In this document: positions 1 through 64,000 of the stretch, in pieces
How positions within the stretch are numbered: the first letter of the stretch is position 1
Layout of the letters: each line of letters opens with the position of its first letter
Source of the DNA: Crambe crambe
Taxonomy: Eukaryota; Porifera; Demospongiae; Poecilosclerida; Crambeidae
Reading direction: 5' to 3'
Assembly (NCBI GenBank): GCA_963924555.1
Contig: OZ004596.1
Coordinates: 1,178,001-1,242,000, forward strand
Length of the DNA stretch: 64,000 nucleotides
Program-made: the position numbers and the translations under genes
The notes under the pieces: model-generated
What the model was told of the DNA's origin: nothing
Databases searched by the model: none
What the model saw: only the letters and a program-made list of their open reading frames with translations

Positions 1-768
1 TGTAATCCTGCCCCAAGAAGCTGCCACTGCTTTCTGCAATGACTTTGAAGTGAGTGTAGCATGTAATGAACATGTGCTATTTGTGGTGGCATTTCAGTCC
101 ATCATTATGATTTGATATTAGGTGCTTGATGGAGTCCCAGGCTGGATAATCGGAGATGTCATTGCAGGTCAGTTCTAGCCTTTAGATAGTCTCATGAGCC
201 ACCTATTACCTAGAAAGGGTGGCTTGCAAGACTAACCTTCCTTTGGATGTGTGGATGTCATAATTAATATGATTCACACTGCAAAACAAAACCACAAATT
301 TGCCCCATATAATTTTCATGCCATACAGTAGTGGCCTCTTGCTACATTGTAAGGTTGTGGTTGGTACATTATAAAGGTTGTGTGCACTCGATTGTGTCTG
401 CAGGTGACAGAACTGCCACCATTTCTTCTGATGTGAAGGTCTTGAATGTAGACAACTCTTTGTACACACATTAAAACACAAGTTATAATCGACCAATCAT
501 GATGACCTTAAAATAACCCCCACCCCCCAATCCCAAGAATAGTTAATAGATTTTTTTTTCTTGGTGAGTACTGAGTCTTGATGTCTGCTGATCAAATCAG
601 AACTGACTCTGAATTTAGCTGACTGAACAAACTCTTTATCAGTATGATCCTTGTGCAATATTTTTAAAAAACTTTATTTTTTATAAAAAACACCAGATGC
701 AAGTAAAGGAGTGCACGCCCAGTGTTAACCCTTAAAAGACCCTATTGGTAGTACCAGTGTTAAAAAAG
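1..768. other. Non-coding stretch with 3' end of the WD40 gene
   Basis: No convincing coding sequence on either strand; the small open frames here lack splice context and protein-like composition. A TTTATT at about 673 (AATAAA on the minus strand) lies about 95 bp past the stop of the minus-strand WD40 gene and is its likely poly(A) signal. Confidence 0.6.
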
Positions 769-2083
769 TTAATTATTAGTCAGAGAGAGCTGATTTTCCA
801 GTGACTCTGTGAGTGCTGCGACGGAAGGATCGAAACAGTACTTGGTGTCCCACACACGGCAGGTGTTGTCACTGGAACAGGAGGCCAGGTAGCAACCATC
901 AGCGGAGTAACGGAGTCCTGAAACACAGTTGGCATGAGCTGCAAGGGTGCTTGGTTGAGTAGTACTCAGAGATACCTGTGGATGCAACAAGGACGGAGAA
1001 AAATGATTGTCAATTTGATGTCCATACCTGGGTTCTATCTACTGCATTAGCTGGGGCATATATACACTCCCCCAAATGAATATTTCACCCTGCATACCTT
1101 TACATTTTCCATATTCCATAAATGGAGTTCACCCATGTTGTCACCGGTAACGAAATGAGAGCCACTTGGAGAGAATGATACAGCATTCAATTCCATCCAT
1201 CCATTACGTAACATCTGCCAAGGCACTGTGTAATAATTTTAGGTGCAACTCACACACAATATTTTATAAGAGACCTTCCTATATACCTTTGAACCTTAGA
1301 ACAACTTGCCTTGATTTCTCAGGTCCCATAGAACAAGCACTCCTTTTCTCCCACAGCTTGCCAACAGATTCACATCTGAAGGGCAGCTGCTCACATCAAA
1401 CACTGGCTCCATGTGACCACTCAGAGTGACAACTGCCTGTTGTAACTGAGAGAGGTCCCAGATTTTCACTGCTCCATCCCAAGAACAGCTGGCCTATCAT
1501 GTAATAGATTGTATTGGAAATACCCTTGTCCTGGGAGGTGATTTGTGTGGACTAACCAGAGCAGACCCCTCATGTAGGAAGACGCAAGACGCTACAGGAC
1601 TGGTGTGTCCTCTGAGGTAGTGGAGAAGCATACCTGTCTGGACATCCCAGAGTCCAACAGTGTCGTCCCAGCTACATGACGCCAAGACACTCCCATTTTG
1701 GGAGAACCGCACATGACTAACACCATACTTGTGACCAACCAATTTAGTCCTTAACTTTTTTGGGGGAGGAAAAAGATCAATAATCATACACCTGAATTGT
1801 ACTCACTCACTCTAAAATTGGAAGACGTGTGGATGTGTATGCTCTTATCCCACGAGCAAGTAGCTAAGAGAGACGAGTCTGGTGAAAAATCACAACTCCT
1901 AACTACGCCTTCATGTCCACCCAGACATGCCACTTCCTGTCCTCTTACAAGGTCTGGTCCCAGGCTCCAAATCCTAGTGGTTTCATCCGAAGAAGAGGTG
2001 GCTATGTAGGACCCATCATGTGAGAAAGAGCTACACCATACACTGTTTGTGTGACCCAGAAGGATTGTTGAGGAGGAGCTCAT
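769..2083 (-). CDS. WD40-repeat protein, single seven-bladed propeller
   Basis: Multi-exon gene read on the minus strand. Exon 1 (2083-1811) gives two WD repeats. A 56-bp intron (1810-1755) with a TCTTTTTCCTCCCCC tract follows. Exon 2 starts at 1754 and joins, across a GTTAGT donor near 1550, to an exon starting ASCSWDGAVKIWDL. Further exons at about 1340-1500, 1050-1170 and 769-975 complete seven repeats, each with GH and WD-type ends (for example LGGHEGVVRSCDFSP, LVGHKYGVSHVRFS, LAAHANCVSGLRYSADG). The protein is about 320 residues, nothing but a beta-propeller with a short C-tail, so it is probably an interaction scaffold. I cannot assign it to a named WDR subfamily. It starts 106 bp from the divergent PARP gene. 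Confidence 0.85.
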
Positions 2084-2189
2084 GGACTATTGCTAAAGTA
2101 GGATCGGATCGTCACTTATAAGTAATCAGAAATAATTAATTTTTAGCTTCTAGCTATGATGATCTTTACCTATAATAACATAGCTTGAA
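2084..2189. promoter_or_regulatory. Divergent promoter between WD40 gene and PARP6/8 gene
   Basis: Only 106 bp separate the two opposing start codons, so both core promoters must lie here. No TATA box is evident. The role is inferred from position. Confidence 0.5.
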
Positions 2190-5100
2190 TGGAGGATCGG
2201 TTGTCCAGACTCCAAGTGGATATCGCTAACCTGACATCGTTGGCCAATGACTGCGTGTATCTAAAGAGTAAGAGATGAGTGTTAGCTCCCTAGCTAGTTA
2301 ATTGTAGCTGTTCTGTTCTATCTTCCAGTTAAAAGTCAAAATGATGACTCTCTACATTTGGAACTGTTCAATCCTTTTGAGGAGTATGTTTTATCATATA
2401 CTCTAGTGCTTTATAGATATATCTTGTGCTGTCTACTTGCATACACAGGCAATGCAGTAAAGAATTGATCTTCAGTTTCAGCACTGCTGACTATCCTGGT
2501 TGGTAGTTGGGGTATAATATCCTAGTTAGCTATGTGGCAGAGAAATGGAGAATAACCTCTTCCTGTGAGAGGTGATTTTTCCCTCCCTCAATATAGCATT
2601 CCTTATGTATTCTTTTCAGCACTGCTGACTATCCTGGTTGGTAGTTAGTTGGGGTATAATATCCTAGTTAGCTATGTGGTAGAGAAATGGAGAATAACCT
2701 CTTCCTGTGAGAGCCCTCCCTCAATATAGCATTCCTTATGTATTCTTTGGTTTCTGTGATCCCCCATCGCATTAAAGAACACATGTCACACACTTATTCT
2801 GTTATAATTCCCTTCAAGTTTTCTTCAAAGCATTTTATGTTGTGTTGACTAATTAGAGGTTTCTTTCAGTTTCTTTCCCCATACTAATTCTAGGGACTTC
2901 CCCACATTAATAATTTATGATATAGAATAGTTGTGTGTGATCTCATGGGTGTGGTTTCTTGAGCTCGAGTGGACAGGGGACCATGACTACCGAGTGACAC
3001 ACAGTGTATCATGCTAACTCTTGAGGTGCTGTGTTGTTTTTGCAGAGTCTACAGTTGTATCAGTTGTGAGACCCAGTGAAGAAATTCGTGCTGAGTCCCG
3101 GCCACTCCTGGAACTTATAGCCACTGAGTGCTACAGTAAGTCAACAACTTATTTCTATAGCAACATTCAAAAAATCACTCATGTGTGCACTATTTTGAAA
3201 CTGAAAACCATAGCTAAGATGTAATTAGCAATGCTCAGGCCATAAATGTGGTTGGTTGTGGTTTACAGGACAGGTTGCTTGACATGAGAAGGTCACATGG
3301 ACCAATCAGATTCATGCTGACATCATTGCCTGCAAATCGGATTGGTCCATGTGACCTGGTGGCTGAAGTACTAGCATAGATTGTATAGACTACGTAACCG
3401 GGATTGGAAACGCAATATAAACTGCCTGGCCACTCCTTATTGCGCATGCCTGCATTAATTAATAAAAAAGATAAATTTGGGTGTTAAGTGTGCAGCCATT
3501 GATCCTGGTGATTTATTTCAGGTTCTTCTTCACCTCTGCACCTTCTTGTTCTCTGCCCGAACTATGAGTGAAGATATTGAAGCCTCCCTCTCAGTCGATC
3601 ATCCCTGAGGAATATAATATTAAAAATGAATATACTCTAATCATTGAGCTTTTTCTCGGCAAGGGAATGCATACATTTGGAAAGCATAGGTGGAGGGCAT
3701 AAAGGAATAACTACTTGTTATAAATATAAATTGGGGTCACTAGAAATAACTTTCACTTTTTCAAAAAAAAGGTACGCAAAGACACACCCAGCAAATGTGA
3801 ACTATTGGCTGAAACTCTTGAATACATGCAAAGTTCACTACATTTTAGGTATGAGGGCATGAAGTAGAGTGTACACTAAACTCTGAAACTGTAAGTTGAA
3901 TATTTACTCTTTCATGTAAGAGGATACAGGTACACAAAGCCAAAACAGGCTAAAACAGGCTGGTATGGGTGTCCTAGCAGCAAAAAATTTGCTTTTTGCA
4001 CAAGTAAGGTGGTGAAGTTACTAGCTATGCTATGGACTTACTTCTGAACTTTGAGAGGTCGATTCCTCCATGTTAGGCTTTTTCAGCTCTTCCACGCACC
4101 GCAATACAAATTGTACCACGCATGTTGTATTGTTACTATGGGGCGTTTCCAATCCCGGTTACGTAGTCTATACAATCTGTGGTACTAGTGTCAAGCAACC
4201 TGCAATCCACTGTACTTACCGTAGTAAAAGTGGGTGTGACCATTGGTGCCCCCACCAATAATCAATTTTTGCATGTGACTTGTTGGTACATACACAATTT
4301 GTCCTTTAGAGTGATATTATTCCTCCATTTATGGAGTGATGTATTGTGCTGTGTCCTCTGACATTAGATTGATGCTTCTAATTAGAGGTTTTACTGTGAT
4401 ATAGAATGGTGTGTGGAATTCAACTTGGAAGTGCCTGCCTTTGCCAGCAGGAAGCAGCTGGATGCCGAAGAAGAAAGAAAATCAGCCCCCCAGGACCTCA
4501 TCTTTGACACACAGGTATAATTATATGCTATAAATGGCATAACATTATTCATGAAGTTGTTAGTTTACAATGAAGGTCAGTCTTTGTTTAATGTTGTGGA
4601 CTGCAGGTCTCCATGACATCTGAGTACTCAGAGGCATGTGATACTGACGAATATGATAACTATGACGTGTGTTAGCTTCCCATTTCTCCTACATCAAGTA
4701 CAAGATTTTTCCCCCTCTTGTTTCAGGGCTTTGATAGTGAGAGCAGTGTGGAGTATTTCCTCAGTCCATTATTGGAGAAGGAAATTGTGTGCGTTCAGAG
4801 GGTCTTTGGGGAAAACTCAATAGAGAGCAGGTGAGAGGATCAGATAGGACCTCCTGAATTGTATTCCTGGAGTTACTATACACTCGCACATACTGACAGA
4901 GTCCATGCTGGCATTGATGAGATGGATCTCTTCTTCAACATTGACATGAACAACTTACTGGATGTAAGTCAAGTCCCTCCCAGATCCTCCCATGTCCTTC
5001 CCACATCTTTCCCACATCCTGCCATGTCCCTCCCACTTCCCTCCCATGTCCTTCCCACTGCCCACATCCTCCCATGTCCCTCCCACATCCTTCCCACCCT

Positions 5101-7700
5101 CCCATGTTCCCTCCCACATCTTTCCCATGTCCCTCCCACTTCCCTTCCACTAAACCGATTTTTTCACAGACTTACACAGGCTCAGCTTGGAGAGTGAATT
5201 TGGATCGGCCCTTTGTCATACTCCTCCACATACGTAGCATCAGCAAATACCTGGATGCCGTGGGTAAGGAAGGGTCTGTCCCTGGGGACCAGGGCAAGGG
5301 GCTGAAATGAGGGTATTTATTTTAATGTTTTGACAGAACCCATGGTGGAAGTGTTTCAGGAGTCCACGGAGGTCAAAGGAGAGAAGCTCAAGGCAGGCGT
5401 GGGGTTGCAGATGAAGAAGTGAGTTAATTTTTATTGAATCATGTGGAGTTTTACGTTTGTTGCTGCAGGATAATGGAGACATTCGTGATTCACCAGTGGA
5501 AGGACCTAACCAATTCTAGAATGGAAGAAATATGTATGTGAGCATGATCATATTTCCCTCTTGTTTATCTGTTTGTTTGTTTATTTGTTTGTTTGTTTAA
5601 TGGTTTGTCTGTTTGTGTTGTGTAGTGAAGAAATTGGATGACAGAGGAGGTCCTTCAATCAGTCAAGGAGCTTCCATCAGACATGATAAACATAAACTGT
5701 ATGAAAGTTCAGCTTTTCTTTTAGTGGCTACAATAATTATGTATCATGCATAGTTCTGCCCCTGCACTTAATCGGCAATCATCCCTGGGTGCTCAAGTCA
5801 GCCTCTTTCCAACTTCTGGGTCATCAGAGGTAAGGGAAAAGGAAATCTTGATTAATAATGTATAGTAAAGCACTTCCTCAAGCAATGTTCCCCCCCCCCC
5901 CCCCCCCCCCCCCCCCTCTCAGGCTGACAAAGCAATTCCTTCTATTGAGAATGGATTCCTAGTTCAGGTATTTTTACAATGTTTTAGCCAGTAGGGCGTG
6001 GCCAGTTTCTTTTTTTTCTTTTTTTTTCCCCCTTTCAGTTTCTGCAGTATGCTCTCAATCGCATCCACTCTCTCAATGAATATTGTGTGATCTGTGACGA
6101 GAGGCATGTCCTGGAAAGTGGTCTTCTCAAGGTATGACCACTTGATCCTAAATCCCCCCCCCCCCCCAAAAAAAAAAAAAAAAACAACAAACTTTTCTTG
6201 TTGTGTGTGCAGCCCTGTGTGTGTTGCAGGGAGCTCTGCGTCTTTGCCTTCCAAACATTGGGTGTCATGGCTGATGCAGCTGAAGCCATTGCCACAGACG
6301 CTGATGTAAGTAATTCTCTCTCTCTCTCTCTGATGTCCCTGTCTTCATTCAAAGAGACCAATTCTGTTACCATATCATCATAATCCAGGTTGTGGATCTG
6401 TTGATAGCAATGGCCAATGCAGCTGCCAAGAGTGATAGATGTAATCTCATCCTTGACCCCTACCCCTCGGTGGTGGACCCAAAAGACTCGTCTCAACTTG
6501 CCCTTGATCCTAAAGTACTTGGTCCATAAATTTTTAGCTGTATCAAGTAATCTTTTTCCTTCCTCACAGAATAAAGATTTTGACTTAGTGAGGAAGGTGC
6601 TAGACGATGTCGTTAAGTGTAGAGTTCTTCTTATGGTGAGTGGCCATTTATGATCGGCTTTGTTATGTGGATCTCTATTCTCTCTGTCACCGCAGAAAGG
6701 AAGAGCCACCAATATCCAAAAGACTCTAAATGCACACCATAACTTGGCGTATCCCCTCATGCAGTGGTAGGTGCAATATGGGTGTGTGTTAATGGCAAAT
6801 TAATTTTTTTACCTGCAGGATAATAGCAACCTGTAGAGCACACATTGTTCTATTGCCTCAGGGCAGAGTAAGTCGCACTATACTGTCAACTGATCATAAT
6901 TCTTCCATATTTGGAACAACAGCTGCTGAAGTCGATGAAGACCAAGTACCAGTTTCTACTTGTGAGCAGCCCTCCAAAGAAGGAAGCTGCTTTCAAAGCT
7001 GCCAAGAAAAATCATGGAAGCACATTTGCTTTCCAGTAAGTCGTGAAAGATTGCTGTGAAAATTTGGTTCCAATATCCTTAATAATACTAGTGGTTCCAA
7101 TATCGAGAACTGGCATTCGATTTTGAGGAAAAGTTTAATCAATGCTTCTGGAACCAAATATCAGGTATAGTGATTAATTCTATGTGTTTAATTGATTGAT
7201 TAACCCTTTAGTTACATGGAGCAGCACATGGACATGGCATATACCTCAGCCCAAAGTCAAATGTTTCATTTGGGTATGCATCATCACACTCCAAGCCCCT
7301 CCAGGGGTCAAAGGTGAGACAATTAAAGGATCAACAGGCCATGCATATATTTCCATGCTCTTCATTTAGTCATCACCATCAACTGGATACAATCAAGAAT
7401 GTTTAGCGGGAAAACTGAACTTGAGATGTCTCACCCTGTGTGAAGGTAGTGTGGATAAGAATACCATGCAGGTCAGTTTCACTGATGGCTGCTTTGTATT
7501 CCTTTGCAGTGATTACATCAAAGGATTTGAAGAAGAATAACGATATATGGGTGTGTCCCAACAGTGACTACGTTTGTACCAGATTTTTCTTTGTGTATGA
7601 TACATCCACGTCGGTGAGTATCGACACAGCTTCCCAGAAATTTCAGAACGAAATTGATAATGCTATGGCGTACATAAATATCCTTAAAGGTGTTACTTAG
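2190..7700 (+). CDS. PARP8: Mono-ADP-ribosyltransferase of the PARP6/PARP8 family
   Basis: About 18 short exons. Start ATG at 2190 (MEDRLSRLQVDIANL). The N-terminal exons, including FSFSTADYPG and RPLLELIATECYS, resemble the PARP8-type extension. Then come VFGENSIESRVHAGIDEMDL and VFQESTEVKGEKL, as in PARP6/8. The cysteine-rich family block follows (LNRIHSLNEYCVICDERHVL, then RELCVFAFQTLGVM). The catalytic domain has the nicotinamide-pocket HGS (FAFHGSNIENWHSILRKSL, codon split by the intron ending about 7091) and the Tyr of HGAAHGHGIYLSP. It ends LCEVITSKDLKKNNDIWVCP and VCTRFFFVYD. The family transfers single ADP-ribose units; a classical H-Y-E glutamate is not expected in it. The join between about 2500 and 3050 is unresolved, so one exon there is uncertain. 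Family assignment is secure; a choice between PARP6 and PARP8 rests on the N-terminal extension. Confidence 0.93.
2476..2748. repeat. Direct tandem duplication (about 138 bp x2) spanning a PARP exon end
   Basis: Unit 1 (2476-2613) and unit 2 (2614-2748) both begin TTTCAGCACTGCTGACTATC and end CCTTATGTATTC(TTT). They differ by small indels. The first 27 bp of the unit are the 3' end of a coding exon (STADYPGW) in copy 1. Confidence 0.9.
3271..4202. repeat. Long-range inverted repeat with nested 68-bp foldback, in PARP introns
   Basis: Positions 3378-3413 are a perfect 36-bp inverted match to 4143-4178. CAGGTTGCTTGACA (3271-3284) is inverted at about 4189-4202. Between those two blocks the left copy holds about 80 extra bases containing a foldback: 3290-3307 pairs perfectly with 3340-3357 (18-bp arms, 32-bp loop). 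The right copy lacks this insert. This looks like two copies of one non-autonomous element in opposite orientation, one carrying a nested miniature foldback. No transposase is present. Confidence 0.8.
4971..5152. repeat. C-rich degenerate minisatellite in a PARP intron
   Basis: About 180 bp of irregular repeats of TCCCTCCCA / CATGTCC / CATCCTTCCCA, almost purely pyrimidine with CAT interruptions. It fills the intron between the exon ending MNNLLD and the exon starting TYTGSAWRV. Confidence 0.8.
5890..5917. repeat. Poly(C) tract forming the pyrimidine tract of a PARP splice acceptor
   Basis: An uninterrupted run of about 28 C is followed by TCTCAG and then the exon ADKAIPSIENGFLVQ. A second run of 14 C joined to 17 A (about 6154-6184) sits in the next-but-one intron. 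Confidence 0.85.
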
Positions 7701-7772
7701 CTATAGTCTTTTTTTCCTTTTCAGTATCATCCTATATCTATTCATACGCCCACGCAATAATTCATTCAAACC

Positions 7773-7796
7773 ACGAGGCCGCCGGCGCGGCGCGCC
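7773..7796. promoter_or_regulatory. CpG-dense patch upstream of the dehydrogenase
   Basis: A short, very CpG-rich stretch (contains GCCGCCGGCGCGGCGCGCC) in otherwise AT-rich sequence, 24-47 bp before the ATG at 7820. A smaller GGCGCGCGCG patch lies at about 8785-8795 in front of the next gene. A promoter role is inferred. Confidence 0.4.
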
Positions 7797-7819
7797 ACAC
7801 CCCACAACTGTTGGAAATC

Positions 7820-8773
7820 ATGGAGTCGAGAGAGAAACCCCTGCTTTATCAGGGAGATAGATATCCCGATGAATTGCAAGAAATGATTGAGAATGTCTTC
7901 TGCGTGTTGAGACCGGACGATCCAGATTTAGAAGCCAAGAAGAAAGAGGTGGTGGCCTTCGTTCAACATGTGCCCATAGACGACAAGCTTCTGGACCAGT
8001 TTCCAGCACTGAAGGTGATAGGAAATCATGGTGTGGGATATGACCACATTGATGTTCCTGCATGTCTGTCGCGTGGAATAAAGATCGGATACACACCCAA
8101 AGTTGTAGATGATGCAACTGCAGATATGGCCTTTGCTCTTTTGCTTTCTTCTGCCAGAAGAGTTTGCGAAGGGGATAGTATAGTTCGTGATCCATCTACC
8201 ACTTCCTTCGATATGAACTGGTTTGGTTATCAAGTGACGGGTGCAACCCTGGGAATCATTGGAATGGGTTCCATTGGCATGAAGATTGCAAAGCGTGCTC
8301 TAGGGTTTAGCATGAAGATCCTCTACAACAAGAGACATCGTCATGAAGAGAGTGTTGAAAAGGCTCTGTCAGCTGAGTATTATGCCTCGCTACATGAGAT
8401 GCTCCCAAAATGTGACTTTGTGGTCCTTGCAATTCCAGGGATAAAGGAGAACAAAAAGATGTTCTCCACAAAGGAGTTTGGTGCTATGAAGAAGACAGCA
8501 ATACTTGTGAACATTGGTAGAGGTAGTGTGGTTGACCAGGAAGCACTATACTCAGCCCTTGTTGATGGGACCATAGCAGCTGCTGGATTAGACGTGACAA
8601 GTCCGGAGCCTCTGCCACGAGACCACCCTCTCTTGAAGCTACCCAACCTTACCATCTCTCCCCACACTGGTACTGCAACTTTGCATGCACGTCGAAAGAT
8701 GGTTCAGCTCATCATAGACAATATTTTGTGTGGTTTACAAGGGAAACCTCTAGTGTATGAAGTAGCAAAATGA
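7820..8773 (+). CDS. D-isomer-specific 2-hydroxyacid dehydrogenase (glyoxylate/hydroxypyruvate reductase-like)
   Basis: Single-exon gene of 317 residues. The open frame extends to a TTG at 7811, but the first ATG (7820, MESREKPLLY) is the sensible eukaryotic start. The N-terminal substrate domain has VIGNHGVGYDHID (residues about 67-79). The NAD(P) Rossmann motif is GMGSIG (148-153). The catalytic triad of the family is intact: Arg234 in NIGRGSVVD, Glu263 in SPEPLP, His282 in ISPHTGT. It should reduce glyoxylate, hydroxypyruvate or a related 2-keto acid. The exact substrate cannot be told from sequence. It is intronless among intron-rich neighbours and followed at 95 bp by another intronless gene. 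Retroposition or lateral acquisition are both possible. Confidence 0.92.
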   Translation: MESREKPLLYQGDRYPDELQEMIENVFCVLRPDDPDLEAKKKEVVAFVQHVPIDDKLLDQFPALKVIGNHGVGYDHIDVPACLSRGIKIGYTPKVVDDATADMAFALLLSSARRVCEGDSIVRDPSTTSFDMNWFGYQVTGATLGIIGMGSIGMKIAKRALGFSMKILYNKRHRHEESVEKALSAEYYASLHEMLPKCDFVVLAIPGIKENKKMFSTKEFGAMKKTAILVNIGRGSVVDQEALYSALVDGTIAAAGLDVTSPEPLPRDHPLLKLPNLTISPHTGTATLHARRKMVQLIIDNILCGLQGKPLVYEVAK

Positions 8774-8830
8774 TAAAAGTTTGTGGCGCGCGCGAGCAAC
8801 ACGTGGTCATGTGACTTTACTGTGAGTCTA

Positions 8831-8873
8831 GTCATGACCATAGATACTATAGACTAAGTATCTATGTCATGAC
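8831..8873. promoter_or_regulatory. Hairpin overlapping the start codon of the DUF1152 gene
   Basis: GTCATGACCATAGATACT (8831-8848) pairs with AGTATCTATGTCATGAC (8857-8873) apart from one bulged C, leaving an 8-base loop. The ATG at 8869 lies inside the right arm. It could be a foldback footprint or an mRNA structure at the initiation codon. Confidence 0.6.
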
Positions 8874-9867
8874 TGATCAATCATGGAGTATATCTTCTCC
8901 AAGGATTTTTCAACTTCTTTCTCCCCTCAAGACGATCCTTATATCGGGCTGTGGTGGGGGGTATGATGTGACAAGTGGACTTCCCCTATATTTCGCCCTG
9001 AAGGCGCAGGGAAAAAAAGTGCTTCTGGGCAATCTCACTTTCACTAATCTTCAGAGGAATGTCAAAAGTGAAAAGTCTTACTATAGCGACAAGTGCGTTA
9101 AAGTTACACATGACATGCAAGTCCAGACATCAGCTGGTGATTATTTTCCAGAGTACTACCTCTCCAAGTGGTTTTGGGAGAGATTTGAGGAGGATGTGCC
9201 CATTTATACGTTTAGTAGGGACACGGGTGTTGTCCAGTTGAAGAAGGCTTACTCCAAGGTGTGTTCAGAGCATAATGTAGAGGCAATTGTGCTAGTGGAT
9301 GGTGGGACGGATAGTCTTATGTTTGGAACAGAAGAAAGATTGGGTACACCTACTGAAGATCAAACTAGCATTGTGGCTGTCAGTGAAGTTAAAGATGTTT
9401 CGATGAAGCTGATTGCTGCCATAGGGTTTGGTGTGGATTCATTCCATGGTGTCTCACATGGTTTATTCCTAGAGAACGTTGCGACCATGGAAAGAGAAGG
9501 TGGATACCTAGGCTGCTTCTCTGTTCCCAGACAGTCCACAGAGGGTGGGCTTTATTTGGAAGGATATCGAGCAGTGGCAAAATGCATGCAGCCTTCTATT
9601 GTGTGTGCGTCCATCACAGATGCCATGCAGGGAAATTTCGGTAATTATCATTCAACTCAGAGGACAGGCAAATCGGAACTTTTCATAAATCCATTGATGC
9701 CAATTTATTGGACCTTTGAAGTGCAGAAACTAGCAGCACAGATTCCCTATGCATCCACACTTGGTTCCACCAAAACTGCCCTAGAGGTTACCAGAGTGAT
9801 ATACACTCATCATGGTGAGCTCAAGAAGAAAGACAAACTCAGAAAATCAATTTCTTTGCCAATGTGA
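8869..9867 (+). CDS. DUF1152-family protein, single exon
   Basis: 332 residues with no intron. The glycine-rich ISGCGGGYDVTSGLPLYFAL near the N-terminus is the hallmark of the DUF1152 family, whose biochemical role I do not know. Other conserved-looking blocks are VLVDGGTDSLMFG (about 143-155), GFGVDSFHGVSHG and NPLMPIYWTFEV. There is no signal peptide or membrane segment, so it is predicted cytosolic. The Rossmann-like glycine loop at the start suggests nucleotide or cofactor binding, which is inference only. It lies 95 bp downstream of the dehydrogenase on the same strand. The family is patchily distributed (bacteria, archaea, some eukaryotes), so the intronless state raises the question of transfer. 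Confidence 0.8.
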   Translation: MTDQSWSISSPRIFQLLSPLKTILISGCGGGYDVTSGLPLYFALKAQGKKVLLGNLTFTNLQRNVKSEKSYYSDKCVKVTHDMQVQTSAGDYFPEYYLSKWFWERFEEDVPIYTFSRDTGVVQLKKAYSKVCSEHNVEAIVLVDGGTDSLMFGTEERLGTPTEDQTSIVAVSEVKDVSMKLIAAIGFGVDSFHGVSHGLFLENVATMEREGGYLGCFSVPRQSTEGGLYLEGYRAVAKCMQPSIVCASITDAMQGNFGNYHSTQRTGKSELFINPLMPIYWTFEVQKLAAQIPYASTLGSTKTALEVTRVIYTHHGELKKKDKLRKSISLPM

Positions 9868-10415
9868 TGATTTTGCTTTCATTGTACACACACACCTTGG
9901 GTTCCATGTGAAGTGTACGTGGTTGTATTATTACTGCTATTCAATGTGCCTCTTTGGCTAATTTGGCATGGCAGTCTGCTTTTAAGCTTATAACTAGACA
10001 ATAGTAATCAGAAACTGGTTAATATAATCTGTGCATACCACACAATGATTAAGCTGGAATATTAATTAGAATCAGGGCCAAACAGATGGGGTTATTATGT
10101 TAATAGTTGGAATAGTCCATACTTCATAATATCTTGTGTCTGATATTTAACCTATACCTATATCCAATAGCAAGTGCCATAAGTTGTCAGTTAAAATTCA
10201 TTAGAAAAGTGAGATTGGAAGAACCGATAAAAATAATTATACTTGGGACTACAATTAACCACTTTATTATATAATCTAAGATGTATGCAGCTGAAGGATG
10301 ACGTGTTAGACCAAATGCATGTTTTAAGTGTCAACATAATAAGGATGTCTGTTCACATGAAAAACATACATATTTACACACAGCACTGAATTTTAACATG
10401 AAAAAAATGACGGGT
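9868..10415. other. Convergent intergenic spacer
   Basis: About 550 bp of AT-rich DNA between the DUF1152 gene and the minus-strand endosulfine gene. TTTATT at about 10263 is a plausible minus-strand poly(A) signal for the latter. No other signal seen. Confidence 0.6.
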
Positions 10416-10983
10416 CTAATTGGTGAGGGGGCTTTTTGCCGTGCCTGCTGCTAACTTGCTTGGCTGTGTCCTGTGGACAACAGCTTTGGCTCTCATCTGA
10501 GCAAGATTTGGATTTCTCATGTGTGGGAGATGTGCGATGGCTTGTCGGTCTTGGCGAGTCACACTCTTGTTGTAGTCTCCAGAATCGAAGTACTGTTTTC
10601 CTCCCTATGTATGCATACATTATACCACCAGGAAAAAAAATGAAAAACTGACCAGTATGATGGGGTCAGACTCATTGAAGTTAAGACAGTGACTCACCGT
10701 AGCAGATATCTTCCGCTGAGCAATGCCTGGAGGTGCTTTCTTGAATCCATATTTTTCTTTGAATTTTTCCTCAGCAGCTCGATCTGTCTACACACACACA
10801 CAACAGACACACACCATATCATCTAGTAGACTTAGTATCCCATTTATATGAGACAACCCCCTAATGGTCAGTGTTAAACCACCTTACCTTCATGGGATTA
10901 AGAAGATTCCCACTAGAAGCCTCCTTTTCCTTTGTCTGTTCCTCCTGAGGAGCATCTTCTTGCTTGGGATCTTCTGAAGACAT
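10416..10983 (-). CDS. ENSA: Endosulfine/ARPP-19 family PP2A-B55 inhibitor
   Basis: Three exons: 10983-10888, 10787-10698 and 10592-10416, giving 120 residues, about the usual family length (human ENSA 121). The N-terminus is acidic and Glu/Lys-rich (MSSEDPKQEDAPQEEQ). The centre has RAAEEKFKEKYG. The invariant FDSGDY signature (residues 64-69) holds Ser66, the equivalent of the Greatwall/MASTL target. The phosphorylated family member inhibits PP2A-B55 and so promotes mitotic entry. The part after FDSGDY diverges from vertebrate sequences apart from a basic Ser/Thr-containing tail (SKLAAGTAKSPLTN). It starts 149 bp from the divergent GLMP gene. The assignment rests mainly on the signature, its position and the protein length. 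Confidence 0.85.
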
Positions 10984-11108
10984 CTCAAATCTGGACTACG
11001 CTGTGCCGATCGCTGAACTCTAAACAAAGACACACACACACAGACACAGGATCCAGGAAGGGTGGAGCGATAAACAGGTAATCGAATATGCTGCGTTGGC
11101 ATTTTTAA

Positions 11109-11117
11109 TCACGTGAC
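11109..11117. promoter_or_regulatory. CLEAR-like E-box in front of GLMP
   Basis: TCACGTGAC matches 9 of the 10 bases of GTCACGTGAC, the TFEB/MITF lysosomal-gene element, and lies 16 bp before the GLMP ATG. It sits between two divergent starts, so it could serve either gene. The factor is inferred. Confidence 0.5.
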
Positions 11118-11132
11118 TTCCCGCCTTCTAAA

Positions 11133-12965
11133 ATGCACCTGAAGTCTGAAGTGTTGGCCAGTTTCTTTCTTTATTTTCTGCTGCCTCTAGCACGTAGTGC
11201 TGGGAAGGAGACAGTCAATATCATAGATGTAAGTTCTACAGCACAGATAGCTCAATGCTGTTACTTGTTTCACATGTACTCTTATCTTAAAACATGAACA
11301 GTGCTCTCAGAAAGGTCCCTTTACTAACGTCTCACTTACAGACATTTACTACAATATAGTGCCTGTTGGTGCATCATGTACACACATGGTATGGAGTACA
11401 GTAGGATATCCAACGCTATATATAGCACACACAGAAGACATCAAAAATTGCACATGTAGTGCGTCAAGTTATAATGATTCTTTCCCAAGTGAGGACTCAG
11501 TCAAGATTCCCGGCCTAAAAAGTGATTTCTCCTTAGCCATTATTTTTAAAAAGATAATCGAATTCGATGCTACTGCCAACAGCTATACAGTAGAGCATTT
11601 CAACTTTGCTGCAGCATGCAATGACAGTGACACTGATGATGATTTGAACTACAATTTTATGGCTTTGAATGATGAAAATATCAATTGGACATTTAGTGCA
11701 GAAAGTGCAACTTTCAATGGAAGGTCCTTTGATGAACATAACATATCTATGCTATTTTCCATCAGAGTAAGTTACGTATATCCATCTAAGTACACCACTA
11801 GCAAGCAAAATAAATTTACAATCTATTTGGAGGGATCTTGTGACCTTATTCTGTACCATGACCATGTTTAGTAATAGTAATTTGTACAACATTACTATTT
11901 GGAGTTGATAACAATTATGGCCTTGCTCAGTATGTTATTTTCTTTTTGCAGACCAGTATCCCTAAGCTTATTGGAGAACAAAGATTGGACTATTTCCCCA
12001 AGACACTCTTCACTGAGAATTCTACCACATTCGATATCATTAGTGAGAACTACCCGTTCAAAACAAAATTTGGCCGCTTGGCTCTAGAGATGATGATAAT
12101 TCATGGGCCAAATGTGGAGAATGGCTCCATAGACATTCTCAGGTATTCGGACGATGAGTATACACCATCTGTTTTTTCAACATATACTTACAAAACAAGT
12201 GGGAATAGTAAGAATCCCAATGAATACCAAGGAGGGTACGTGCAGTGGAAACCCATATCCTACCAAGACGATGGCCGTAAATCAACAGCTTCACAGCAAG
12301 TGACTGTCCAACCAGCAAAGTCGTCCTCACTCTGCATGGTAAATGAAATTCCAGTGGGCCTGGCCTCGGCTTTGTATGGTATGAATGTCACAGAGTCCAT
12401 AGTCTCCAATGTTACTCACTGGTTCGTAGTGTTTGGCACATCTGGTGATGAAACATTCATTAATTCAAGCCATAATACTTGGTAAGTTGCTGTTATTCCT
12501 AGTGTCCACTCTCCATACAGGGCTCACAGTAACACTCTAGTATTGTCCGGACATGATGATCTAATGGCAATTTTAAGAGTATAGCTATAATAGAAAAATT
12601 AGTCAGACAAAGGCAGAAAATGACCGGACAAAATAAAGAAATTGACTGGAAAATGTCCTGTGACTGACTGTTATTGTGAGCACTGCTGTGGTCCACATAA
12701 TATGAACCTTTCAACATTTCATCATCAACACATGAATTTATAAACATAATATTTGATGTGCAGGACAGTTGTAGTTGGACATGGTAAGGTGCCTCAGGAC
12801 AGATTATCTGCAACAGTTTTGATTGTCATTTTTGTGGGTCTTGGGATCCCTGCTATACTGGTGTTGGTGGGTGCTGTGTACGTCTTTATCAAGAAAAAAC
12901 CATGGGAGAATGTAAACCGATGGGTGAATAGCAGGAGAGGAAAAGGCTATTCAAGATTATCATAA
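11133..12965 (+). CDS. GLMP: Glycosylated lysosomal membrane protein (GLMP)
   Basis: Four exons with matching phases (11133-11228, 11302-11766, 11952-12481, 12764-12965) encode about 430 residues (human 406). An N-terminal signal peptide (VLASFFLYFLLPLARSAG) leads a long lumenal domain with many N-glycosylation sequons. Family landmarks are HMVWSTVGYPTLYIAHT (HYVWSSLG-like), SDDEYTPSVF and YVQWKPISYQD (compare DDEYAPAVF and QWRPVAY). One C-terminal membrane helix (LSATVLIVIFVGLGIPAILV) is followed by a short tail ending GYSRLS, where YSRL fits the YxxPhi lysosomal sorting motif. In vertebrates GLMP is a heavily glycosylated partner protecting the lysosomal transporter MFSD1. Orthology is well supported by these scattered blocks plus topology. 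Confidence 0.88.
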
Positions 12966-13017
12966 TTAATTTTTTTGTGTAAAAATAATAATTATGTACG
13001 TCATGAGGCTCGAGTTA

Positions 13018-13026
13018 TGCGCATGC
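13018..13026. promoter_or_regulatory. TGCGCATGC palindrome (NRF1-like) before TMEM150-like gene A
   Basis: TGCGCATGC, the core of the NRF1 recognition palindrome, lies 48 bp before the ATG at 13074. The same 9-mer sits near several other starts in this window. Confidence 0.5.
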
Positions 13027-13073
13027 ACCAAAGTTTTGCTTAAACAAGCAGCGCAGCTCATAGTTTAGAAAAG

Positions 13074-14730
13074 ATGTTTGTTCTCGGAAGTATTCGAGCA
13101 AGTTTCGTGGTACACTTCACAGCTGGTCTTGGCTTGGGGACTATTCTTCTCTGCTACGTACTAGCAGTAGCCTATGGCCACGTCCCTGCATGGCTGCCCA
13201 TGATCAGTGACTGTGCTGTTCGCGCCCCAGAGAAGTTTCCTTTCAGGTTTGGGCTAGTTACAACATCTTTGCTGTTGGCGCTGGAGAATGTGATCGTTTA
13301 CCTAGCGGCCGTTCCTAGAAGTGCCATAGCGATGTTGCTAGGGCTTGTGGCTTCCTTGTGTCTCGGGATAGTCGGTGTTGTCAATGAAGACGAAGCCTCA
13401 AAAGTTCATTCAGGTGAGACTAGCCCCTCCCATCTTTTAACTCCTTAAGGGTGTCAATACATAGTAACTGAGGCATGTGCTACTATAAGCACTAATTAAC
13501 CACAAACACTACCGCGCTAAAATAACAGATAGTAAACCACAATAGTAGCAGCTGCTCTGGCACATCTAAAATCCATGCTAGCATGATTAAAACACAAATC
13601 ACGGCAACTCAGGAACCAAGCATGGAAATGAGCCAATATTTTGCGTACAATAACTACAAGGTAAGGTCTGAAAAGTTACGATTTGTTTTAGTTCATATCT
13701 ATTCTAGAATTTCCAGAATGCATGGTCTTGTTCCAGAATGCAGCGGTCTTTGAGATGCAACGCAGTTTACCTTGAGAATGAAATCGGTTGTAACATCTGT
13801 GAAAATCATCAGGCACTCTTCATTTTTGGTGTGTGTAGTACTATTTTAGTATGTAATAACTTGGTCCAAGCATAGATATACTATACTATGGTCCAAGTTA
13901 GATGTCTCTAAGGCAAATAGTTTTAAAGCTATTCTTCCATAGCAACCATGCGTGGGTGGGATGTATCGGCACCCTTAAGTTGCAATTACATTGAAAAGCG
14001 GCCATGGTTGTTGTACAGTAGGCTTTCAGTCTAGGATATACAGAAATATTAATTAATTTAATTTTCAGTGACTGCAGTGATTTTCTTCGTGCTGTACTGG
14101 GGAAATATGGTAGTGCTGACTGTGCTTTCATCTCGAACCCTTCTCCCTTTATGTTGTTCCCGTAACTCTCCAAGTGGTTGGAAAATAGGAGTGCTTCTTC
14201 TAAGACAGATACTCACTGTCATTTGTGGAGTGGCTCTCATCATCACTGCCATTTTAAGTATCCTTCATATGTATACTTGTGAATGTTGTTATTATATTCA
14301 CTATATATTATATACATGAGATCCCTTTAGATGTATACGATTGGGAGAGGAAATTAATTATTAATAACATGCAACACCTGTGTTAAGCTTGATCATGGTT
14401 ATTCATTGTTGTTGTTTCTCCATAACTATGACTTCTTATTCTAGGTAGTATTAGCTGGGGCAAGAACAAAATTTACATTGCTTTATGTGAATGGTAAATG
14501 AGAATTAAGTTTTCACTAGCTATTAAAATTGAGGTCTTGTCTTCTCCAGGATTGGTACAATCGCCATACTGACTTTCATCTGGAGTTTCTCGAGTGATTT
14601 GGCTAATGTTAGCATTGCAGAAGTCCAGAGTCAGCCCAAAACTGGATCCAGAATGGAGTACAATAATATTAATAGTGATAGTCATGATGATAGTCATGAA
14701 TCAGCAACACTTATAGTCACCAAAAAATAA
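13074..14730 (+). CDS. DRAM/TMEM150/Sfk1-type multi-pass membrane protein, paralogue A
   Basis: Four exons: 13074-13413, 14069-14257, 14445-14493 and 14550-14730. Exon 1 carries the Frag1/DRAM/Sfk1 family pattern: a first helix (VVHFTAGLGLGTILLCYVLAVAYG), then a lumenal loop with HVPAWLPMISDCAVRAPEKF, then further helices (LVTTSLLLALENVIVYLA, AMLLGLVASLCLGIVGVV). Exons 2 and 4 add more helices. The tail is Ser/Asp-rich and ends with SHESATLIVTKK. Six helices are expected. Vertebrate relatives (DRAM1/2, TMEM150A-C) act at lysosomes or the plasma membrane in autophagy or phosphoinositide regulation; the role here is unknown. Intron 2 begins GTATCCTT and looks U12-type, as in paralogues B and C. 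It is the most divergent of the three. Confidence 0.82.
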
Positions 14731-14793
14731 CAAGTTTTCAATTCCAAACAAAAAAAAAAAAAAGAGTTCATGCAAAAAAAGCTGTAGAACTTA

Positions 14794-15855
14794 TTAAAGA
14801 TAAGGACGAACATATTTTTCACATTGCTTGAAGGCGTTTATTATGGGTTGGATGCCATCATCAGGCCTTGTTTTCTTCAGTATTTTATTTTGATCCCACT
14901 TCTTTAGCCTAGCTCCCCAGTAATGGTTCATTCGTAAGTCTCCAACTGGAAAATTTTTACTTCTACCCTTTAGCAGAATGTTATGATGAACACTGGCTGC
15001 ACGTAAGTTCTTGGGTATGTAAATAGGCTTCACCATAGGGTTGGCAGGCTTGTGTGTCCTCCGCATCAGACGTTCTATCATTAACTCCTTTTCAAGAGGC
15101 TTCCCTAAGAAAAGATAGTTTTGCATGGAAAATTCTGAGACTTCTGGATGAATCTGGCTGAAATGCTTTACAATTCGATTCATGAACCCAGGATTGGTGT
15201 CATTTGGCGAGAAAGGGTATTCATCCATGTCTATCGCAGTCTGCCATTCGGTCTCGTCTTTGTAATTGTCAATGCAGTTTTGGTATGCAGGGACTTGGGT
15301 TTTCATTACAGTGTAGGGATTATGAGTGTGCCAGTCTATGTAAGTGATATAGCCATCATCCTTAAAGAGCTTAAGCTTCTCTGATTGAGACTCGTTCTCG
15401 TGCACCCAAGCATCATAAACATAGACATGCTCAACTCCAGCATAGCGTAGATACTGCAACCACATCTTCAGTTCTTTAGTTGTCAATTTGGCCCTATCTT
15501 TCACATATATACGCATTAACAGCACAGCAGTTAAAAAGTATGGTGGTTTTGGTGCTCTTTTTACCCACTCCAGGCAAGATTGGTCACTTGGGTTAGTGGT
15601 ACTATTGACCCACACACCTTCATGTCCTTCATGGAGTGCTGAGTTGTTACGTGGTACCATATCATCCTCAATGTGATGACTATGTTCTTTGTGTTCTTCG
15701 TATCCAATAGGATCTGCCTTTTCATGTCCACTCTTTGGAATCCAAACTCGATGTTTAGAATCTGCTCTTTGAATCCTTGTATACTTATAATAAAATAACA
15801 AGAACATTATCGATATCAGCACTAGTAATATTGTGCCTGATGGAAGAAACTTCAT
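14794..15855 (-). CDS. Glycosyltransferase family 92 protein, copy 1
   Basis: Single exon, 353 residues. Type II topology: a short cytosolic start, a membrane anchor (ILLVLISIMFLLFYYKY), a His-rich stem (EEHKEHSHHIEDD), then a GT92 (DUF23) catalytic domain. That domain has FLTAVLLMRIYVKDR, LRYAGVEHVYVYDAWV, the metal-binding-type acidic motif in WQTAIDMDEYPF, MQNYLFLGKPL and NHYWGARLKKW. Family members include beta-1,4-galactosyltransferases such as C. elegans GALT-1; the acceptor here is unknown. It is probably Golgi-resident. Its neighbour at 16118 is a close tandem paralogue, and the block is wedged between TMEM150-like genes A and B. Confidence 0.9.
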   Translation of the reverse strand: MKFLPSGTILLVLISIMFLLFYYKYTRIQRADSKHRVWIPKSGHEKADPIGYEEHKEHSHHIEDDMVPRNNSALHEGHEGVWVNSTTNPSDQSCLEWVKRAPKPPYFLTAVLLMRIYVKDRAKLTTKELKMWLQYLRYAGVEHVYVYDAWVHENESQSEKLKLFKDDGYITYIDWHTHNPYTVMKTQVPAYQNCIDNYKDETEWQTAIDMDEYPFSPNDTNPGFMNRIVKHFSQIHPEVSEFSMQNYLFLGKPLEKELMIERLMRRTHKPANPMVKPIYIPKNLRAASVHHNILLKGRSKNFPVGDLRMNHYWGARLKKWDQNKILKKTRPDDGIQPIINAFKQCEKYVRPYL

Positions 15856-15965
15856 TACAAGTTATGACAACTTCCATGCATAGCAACAATCAAATTCAAG
15901 TGGAATTCCCAAATATGATTTATTATGAATACAGCATATGCATTAAATTTGGGCTCTTTTGAGTC

Positions 15966-16052
15966 CCTTGTATACTTAGAATAATTAGGAAAAGAGTATT
16001 GATACAAGCACTGGAAACTGAGTTTCGATAACAATAGAATCCCCCCAAGCAC
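15966..16052 (-). pseudogene. Relic of a third GT92 N-terminus
   Basis: About 90 bp upstream of copy 1 resemble the 5' end of that gene: CTTGTATACTTA(G/T)AATAA..., then a degenerate TM-encoding stretch. Translation on the minus strand gives a LSFQCLYQYSFPNYSKYTRD-like string aligning with the anchor and YYKYTRIQRADSK region of copy 1. No catalytic domain follows. It is probably left from unequal exchange between the GT92 copies. Confidence 0.5.
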
Positions 16053-16117
16053 ATATTGTATAATGCAAGTGGATAGGCCTTGGCTAATATCAATGAAGCA
16101 AAATTAACTCATTCCTA

Positions 16118-17254
16118 TCAGAGGTAAGGCCGCACATGTCTCTCACATTCCTTAAAAGCATCTATGATTGGCAGCATGCCATTGTCCGGCCTTGTTTTCT
16201 TCAGAATCTCGGGAGTATCCTCACCCCAGTTCTGGAGCCTGGCTCCCCAGTAATGATTCAAACGTAACTCATCATCGGGGGCATTTCGACTTCTACCACT
16301 CTTTATACCATTATGGTGAACTTGTGCGTTAACATTCTTTGGAATGTAAATAGGCTTGACTAGAGGATTGGCAGGATTATGTGTCCGTCTTAGGAGACGT
16401 TCAATCACGAGTTCCTTATCTAAGGGCTTTCCTAGAAAAAGATAGTTCTGCATAGTGAGCTCTGAAACTTCAGGATGGAATTCGCTGTAATGCTTAATGT
16501 AGCGATAGAGAAAACCCGGGTTGGTATCTTTTGTGGAGAATGGGTACTCGTCTATATCAATGGCTGCTTGCCACTGGGTCTCACCAGAAAATTTATTGAT
16601 ACAATCTTGGTACGCAGCAACTTGTGTGCCTGAAATGGTGTAAGGGTTGTGGGTATGCCAATCGATGTAAGTAATGTAGCCATCATATATGAAGAGCTTA
16701 AGTTTGTCTAACTGAGACTCGTTCTTGTATACCCAAGCATCATAGACATAGACATGCTCAACTCCAGCATAACGTAGATACTGTAGCCACATCTTCAGTT
16801 CTTTAGTTGTCAATTGGGCCTTATCCTTCTCATATATACGCATCAATAACACAGCAGTTAAAAAGTATGGCGGTTTTGGTGCTCTTTTCACCCACTTGAG
16901 ACAAGTTTGATCCTTTGAGTCGTCACCCAAGATGCTTTGACTGCTTGGTTTAGTGATGTTGTGAACCCACACATCTTCATGTCCTTCATGGAGAACTGGA
17001 TCAACATGTGGTGCCATGTTATCCACGATGTAGTGACCATGTTCATGCCCTTCTGCATCTGCCACACCATCATTCCTTAACTTCCTGTGTAGCTTCTCCA
17101 CTTGCTTTTCCAACTCTGCATATGTGTGCTCTCTGGTACTGGGATGTATTGTGTGCTTGAAACCAGCTAAAAGCATCACCATTAAAACTACTCCTACCAG
17201 CAGTACGTTTCTCCTCCTCAATCTAACCAACCAAGAACAGACCTTCGGAGCCAT
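16118..17254 (-). CDS. Glycosyltransferase family 92 protein, copy 2
   Basis: Single exon, 378 residues, strongly similar along its length to copy 1. It has a membrane anchor (VLLVGVVLMVMLLAGFKH), a longer stem with a short helical ELEKQVEKLHRKLRND segment, and a GT92 domain with LRYAGVEHVYVYDAWVYK, WQAAIDIDEYPF, MQNYLFLGKPLDKEL and NHYWGARLQNW. Copies 1 and 2 differ mainly in the stem and anchor, which is usual after tandem duplication with the catalytic domain constrained. The ATG lies 143 bp from the divergent start of TMEM150-like gene B. Acceptor specificity cannot be inferred. Confidence 0.9.
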   Translation of the reverse strand: MAPKVCSWLVRLRRRNVLLVGVVLMVMLLAGFKHTIHPSTREHTYAELEKQVEKLHRKLRNDGVADAEGHEHGHYIVDNMAPHVDPVLHEGHEDVWVHNITKPSSQSILGDDSKDQTCLKWVKRAPKPPYFLTAVLLMRIYEKDKAQLTTKELKMWLQYLRYAGVEHVYVYDAWVYKNESQLDKLKLFIYDGYITYIDWHTHNPYTISGTQVAAYQDCINKFSGETQWQAAIDIDEYPFSTKDTNPGFLYRYIKHYSEFHPEVSELTMQNYLFLGKPLDKELVIERLLRRTHNPANPLVKPIYIPKNVNAQVHHNGIKSGRSRNAPDDELRLNHYWGARLQNWGEDTPEILKKTRPDNGMLPIIDAFKECERHVRPYL

Positions 17255-17298
17255 TATTATTTTTCACAAGGTCAAAGGTGGAACTATATGATAGTTCA

Positions 17299-17307
17299 TG
17301 CGCATGC
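17299..17307. promoter_or_regulatory. TGCGCATGC palindrome between GT92 copy 2 and gene B
   Basis: The NRF1-core-like 9-mer lies in the 143-bp divergent promoter, 45 bp upstream of the GT92 ATG and about 90 bp upstream of gene B. Confidence 0.5.
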
Positions 17308-17397
17308 CCAACTGCCAACTGCATGCTACGCCTCTAGCTCCACCCACCTTTATCTTGTATTTTATTTGCCGTTACTGCACTGATAAACTCCTTAGTG

Positions 17398-18278
17398 ATG
17401 GAGGTTTTTGGAAAGATAAGTGCCAGGATATTCATAACTGTCGGGGCTATGGTGACAACTCTCACCATTCTCCTATGCTACACTTTGGCAATATCTCTAC
17501 ACCACAGACCTGTTTGGCTCCCAACAATAAGTGAATGTGGAGATCTACCTCCTGAAAAGTATTTCTTTCGCTGGGGCATCCTAGTGGGTGGTCTCGTCTT
17601 AGTGGTAACGGCTGTGACTTTGTATACAGCTCAACGGACTTCTACTGTTAGTTTAGCTTTGGGTATTTTGGCAGGATTGTGTTTGAGTGGAGTTGCAGTA
17701 GTTGGGGACAATGAAAACAACACTGTTCATACAAGTAAGTATGACTAGAATCAATGTTTTTATAAGCTAGCTAGCTACTTCTACAAATCTCTCATTCTTT
17801 TCCCAGTATTTGCTGTCGTGTTTTTCGTTTGTGAAGATATCAAGGATATTTTGTTTATCGTGGAGGGCTACCAGCAAATGAGTTGCACATCTCTAACAGT
17901 TATGATCTCCAGCACTGCAGTGGCTATCATATCTACTCTCATTAAAAGTATCCTATAGCTAGCAAAGAGCAGTTCGTAGATATGAATTGGGCCATGTCTA
18001 TTCTTTAACACTAAATTTTGCTCAGTTTTTCAGCCTCCATGTGTGTTAAGGACCATTTCTGACTTTCCATTGCTTGCCATAGTGGAATGGTATGATGCAA
18101 GCCTTCATACCATTACTGTACAATGATATTATTATGTAAATCATACAGGACAAATACTGCCGCCATTATAATTGCTCAAGTGTGCATAGCTGGAACTCTA
18201 AGTAATATCTTTATTGCAGAAATTGATAGAAAAAAATCTTCTAATCAAGTGACTGAAAAAGTAGACCAAGAAATCTGA
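17398..18278 (+). CDS. DRAM/TMEM150/Sfk1-type membrane protein, paralogue B
   Basis: Four exons: 17398-17734, 17807-17947, 18026-18089 and 18149-18278. The first in-frame ATG is 17398 (MEVFGKISARIF). Exon 1 shows the family pattern best: helix LTILLCYTLAISLH, loop VWLPTISECGDLPPEKYFFR, then helices WGILVGGLVLVVTAVTLY and LALGILAGLCLSGVAVV. The C-tail is short and charged (EIDRKKSSNQVTEK). Exon 3 must begin at 18026, because the alternative AG at 18032-18033 brings a stop; this fixes the acceptor of a U12-like intron. Exon lengths and phases match paralogue C, so B and C are a recent tandem pair. Function unknown. Confidence 0.83.
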
Positions 18279-18486
18279 GATATTTTTTACACTCTCCAAT
18301 TTTATTCATAGCTAACTACACAATGATCATTTCTGTGTAATGGTTATGATTTTGTTAACCAATGCCTTATTAATCATACTATGAATAGTTATAATCATGT
18401 GATCCCCAAACAAGGTCTTCAAAAAAAAAACAAAACCTCTCACTGATAGCTACAGCTCTCTATATATTATTTGCTCTTGTGTTAAA

Positions 18487-19832
18487 ATGAAAGTGATAGG
18501 AAAGATAAACTTCAAGGCAATCCTCTTTTTTGGGCTGATAGAAATACTGGTCACTATCTTCCTCTGCTACATATTAGCAGTCACCCTGAAGCATAAGCCA
18601 GCCTGGCTTCCAACGATCAGTGAGTGTGGAGAATTACCTCCAGAGAAGTACTTCTTCCGATGGGGGATTCTTGTGGGTGGTATTCTGCTGATACTGGAGG
18701 CTGTGGTTCTCTACTGTGCTGATTATGCCTCCCTTTTGGTCAGCGTCCTGGGCAGCATAGCAGGGCTAGGTCTCACTGGTGTAGCATGTGTTGCTTCAAA
18801 TGAAAACAGAACTGTACACTTGGGTAAGTGAATTGGCATACAGCAGCTAGTACTACTTTTCTATGTGTTGTTGTGTGTTTATTCAGTTTTCGCTCTGTCC
18901 TTCTTTGTGCTTGAGGACATAATGGTTCTGCTCCTGCTGTTGTGTAGCCACAAGTCCATGTCTTACAGGTCACTGGCCATGAAGATCCCTTCCACTATAG
19001 TGGCCTGTGCAGCCACCACTCTAAGATGTATCCTTTTAGAGTGTGAATTGAAAGTGTGTGATATTATATAATAATGTGTTTCAAGGGTACACGGAAACAG
19101 TTAATGTTTTCTTCTTAACTTCATTTCCAGTCCTTATTGTGTTTGATGTCATAAGACTCTCTGGTGATATTCCAATAATCCCCATTATTGAATGGTAAGT
19201 AGAGGTACAGTGTACCCTCACTAATCCAAATAGCTTGGGACCAGAGCCCATTTGGATTAGTGGATTATAGTGAATACATAGGAGCACTCTCTGGGTTTGG
19301 ATTAGTGAGGGTCTGGGACCTCAGCCCCCTCTGTTCACAAACCGTACTTAGAGATTGCACTAACTCACTCTTCCTACACTGATGAGCTAGTGACACTGTC
19401 ACTGTATGGGTATGTGGTATGGCTTGAGGGAATCTACTGGACTGTGAAAAACTGTCTATGTAACGGGGCTATTCTGTAGGGTCAAATATTTTCAAAATTC
19501 CTCAAGTTTATGTTGAAAGATATATTCTACTATTTATAGTAGATTATATCCTCCAACATTGAGCTCAGAAGCCTCAGTAATTTTTGAATACAGAATTACC
19601 CTGCTTCACCTTAGCTATTACAATAATCTATGTTGTAGTGGTGATGTTGACATATTCTCATTACCATAGGATCAACACTTTTGCTTTGATTTTCTACCAC
19701 CTGAGCCTGTCAGACGAGTTGTCCCATCTGTATCTTGCAGCACTGGAAGATGAGACTCCAAAGTCACAGAAACAATCTCAAAATCCATCTTCCTCAGTCA
19801 CTCCCCTGCCCGTTAAAACCCCACTTTTATGA
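18487..19832 (+). CDS. DRAM/TMEM150/Sfk1-type membrane protein, paralogue C
   Basis: Four exons: 18487-18823, 18887-19027, 19131-19194 and 19670-19832. Exons 1-3 have the same lengths as in paralogue B. Exon 1 holds LVTIFLCYILAVTLKHKPAW, LPTISECGELPPEKYFFR and WGILVGGILLILEAVVLY. The last exon gives one more helix (WINTFALIFYHLSL) and a cytosolic tail rich in Ser, Pro and Gln ending VKTPLL. Intron 2 has the U12 donor GTATCCTTTT and branch-like CTTCTTAAC 12 bp before its AG. Intron 3 holds a foldback repeat. The cellular role is unknown beyond family links to autophagy and membrane lipid regulation. Confidence 0.83.
19211..19311. repeat. Foldback (MITE-like) element in intron 3 of paralogue C
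   Basis: CCCTCACTAATCCAAA (19215-19230) is repeated inverted and perfect at 19296-19311, with internal TTTGGATTAGTGGATTATAGT between. The left edge CAGTGTACCCTC recalls pogo/Tigger-type termini. The right terminus looks truncated. No coding capacity. Confidence 0.65.
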
Positions 19833-20079
19833 TTGTCAAAACTATATACTTTGTCAAACTATAAAATGTGAAGAAGAAACGATGAAAACTAAACTAATTA
19901 TACACTCTATGTAAAATGAAACAAGCACAAAAATGATGGTATCGTATGTATTGATGCAAAGAAGGCAGGAAAAATGCATTAAAAACTTATAAGCCAGTCT
20001 TTGAAATGGCAGCAAGCAGTGTTAATGATGATATTGAGCACGCTGAATATGAATGAATCAAAAGGTTCTGATGATATAG

Positions 20080-23000
20080 TTAGTGTCGTTGTCGCTGACT
20101 AGCAGCATTCAACATGGCGTGAGTTTCCTCAACTAGAGCAGCCAATGCAAACTCAAATTGTGCCTGAATGAAAGGGGGCATTCACGAGATACCATCATAC
20201 CTGGTAAAAAGTTTATTCATAACAAACTCACTTTAGTTCGAACCATATTGGGCCTGTTATCTCTCAAATGCTCCACCGTAGCTGCCAAGTTAAGTTCCTT
20301 AGCTCCTGTGAGAATGATAAATTCAAGAGATAAACAAACACAGTTGATACAATATGGGAAAGAATAGCAACAAGACCTTTCAATATTTGAGAGAGAGCCA
20401 TGTCAATAAGAAGATAAGTCCCAGTGCGTCCAACACCTCCACTATACACACACAGCAACCACAAACAAAGTATAAGATTTGTTTGTTGACCCTTTACCAG
20501 ACCAAGGGAACTATCACCCAGCTGTTTCAAAATAGGCAGGGCCAGCCAATTCATAATTATGAAAATGATTGTGTACCTGCAGTGAAGCAGCAACGGAGTG
20601 TGCTGCCATGCTTCATGTGCCTTATTCACCTTCCTATTATGTAGTAACATGTACCAAAAGAACTCATATCTGCCACATGGTTTAAAATGGCTGACCTTCT
20701 GAATTCCAAAAGGGGTGTGGCTCTCTTAGGGGAGGACACAGAGGTCCAAGAGAGAAACTGGAAGTGGGTGACGGTTCGAGACTCCCCAGTCTATCAGATA
20801 AAACGACATCAGTAAAAATCAGTATGAGTTGGAAGCTCAAAAAAGATAACTCACCCTCGTATTCTTGAGGTAAAGACTACGGATGATGTAGTCATCGGAA
20901 TGAGGGTGCTCTGATACAAGCCGGACCTGCATCACAAAATAGATAAGGTTCACACACTACACAATCAGAAATACCTCGTAATTCTGGAAGGAGGTCACAC
21001 CACTGGTGGGCCAGTACTGGACTGACTGGGTCTGCATAGGAGAAAAAAGCAGGAGGAATCCATTGATAGGAAAACCAAAATATACGAAACGAAATGTATT
21101 ACATACCAATCCCATATCAGCCAGTGTAGTCAGCATAACCACAACTGCTACATTTTGTTCCCATACCATCTGGAATTAGAACAATAACATTAATAGCAGC
21201 CACTTTGTTCCCATACCATCTGTGTTAAAGCTTAAGGGCCAAGAATCAGAATTTTAGAACACCGCAATGAAAGGATGGGAACACTGACCTGCCAGAAGTC
21301 GGCAACTGTGTTCTGCAGTGGACCCTGGGTAGCAATGTACTTGGGGTGAGCTGGGTCAGTATCCACCTAAATCAAGAACAAAATGGTTAATTAATTTCAG
21401 GGGCTGGTTCATATCAGTGCTTAGGGGTTAACCCGTGGAAGACCACCTGTAACTTCATTACAGTGAAGGAAAGGCCTTCCCACACAAATCCCCTGAGCTG
21501 GTGGTATGTCACTACTCACTATAAAGCTGGCGTTGATGTAATCTGATCCGTTCACATTGTGCTCTTCTTCAAGCTTCACTCTGCTGTGGTCATCTAATGT
21601 ACACACACACACAATATTCAATACATGCATACATGTCACAAGCATGTATACAGGATACAAGTCACACACATGTATAGACACATGCATTGATACAGGTCAC
21701 ATGCATGTCACATGCATGTAGACTCATGCATTGATATAGGTCACATGCATGTGTACATGAAGACGACACATCACATGCATGCATGCCGAGTGTATACACA
21801 CACACACAACCATAAACTCATTGGAGAGTTAGTTACACAAAAACATCCGATGGAAACACGTACATGGGAGAGCATCAGGGTATCTGTTTTTAAGCTTGTT
21901 CTCGGGTTGGCTGGCCACAGAAGTGCTGACAGACTCTGGGGCATAATTTTGTAGTCCCTACACATGCACACATGAAATACATAAATTATATTGTGGGAAG
22001 AAGTCTACCGAGGATGAAAATAGATCCACTATTACGCAGGAAGGATTTAAGGGGTAAGTGGTGTGGAAAAATAATGACCCATGTCTGAGGAGGAAGTAAA
22101 CAGATGCACTATTGATAGGAACTAAGTCGAAGGGGGGAAGTGGTATGCATATGTTGTGGGAAGATCAGGGGGAAAAAGATGGCATAATTATATGGAATGG
22201 GAATGACCAGGAGGAAGTGATCAATGCCAGGCTGGATGTCTATTGATCAGGGGGAAAGATGGCACTTAAGATTATGTATGGTTTATGATCAGGAGGAAGG
22301 GGAGAATGAGTGGGTGGGCAAGTTGAAGTTTATCACCCTTTAAGGTCTACTAGGGGAAAATCAACAGGAACAGGGACATGATGTTTCAAAAGATAAACAA
22401 CAAAGAAGGCTAGCCGGGGGATGGCTAATCAGAATTTAATGATGGATATAGTAAAATGCAATTAGTGGAACAAATGGAACACACATGAACTAGCTACACC
22501 TCCTCTCCCAGAAACCTGCTCATAGGGATGGTCCTGTCTAGGGCCTTGGTTACTGAGTAGGCAGTGGGTTGAGGCCTGCTTACCTCCCACTCTTTCTGCA
22601 GCTTATTGTGGTTCTTGAGGTTAGCTTCAATGTAGCCCTGGAAAACATAACAGTGCAAAATAAACAAGCTGTTAGGCATTGTTTCCCCAACCAACCAAGT
22701 ACAGTGCAGTACAATGCACGGTACATTATATACAACTAGATAATTGCAATTAGCTAGCTCTCTACATGATAATTACCAGTCACACCTTTTAGGCCATGTT
22801 ATTATGTAGTGGTTGTTATTCTGATAGGGGACCCAGGAATCATAACATTAAGGTCAAAGTTCAAACAGCAACTGTGTTGCTCTTACCAGCAGTAAATGTC
22901 CAGCACTGATGTCCATGTGAGGGGAAACTGGTACTGCAGCCCTGCTCAACATAATGATGTTATTTTAAATAGATCCATACAGTGAGTCTGTATTGTTATT

Positions 23001-24243
23001 GAATGCCTCTGTGCATGTAGGTAAGCTATTGAACACCAACGCTAGCCTTGGGAAGCTTATTTCCTTAAAAGGTATATCTTTAGCATCACAGAGTATCAAT
23101 AGTGGTGTAAAGTACCACTGGTGCTAATAAAGGTGTGTCTTTAGTACAGAGTACCACTGGTGCTAATGAAGTCCATTGTTAACTATTTATTTACCACTTT
23201 GTGCTGGCAGGAGAATATCTTGGAGCTGCATCATAGCCCAGTCCTCCTGCCGATGGTGCATGCTTGGGTTTCTTTTGCGGTGTCTTCTCATCTTCGGACT
23301 ACATATAAAGACACACACATAAGAGACACAATGGGAGTGAGAGCAAGATGGAAAAAAACACACTCACCTGATCACTGTGAGAGACAGGGGAGTACCTGAC
23401 TGTCTTAGTGGAGTACTCGTAGCGCTTCCTAATTCTGGATAACAAGCATAAACAAGTCAGCTTGTGGTTGCCAGCCACTCACACACCAGAAGGATTCGAT
23501 CAAGCATCTCATATGTATTATTATATCAGCAAAAAAAGAAAAAAAAACACTATAACAAATCCTTCAGAGTGTAACAACATGTGCTATGCACATAATTATG
23601 TGGTTCAGAACAATCCTATACAACAGGCCATAGTAGTGTGAGCAGGTGTTACAGAACCGACCCTGTCCCATGTGGACTGTATGTTATAGGTTATTGGGAG
23701 GAAAAAAAAAAAACTTTATAAAAGACGCATTCATGCTGGGTCAGAAGAAATAATATAGCAACATTTCTGAGAAATACCAGGGCCCCCTGGATTCTTCAAA
23801 TTCTTCCATGAAACATCTGGGTATATGATACCTTCTGGGTACTGGGTGGGGTGGAGAAACAGTGCTCTACCTCCATCCACACACATGCCATTATAAAATT
23901 GGGAGGTGTGAAGAGATAAAGGTGTGGAGATAAAAACCATTCCTGTTCCACACATATACCAAAAGTTTAAGTGTCTTGTAACTTAACAAGCTAGTATTTG
24001 CCTGAAGCAGTAGCAGTAGATCAAGACAATCAGAATAACCAGCAGGATCATTACCACCACAAGAGCTATTACAGTGTACAGAGTAGAGGTCATGGCCACG
24101 TAGAGCACTGATGGGGCATGTCTCGGAGTCGGCTGTATAGAGTACAGAATCAGTTCTGGCCATCTTGCCAAAGTTTTTAATAGCGCTATTTCATTCCTTA
24201 CCCATGACGTCGTACTCTGTTCGGAACCACTTGGGGCGACCAT
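20080..24243 (-). CDS. PTPRN: IA-2/phogrin-like receptor protein tyrosine phosphatase (PTPRN family), probably inactive
   Basis: About 17 exons. From ATG 24243 the protein has only about 29 extracellular residues (MVAPSGSEQSTTSW, PTPRHAPSV), one membrane helix (LYTVIALVVVMILLVILIVL), a juxtamembrane linker (KRYEYSTKTVRYSPVSHSD), and one PTP domain. Family-specific blocks are IEANLKNHNKLQKEWE, LKNRYPDALPYDHSRVKL, DYINASFI, FLSW, LLEFRRKVNKAHEAWQ, the P-loop LHCSGGVGRTGTYLLIDMAL (junction at about 20580/20437) and AQFEFALAALVEETHAMLNA near the end. The catalytic Cys and Arg are present, but the WPD position reads WTS, so the general-acid Asp is absent. Vertebrate IA-2 proteins are secretory-granule pseudophosphatases. 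The exon joining the membrane and juxtamembrane parts (about 23440-23990) is unresolved, and a missing upstream ectodomain exon cannot be excluded. Confidence 0.88.
21600..21810. repeat. CA / ACATGCATG simple-repeat patch in a phosphatase intron
   Basis: Irregular repeats of CACATGCATG, CATGCATTGATA(C/T)AGGTCA and (CA)n between two PTP-domain exons. The adjoining intron sequence to about 22330 is purine-rich on the plus strand (GGGGGAAAGATGGC-like repeats). Confidence 0.7.
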
Positions 24244-24848
24244 GGTGTGTGTTAACAGTGTAGGCTACCCCAGATAGATCTCTCGTTACTCCGCTTAGCG
24301 AAAATCGAAATCTATGTATGCAGAAAAAGATTTCAATTTTACTTTGGATTAATAGATTGTACGCATGCGCACACAGCTAGCCGCGAACGTTTTGTTTTTT
24401 TAAAACTTGGATAACGAATAATAATTTTGATGCAATCATGATATATAACATAGTGATTCGGATGATATAAGCATATTATTGACAAAGTCACTTGATGAGC
24501 TCTCTAGATCAATTTTCCTGACAGTATGACACAAATTATTTTCAGAAAAAGAAAAACCTAATAAAATTACGAAAGATACTTCCATTTGAAAAAGAAACTA
24601 GAGATATTTGATAAATGCAAAAAGATAAATTTTGTAGGACTTGGGAGGTTCTATATAGATACGGCTCTACTTGTACAAAACCGCTTAAATAAATGGTGAA
24701 AAAGGCAGCCTATATGAAATTAGGGTAGGGGATCATGTGTACCTGAGTTGATGCTATAAACTATGGATATCCGGAGGGAAAGGTGAGCTTCATTCTGCGT
24801 AATATTTGAAGCCGGTTATGAAAAAGTATTTCTTGTTTCTTTGGTGAT
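24244..24848. other. Spacer between the PTPRN-like gene and MEX3
   Basis: About 600 bp with no coding sequence seen. The first part is promoter of the minus-strand phosphatase gene; the remainder presumably holds the MEX3 3' UTR. Confidence 0.5.
24363..24371. promoter_or_regulatory. TGCGCATGC palindrome upstream of the PTPRN-like gene
   Basis: Reads GCATGCGCA on plus, TGCGCATGC on minus, 120 bp upstream of the ATG at 24243. Confidence 0.45.
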
Positions 24849-26549
24849 TTAACTCCTCAAATGCAGGACATTGGTGACCTGTGCATTGCATAATGGACAA
24901 CTGCCCGTTGAGCAAGCAATGGAGTAGGCACAAGTTTGACAAAAGACCTTATGCATGCATGGGAGGAGAGCAGCTGTCACTTCCTCAACCTTGCATACAT
25001 AACACATCATCAATTCCCTCTTCAGTAAGAGTGGGGATTCCTTGGGAGATACAGTAGCAATCCCATCAGATGAGTTGGACTCATATGATCCAGTGGGGCT
25101 CAGCGGTTGAGGCTTGCTACCAAATACAGTCGCTCCATTCTCAGAGGCCAAGAGAGGGGCAGACATCGGTTGATAAGACTTATCCGGAGGAGTGAAGCCT
25201 GTCCTCCATTGCCCTTCCTGCTCCCGGCCACTCCCTTTAAGACCAGAGAAATCGAAAGTTTCCCCAAAAGCATTGGCATGGTGTGGAGGAGATATCAGGT
25301 TCCTTGGAAACTGATACGGAGTAGCAATAGGATCAGACACTTGGCATTGTTGCATCTGCCGAGCCAACTGATCAGTGGTTGAGATGAAGGAATCTGGACT
25401 TCCAGAAGTGAAAGTTTCTCCGAATGTTTCATCAACACTGCTTCCAGTACGAAGAGCAATGTAGCTTTCGATCTCCTTCCTCGCTCGTTCAACATTTTCC
25501 GGTGTTCCTTTCACCTCAAAGCATGGTTCCTTATCCCTGGAAGGGGTCACGATGTAGGTTTGTGTGATCTGCTGGATCCGCTTCACGGTAGCACCCTTGG
25601 GACCCACCACAAGCCCTACCACACGGTAGGGCACTCGCACATGAATTGTCACTTTGTCCTGCCCAGAGCCCAAGTTGCAAGGAGAACTGGAAGCTCGTGC
25701 AGCCCTGATCTGGGTAAAGTGCTCAGCAGCTGCCAAGATCTCCCATTTTGCTGACGAGACATGCTCTGGACGACCACTGATGGCAAAAATTGGGTCTTCC
25801 CCACGCACTGGTGTCTTGATATAGGTGTTTGTCTTTGCACGAAGTGCTTTGATTTTGCAGCCTGAAGAAAAATGCAATAATAAATATTTCTTTTCCATCA
25901 GGTATGTATGTAAATGAAGAATGATTGTGTGTGTAAACTTGAAGTTAGTAACCATGATCTCAAGTGAGAACCATCTCCACTGCCTTATTTGCAGTCTAGC
26001 ACTCTAGTTGTACGGATTCGCAGCTAGCTGGCTGACAGTAACTACTGCGGCCACTTTTATGGGTATTTTGCAGTGTGCCCAACACAATATCCATACAATA
26101 AGCATGCACTAACCAGCTCATTCCTATCTATGCAAAATAGCATGTAGCAGCCGATATATTTTTAACACTCCCTCACCTTGTCTTCCCACAATCTCTGCAA
26201 CGTGCTCCGAGGAAGGAACAGGGACACATTGCGTAATATTCTGCGATTTCTGACCGGCATCATACTCCTCGAACAGATTGCAAGACTGATCATTGGGAGA
26301 AGAAGATAGGTTACCACTACTCATGTTCAGCATGGAAAGTTCCAATGCAGTCTGCAAAGCTTGGTCCCCCCTCATCAGAGGTTTGTTTACAATATCTGTC
26401 ATCTTGATATACTGGACAAAAACGTCAAACTTCACACAACTCTTCTGAGGGGCAAGTTGCAGTCGAGTTCGTTCCCGATCTCGGCGGCGGAGGTATAAAT
26501 CTTGATTTTGAAATTCGAAGAATACAATTTTAAGCAGCATGCTGATCAT
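24849..26549 (-). CDS. MEX3: MEX3-family RNA-binding RING protein
   Basis: Two exons (26549-26177 and 25861-24849) encode about 461 residues. The junction falls inside KH1 after VAEIVGRQG, continuing [22 protein letters not shown]2 reads [20 protein letters not shown], then [19 protein letters not shown]. Both GxxG-type loops are intact. A low-complexity middle follows. The C-terminal C3HC4 RING is [27 protein letters not shown] and CPLCNAQ. The start is taken at 26549; [12 protein letters not shown] downstream is an alternative. MEX3 proteins bind mRNA in the cytoplasm to repress translation and can ubiquitinate targets. Orthology is very strong because the KH pair is nearly invariant in animals. 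The 5' end abuts the 3' end of COG1 (120 bp) on the same strand. Confidence 0.96.
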
Positions 26550-26668
26550 TTATAAGGCGAACATGCACCGGAAATCATCTCGGATGTGTCAGCTGTAACT
26601 ATCATAGCATGCTTAATGATAATGAGAAAGGAAAATTAGTGCTTAGAATGACTTATTTGACTCAAAAA

Positions 26669-28411
26669 CTAAAGATGATGGAAAAAAGCTAATGTTTGTA
26701 GCAGGGACGAGGGTGAAGTAGATTCTCCAAAAGATATGACCTAAAAATTAATTAAAAACTTGATTCAAGGCAAAAAAAATTAAATAATTGTACCTTATGG
26801 ATTTGAGGTTGGTTGGTCTTTGTGCTAAGTGGCAAAAATGGTATTCTTCCCACACTGGGAGCCAATGGAAGCACCATATGCTTATCCTGCCCCATTCCAC
26901 TGTTGCCTGAACCGGACACCTGCGGTTTGTATAAGGCACTCGAGACGAGAGAGCCTCTTAAGGCAAGCAACATCCCTAGCATCACCTAAAAAATTAAGAA
27001 TGCATCATGTGATGAACTATATTAGGGCGCCTGGGCAGGGGAATATATACATTACTTACTGAAGACCTGCTAAGCTGAGTTTCCAGGTTAGCAAGAATGT
27101 ATGGAGTGAAAACATCCAAGTCAAATGGATCAATGCAACTTTGAAGGGCATCCATGACAGACTTCAGTTGCTTCCCCAATTTTTCCTATATTCATACAGG
27201 ATATTTACTGCTAATTGGGTCTAATTACTGTTAATACTGTAGGATTATCCTCAATATAATTATAGTATTGTTATGTAGCATTATAATTGGAATCATCTCA
27301 AGGACTCATAGGTAGTTAGTTCTCAGAGTGCTGTACTATCAGTGGTATCTGCTCCCCTTCCCTCTTATTATCGAAACTAATTAAACTACCTCATCTTCCT
27401 TAGGGACCACCAAGATACTGGCCACAAATCTGAGGTTATAGAAAAGCTGGAGAGCACACTGCTGTGGCACCTCAATACCATCATTCTCCAGACCCTTCAA
27501 GAATTCCTCGTGAGTCTTTACCACTTCCACCAATACCGCTCTACTCAAGTGCTGCAGGATAGACCTGTCAATCATGTGTCCACCGACTCGACTGATCTCT
27601 CGACTCAAGGTGAAGAGGAAAGACGTGACATAGGTAGAGGCCTGGGAAGGAACTTGGATGACCGAAGAGACCTGCTTACCACTTTCTGCCTCTTCCGAGA
27701 CTGTTATCTCATTCCATACCTATATCGATAAAAGTTTCACATGAAATAATCGGACTCAGAGGAGCCCAGGACTAAAATAAATGCCACAAAGTGAAACCAG
27801 TTGTGATAGTAACACAATGCAAACAAAACCTCATTGATAAATTCCTTAACTGAAGAGGTCTCCACTTGAAGCCATACAAACCTAATGGGACACCCAATAC
27901 TACCTCAAGGGCTTTCATTTTGGCATTTCCTCTGGGAAGGCTGAGGCATAGCAACCTGCTTCAGCACTCCACAGAGTTCAGAAGCACACTTTATCATAGA
28001 TAAGTATGACAACAACACATCCATCACTTCGCAATTTGGCACTTCGTCTGGGAGGGTTGAGGCATAGCAACCTTGCTTCAGCACTCCACAGAGTTCAGAA
28101 ACACCAGTGGAATTCAAATATGAAATTCTGCATAGGCAAGCTTAATTCTGGTATAATTAGCATTAAGGTGTTTACGCTGAATTATGACATGCACACTTTA
28201 TCATGATGGATAAAAGTACGACAAAGGAAAGCGGATTAAGTTACACCGCCACTCTTTGAATTCACTCTGCATCCGGTAGGTAGAGAGGGGTAATGTGATC
28301 ACAGCTATAAAAGACGCACCAGTGATGATGCAAGAACACTCAGGTGCAGCTCGGAAGAAAGTTGGCTTCTTAGGTGATTTGTAATCTGACAGGAAGTCCA
28401 ATCTGCCCATA

Positions 28412-28442
<31 letters not shown>

Positions 28443-31334
28443 GAGAGAGAGAGAGAGAGAGAGAGAGAAAACGGCTAGATAAGGGGTCTCCCCCTTACTT
28501 CCCACACCACCACAATTAGTGGGATGATGTGATAAGCATGCCTATAATAAGTGGTAGTGACCAAAATCATTAACAATAGAGTCCCTCTAAACCCACCAGC
28601 GGAGATCCATGAAAGCATATTAGACACTCCCACTACTACAAGGAGGGATCTATACAAACCATTATATGTACCACAAGAAGGTGAAAAACGCAGCGAGCAA
28701 TAAAATCGCCAAGGTGAGAACTTAGCACTCTCCCCATGCTCCCAGGCAAAAAAAGAGTTGCTAACTCTGGTTCAGAAGGTTGAGGAACTTCCCACTTCCT
28801 ATGAGTCCCACTCACTGAGGGGCAAGTGTTGAGCAGTTAGATTAGTTCAGAATGGCACTGCTAATCGGTCACACCTCAATAGAATCAAAATACATCCAAC
28901 AATGACTCTATGGCCACCCAAATAGTGAATCATCCCATCCTATAATGCTGACCGTATAAATTTAGATAACCCCATCTATCCATGAAACGTAAGCTTTATT
29001 ATTATTACTATCAATCTGTTGATCTAATTAATGCAATAGAGGCAAGTATCGGAAAATACCAATAAAAATTCCAATACACTAAACTTGCTCCATGACAACA
29101 GGTAGTGAAAGGATGTCTAATGATATAAGTAATGGCTGCACCACGATCAGATTTCAAAGGGAAAAGTGCACAAAATGAGCAATCAAGTTCCAATAATAAT
29201 GTAGAATAATGTCTGGAAGGTGGTGATTGTATCTGGACAATGACACTGCCACCTACCCTCACATGAATGGCTCCAAGGATCATCATAATTGTGCATAAAA
29301 GTTGAGTGATTACTGTCAAGGTTATAAAATTATTAATTAACAAAGTCAAATTCCGTGGCTAGGCTAGGCTAAGGCTGGCTCACCCAAAGATAGAGTTGGC
29401 CCTCTCATGGAGCATGTCTGCTGCTGACGTGGCTGTTCCGTTGGTCTTTCATCCGAGTGTTATGGGAAAATAGAACACATACAAACACAGAGAACAGAAA
29501 AGCAAATCATCAACATATCACTGGAAACAGTTTATCAACAAACTCCCTGGAGTGTCAAACCAAGTCATGTCTTGCAACGAATTTCTACTCTGCATGCATG
29601 TGAAACCTGCCTGTACCACCCCAACCAGGGAGGATTAGGGGTGTACACACAATAAGCTGCCTACCACCCTCTAGAATCTCCACATGTGCACACATCAACA
29701 TCAAACCAAGTCATGTCTTGCTAGTTGCTAGTATTGCAATGAATTTCAGGAAAATCATGCCTGTACCAGTCTACCACCCAGACCAGGGAGGGGTTAGGGG
29801 TGTAGATGCAACATAAAAAACCCCCTGAGAATCAGTTTAATTGGATATAAAGATACAAGTCAATACTACTAACATTGGTCAAGTTCAATGTGTTGAAATT
29901 TCTCCTAATTTTCTTTCCATGACTGGATGAAAGTGTGTTTGTGTGTGTTGTGATTTGCTTTTCCAACAAACTTACTTCTTTCCGCTGTTGAGACTGTGTC
30001 CGGGCGCGACCTCCCCCTCGAAAGGACCTGGAGTGTGACACAGTTACATGACAGTAGTGTTATGGGTAAACATCATAAAGTCCACCAGAATCATAAAAAA
30101 GCAACGAGCAAGGCAAAAAAACAGCAACTGGACAGAAATTCCACCCTAATTGGCCACATGTATTGCAGGGCAGCTGCTTAAGGGCAGGAGTAGCTAATTT
30201 GTGATTTCTGTCAACATAAAGTGAGAGAGCCAGGCCACAAACAGGATTTGTGTAGTATAATATGTAAGTGCACAAAGTGGATGACCCACAGCAACTAAAT
30301 CTTGTGTTCCCCATCTACAATCAGGCAGGGGATAATTTTTAAAGGAAATAGCTTGATAATGAAGAGCAGATGTACACATTAACACAATAAAGTAACTCTT
30401 TCTTCTTTAAGGAAATGATTTCATGGAGTCTACAGTACAGGGCACACAAAAATGGTACTAAATCCTGTCTCTAAAAAAATTCCCTCCCTAAAGAAACAAG
30501 ATTGTTTCCTTTGGTATTGGTAGGTAACTAAAATTGGAAGACAAAATTTTCCATTCAATTTCTTTAAGACTCTTATGACTGTAGCACAGTCAGCTCAGCC
30601 ATATTAGTCATGCTTTTCCTTATAAACTTAGCAACGTCTGCAAATTGACAATTAATGTAATGTCATAAGGGATTAACTGGCTAATTGACAAAAGAGATAC
30701 CTGTTTGAGAAAGAAGATTGCTGCTGCAGTTTTGCTCCAGTTGCTAAGTGAGAGAGGCTCTGGGTACACTCAAGCAGGCATTGGCACAGTCTACCTATCA
30801 CTAACAACCTGAAAAGAAGAGAGAGACAGAAAAGGTGATGGTGAGGTGGGGTAATGCATTAATGGATGGGTGTAAATTAAAAGGGATAACTCTCACCTAT
30901 CAATAAGTAAAGGGGTCTGCCTCTCTTCCTCGTCATTGATTGATCGGTGTAATTTGGCAACCTTGGCATCCACATTCTGGAGGAACCTATAAAACACCAT
31001 GTGTCACAAGATCCGCTGAGCTAAGAGTTCGCCAAATTGAATCAGGAGATCAAGCTTCTCCCCATAAATGGATGAGGGACAAGATTTTTTAAAAGGAGGG
31101 ACAGGTGGCATTCACTTAAAGAGGGAACAGCTGTTTTAGCACCTGAGCAGCCAAGTACACACGCTTGTGTTTGGACTCTGCATTAATTAATAGGGAGTTC
31201 CCCTCATCCAATTTAAGTTGTAAATGAGGATGATGATTGAGACTCACTTTTTAATCCACTGTACTGCAGACTGCTGAATGTAGTCCTGGATATCTGCTGT
31301 GTCAGCATAAAGGGGGAAAGGAAACAGCTCCAAC

Positions 31335-31383
<49 letters not shown>

Positions 31384-34300
31384 CTTATCATCACCCATTC
31401 ATTGCTATGGAAATGGTAGCATAGGTGATAAACACATGCATTCCTCACACCTTAGGAATTAAAAGTGTCACTACAGTGATACTCCATGGAAATAGTGATC
31501 ATAAGTTTCTGGTTATGGAAATCACACTAGTGATGTAAGTTTCATTGTGGAAATCAGTATTAAAACAGAAATGTGATGCAAGTTTCTTGTGAGGAGGGTT
31601 ACAATCATACATGCAGCAATTTACCCAAGACCAAGTGTATAATTGTGTAGGAATGTCAACTAAATCAATAGAACATAATTATGGTAAAGCTATTTAAAAG
31701 TGTCACTACAGTGATACTCCATGGAAATAGTGATCATAAATTTCTGCTTATGGAAATCACACTAGTGATGTAAGTTTCATTGTGGAAATCAGTATTAAAA
31801 CAGAAATGTGATGCAAGTTTCTTGTGAGGAGGGTTACAATCATACATGCAGCAATTTACCCAAGACCAAGTGTATAATTGTGTAGGAATGTCAACTAAAT
31901 CAATAGAACATATGGTAAAGCTATTATAGGCAACACTAAGACCACCCAAGGAAGTTGTGTTAGGCTACAGAGCAAAGTTAGGATAGCTAATCCACCAGAG
32001 GAACAAGTGAAGGAGTGAGTCGGGTGATCTCTCTGAATATTCCCAGGTGCCAGCTGGAGTCTGTTACTTGCATGTTGCATGTGCAGATACATGCAAGCAA
32101 TGCATGCATGCAAAGCTGCAAAGCAAGCTGCATTATCTCAGCAAAGCTTAAGACCTACTGGCCAGGTGGCCTTAGGGAAGCTGAAACAGGTACTGTTTGG
32201 GCATGGATCACAGGCTTTCAGACTGGTAGTCAGCCACAGGCACTCCGAGCTCATCAAGAGTATACATACTTACAAGAACCAGTTACAAAGGCCACCACAA
32301 CAGATGGACCCTGAGGCTAAACAGGTACCCAGGGAGGCAGGCTGGCAGGCCCTTTTACATCAGTACAACACCCTGCCAGACCCAGAGAGAGACAGACACC
32401 TGGACCCACAGCAGTTGCTAGAATAACAGTTTGTATGAATTCTGACCAGGCACATAGCTACCACAATTGTGGATGACATCAGTTCTACTTGCCTTTGCTG
32501 CTTTGAAGCTGGTGATAGTTGCTTTGGTAGGAGTGCTAGGAGTGATGCTTTGTGATGGCTGGATATAGTGGGATAGATCTTCTATCAGTCCATCAAATTC
32601 TCCTCCCAAACTCTGACAGAAGCTGTAGAGTAAAGAATACTGATGCAAGGGACTCGAAGGAATCCCCAACCCCTAGCTGCATTTGAGGCCTTTAATATTA
32701 TATCACACCTATAAATATTTGGAGTACAGGCCTTGCACTTCAGAGTCAATTCCATCATCCTCTCCAACTGCTTCACCTCACTTTGCTTTAAATTAGGGTG
32801 AACCTCCTCTTTCCACAGGTGGGTGTGGCAATAGATATCATCATGGTAACGAGCAGGGTCAGAGGCAATGGAGTTCAGGAGGTTGGAAAGCTGAGTGGAA
32901 GCATGGCTACTGGCTGCAGAAAACCTTTTATCCAACAGCAACTACAGCAGAATTGAAATTGAGATTCGAACACCACAAGCCACTACCGCTCACTTTGATT
33001 CTTTGCAAAAGAACTGGTGCAAAAAATGTGTCCCAAATGCTGAGTTCCCGGTTCAAAATGAGATGGCAGACTTGAGACCAACGTTCCATCCACTGGGTGG
33101 AGTCTGGTGATTCATCATCACTGCCACCCTGTGTTGCTGTTGCTGAACCAGCCAGCAGGGAGTGGATGGCACACTTGATGGAACTGATGGCTTTGATGGA
33201 AGTCACATGTTGGAGAAGCTGTCCAACACCACTCTGAATATCAGCTGCACACCTAGTTGAAAGAACTGGCCAGTATTGAGGAGTACACGGGAGATTAAGG
33301 TAACCAAGAGTTACCCTCATGGTGTTATCACCAAGGGTTATATAATTTCTTAACAGTAGCCATAACAAAAGGAAAAGGTTATGCAAGAATTAATTAGATC
33401 CTATCCATAACTGGTGGGGGCAGTGCCAACAGATGAATGCCATGGCTACCAGGCTTCATTATTGCTCTCCTTACATTGTGATCCAGTCTTCTGTGGAATG
33501 GTGAATGTCTGTGGCTGGGATCTCAGTCAGAATGGTGGAGCGAAGACTTGGGCTGAATCCTGTGACCGAGGGAGAGAGCAAGAGCTGTGGCTCCTTGGGA
33601 ATCAAGTTGGAACACAATCCTCCTAGTGAACCACTATAAGGAACAGATTCTGGAGACGGTAACATTTGATCTAACCTTCAACTTTGGTCATATTGCCTTT
33701 CTGTGAGAACTGCAAGAGTTGTCTGAGGAGGAGAGATGGTTCTTGAAGATGCAAGGGAAAGAGAGTATGGGGAAGTGGGAGATTCATAGGGAGGAACATG
33801 TCATATTAAGAGTTATATTGCATACACCCATCATACCATTCTTGCCTCCAGGAGCCTGGTGTTGACAGAAGATGGCTTCAATATGGAGAAGAGAATGAAG
33901 TATAGTCTTCACCAGGTGGCAAATCTGATTCTTGACACTGCGATGCTGGATCTTTCCAGGACCAGAATGGAATACAGATTGAATAGCTGCCTATAAATCA
34001 AGTATGGCAAAAAAAGTTTGGGAGGTGACGAGGAAACTCAAAATACCTTTCTGGCAAGCAGGAATTGAGTGAAGGCCTGCCGGGAAGAGCAACCTTCCAA
34101 AAGCACAATAGTACACAGAGACTGCACCATTGGTCCTTCCTCCAGATCTGAGCACTGCAAATGACAGTTGCAACACTAGAGAGAGAGAGAGAGATTAATC
34201 ATAGTGCCATAAATCCAAACTCTCTCTTCTACCTCCAATATAGTCTCTTTGAAGCAAGACACAGATTGCCATAACTTCTGCACAACTCCAGGACTGACTG

Positions 34301-35135
34301 CTCCCTTGGTACTGCCCCCCACCCCAAGACCAAGCTGAGAGTAAATATGACGAGCAAGGAGAAAATGCTGGGCAGCCTCTAGGTAGCGCTGAGCCTCCAA
34401 ACACACCCATACTTTCTCTGGACACTCAGCCAATAGCTTCAGTTGTGTAGCCATTTCATGCATCTCACTTTATATAAATAAAAAATGGTTTGATATATTC
34501 CAATTAGTGCACACTTATCTTATCCTTACTTTTTCATAAGTGGTCCTCTCATCCCTCCAGCCCCTCTCAGGAAGTGAGTCTGCTGCAACTTCTGACACAG
34601 GCTTTCCATGTGCTCCACTGAATGCTTTACCTAAACATGGAATGTGACAAATATACCAGCTGATATTGAAAGAAACACCACATACCTGCTCCGAGCACTT
34701 CTGCATGTCCACTATGGAATCAGCAGCATCAATAAGGTCCCGGTAACGCTCACTGTACATACAATAGTTCCTCCCTCAATTACTCCTATTATGATATGAT
34801 AAATTCACTCACCCAACCATTTGTCTCAAGTCTTCTCTCCTGCGGTCGATGTCGAGCCTAGTCTGCTGTTCTATCTGCTTTATTTCCTTCACCCCATGTT
34901 CACGAAACAAGCTGTTTGTGTCCTTCTCAACGTCCCAGCTGGGAGTGGCTACTCCAGGACTGTCTGGGGTTGAACCAACCAGGGGGACAGGACTTCCTAG
35001 AGTCAACTTAGCCTGAAGACTAGATGGAGGAGCAGTTTTGGCGCCGAAGCTGAACCAACTTCTTGGCTGGTTGGAGTGATTACTCTAATTAATACACACT
35101 AAGCAAACGTTTCTGCTTGTACTTACATCAGCCAT
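26669..35135 (-). CDS. COG1: Conserved oligomeric Golgi complex subunit 1
   Basis: Many-exon gene covering 8.5 kb. The first coding exon holds only MAD (35135-35133), then about 35077-34813 gives LFREHGVKEIKQIEQQTRLD and RREDLRQMVG, matching COG1. Later blocks are YRDLIDAADSIVDMQKCSEQ, MATQLKLLAECPEKVW, FTQFLLARKAAIQSVFHSGP, SFCQSLGGEFDGLIEDLSHY, LLVIGRLCQCLLECTQSLSH, LFTLSREISRVGGHMID, CALQLFYNLRFVASILVVPK and IDPFDLDVFTPYILANLETQ. It ends MVLPLAPSVGRIPFLPLSTK and a short exon stopping at 26669. COG1 is a core subunit of lobe A of the Golgi tethering complex for retrograde vesicles. One intron (32492-31334) uses a GC donor. Large introns hold several tandem duplications and an antisense open frame. 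Exons between 27.9 and 30 kb are incompletely resolved. Confidence 0.93.
27918..28106. repeat. Imperfect direct duplication (about 80 bp x2) in a COG1 intron
   Basis: TTTGGCA-TTCCTCTGGGAAGG... at about 27918-27980 is repeated at about 28035-28106, sharing AGCACTCCACAGAGTTCAGAA. On the minus strand both copies read SELCGVLKQ and end with a potential GT donor, but the string does not match COG1. Confidence 0.7.
28414..28468. repeat. (TG)n(GA)n compound microsatellite
   Basis: About 28 bp of TG followed by about 26 bp of GA within a COG1 intron. Confidence 0.95.
29555..29820. repeat. Diverged tandem duplication (about 146 bp x2) in a COG1 intron
   Basis: TCAAACCAAGTCATGTCTTG occurs at about 29555 and 29701. 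Each is followed by GAATTTC..., CCTGTACCA and CCAGGGAGG(A/G)(G)TTAGGGGTGTA. Confidence 0.75.
31335..31380. repeat. (TAA)n microsatellite abutting a COG1 splice acceptor
   Basis: About 15 TAA units on plus, reading (TTA)n then TTATTAG directly before the minus-strand exon LELFPFPLYADTADIQDY. Confidence 0.9.
31461..31925. repeat. Recent direct tandem duplication, 235-bp unit, in a COG1 intron
   Basis: Unit 1 starts AAAAGTGTCACTACAGTGAT at 31461 and unit 2 with the same bases at 31696. Across the unit only a few substitutions and a 4-bp indel (AATT) are seen, indicating a young duplication. Confidence 0.92.
32079..32426 (+). other. Antisense open reading frame in a COG1 intron, unknown
   Basis: An ATG-initiated 115-residue frame opposite to COG1, inside its GC-AG intron. 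Composition looks protein-like (LGKLKQVLFGHGSQAFRLVV, HRHSELIKSIHTYKNQLQ, DPERDRHLDPQQLLE) and no simple repeat explains it. I do not recognise a family and see no clear upstream exon. It may be a nested gene, a retroposed fragment or chance. Confidence 0.25.
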
Positions 35136-35274
35136 GTTGCTGCTACTTCTGTACTGTACTCCTGTACTGTACGACTGATTCCACACAGTTTTCTGCTCCT
35201 GAGCTAACAGCAGCGCTCGTCTCGATGCAGCCCTGTATTAGAGGTCAAAGTTCACACACGTGGCTGGAATCAGA
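35136..35274. promoter_or_regulatory. Divergent promoter between COG1 and SNAPC3
   Basis: 139 bp separate the opposing ATGs. A CACGTG E-box lies at about 35256. No TATA box seen. Confidence 0.5.
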
Positions 35275-36760
35275 ATGGCTGAAGGAAGACTTGATGAGTG
35301 GTCCGAAGATGGCGAGGAGTATGGTGAAGAAGGTGCTGACAGTCTGCGATATGGGAAGGAAAAACTTATTTATCCTGGAACTACTGAGCTAGTTTCAGTG
35401 GCTGCATTTAAAGCTGAATGTGCAGAAGGGTTGCACTTTGAAGAACTCCATCAACCTGTATCGGAGAGGATTTCAAGTGAAGTATTCGCCCAAAAAATGG
35501 GCATATCTGTTGAAAAAATGGATGATATACGTGCGCAGTGCAAGTAAGATTTTTGTTTGGTAAAGGGACATTAATATTAAAAACTATTTTTCTCTGAAAT
35601 GCAGTCCAAACAATTTATTTGGGGTTGGGGTAAGTCTGCATGCTTGATCACACACACAAAAAGAAATTTTTTCATGTAATATTATTGATGTAGATGCTAG
35701 ACAGTGAAAGCAGCCCACTCCAATGTATTAGGAAACCCAGACAGATTATTTCTCTCCTAGAAAGGAACCTGTTTTCATCGATATCTTATTCCAATGTGTA
35801 TCATGAAAGGATTAACACAGATGAGAGCCTGTCAGTTCAGCCTTCAGTGTCGTTCGATGAAGTCTTGTTGACAGTTGACATCTTCCATCCAAAAAAAGTA
35901 GGGCAGGTCACATTATGGATTTGTCTCTCATCTTATAATGATGTGATTATTTCTAGCAACGCAACGACCACAGCTTTCTAGTGCTGGCCTCTCAAAAACT
36001 GACTGATTTACGGGACAAAATCATATGTCCCAATGACTATTTTTGCTTTGAGAACCTGAGTGAAACTCCCACTGCATTAAGACTTGAGCAGGACTCACCA
36101 GCCATACCTAATATTTCTAAATCTGCATTCTTCTTCATCAGCAATACTTTCTACAATGACATGAGGCACCCCGAATCCACTGATTTGAGCAAGTGAAGGA
36201 AAAAAATAGCAGTATTATTAATTTTAAAAGAAAATTTTTTTAGGCCAATAATTTCATGGACCGAGGAAGGAACTAGACTGGCTGTATCACCAGAGTTGGA
36301 TCGGTTTGATGCAGTGAGCATGGAAGGGGTTACATTTGAACAGCTTAAAATAAAACTAGGATTCCCTTACATTTATTGTCACCACAGTAACTGTGAACAC
36401 CTGCTCATTTTTAGAGACATGCGGTAATTCTAGATAGAGTGCCTGTGCTCTGGTCTTGGGTCCCATTTACTATTAGGCCTTGTATTGTTTAGGTTATTCA
36501 ATATAAAGGGAGATCCTTCATTTCTCCAAGATTATCCAAGGCTCACTTTCTGTACTAAGATTAAGAAGCGTCTATGTCAGTCATGTGACCGTGAAGCCGT
36601 GTGCTTGACTTGCAATGATGAGCTGGCCCAAGAGAGCCCATGTTTCTTTTGCTACGACTGCTTTCTGAAACTTCATTATACAACAGATGAGAAAAAAGTG
36701 TGCAGCTTTAAGGCTTACAAGTACAGAGAACCTAATTATCCTACTGTGCCCCACCTATAG
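35275..36760 (+). CDS. SNAPC3: snRNA-activating protein complex subunit 3 (SNAP50)
   Basis: Six exons, including a 25-nt microexon (NNLFGVG region, about 35605-35629) joined in phase. The N-terminus is acidic (MAEGRLDEWSEDGEEYGEEG). The C-terminal half carries the diagnostic SNAP50 domain: FPYIYCHHSNCEHLLIFRDM, then Cys pairs CQSCDREAVCLTC and ESPCFFCYDCFLKLHY, ending FKAYKYREPNYP. These Cys/His residues form the unusual zinc-binding region needed to contact the proximal sequence element of snRNA promoters. The complex serves Pol II and Pol III snRNA genes. AATAAA at 36901 lies about 140 bp after the stop and fits as poly(A) signal. It converges on the BRCT-like gene. Confidence 0.93.
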
Positions 36761-36950
36761 CACTAACTTCCCTCATATTAACATTTTGTTGATCTGTATT
36801 CATTGCCCCACTCTATTGTACCCCATGCCAACTGTAATATAGCACTAACTTCCAAACATACGTTTCATATCATGTTAATCTGTATTCAACTTACTGTGAC
36901 AATAAAAAACTGATACTTCTATATTCATTAGTGATAAGTGATACTGATTG

Positions 36951-37717
36951 CTAGTTCTTTCTATACACCCTGCACTCTGGTTGTGAGAGTACAAAGTCAA
37001 AGGGTGCTGCTATAGATGAGGAAGGTTGAATCTTATCCACATGGATGATACCTGCCAATAAATAAAAACAGCTCATTAGCACTTATAGGTGGTCCTTAGT
37101 ATATACAGGCAATCATAAATTACTGACTCTCCAGTGGTTTGGCAGTGGATTCCTCCTCTAGTTTATCCCACACTTCATTGTACTGTGCATAGACAGACTC
37201 TGCTACTGAAATGGGATGGTTTTCAGGGGGGTGTAGCTTGGATCGGAACATGGTAGGTGGGTTCAACCCAACAGTAAAGTGAAGCAAGTGTTGTCCCAAT
37301 ACCACTTCACACACTTGACACCGTTTCTGTAGGATCTCTTTGATGAATGAGGTTTGGATGACCACAATCAACTTTTGCCATTCATAGAGCCTATACAATA
37401 CATATATTTCTTCAACAGCAATTGTGCATTGCAAGAACTTAAAAATGAGAAAACCTCTCAGTATGCCTACAGGTTGCAGCCAGCTTACCTTGTAGTATCT
37501 TTTGTGAATGCATCATCACTAAAAAGATAACTTGCATCATATTCATTTGCCAATATTCCTCCATGTTGCTCTAGGAGAAAAGAAATGTGTGCAGGCTAGC
37601 TATGCATAGAATGCTTGGTTTCCTACCCCATAGTTTGACAGTTTCAGGGGTAACACTGCAAGAAAACCACGCTGAAAGGCCTCTAAATGGAAGATAACTA
37701 TCACCTCCTGTCGCCAT
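36951..37717 (-). CDS. Small BRCT-like domain protein
   Basis: Four exons starting at ATG 37717 (MATGGDSYLPFRGLSAWFSC). Exon joins verified by phase give VTPETVKLWEQHGGILANEY, DASYLFSDDAFTKDTTRLYE, WQKLIVVIQTSFIKEILQKR. The pattern (small hydrophobic start, HGG, acidic loop, VV..SFI) fits a BRCT fold. The rest is LNPPTMFRSKLHPPENHPIS and a last exon IIHVDKIQPSSSIAAPFDFV, stopping at 36951. The total is about 190 residues. Single-BRCT proteins act in DNA repair or telomere complexes (TERF2IP has one BRCT near its start), but I cannot assign a name. The last exon is joined through a GTCAGT donor that avoids an in-frame TAA. Confidence 0.6.
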
Positions 37718-38087
37718 AACCGAAGTGCTAAAAGTGAATTCAGCTCCTCCTTCATCTAGGTATGCAGCTGCCAACGCCCTCTATTTAAGCGAAAGAATAA
37801 AATAATTAAATTCCCTCAAATCTCCAATTAAACGAAAGAAATGTGCAGCGCTGGCATAATGTTCTAATTCACGGCCCCTCATTTTATACAAATAGAAAGT
37901 TCCTGGGTGGAAATTGCGATATATTGAAGCAGTAAAGAGATCTTCCTTCTACACGCTCTAACTCTCTATAGAAAGCAAGTCCATTCTCTATAATCTCTTA
38001 GATAAAGAGAATCAATCCACTCAAGTGTCCACTGTATAGATAGCTAGATCTTTGTCTGAAGACTTGAGACAGTGAGGGATTGGTGTA
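37718..38087. promoter_or_regulatory. Divergent promoter between BRCT-like gene and MBD2/3
   Basis: 370 bp between opposing ATGs. No TATA box or CpG-rich patch recognised. Confidence 0.4.
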
Positions 38088-39985
38088 ATGACTACTGTAC
38101 CTCCTGGAGAGGACCCTAACTCAAAGGGTGAATTCAAAGTCAAAGGCTTGCCACCAGGCTGGAGACGAGAGGTGGTCGTAAGAAAGAACGGGCAGTCAGC
38201 TGGGAAGACGGATGTTTATTACTATAGGTGAGTGTCATTTAAGTCTATTTGGGTTGAAGTGGAGCATAGACAAGGGAATGTGAGTTGTGTGTGATGTGTT
38301 AGTGAGAATGTGAGATGAATACGAGCAGTGGATAGTGGTATTAAGCATCATGGGATAATGAGATTAGGGTGAAAAAGCATGTGATAATTATGTGATGTGG
38401 TAAAATGAGTTGAGCCTTTAAAGATGAGAGTCATGTCCATAAGTGATGCACGATGAGGATGAGAGGTAAATGATAGCATGACGTGATGAGATGTTCGCTT
38501 TGAAAGGAATGCTTCATCTTAAAATCACACTGATCTAGAATATTTGGCATAGCTGACTTCCATCTAGCATGATGAGCGTAATAACTTCCCCCAAAGTAAT
38601 CAAATTGTGCAATTACAACAAGCCACTGTTCTATTATGACCTCATGCTGTCAGGGGCATCCAGTGATGCAATTAGCCAAAGGGTTAGGTCTCCTACCTTC
38701 CTTCTTCTTTATTTTTGATCCTCCCGCTTTTCCCCTCTCCCCAAACTCCAGTCCCTGTGGGAAGAAGTTCAGATCAAAGCCACAAATAGCCCGCTTCCTG
38801 GGAGAATCCGCTGACCTGACTGCATTTGATTTCAGCCGAGCTGGAACTCCAGGAGATGGCTCATCAAGACGAAGAGCTCGGGACCGGACAGCCAGAAGAG
38901 CTGTTGAAGCATCCAAACCACCTCCTCCTCTGGTGAAGCCACTAACAAATAACCCCCTTCGCCCCTCGGGCCCTATTCGACGCACTTGTGGTGTGATTAA
39001 ACTCCCTGTGACTTGGGTCAAGCCTCCTAGTGACGAAGAAGTGAAAGTGGCCATGATAAAGCTATTAGAAGCAGAAGCAAACAACCACAATGCTTCTGAA
39101 ACATCTCCTAAGTCAACAACAGGAGAACCGGGTGGGGAGTTGGCAGTGAGTGATCAATTGAAAGGCCCACCAGCACCAGCGCCAGCACCACCTCCAGGAG
39201 ATCCTTCCCATGTTCTCCCTGTGTCGTCTTCTTCGGTTGTCATGGTTCCTGCTTTGTGGGAGAACCGATTACAAGGAGTGATGGCATATGATCACGAGAC
39301 AGGACATGAAATTCAAGTTGACCAGAACAGCAATGGTGGTGAAAAGCTTCATAATGGTCTGAATCACCTCAATTCTGGGAATATCAAAAACAGCAAGGTC
39401 CCTCCGACTGTCGGGAGAAGTTTGGGAGCCACTCCTGTTCTCAAGCCAGTGGTACCACAGAGTGTGCTCAACGCAGTCAAATCTCCTGGAACGTCAGGAG
39501 CAGACCCAGTATTGAGTGCACTGCAAGTGGTCCAGCGCATCCAAGATGCTAAAGCACATTCTACGAGCAGTAACGTTATCCCAAGCTTATTAGCACACCG
39601 GCTGGGAGGAACCAAGTCACAGCAGGGACCCTTGGCCATGGTTCCATCTTTGAAGAATATTAAGGAAAACGGTAACCTCAAGAAAAACCTGAACAATACC
39701 GTCCAGCAACAGAGTCACTTGAGTGGCCTTCTCACTTTACCTCTGGGGACATCAGGTTCTCTTCAGACAAGCAAACAAGGAACCAGTGGCAGTGGCATTC
39801 TAGTCACTGGCACTACACAGAAACAGAACTTGAGAACAAGTGGTTCTGCCAATGGACCTGTTAGTGAGAAATCCGGTTCTGGTATCAGCCAGGGACTGTT
39901 TGTGTCGGAATCGGACCTGCGACTTCAGGAGGAGAAAGTTAGAGTTTTACGTGAGCAACTCATGGCAGCACAGAGTACAGTGTAA
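38088..39985 (+). CDS. MBD2: Methyl-CpG-binding domain protein MBD2/3
   Basis: Two exons (38088-38227 and 38752-39985) give about 457 residues. The intron splits the MBD exactly at YYY|S. The MBD reads LPPGWRREVVVRKNGQSAGK, TDVYYYSPCGKKFRSKPQIA, RFLG, keeping the DNA-contacting Arg and Tyr positions of MBD2, so binding to methylated CpG is expected. The MBD2/3-specific region is visible as IRRTCGVIKLPVTWVKPPSD and ALWENRLQGVMA. The coiled-coil for the NuRD partner p66 is at the end (FVSESDLRLQEEKVRVLREQ). An unusually long Ser/Gly/Asn-rich linker of about 200 residues separates the last two. In animals MBD2/3 is the NuRD subunit linking DNA methylation to deacetylation. Confidence 0.93.
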
Positions 39986-40445
39986 TAAATCTGAAAACGT
40001 TTGTCTCGTATTAGTGGCTATAGTCTTGTACTTTTGGTTTAATATTTTCAGCATCTAAGAACCAATCCATCATCCACCAACTGAAAAAAGTTCACCTTCA
40101 CCCCTTCCCTCCTCCTCCTCCCCCCAAGAGTTTACTGGTTGTATGCCAATGAACAAAAATTATGTGTGTACTTGTATGTTCTGTTCAAATGTGACACTCC
40201 ATTGTAATCGGACATCACAAACACTTTTGGGCACAAGTGACTCCATTTTGTGTTGTCAGCTCTTGTCTGTGTTTAATGTTTTTGCAATGAGTCAGCATTT
40301 CTATACCCAACGTGATGCAACATTGTTTTTGTTTTGCCCTGTCCATGTGGTAATGTCTGTAACATCATAAGTATAGCAAAAGCACTTTTATAAATATTTC
40401 ATCATTCAAGAATACTGTGGGGAAGAAAACTACACGCAAAAAAGG

Positions 40446-40479
<34 letters not shown>

Positions 40480-40764
40480 CTACACAAAAAAAAAAGTGAC
40501 CAATTCACATAATACAAAAAGGGTAGTATCAGTTTGTCATGTGACTATGTCTTGGTTGGTGAGCCAGCTGGAACTGGTCATACAGTGAATGTATGTACTA
40601 TTTACACAACACAAAGATGATCAGTATAGTTTCGATAGAATATGCAACACAACATCCATTTCTATACTAGTGTACAGCCTATTCTGCATATTGAAAGTCA
40701 CCATACAGTGGCAGGCTGATTAGGTAGGGGGTTAGTTGGATACAAGGGGGGTTTAAGAATAAAA
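39986..40764. other. Convergent spacer with a poly(A) tract
   Basis: 3' UTR-type sequence of MBD2/3 and of the minus-strand kinase gene. It holds a run of about 32 A at 40446-40477. No coding sequence recognised. Confidence 0.6.
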
Positions 40765-43700
40765 TTATGCCCAGGTTTCATGTATATCCCAAGTGGTGCG
40801 TCTCGTCTGAGGGTGATAATAATAAACTCGACCTTCTTCTGTTAGAGCCATCTTCCAACCTGCTCCAGGTTTTTCAGACTCAGTCTATAAATACAAAATA
40901 GATGAGGTAACATGAAGATTCCAATGTCACTATAAATAGGATTAGATAATGATGTTACTATAAATGGGATTGTACTCACAGTTTGCAGGACTTCTTGCAG
41001 ACTCCATAAGCTGATGCCAGTGTGAGAGTTGAAGTAGAAATATCGACAGCTGTTCCCGCAATATCCCCTTTCCCAGCCAGCTGGAAGCTACGGGGTACAA
41101 CATTACATTACTGTTATAACCATAACAATTCCATATAAGGTCATCTCGCATAAAGATCAATTATAAACCCCCACTAATTTTCCCCTCAAAGTCGCATACC
41201 AAAGCCAGCCACTAGTCTGAAAGAGAGCTGGCTAAGACTCACCTTGGCCAAGTCTTCAGAGGATGAATGGTTCGATTCATAACCCTCGGAGGCGCAAGAG
41301 AGTTTCCTTGAGATGCTACCTGCTCTACTGACGGGGTGTTGTGGTTTCCTGTTTTGATTGGAGTGTTGTAGCTTCATGGCCTCTCCCATCGTCATTCCAT
41401 CACTCTTACTCGTGTCGTCAAGACAAGACACCCCCATCCCAGCTAGAGCTCCTCCCACAGTGCCATTGGGGTGACCAAAACGGTAAGACTGGGAACGTGG
41501 GAGTCCTGGAGACGGAGTGATGGGAGAGGCATAACCCGAAGACGGTTGTCTTTCTCCATTACGAGGTGGAAGGGGAGGAGTTTCAGAAGAAACACTCGAC
41601 GTAGATACTTGTCGCATCAAACTGTATGACGAGTTCAGACTATGTAGTGACGTTTGCCCGATGAAGGATGATGAGGCAGAAACATTATGCTTATTGTGTC
41701 CATCCACATGAACTAGAGCCAGCCCTTCTTGGAGGCTACTCAGTGAGCTTCCAGGGTGAGGAGGAGTGCCTGCATAACTTGAAGATTCTGAATCAGTACG
41801 TAGAAGGGTGGATCTTTTGGAGTACCGTCGATTGGGGATCGTGATTGGTTGCGTCTCAGTCAGGCTGTGGCTACGAGGGATGGGGAGCTGGGGGGTCGTT
41901 GCTGGAGAGGAGGCAATGGAGGACTGATGGGACATGGCTTGCATCATCACGTAATCGTCGTCAGCATCCGAACAACTGCCAGAGCTGACTGTGCTGGTTG
42001 GACGCTGCTGAGGGACGGGGTGTCCCTTGGGAGGGAGAGGGGGAGGAGGAACGTCATTACGAGGGGGGAGTGGTGGAGGGAAGTAATCTTTAGGTGGGAG
42101 AGGTTCGAGGTTTTCTTCTTTTGTTGTGGAGATTGGTTTCTTGAGGAGTTCTGATCGTGGTCCAGCACGCTCCTTTGGGGGAGGGGGGTTGATAAGTTTT
42201 GGGGGGTCATAAATGTCCTCCATATCGTCAAAAATCCGAGGAAAGCAGTAAAGTTGAGATTTCCTTCCAGTAGCCTGGCCTCCTCCTCCTCCTCCAGTCA
42301 GCAAAAGCCTCTTAAGTGCAACATACCCACTCTCTCTCTTTCGATGGCCTTGGAGAAGTTTCTCATGGTCCAGCTTCTTCAAGATCTGCTCAATGGCCAA
42401 AACCCAGTCACAGTGCTCAGTTGGAAGTTCAGCTTTCATGACAAACTTGCTCTCTGGATTTTCAATTTCAATGAAGTAATCCACACCTTCTTTCATTTCC
42501 TTTGGATTGTTGACCATCACTTTCTGACAGTCGGCCAAGTTGAAAAGTGTCTCAGGACGACCCTTTACCAGACACTGGATCAGCCCCGAGCTTCGTAGCA
42601 CTGTCCAATGCTTCCCATAATCGATAGCAGTGAAGGTGCCAGCAAAATCTGCATTCGTACCCAGCTGTCGCTGGACTAAAGGTTTGAGAGAATTGCCACT
42701 GTCTCCTTCTGATGGGTCATAGGAGAATTCTTGACAGTCCATGAAGCTGGCCTGTATCACTGCTCCCTCACTGGTATGCAGGAGGAGAGGGGAGGGGTCT
42801 AGGGTCTTGGCGGAACTGATGGACTCCACCCACTGAAGCATGTCGTCTTTACTGGTAGCCAGAAAGGAATAACTGCCTCCATCAGAGGTCTTCACCTTGA
42901 AAATGTGGCTGAAGGTAAGAAATATTAGGTAACAAGTGCTAACTTCATAAGAAGCCATTAAACATACCTCTTTCCTTTGGTGGATAACTCAACCATACAA
43001 TCCTTAAAGTCTAGAAAACTCTCAAACTGCTTTACGCCTTCATCCTAGTAATCAGAGAAGTAATCAAAGGGCAATAAAGTCAATCTAAATGAACCATCCA
43101 GCTAGGCAACTTACTTCTTCTCTGTTGTAGCAGAGAAGAGTGGAGCCGTCCAGCACACACCAGCTACGGTGACCCTGATTACCTTCCTTACGCACCAAGT
43201 AACCGTGACTACCAAAAGAGAAAGCAGAGCCATAGGCAGGCTAGACGAGACAAGGAAACAGCATATCGGTAAATTACTGAGTTGCTAGCTCAGTATTCTT
43301 GTGGGAGCTCTGTATACTCACATTCTGTCTTACGGAGTCGATGATTTCCAGTGGGCCCTGACCAGGCATACTCACACACAGAATAAACATAGCTGTGGGA
43401 GGAGCACCAGCCTTCACGGATAAAATCTTGTCCTCAGGGTCCAGGTAGTGGGCAGGGCTTCCCGAGAATGGACCACTAACGAGTACCATCCTGTGACTAT
43501 AAAGAAAAGATAGGAGAATGGAAAAAAAGGATTGAACCACATGATTACCTTTTGGCATCCTGGTCCTGTTTGCCACACTTTGCCAAGGAAGTGGCCACTA
43601 CTTCACCCACACTTGACTTGCGGCTACACACTATAACCACACGATGCTGGAAAGGAGAGACCAGGGCTGTGTATACCCGTAACAATCCACCTCCCTTCCC

Positions 43701-45105
43701 CACCACCGACTGGTAAGAGAGTTCTTTCACTTTCATCTTCTTGCTCAGCTTGGAGTGGAGGCTGGATGGGATTAAGAAGAAACTTAGGATGAAAAAAATG
43801 TGTCTGCGTCTTCTCACATCAGATTAAACAAATTAAAGTTCAAAGGAAAGACACATCAATACAAACATTTCCAGACAACAATGACAACAGACTACCTCTT
43901 GAGGTCTCCTTCGTCCACTGGTGAAGTCAGTGACTTGTCCCCTTCACTGTAAACAAGTCACATGAACTAACTTTCTGAACTCCAAAATCTAACTTTGGCA
44001 TACTTGGCAAGTTTAGCCACCAGTGGCTCAAGATGCAACTTGATGATGTCAGAGAAACGTGGACGATCTGTTGGCCTCCGAGCCCAACAAATCTTCATCA
44101 GGTGGTACAAGTCCTCGGGGCATCCCTGAGGCTGTGGAAGGCGGTATCCCTCCTCCACTTTGGACTGGATCTATAGTGAGACACAGACAGAACAGTCATG
44201 GCAATAATCAACAGAGCATGCTCACCTCAGAATTGCTGAGAGTTGCATAAGGGACTGATCCACCAGTCAGCAGCTCATACAATACCACACCAAATGACCT
44301 GCAAATAGAATTAGGGAGAAAAGCAGCAAGTAGAAGGTTAATTAATAATTAATATAATCTAGATAACGAGATTACTATAATAATTATGACGTATAAAGGT
44401 TAATGGGCCACACCTTCCCCCCATAGGAGGAGTAAGGGAAAGTTCATGGAGTAGTCTAAAGGGGGTGGGTTGTCTCCAGTATATATGAGCATGCAATGAT
44501 AAACATAACAGTGGAAATAAACAGTGGATTTGATTACTTACATGCCTGCTTGGGGTGTTTCAGTCACCAACACAAAGAAAAAATAATCTACCACAAATCA
44601 CAACTCGGAAATATATTCATTAGTGATGCCAAACGCCTTTTCTTGGGAAGTTAAACCACATAAACAATGCAATCATGCTTCCATGGGAACAATGATGTGA
44701 GGGAGTGTCCTAGGAGGATTTATACACACATGCAGAGTGTCAGGATCTCAATCTGTATTTTGCTTTTAGGTTTAAGGGCACTCTTTTGGGGTTATTGGGT
44801 ATAAACAATTGACATGTTTATCATGGGACTTCAAATGATCTATGACTCTTATCTGCTGTGAGAGATCTCTGCAGGTCATTGGTCATTTTTCCCACCACCT
44901 TCCCACCAATAGATCACCTCAGGACAGCAGCTATTTTCATAGAGAAGGGTCAACCACCATTTTAGTGATGTAATGAAGTCCACCCCTTAGTACAGCAGAG
45001 CTAGGACAACTTTGTGGCAAGTGTGGTAACCTCTATGTAAACTTTTGGGGTGTAAATCTGACAATGGGATGTGGTCATTAACCCCCTCCTTTTGATGTGG
45101 TCAGT

Positions 45106-45179
<74 letters not shown>

Positions 45180-45665
45180 GACATCGGAGTGCCTGGAAAA
45201 GATGAGGTCCCGCAGTGTCTCTGGCGGCATCCACCGGATATTGAGGGTGTGTCTGGCAGAGGGAGGGAGGTGACATGAGGTGGTACCGTCCCAACGAGAG
45301 GACCCAAACTCTGAGAGACGTAGCTGACCATCAGCAGCCAACAGCAAGTGAGGGAAGAAAGTCAAGGTGTTAAAACAATTGAGAATGTGAACTAAAACAA
45401 TCATTTCATTACATGGTTAGTTTGAGGGCAGGTGATGTTCCTAATACCCTATAGTCTGCTATTGAAAGGGGAGACAGACTGTCATTGTGTAATTAACATT
45501 GTGGGAAGAGTGCATGTAGGAGGCTTGTTAATACCTTGCTCCTCAAGCAAGCAATCTGCATGTTGGCCAGGATCCAGGCCTCCTCTACACATGATGCACA
45601 CATGCACTCTGTATAGTATTCATTATCTATCAGATCTAACACTCACCACATGCACACCCCATGGC

Positions 45666-45711
<46 letters not shown>

Positions 45712-48394
45712 TACCCAGGGCTGGAGTTGAGGGAGTTGCAACCCCCCCCCCCCCTTTTGGTCCCAAGCTAAGCCTGTAGATAAAATGGTACAATTTGACC
45801 ATGCCTACTTGCTTAAAAGCCGTGTCTATTTAAAAACACTTGTGTTCTGCTACAGGTAATTAACTAATGTGGCTACTACAACCATCATCTAAGGCTAGTC
45901 TCATGAACCAGGGTCTGGTTACTACATCTAAGGCTATGGCCAAGAGTCTATGTTTAACATCACACCTGTGACCTTGCATGTGTCACTTCTAAGATACCTT
46001 TTGGAGTACTTTGGCTTACATTTTCAAGGTCACACATTAGATAACTCGGTGCATACTAACTGTGATTTCCTTCATGAACACCTGTGACTGCACATGTCAC
46101 TTCAGAGTTAGTTATAACACAATTTTTGAGATGCTTCACCCCCTTGCCTATACTCATGTTGTCATATAATGCACACATTTAGGGAAAATTTTGGACATCT
46201 TGGATTCAATTTGTGCAAAAGTTATGACATTATAAAATAATTGAAGCAAAAATACTAAATGTTCAAAAAGCTGCAAGTGAAGCCAACATGGGTCCTCCAA
46301 ATATCTTTCTTGCACCCCCCCCAGTGTGTGTGTTCCTAGTCCTGCACCCCCACCTATCTAAAAATCCTGGATCCAGCCCTGCTACCATTTCCAGGTTCGG
46401 CCATGCAGACAAAGTATCACATCAGAATACTTCCCAACAATTCAATACTACCAATTCTTCCCTCAGAACCAGCTCTCTAATATACATGTCTCTAGAGAAA
46501 GGATATGTTTCTGGCTGCAAGGTCACAGTGGAGCACACTTTTTTGGTGGAGGTAGTTCATAGCAGAGGCCAGCTGTTGACCATATTTGAGCACTTCAGAC
46601 TCGGACACTTCACTGTTGTGAAGCACATTCAGAAGCCGGTGAGGGATGTATTCCTGAAGGAGAAAATTCCAATTTCAATTTTTACCATAAATGGGTATCA
46701 TAACTAAGGTGAACCAGTCAAAGGTTAAACCAATGGACATTGGTTCACAAGAACATCAGTTGCCTTGCAGGAAGTGATGAGCAGACAAAAGTGAATAGAG
46801 GAACTGGACCCCTGACCAGAGGAGAGGACCAGTGAATGGCCAAATGGAGACAAACAGGTTCAGTCATAAACCCAAAAAGGAACCATATAATTCCAGAAAA
46901 CTAATGCAGGCTCTCTCTTTTTACAAAAGAAAGTTCCATTACTTCTTCCAACTGCTCATTCGTGTGTACTCACCAAAACAAGAGACGTTGGTTCTGAAGT
47001 GAGGGTCACTGCTACTAGCTGGACAATATTTGGGTGGTTCACTTTGCTGCAGGAAAAAAAAAACGTTATTTTTCTAATACAATTTTTCCTGATGGAGATG
47101 CCCGTAAGAGTACTGCAGCTGTCTGTAAATATAACCTGTTTATTGAAAATTAACTTTGTTTTGTTTGCTTGCGAGTCCAACAGAACTGAAATTATATTAT
47201 GCAACCACCACACGTGCAGGAAAAAAAAACCAGCCAGTGATATTTGAAAATTTTTATGTTAGATTTAAGCCTAGGAGTTATGAACCACATCTTAAAGGAG
47301 CTCAAGTTAGACCACCTGTGAAATCTCTTAATGTAAGTTACACACCACATACCATGAAGCAGCCATGCATAGTCCACCCTTGAAAGCATTTTGAAGAACC
47401 CTTTGCTTCACCTCAAGCTAATACAGCCTGGATTGAGAAGGATTCCAATTTCTTACAAGTGCTACCAGCAAAACAGGTGATTCGCTGGTAATTCAATATT
47501 CAATTAGTCAAAAGCCCACAGCAACCCACACTTTGTAACCAAGTTGAACAGATGGAGTTTAGTTTCTAAGTTACTCTGATGTTGAAATTAAAGCCACAAA
47601 TTCATCTTCTACTCACTCACTCCAACCAAAGATCACTCAAAGATCACACTTGTAACCAGTCTAGTCTCACACCAGATACCCAAATACGGATCAGATACCC
47701 AAATACGGTTGCTCACCTCAAGATGTCCAGTTCTCTGTCAAAGGCGTGTTTGGTGTTCTGGTTGCAGTCAGGACGCACCACTTTCACTGTCACGTCCTGA
47801 TCGTCCATCCGTCCTACAAAGACGTCACCAAATCTCCCTTTGTCCCGCACCTGTGTGAACTTAAGGAAAGAGGAAGGAACGTCCCATCCCATAACTGAGC
47901 CCAAAGCTTTCCGAGAGGCGATAATTTGAGTCTTTTTCTCCATGAGTGATTGGTGGTCTGTGTTTTCTTCATATGTGTATTCTTCACCCTATAAAAACAG
48001 GAAGAACATGGCATAATTGCTAATACCTAATCAATTAGCTCAATTAGCTAGCTGGCTAGCTTCAATGCATGCATGAACACAATAGAGTGCAGATTTCATC
48101 ACACAGCTAGCTCTCTGACCTTCAGTGTGAAACCAATAGCTTCCAGAAGCGGAGGAACTCCTGCTTTTAGCGCATACTACATTACATGCAGAGAGAGAGA
48201 CAGCATAAACCTGATTGAATGACATGCAATTTGCCCCTTAGCTGACTCACTTTGGATGCAGTCCTAACCGTGCGGAACTTTGCATTCTCGGGCTCGTTGA
48301 GGATATTCTGGACGATTCTTAGAGCAGTTCTGGTCAGCCTGAGGAATTCCTGCTCGTCCACTGCGCTTCTTAGAGAGGTCAGAGATTCTTCCAT
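40765..48394 (-). CDS. PUB / tyrosine-kinase-like / RA / PH / PH / docking / WW / WW multidomain protein
   Basis: About 15 exons, about 1,200 residues; phases were checked at the kinase-to-RA junction. Order: (1) PUB domain ([39 protein letters not shown]). (2) Protein kinase domain with [16 protein letters not shown] lysine, [66 protein letters not shown] and [16 protein letters not shown]. It is tyrosine-kinase-like, but HRD is HCD, DFG is EFG and the first loop Gly is missing. (3) Ras-association fold ([20 protein letters not shown]). (4) PH ([20 protein letters not shown] to LQWVESISS). (5) Second PH/PTB-like domain ending [11 protein letters not shown]. (6) About 380-residue Pro/Ser region with PPPLPPR motifs, YVMM and YDPP. 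(7) Two WW domains ([33 protein letters not shown]). The PUB suggests a p97/VCP link; RA and PH suggest small-GTPase and membrane recruitment. I know no named protein with this order. Confidence 0.85.
45107..45175. repeat. (CT)n microsatellite at a kinase-gene 5' splice site
   Basis: About 34 CT units. On the coding strand the exon ends at 45178 (DVW) and the intron starts GTGAGAGAGAG, running straight into (GA)n. A second (CT)n lies at about 45669-45709 in the preceding intron. Confidence 0.93.
45348..46506 (-). other. U12-type AT-AC intron in the kinase domain
   Basis: After the codon for Asn in DLAARN the coding strand reads ATATCCTTTCT, the perfect U12 AT-AC donor. No GT donor exists before the in-frame TAG. 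The intron ends CACCTTGACTTTCTTCCCTCAC: a branch-site-like CCTTGAC with its A at 45362, 14 bases before the terminal AC. Joining gives [18 protein letters not shown] in phase 0, exactly the expected kinase sequence. Confidence 0.88.
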
Positions 48395-48556
48395 GACTAC
48401 CTAGATGCTAACTTCCCGGTACTTTCGCGGCAGAGTTAGTAGATGCAAGCACAAACCAACCACTGCACTGCATGCATGCACTAGCCCTGCATGCACATAA
48501 CACTATTTCTCATTTGAGGTTGGGTTTGGCGGTAAAAATTTACAAACACATGTTTA

Positions 48557-48565
48557 TGCGCATGC
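48557..48565. promoter_or_regulatory. TGCGCATGC palindrome upstream of the PUB-kinase gene
   Basis: ATGCGCATGCGTAT lies 163 bp before the ATG at 48394, in the 211-bp gap to the AFG2 stop codon. Confidence 0.45.
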
Positions 48566-48605
48566 GTATACATATATATATATTAAAAATAAAAAAAATA
48601 CATAT

Positions 48606-53149
<4,544 letters not shown>

Positions 53150-53181
53150 GGCTGCCACGTGGGTGGGTGGGTGCAAAAGAA

Positions 53182-53190
53182 TGCGCATGC
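53182..53190. promoter_or_regulatory. TGCGCATGC palindrome in the AFG2/DHX34 divergent promoter
   Basis: The NRF1-core-like 9-mer sits in the 69-bp gap between the AFG2 and DHX34 start codons. Confidence 0.5.
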
Positions 53191-53201
53191 CCACCAAAGA
53201 A

Positions 53202-53209
53202 TGACGTCA
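53202..53209. promoter_or_regulatory. Consensus CRE in the AFG2/DHX34 divergent promoter
   Basis: TGACGTCA, the full CREB/ATF palindrome, lies 10 bp upstream of the DHX34 ATG and 53 bp from the AFG2 ATG. Confidence 0.55.
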
Positions 53210-53218
53210 TTAGTAGTA

Positions 53219-55384
53219 ATGGAGACGTTTGAGTGGGAAGAGCATAAGACAGAGCTGGATAGGATATTCTTCAAAGACTTTCCACTTGTACAGAGGTAAG
53301 AGAAGCTGTGGGCTAGCTTCAGTCCCTACTAACAGTTACTAACACTCTTATCTGACTCCCAGGGGTAGTCAAGAGCATGCAAACTTTTGGACATTTCTGC
53401 ACCGCTATCAGCAGTTCACCTCCAGGCACCCAACTTCAGCTAGCACCAGCAAGAAGAGTGGTGAAGGAACAACATCCAAGAAGGATGGAAGCCCTCACAG
53501 TTCTCAGCGAAAGAGTTTAGAAGAGGTTACCCCCAAATTTGGCCTTCCAAGAGTATATGACCGTTCCTATCGTATTGGATTCTCCGTGGTGCCACCTGAC
53601 ATGGCTTATCGCCTGAGGGGGGTGCAGGAAAAACGGAGGGAAGAAGGAAGACGAGAGTCACCACTTACCAACAAGCACCTCTCCCACTTTCGGACAATCC
53701 TCAGACACTTCATCAATTTCCAACAAAAGCAAAAGGTAACGGTATGATTATTCCTTTGACATTAGTGGACTAGAGCCTCTTTCTCCTTCCCCTTACCTCT
53801 TCTTAGTTTGATAAGTTGGCAAAGATCCGTCATGACCAGGAGAGCTTGCCCATCCACCAGTACAGACCTCACATCGTTAATGCTGTCAAGTCCAATCAAG
53901 TGGTTCTAATCGCAGGGGATACAGGGTGTGGCAAGTCTACTCAGGTCCCCCGCTACCTCATGGAAGCAGGATTCCACAAGATCGCCTGCACCCAACCTCG
54001 GAGGATAGCTTGCATCTCACTGGCCAAGAGAGTCGGTTATGAAATGCTGAATGAGTATGGCTCGGAAATAGCCTATCAGGTCAGATTCGAGAGGAGCAAG
54101 ACACTGGCAACCAAGATTCTCTTTTTGACAGAGGGCCTCCTTCTTCGCCAGTTCTCCTCAGACCCTGACCTTTCCTGGTATGATGTCATTATCGTAGATG
54201 AGGTTCATGAGCGTCATATTCATGGGGACTTCCTCCTTGGGATACTCCTTGGACTGGTGGACAGAAGAGCAGACCTCAAACTGGTCCTCATGTCAGCAAC
54301 TATTAATATACAGCTTTTCTCTTCTTACTTCAACGATGCCCCTGTGATTAGGGTCAGCTAATTATGTAACAACAATGATGTCATTGTTGTTTAGTATTTA
54401 TTTGTTGTTGGTACAGGTTCCAGGAAGATTGTATCCAATAGAATTGGAGTATCATCCAATTCCTTCCATGCTAGGACCAGTAAGTGCAGACATGTGATCA
54501 TGTGACTAGCCTCCAAGGGGATACCCTAATCCTTCAACTGTTTATAGCTCTCTCTGTGTTATCCTCTAGGAGCAGTCAAAAGGCCGTGCCGAGAGATTGA
54601 ACCCAAGGCCCTACCTCAAGATTATGCAGAAAATAGACCATAAGGTGCTTAATTTAGTGAATATGAGTGCATGAAATTATGAGAATAATGCTGCAGTACC
54701 CCACAACCGAGCGTGGAGACCTCCTGATATTCTTAAGTGGCATGAATGAGATAGCTACCCTCATGGAAGAGGCAAAGACTTATGCCACTCAGACACGTTC
54801 ATGGGTGGTGCTTCCTCTACACTCTGCCCTCTCCATTGAGGACCAGGATCGTGTATTTGACGTTGCTCCTGATGGGGTCAGAAAGTGCATCATCTCCACA
54901 AATATTGCTGAGACATCAGTCACCATTGATGGTGTGAGATTTGTCATAGATTCTGGAAAGGTTTGTCTCAAAAAAAATTGACCTTTGGATAACCTTTGAC
55001 CTCCATTCTACCCCCTACAGGTGAAGGAAATGAGTTATGACAGTGCAAGTAAGATGCGGAGACTACAGGAGTTTTGGATCAGCCGGGCCAGTTCTGAGCA
55101 GCGGAAGGGGAGGGCAGGAAGAACTGGGCCGGGAGTGTGCTTTAGGATGTATGCTGAATCAGATTATGATGTTTTCAGCGAATACTCCACTCCTGAGATT
55201 CAACGTGTTCCACTGGATTCGCTGGTCCTGCAAATCACAGCTCTGGGACTGGGTGATATCCGAAAGTGTGTATGGCATTATAACAATATGATATTACTAT
55301 CTGTTGATTCATTCCCAGATTTCCATTCTTGGAACCACCTTCTATGTCCAATATTGAGACTGCAATTGCATTTTTAAAAGAGCA

Positions 55385-55438
<54 letters not shown>

Positions 55439-56640
55439 TTGACCCCCATCATGCTTGGTTTCTTTTGTAGGGAGCTCTTGTTCCTTCAGAAGACCTCACT
55501 CCCATTGGTCACATGCTCGCACAGCTTCCGGTGGACATTGTTGTAGGGAAGATGCTCATCATGGCAACTATCTTTCACGTCAGTCCTTGCCTATCTCCCC
55601 CCCCCCTTCATTACCCCCCGATTTCTTGTTTATGTAGGTGCTAGAACCTGTTTTGATCATGGCAGCTGCTCTGAGTGTCCAGTCTCCCTTCAGCAGAGTA
55701 ACTCTTGGCCAGAGTGATGTCAATGTGTGTACATTATATTTAACTACCAGGGGCCTCTTATTATTACTCTAACTACCAGGGGTCCTCCTCTTTAACTACC
55801 AGGGGTCCTCCTCTTTAACTACCAGGGGTCCTCCTCTTTAACTACCAGGGGCCCTCTTATTACTCTTTAACTACCAGGGGCCCTCTTATTACTCTTTAAC
55901 TACCAGGGGCCCTCTTATTATTACTCTTTAACTACCAGGGGCCCTCTTATTATTACTCATGTAATATTTACCACTCATTTAGATTGCTAGAAGACCACTG
56001 GAGTCTGAACATGGTGATCCCTTCACTTTGTTGAATGCTTATGATGAATGGATCCAGGTACAGTTACAATATCTTTAGGAAGAGCAATAAGCCTTCCCCC
56101 CATAGTTTGTGTGGTGTACTAGTCCCACTCTTGCCCTCTCACCCCCCTCCAGATCAAGTCAGAGAGAGGAGGCTCCACCTACAGGTGGTGCAAGTCCCGT
56201 GGGATCGAGCAGCAGCGGTTCTACGAGATCACCAAGCTCAAGGAACAGTTCCAAGAAATCCTCCAGGTGAGAGTAATCATCCCACAGACTGGCCCTCAAC
56301 CCCCTCTAGTCATGTGACTTTGTTGATATAGGATCATGGTTTGTTGCCTCGAAATTATTTCGGAGCAGGAATGGAAAGAGGTGTGTCCAGGGATAGGCTG
56401 ACAGAGGATCAGAAGCGGGATCTGCGACAGATGAGGAAGAGACAACGGGCAGAGCATAGGAAGAAGAAGATCATTAAATTAGATGAGGAGGGGGTGAGTG
56501 GACAAGTGAGGGGTATAACTAGCTGATGGTACTCAGAATAATGATAGGGTGCAGAGAGTGGAGGAGAAGATAACTCCATTTCATCTGAGTTGAAGGATCT
56601 AGAGTTCAAACTCCTCCATGACTTAACGAAGCTTCAGGTA
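53219..56640 (+). CDS. DHX34: DEAH-box RNA helicase DHX34, C-terminal part not found
   Basis: About 12 exons from ATG 53219 ([20 protein letters not shown]). An N-terminal block is [14 protein letters not shown]. Helicase motifs: [16 protein letters not shown], Ia [85 protein letters not shown]. The winged-helix/ratchet part follows ([47 protein letters not shown]). The last exon found reads [14 protein letters not shown] and ends at a GTAAGC donor near 56638. The remaining roughly one third, including the C-terminal zinc-finger region needed for the nonsense-mediated decay role in vertebrates, is not visible before the fibrinogen array. It may lie beyond 64 kb or be lost. Confidence 0.9.
55388..55435. 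repeat. (AG)n at a DHX34 5' splice site
   Basis: The exon ends ...LKEQ and the donor GTGAG runs directly into about 24 AG units. Confidence 0.93.
55735..55965. repeat. Minisatellite (about 25-30 bp) in a DHX34 intron
   Basis: About eight copies of TTTAACTACCAGGGG(C/T)CCTC with variable TTATTACTC or CTC spacers. Confidence 0.9.
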
Positions 56641-57201
56641 AGCAGGGAAACTCATGAATTTCTGTGTATACCAACCTTTTTTACCTTGGCTAATAATCAT
56701 CCATTATTGGGACTTAGAAACACTACAAGTATCGATTATGTGTAGCTACTTGGACCTTGACATTCCCTGATGAAGTTTAGATTTAGCTTTGTTCATATCT
56801 TGATGGTAGCTATAGTCAGTTTATTTTGAGTATGGATGGAAGTTACACACCACCTTCTACATAGCAAGTATGAATTCTCTATTAGTTAAAGATACTTAAT
56901 GATTAGCTGTGACACTTGAAATTGTCGTCTCGATGACAACAATGAGGAAACATCGTATGGAAGAGAAGAGGGCATTCATTCATTGTTTACACAACTTGAG
57001 AAAACCCCAAAAGAAGAAAATGCCCCTCTAATCAAGATATCCACTATTGCATTAATTCTACTCATCATTAAATAAGACATGAACAAATTGTGAGGAGCTA
57101 TGGCAAGTAGGCTGCACACTTGCACTTCACTAAGAGAACTATGCTCAACTATTTAACTAAGTAGCTAGCTATTGTTATTGTTACAATGATGGACAGTCCT
57201 G
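56641..57201. other. Non-coding junction between DHX34 and the fibrinogen array
   Basis: No helicase exon recognised. From about 56930 the sequence (CACTTGAAATTGTC..., AGGAAACATC, CCCCTCTAATCAAGATA) matches the flanking sequence shared by all units of the fibrinogen-related array, so the duplicated block reaches to here. Confidence 0.6.
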
Positions 57202-58088
57202 TTAGTTGCATGTGGTTTTCACAGTGCATCTCTTTGGACGTATCTTCATTTGGACTTTAGTGTAAGGGACAAAGGTTGATCCATCGAACCAGACGAGCCT
57301 ACTAGCACTATTTCCTGGTTCACTGATCATATATGGTCCATTAAGATTTGTATAATAGCAATTATTATGCCACCATCCTCCTCCATGCACTGCAGCACAG
57401 TTACGATTCCACCTATCATTATCACGATCTCGAGTACTGAAAGGTCTTCCATTTTGTTCAGCCATTGAATCATGTGTACCTCCCACTCCTTTGGCCTGTC
57501 CAATGGTCAGTTGGTACTTAGTTTCAGCCCCTCCTACTCTGAAGAGTTGGTAGGTCCAGACTTGAGTTGGTACTGACCCATTCCCAAGTTCAATGCGTAG
57601 TTCCACATCATCTCGTGTGGTGAGGCAGTGGATCTTTTCCAGTCCATACCAAAATTCTCCCTCCAGATCTCCAAAGCCGTACACATAGTCAGTCCAATTG
57701 CGATTGAAGTCGACAGAGCCATTGATCCTGCGCTGGATGACCAACCACTTTCCTCTATCTGTCTCCATGTCACAGCGAGCATGCACTTTACTGGAACCAA
57801 AACTCTCAGAAGAACCACACACACCAGCCATTTCATAGCTACCGGTAGAAGCCAATGGCATCACCTTCTTGATCTAAACATGACAAAGATTATTTACTTG
57901 CCGAGAAGGACACAAGTCGTGTAATGCACACTCACCTGACAGCAGTCATGGTAACCTGCTGCATCACAGCTTTCACTGGAAGATATCAAATCCTTCAACA
58001 ATTGTTGGTGGTGCTTTCCACAGTCGGAGGAAATGACTTCCACATGAGCAAGGAGAAAGGTTACAATGATAATGCTGAGGATACCCAT
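57202..58088 (-). CDS. Secreted fibrinogen-related protein 1
   Basis: Two exons (58088-57936 and 57873-57202; 62-bp intron) encode 274 residues. The signal peptide is MGILSIIIVTFLLAHVEVIS. A short Cys-containing linker (DCGKHHQQLLKDL, DAAGYHDCCQ) leads to a fibrinogen C-terminal domain: ARCDMETDRGKWLVIQRRIN, WTDYVYGFGDLEGEFWYGLE, then the calcium-site pattern RDRDNDRWNRNC, GGGWWHNNCYYTNLNGPYMI and VQMKIRPKRC. There is no coiled coil or collagen, so any oligomer would depend on the linker cysteines. Such proteins bind carbohydrate or acetyl groups and act in recognition or adhesion; the ligand here is unknown. It shares a near-identical first half with copies 2 and 3. Confidence 0.92.
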
Positions 58089-58171
58089 GGCAATGTCGCA
58101 GTATTATGATGACAATGATGCCTCAGTGATGATTAAGGATATTTCGTTCTAAGAAAAGGTTTTGACTCTGT

Positions 58172-58180
58172 CCTTTTATA
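58172..58180 (-). promoter_or_regulatory. TATA box of fibrinogen-related gene 1
   Basis: TATAAAAGG on the minus strand, about 90 bp before the ATG, inside a block conserved upstream of all intact copies (GGACAGAGTCAAAAC follows). Confidence 0.7.
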
Positions 58181-58675
58181 GCTAGCTGCTCCCTTCTTGG
58201 TATCCCAGGTCGACCATATCCACTGGATTTTGTTTATCCATCAAGGTGATTGAGCTTAGAAGCAGACCTTGGTGATGCCCATAGAACATTCAGAGCTAAA
58301 GATTGTTATTTAATAATTTGCAGCTTCATAGTAAGTCTTCAGAATGCATGGAACTGTTTGCTTAGATGTTTTTCAGCTTCAATAATGCCATAATTGGTCA
58401 TAGTTTATGACACTTGAGAATGTCATCTCAATCACATGAAAGAGGAAGAATCTAGATGCTGTGAATTCACAGAGACATTCCTCTATTGTTTGCATAACTA
58501 TATAGATAACCCCAAGAGAAGAGAATGTCCCTCTAATCAAGATAATAGAGAAATTTCAATAGTCGTTAATTTTAGTTCTACTACTAGGGCAATGTTCAAT
58601 ATTCAGTTGGCAGCGAGCGAGCAAGCAAGTATTCTTTAGTGCTACAACTCTTTAGAAGATTTTGCTGTTTAGTTT

Positions 58676-59145
58676 AGACAGTGAGCAAGTGAGCATGATA
58701 GGCTCCAGTGCTTGATATTGCGTCAGAGACAAGAGTCATGTAAGTGGTGGTTCCAACCAGAAAGCTCCACCGCATCAAAAGCTGTAAATACTTACCACAA
58801 GCACTTAGATAAGCCAAGCGCCTACAATTCACTTTGACTTGATACATTATTAATTTTGACAGCCAGCGAGCAAGCAAGTTAGTGCTACAACTCTTTAGAA
58901 GATTTTGCTGTTGAGTTTATATGTAACAAAGTACTTAAATAAGCCTATAGCCTCTACAACTACTATAGCAATGTGCAGCATTTGAGCAAGTGAGCAGCTG
59001 ATAGGCTCCAGTGCTTCATTGCTGTCAGAGACAAGAGTCATGTAAGTTGTGGTTCCAACCGGGTAGCTCCATACATAGAAAGCTGTAAATACTTACCACA
59101 AGCACTTAGATATAAACAAGCGCCTACAATCCACTTAGATAAGCC
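58676..59145. repeat. Tandem duplication in the spacer between fibrinogen genes 1 and 2
   Basis: GAGCAAGTGAGCA..., GATAGGCTCCAGTGCTT, CAGAGACAAGAGTCATGTAA and AAGCTGTAAATACTTACCAC occur at about 58676-58840 and again at about 58982-59140. Confidence 0.8.
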
Positions 59146-59468
59146 TAGCGCCTCTATGACAAAAGGCTGTAGAAAACCATCTAGCTAGCTTGATTACAAT
59201 TGGAGCATGCGCATTGTGCACGCGCAGAGCGCTACTATTGCACGACACGTACCGTACGTATGCCTGGGGCATTTTGGAGTGTAGACATAGTATATCTACA
59301 ATTTCAATGAGTCATGACCTGAGAGTCAGCTCGCTCGCTGCAATAAAGTCTAGAAAACATGACCTTTGTGAGGAGTTATAGTTAGTAAGGTGCACACAGT
59401 CATAAAAATAGAACATAAAGAGAGTTTTCTAATAGAGAGAGTCTATATGGACAGTCCTGGCATATTTC

Positions 59469-60361
59469 TTAGTTGCAAGTGGTTTTCACAGTGCATCTCT
59501 TTGGACGTATCTTCATTTGAACTTTAGTGTAATGGCGGTAGATTGATCCATCGTACCAGACAAGCCTGCTATTAACATCTCCTGATAATTGCATTATATA
59601 TGGTCCATTAAGATTTGTACCACTAACATAACAGCTATGAAACCACCATCCTCCTCCATGCACTGCAGCACAATTACGACTCCATGTATCATTGTCACGA
59701 TCTCGAGTGCTGAAAGGTCTTCCATTATGTAAAGCCATTGCATCATGTGTACCTCCCACTCCTTTGGCCTGTCCAATGGTCAGTTGGTACTTAGTTTCAG
59801 CCCCTCCCACTCTGAAGAGCTGATAGGTCCAGACTTGAGTAGGTACTGACCCATTCCCAAGTTCAATGCGTAGTTCCACGTCATCTCGTGTGGTTAGGCA
59901 GTGGATCTTTTCCAGTCCATACCAAAATTCTCCCTCCAGATCTCCAAAGCCGTACACATAGTCAGTCCAATTGCGATTGAAGTCGACAGAGCCATTGATC
60001 CTACGCTGGATGACCAACCACTTTCCTCCGTCTGTCTCCATGTCACAGCGAGCATGCACTTTACTGGAACCAAAACTCTCAGAAGAACCACACACACCAG
60101 CCATTTCATAGCTACCGGTAGAAGCCAATGGCATCACCTTCTTGATCTAAACATGACAAAGATTATTTACTTGCCGAGAAGGACACAAGTCGTGTAATGC
60201 ACACTCACCTGACAGCAGTCATGGTAACCTGCTGCATCACAGCTTTCACTGGAAGATATCAAATCCTTCAACAATTGTTGGTGGTGCTTTCCACAGTCAG
60301 AGGAAATGACTTCCACATGAGCAAGGAGAAAGGTTGCAATGATAATGCTGAGGACACCCAT
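59469..60361 (-). CDS. Secreted fibrinogen-related protein 2
   Basis: Two exons (60361-60209 and 60146-59469) encode 276 residues. The signal peptide is MGVLSIIIATFLLAHVEVIS. The first about 130 residues of the fibrinogen-domain exon differ from copy 1 at only one position (DMETDGG versus DMETDRG). The second half is markedly different: DAMALHNGRPFSTRDRDNDT, GGGWWFHSCYVSGTNLNGPY, IMQLSGDVNSRLVWYDGSIY, RHYTKVQMKIRP. The calcium-site DRDND and the cysteines are kept, with one or two residues inserted at CYVSG. Probably secreted, with a different binding surface from copies 1 and 3. Confidence 0.92.
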
Positions 60362-60407
60362 GGCAATCTTCTTTTTTTTTTTGTTCTGGGAAATGCTTTG
60401 ACTCTGT

Positions 60408-60416
60408 CCTTTTATA
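60408..60416 (-). promoter_or_regulatory. TATA box of fibrinogen-related gene 2
   Basis: TATAAAAGG on the minus strand, about 50 bp before the ATG, in the same conserved context as gene 1. Confidence 0.7.
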
Positions 60417-60884
60417 GCTAGCTGCTCCCCTCTTCGTATACCAGGTCCATGTCCACATGAAATATATGTTTATCCATCAAGGTGATCTTAGAAGCACACC
60501 TTGTGATGCCCATAAAACACTTACTGCTAAAGATTTTTATTTAATTGCAGTTTTTTCATAGTAAGTCTTCAGAATGCATGGAACTATTTGCTTAGATGTT
60601 GTCCTTCAGCTTCTGCATAAGCAGAGGATTGCTTCAATTGATGAATCCCAAGCATTTACCCATTTTTGATCATAGTTTATGGCACTTGAAAATGTCATCT
60701 CAAGTAGATCTTCATGAAAACAAGGAGGAAACATCACATGAAAGAAGAAGAATCTCAATTCTGTGAATTCACAAAGACATTCCTCTATTGTTTGCATAAC
60801 TTTAGATATAACCCCAAGAGAAGAGAATGCCCCTAATATTCGTTTCTACTATAAAGTCTAACCTTTGTGAAGAGCTATAGCTCG

Positions 60885-61485
60885 TAGGGTATCTTCATTT
60901 GAACTTCAGTGTAATGGACCCAGTCAGATCCATCATACCAGACAAGCCTACTAGCACTATGGGTCCATTAAGATAGTACCAGTTTGATAACACTTGAAAT
61001 ACCACCATGCTCCTCCATACGTTGCAGTACAGTTATGATTCCATGCAACATCATCACTGAAAGGTCTTCCATTGTGATAGGCCATTGAATCATGTGTACC
61101 TCCTACTCCTTTTGGCCTGTCCAATGGTCAGTTGATACTTAGTTTCAGCCCCTCCTACTCTGAAGAGCTGGTAGGTCCAGGCTTCAGTAGGTACTGAAGT
61201 TCAATATGTAGTTCCACGTCATCTTGTGTGGTGAAGCAGTGGATCTTTTCCAGTCCATACCAAAATTCTCCCCTAAGATCTCCAAAACCATACACATAGT
61301 CAGTCCAATGTTGAGCATTTGATCCTATGCTGAATGACCAACACTTTCCTTTGTTTAATACAGTAAAGTGCATGCTTGTTTTGACATGGAGACAAATCCT
61401 GCAGTAATTTTTGGTGGTGCTTTCCACAGTCAGACTTCCACATCAGCAAGGAAAACAGTAGCAATGATAAGTAGATAGTTCCCAT
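60885..61485 (-). pseudogene. Fibrinogen-related pseudogene, decayed
   Basis: Recognisable pieces in several frames: a shortened signal exon (MGTIYLSLLLFSLL), HWTDYVYGFGDLRGEFWYGL, IHCFTTQDDVELHIEL, and the 3' part near 60900-61100 (VWYDGSDWVHYTEVQMKI-like on minus). Deletions remove the VCGSSESFGSS block, part of the signal-to-domain linker and the final Cys-rich tail; frameshifts break the domain. It is a dead copy between genes 2 and 3. Confidence 0.85.
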
Positions 61486-61998
61486 GGTGATGTAATTTTA
61501 TAGCTGCTCCGTTCCAGTGTATACTAGTGTGACTATGATGCTGGATCACATTGGCATGTAATGGTGCCAGTCATTGAGGACATTAGCAATCTCATTTGAT
61601 TACCTTTTAAGTTTTAATTGAGTAAATCAGGTCAGTTTATGCAGATCAATATCCAGTATCAGGCAAGTTTCACCATTCTCTTAGTAGAAACTGTATTTCT
61701 AGTTCCATGATTGCATCTCCCAATAAAAATACTATATAATGTTTATATTATTTGGAACTTATCTGAATTTCAAGGACCAGCAGGTAACCATAATGTGCTG
61801 GTTCTGATAGGAGTTGTACTAAGATAAACCATAAGTAACCAGTTATTCAGCACTTCTGAATCAACACAGTGGGATAGGAAGATGACTATGTCAGGAACCA
61901 TCTCATATTCCTGCACACATCCATTACAGCATCAAATCTCTGCTCTGTTGAGCGCTCACTCTTTGACAATGTCCCTCTATATAGTGTCATTAGTTAGC

Positions 61999-62024
61999 CT
62001 CGTTCCCTCGTGCCTGGGAACGAG
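61999..62024. repeat. Short perfect hairpin
   Basis: CTCGTTCCC (61999-62007) and GGGAACGAG (62016-62024) flank an 8-base loop. Probably a fragment of a dispersed foldback repeat. Confidence 0.5.
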
Positions 62025-62155
62025 TCATTAGTTTGACAATTTCAAATGATTTATATATTGGTAGATACTATTTATGCTACACACAATCACAAAAATATTG
62101 AAGCACATAAATGGTAACTACGTAGACTTCTGAGACTTCTGTTCGTATTGTTATG

Positions 62156-63036
62156 TTAGTTGCATGTGGTTTTCACGGTGCATCTCTTTGGACGTATCTT
62201 CATTTGGACTTTAGTGTAAGGGACATAAGTTGATCCATCGTACCAGACGAGCCTACTAGCACTATTTCCTGGTTCACTGATCATATATGGTCCATTAAGA
62301 TTTGTATAATAGCAACGATTATGCCACCATGCTCCTCCATGCACTGCAGCACAGTTACGATTCCACCTATCATTATCACGATCTGGAGTGGTGAAAGATC
62401 TTCCATTTTGTTCAGCCATTGAATCATGTGTACCTCCCACTCCTTTGGCCTGTCCAATGGTCAGTTGGTACTTAGTTTCAGCCCCTCCCACTCTGAAGAG
62501 CTGATAGGTCCAGACTTGAGTAGGTACTGACCCATTCCCAAGTTCAATGCGTAGTTCCACGTCATCTCGTGTGGTGAGGCAGTGGATCTTTTCCAGTCCA
62601 TACCAAAATTCTCCCTCCAGATCTCCAAAGCCGTACACATAGTCAGTCCAATTGCGATTGAAGTCAACAGAGCCATTGATCCTACGCTGGATGACCAACC
62701 ACTTTCCTCCATCTGTCTCCATATCACAGCGAGCATGCACTTTACTGGAACCAAAACTCTCAGAAGAACCACACACACCAGCCATTTCATAGCTACCAGT
62801 AGCAGCCAAAGGCATCAACTTCTTAATCTGAACATAAAAAGACATTATAAACCTGATTCTTGCTGAAAAGGACACACACTCACCTGACAGCAGTCATGGT
62901 AACCTGCTGCATCACAGCTTTGACTTGAAGATATCAAATCCTTCAACAATTGTTGGTAGTGCCTTCCACAGTCAGAGGAAATGACTTCCACATGAGCAAG
63001 GAGAAAGGTTGCAATGATAATATTTAGGACACCCAT
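62156..63036 (-). CDS. Secreted fibrinogen-related protein 3
   Basis: Two exons (63036-62884 and 62827-62156; 56-bp intron) encode 274 residues. The signal peptide is MGVLNIIIATFLLAHVEVIS, followed by the DCGRHYQQLLKDL linker. The fibrinogen domain matches copy 1 almost throughout, including DSMAEQNGRSFTTPDRDNDR, GGAWWHNRCYYTNLNGPYMI and SEPGNSASRLVWYDGSTYVP. The few differences from copy 1 (SFTTP, GGAWW, HNR) again cluster in the second half. The TATA element is TATTAAAGG instead of TATAAAAGG. Presumably secreted and expressed like copy 1. Confidence 0.92.
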
Positions 63037-63111
63037 GGCAATGTCGCAGGATTATGATGACAATGATGGCTCAGTGATGGTTCTTTTCTGTTCTAGGGGT
63101 TTTGACTCTGT

Positions 63112-63120
63112 CCTTTAATA
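63112..63120 (-). promoter_or_regulatory. Variant TATA box of fibrinogen-related gene 3
   Basis: TATTAAAGG on the minus strand, about 80 bp before the ATG, with one change from the element of copies 1 and 2. Confidence 0.6.
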
Positions 63121-63639
63121 GCTAGCTGCTCCCTCTTGGTATCCCAGGTCGACCATATCCACTGGATTTTATTTATCCATCAAGGTGATTGAAGCAGACC
63201 TAGGTGATGCCCATCGAACACTTAGAGCTAAAGATTGTTATTTAAGAATTTCATAGTAAGTCTTCAGAATGCATGGAACTATTTGCTTAGATGTTGTTGT
63301 CCTTCAGCTTCAATTGATGAATCCTGCCATTTTGGTCATAGTTTATGACACTTGAGAATGTCATCTCAAGTAGATCTTCATGAAAATAAGGAGGAAACAT
63401 CACATGAAAGAGGAAGAATCTTGATGCTGTGAATTCACAGAGACATTCCTCTATAGATAACCCCAAGAGAAGGGAATGTCCCTCTAATCAAGATAATAGA
63501 GAAAGTCATTTAGTTCTACTATAAAGTCTAGAAAACATGACCTTTGTGAGGAGTTATAGCTAGTAAAGTACACACAGTCATAAAAATATAAATAAGAGAA
63601 CATAAAGAGAGTCTAGTTTATTAACTATGGACAGTCCTC

Positions 63640-63870
63640 TTAGTTGCATATGGTTTTCACAGCGCATCTCTTTGGGCGTATCTTCATGTGAACTTTAGTG
63701 TACCATCATACCAGGTCAGCCTACTAGCAGCATCTCCTGGTATTTGAATTGTAAGATTAGTACCAGACAACACTTGAAATACCACCACACTATGACGATC
63801 GCAAGTGCTAAAAAATCTTCCATATGACGGGCTATTGAATCATGTGTCCTTTGGCCTGTCCAATGTTGAT
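63640..63870 (-). pseudogene. Fibrinogen-related pseudogene fragment
   Basis: The 3' end of the domain is recognisable (tail bases corresponding to MKIRPKRCAVKTICN) but the body is collapsed by deletions: only about 230 bp separate the tail from bases like those for IGQAKG and DSIA. No signal exon is seen before the next copy starts. Confidence 0.8.
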
Positions 63871-63872
63871 CT

Positions 63873-64000
63873 CTTAGTTGCATGTGGTCTTCACAGTGCA
63901 TCTCTTTGGACGTATCTTCATTTGAACTTTACTGTAATTGACCCTTTTTGATCCATCATGCCAGACGAGCCTATTAGCACTTGTACCAACCATGGGGTTC
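63873..64000 (-). pseudogene. Start of a further fibrinogen-related copy, cut by the window end
   Basis: GTTGCATGTGGTCTTCACAG and the following bases repeat the 3' end of the fibrinogen exon (reading toward MKIRPKRCTVKTTCN). Sequence runs off the window, so intact or dead status cannot be judged; a deletion around the SRLVWHDGS part hints at decay. Confidence 0.6.

Follow-up and report, generated by a model that had tools for sequence, protein, structure and literature searches.

Does one gene on the minus strand of the window, the 64,000-nucleotide stretch of Crambe crambe DNA analysed here, encode both a tyrosine-kinase fold and a platform for docking signalling proteins, and what would such a protein do? 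The initial annotation proposed a Ras-family-responsive, membrane-recruited scaffold, possibly a lineage-specific fusion, that couples tyrosine signalling to p97/VCP. In our analysis the single gene, its domain order and the signalling scaffold stand (Table 1), the p97 link and an active kinase lose ground, and the lineage-specific fusion needs rewording.

Table 1. Features of the gene, with positions in the window and the basis of each assignment.
Feature	Position	Strand	Basis
Whole gene	40765..48394	-	16 coding exons, 1212 aa
PUB-like domain, aa 20-82	47944..48337	-	exons 1-3; Pfam PUB
Ser47 codon, PUB cornerstone-Asn position	48254..48256	-	alignment to PNGase
Tyrosine-kinase domain, aa 112-356	44039..47856	-	Pfam E=1.8e-68
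HCD motif	46530-46522	-	motif reading
Intron 5, AT-AC (U12-type)	45348..46506	-	inside kinase catalytic loop
EFG motif	45311-45303	-	motif reading
RA-like domain, aa 407-515	43238..43697	-	PF00788 sub-threshold; hhalign; low-confidence P0032 model
PH domain 1, aa 526-616	42806..43207	-	Pfam PH 4.1e-16
Second PH-fold domain (PH or PTB), aa ~640-760	42374..42736	-	sub-threshold Pfam; P0032 model
SGYVALKRL motif	42305..42331	-	Tyr777 in 61/61 rows
Pro/Ser-rich tail	41243..42304	-	sequence reading
EDIYDPP motif	42200..42220	-	Tyr815 in 60/60 readable rows (of 61)
PPPLPPR SH3-type motif	42059..42079	-	61-row alignment
PPPLPPK SH3-type motif	42026..42046	-	61-row alignment
DDDYVMMQ, YxxM-type motif	41939..41962	-	Y901, M904 each 59/60 readable rows (of 61)
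WW domain 1, aa 1138-1170	40989..41087	-	Pfam WW
WW domain 2, aa 1179-1206	40786..40869	-	Pfam WW

Gene structure and relatives

Joining the exons in phase gives 1212 codons, from an ATG at 48394 to a TAA ending at 40765, exactly the limits first proposed; an in-frame TAG lies three codons upstream of the ATG. Fourteen of the 15 introns have GT-AG ends and one is AT-AC (ATATCCTTT..CCTCAC). A U12 snRNA match is present in the same genome. The single reading frame and the order of the domains (PUB-like, tyrosine kinase, RA-like, PH, second PH fold, Pro/Ser tail, WW, WW) are read directly from the DNA. The frame, the limits and the domain matches confirm the feature, with domains of uneven strength. 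We rejected a chance chain of open reading frames, given the Pfam matches and 60 relatives (not counting the exon from the window itself), and a prokaryotic or viral origin, given the 15 introns and the contig scans, in which tblastn upheld none of the 15 pattern matches in genome contigs or the 13 in viral contigs.

A profile search retrieved 61 proteins, the window's own exon and its 60 relatives, mostly covering the large exon. P0001, a predicted protein of 1121 aa from elsewhere, aligns with residues 88-1211 of the query and repeats the order from the kinase to the two WW domains. P0032, another predicted relative, runs from the kinase C-lobe through the second PH fold with the order kept. 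Since relatives reach down to about 29% identity, we conclude from sequence similarity that the protein belongs to a diverse family. The idea of a lineage-specific fusion therefore needs rewording. No protein of this architecture is described in the titles and abstract beginnings covered, mostly of papers outside subscription journals. The terms 'WW domain' and 'Ras-association' are absent from the main text of a study of holozoan tyrosine kinases (PMC8662651). Nor did the literature searched yield a description of this pairing of a tyrosine kinase with a phosphotyrosine docking platform.

The conserved protein may be shorter than the gene described here. P0001 as called begins at a position corresponding to roughly residue 85, and a search with residues 1-150 retrieved no relative at E<=1e-3 among 192 candidates, as would fit PUB-like exons missing from most isoforms or relatives and a conserved protein beginning at about Met83. 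This reading, compatible with the others, is possible, if on the unlikely side. The start of P0001 is, however, the choice of a gene caller, and the PUB match stays in phase over two splice junctions. The search itself is insensitive, because it also missed P0001, a known relative that aligns from residue 88.

Possible recruitment modules and a proposed docking tail

The Pfam scan of the whole protein reported no RA domain at E<=10. When the RA segment was searched alone, PF00788 was the top match in all three sequences, each time below the curated cut-off (14.1, 17.1 and 16.2 bits; cut-off 21). The RA alignment did show profile similarity to known RA domains: compared by hhalign with translated RA matches from the same genome (six of eight used), it gave E=1.4e-4 with a probability of 52%, and none of 200 column shuffles reached the real score. 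Two AlphaFold models of P0032 were available (mean pLDDT 57.3 and 54.1), and only in the second does the RA part have, at low confidence, an order of strands and helices that fits RA. We therefore call this sub-threshold module, consistent in three of three sequences, RA-like. As in Grb7/10/14 and RIAM/lamellipodin, it stands immediately before a PH domain. Unlike them, the Crambe protein has a tyrosine kinase in front, and its RA profile matched no chain among the PDB sequences at E<=10. The C-terminal SH2 of Grb7/10/14 is also missing from the 14 Pfam families found at E<=10. No RA-PH chain of Grb10 or RIAM is among the P0032-model matches listed, of which the later lists span residues 337-485 and 226-337 and barely cover the RA part.

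The second PH-like domain scores 18.4 bits with Pfam PH (cut-off 25.1) and has a PH fold in a model of P0032. Structural matches of the P0032 models include the PH-PTB tandems of IRS-1 and Dok7. As FARP and centaurin also appear among the matches to the tandem, and given the pLDDT of the models, an IRS-like kinship is not established. The resemblance to IRS/DOK proteins extends to the PH domain, a second PH-superfold domain and a long tail in which sites of the YxxM and SH3 types are conserved. The Crambe protein differs from them in the kinase and RA-like module in front and in the WW domains behind (Pfam WW, 1.7e-16, two stretches). Its second domain, PH or PTB, is not matched by the Pfam IRS PTB family.

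YxxM is a site for the SH2 domains of PI3-kinase p85, YDxP is a Crk/Nck-type site and PPPLPPR is an SH3 ligand. The alignment directly reveals the conservation of such motifs in the tail. P863 and P864 are each kept in 60 of 60 rows, and at least 46 of the 59 rows without gaps read Y[D/E]xP. High conservation is not confined to the tyrosines, since about 53 of the 354 tail positions (784-1137), many of them Pro or Ser, reach at least 90% conservation. These motifs mark the tail as a probable platform for docking, conserved among the relatives, and this reading is new here. The scaffold interpretation is strengthened because the YxxM, Y[D/E]xP and SH3 motifs are conserved. Candidate partners occur in the same genome, which has 135 SH2 matches. 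On one contig (C12), a p85 inter-SH2 match, barely above its cut-off (31.7 vs 31.5), has an SH2 match roughly 1 kb away; the same search gave a below-cut-off match in one of 14 control genomes, an archaeon. The literature search yielded no paper treating YxxM, p85 and IRS-1 jointly.

An altered kinase domain

Tyrosine kinases are marked by the motifs HxDLAARN, xWMxPE and CWxxxPxxRPxF, and Lys, the alpha-C Glu and the Asp of HRD have catalytic roles in kinases. The Pfam match and the motifs place the domain in the tyrosine-kinase group, and the top PDB matches, among the best 60 of 2693, are EGFR, TYK2, a Src-Abl ancestor and ABL. Neither HRD nor DFG is intact: they read directly as HCD and EFG. 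Active sites were read in two sequences, and P0001, the other one, has HCD and DFS (by eye). The glycine loop is altered in both (by eye), and the activation segment of the Crambe kinase has no tyrosine. The domain thus appears worn and possibly inactive, pseudokinase-like, and with EFG in place of DFG an active kinase is less credible, although EFG may still allow some catalysis. A tyrosine kinase with an altered HRD and a PTB/PH-type domain is also described in the choanoflagellate HMTK, which has His-Met instead of HCD and PTB domains before the kinase, whereas here the PH-fold domains follow it (PMC3082566).

An active enzyme could phosphorylate its own tail in cis, so that a single polypeptide would both write and display the phosphotyrosines, at a place and time determined by RA and PH. 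Three key residues remain (Lys136, the alpha-C Glu and the catalytic Asp in HCD), the style of tyrosine kinases persists in HCDLAARN and RWMPPE, the DFG Asp survives in P0001, and identity to P0001 is 48% in the kinase, near the 52% of the RA segment. Against these features weigh EFG and DFS, the altered glycine loops and the lack of an activation-segment tyrosine, and we consider this reading unlikely.

On balance, we favour one cytoplasmic protein that is recruited by Ras and to the membrane and serves as a docking scaffold in phosphotyrosine signalling, with a pseudokinase-like module at its head. The degraded N-terminal kinase fold would most likely regulate or recruit as a pseudokinase, or retain weak kinase activity at best. 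The folds suggest that the RA-like module and the PH domain would bring the protein to a Ras-family GTPase and the membrane. A partner kinase would then phosphorylate the conserved tail tyrosines. By their motifs, phosphorylated YxxM would recruit the SH2 domains of PI3-kinase p85 and phosphorylated Y[D/E]xP those of Crk/Nck-type adaptors, while PPPLPPR/K may bind SH3 proteins and the WW domains a proline-rich partner.

The proposed p97 link and the wider family

The PUB-like domain matches Pfam PUB with E=3e-6 in the whole protein, at 27.5 bits (28 bits by genome search), below the curated cut-off of 34.3. Ser47 takes the place of the cornerstone Asn of the peptide pocket, which is N102 in HOIP and, by counting, N58 in PNGase; the PNGase alignment has a match of E=0.55, yet is ungapped as far as Ser47. 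By eye, three of four other PUB matches in the same genome have Asn and one has Ser. Replacing this Asn by Asp or Gln is reported to abolish HOIP-OTULIN binding (PMC4017264). The protein hence resembles PNGase, UBXD1 and HOIP in its PUB-like match, and differs from them in Ser47 and in a Pfam list without glycanase, UBX or RING families. Coupling to p97 through PUB is doubtful because the match is sub-threshold and Ser replaces the cornerstone Asn. In a model that follows the initial annotation, the PUB domain would anchor the scaffold to the tail of p97/VCP and so link tyrosine signalling with protein quality control. PUB/PUL binding is reportedly lost when Src phosphorylates Tyr805 of p97 (PMC5389986), so that a pairing of PUB and tyrosine kinase would make sense. 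With the called start of P0001 also against it, we hold this tether to be improbable and leave it outside the proposed mechanism. The upstream AFG2A gene was rejected as support, since AFG2A is not p97 and adjacency is weak evidence.

Two adjacent genes, a kinase and an RA-PH-WW protein, joined in error are highly improbable because P0001 keeps the order from kinase to WW-WW, P0001 and P0032 both cross the junction and the exons join in phase, even if the gene model rests on genomic DNA and both relatives on predicted proteins.

More speculatively, and with a rather low probability, the scaffold may represent an old, broadly kept early-animal family in which a tyrosine kinase and a docking platform (YxxM, Y[D/E]xP, SH3) are carried by a single polypeptide recruited by Ras and to the membrane. 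Such a protein would form an IRS-like signalling node that is complete in itself and independent of receptors, and at least in this species it would include a PUB module. One study reports that the sponges it examined lack Dof and Frs2, docking proteins of FGFR, and that the sponge Amphimedon has Grb2 and Crkl (PMC7260276). This makes another docking platform worth testing. If our reading is true, a tyrosine-kinase fold was brought together with a docking tail of the IRS/DOK type in a single protein, probably early in animal history, and Y815 and Y901 would offer two precise sites for probing the wiring of PI3-kinase signalling.

A single gene with an AT-AC intron

Once joined, the 16 exons read through as one open frame, 1212 codons followed by a stop, with an in-frame TAG three codons upstream of the ATG at 48394. 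The initial annotation had proposed one continuous gene encoding, in this order, a PUB domain, a tyrosine-kinase-like domain, an RA domain, a PH domain, a PH/PTB-like domain, a long Pro/Ser stretch and two WW domains. This stands, as the exons form one frame and P0001, a predicted protein returned by our searches for relatives, aligns to residues 88-1211. Both the gene and the order of its domains are real. Fourteen of the 15 introns have GT-AG ends. Intron 5, which sits inside the kinase catalytic loop, is an AT-AC intron (5' end ATATCCTTT, 3' end CCTCAC) of the U12 type. A branch-like site (TTTTAAC) lies close to its 3' end, its removal puts HCDLAARN directly before a 15-residue stretch, as kinase anatomy demands, and the same genome holds a U12 snRNA match (107 bits). 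The intron 6 donor site marks the beginning of a (GA)n microsatellite.

Features in the window and elsewhere in the genome (G000)
Feature	Location	Strand
Gene	window 40765-48394	-
Intron 5	window 45348-46506	-
(GA)n microsatellite	window about 45108-45177	
AFG2A (SPATA5) homologue	window about 48609-51234	-
Dense SH2-match cluster	C5 1417826-1522148	
Dense SH2-match cluster	C9 1487746-1614367	
Dense SH2-match cluster	C12 1751539-1843203	
Three SH2-like matches	C14 3697948-3702252	-
PUB-like match L004	C16 5377194-5377331	
RA domain L013	C6 9001377-9001628	

Relatives and the conserved tail

Searching with residues 370-790 returned two proteins out of 7323 candidates, P0001 (1121 aa) and P0002 (746 aa). 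Since 1121 codons take up most of the 4048 bases of its longest contig, P0001 leaves little room for introns, judged from lengths alone. A profile search gave 61 proteins (7991 best candidates scored), one of which, P0003, corresponds to the exon in the window itself. For 50 of the 61, the aligned region stops at residues 1131-1144, where exon 14 ends; for 29, it starts at 580-592, close to the beginning of this exon. Because alignment boundaries cluster there, exon 14 seems to be common to the relatives. Another relative, P0032, aligns from residue 293 to 793, which takes in the kinase C-lobe, the RA and PH domains and the second PH fold. The family is diverse; no relative was confirmed in GTDB contigs or IMG/VR. 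Within the genome, the RA-PH-PH part is single-copy (of six matches, five fall on this locus and the remaining one reaches E=0.225), and the best other kinases are 36% identical to the kinase domain. The architecture is not named in titles or abstract openings among the matches listed, in a searched literature that lies outside most subscription journals.

The tail alignment comprises 61 rows, i.e. this gene and 60 relatives. Tyr777 is present in all 61, Tyr815 in all 60 rows with a residue at that position, Pro863 and Pro864 in 60/60, and Tyr901 and Met904 in 59/60 each. Of the 59 ungapped rows, 46 or more have the motif Y[D/E]xP at 815. We read YxxM as a motif for the p85 SH2 domains, YDxP as one of the Crk/Nck type and PPPLPPR as one for SH3 domains. 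The tyrosines are not the sole kept sites: of the 354 positions in the tail, about 53 reach 90% conservation, and many of these are Pro or Ser.

Kinase and PUB domains

The kinase retains Lys136, the Glu of alpha-C and the HCD catalytic Asp. Its glycine loop has the sequence DKGRFG, and the activation segment contains no Tyr. DFG is changed differently in two sequences, to EFG here and, by eye, to DFS in P0001, which also has HCD. Presuming the roles that we assign to these motifs (Lys136, alpha-C Glu, HCD Asp, DFG, glycine loop), we tentatively read the domain as a pseudokinase or weak kinase.

A study of HOIP (PMC4017264) reports that changing Asn102 to Asp or Gln abolishes OTULIN binding, and that PNGase has an equivalent Asn. 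Ser47 occupies the position of this cornerstone Asn in the PNGase alignment, a match with E=0.55 alone and ungapped as far as Ser47. The genome has four further PUB matches; by eye, three of them have Asn at this position and one, the below-cut-off PUB-like match L004, has Ser. A query with residues 1-150 found no relative and missed P0001 too, hence it is insensitive to PUB in relatives. The upstream same-strand neighbour, ending by eye roughly 200 bases before the ATG, is an AFG2A homologue and not p97. The proposed coupling to p97 through PUB is thus the weakest part of the first reading.

Possible phosphotyrosine readers and likely role

The genome contains readers for such motifs, with 135 SH2 matches, counted as exon matches and not genes. 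Their dense clusters on C5, C9 and C12 suggest tandem expansion of SH2 genes. The three SH2-like matches on C14 recur at intervals of exactly 2058 bases within a single open frame; this frame is giant (9513 codons) and repetitive, with only weak SH2 similarity. On C12, a p85 inter-SH2 match and an SH2 match are separated by about 1 kb; the p85 match is barely above cut-off, and the same search gave a below-cut-off match in 1 of 14 control genomes. The genome also has a separate RA gene (L013), whose RA domain looks Grb7/RIAM-like by eye. Since 17 IRS-type PTB matches occur elsewhere, the product is not the sole possible docking protein of this genome. It is most likely a phosphotyrosine docking scaffold, recruited by membrane and Ras and led by a worn kinase.
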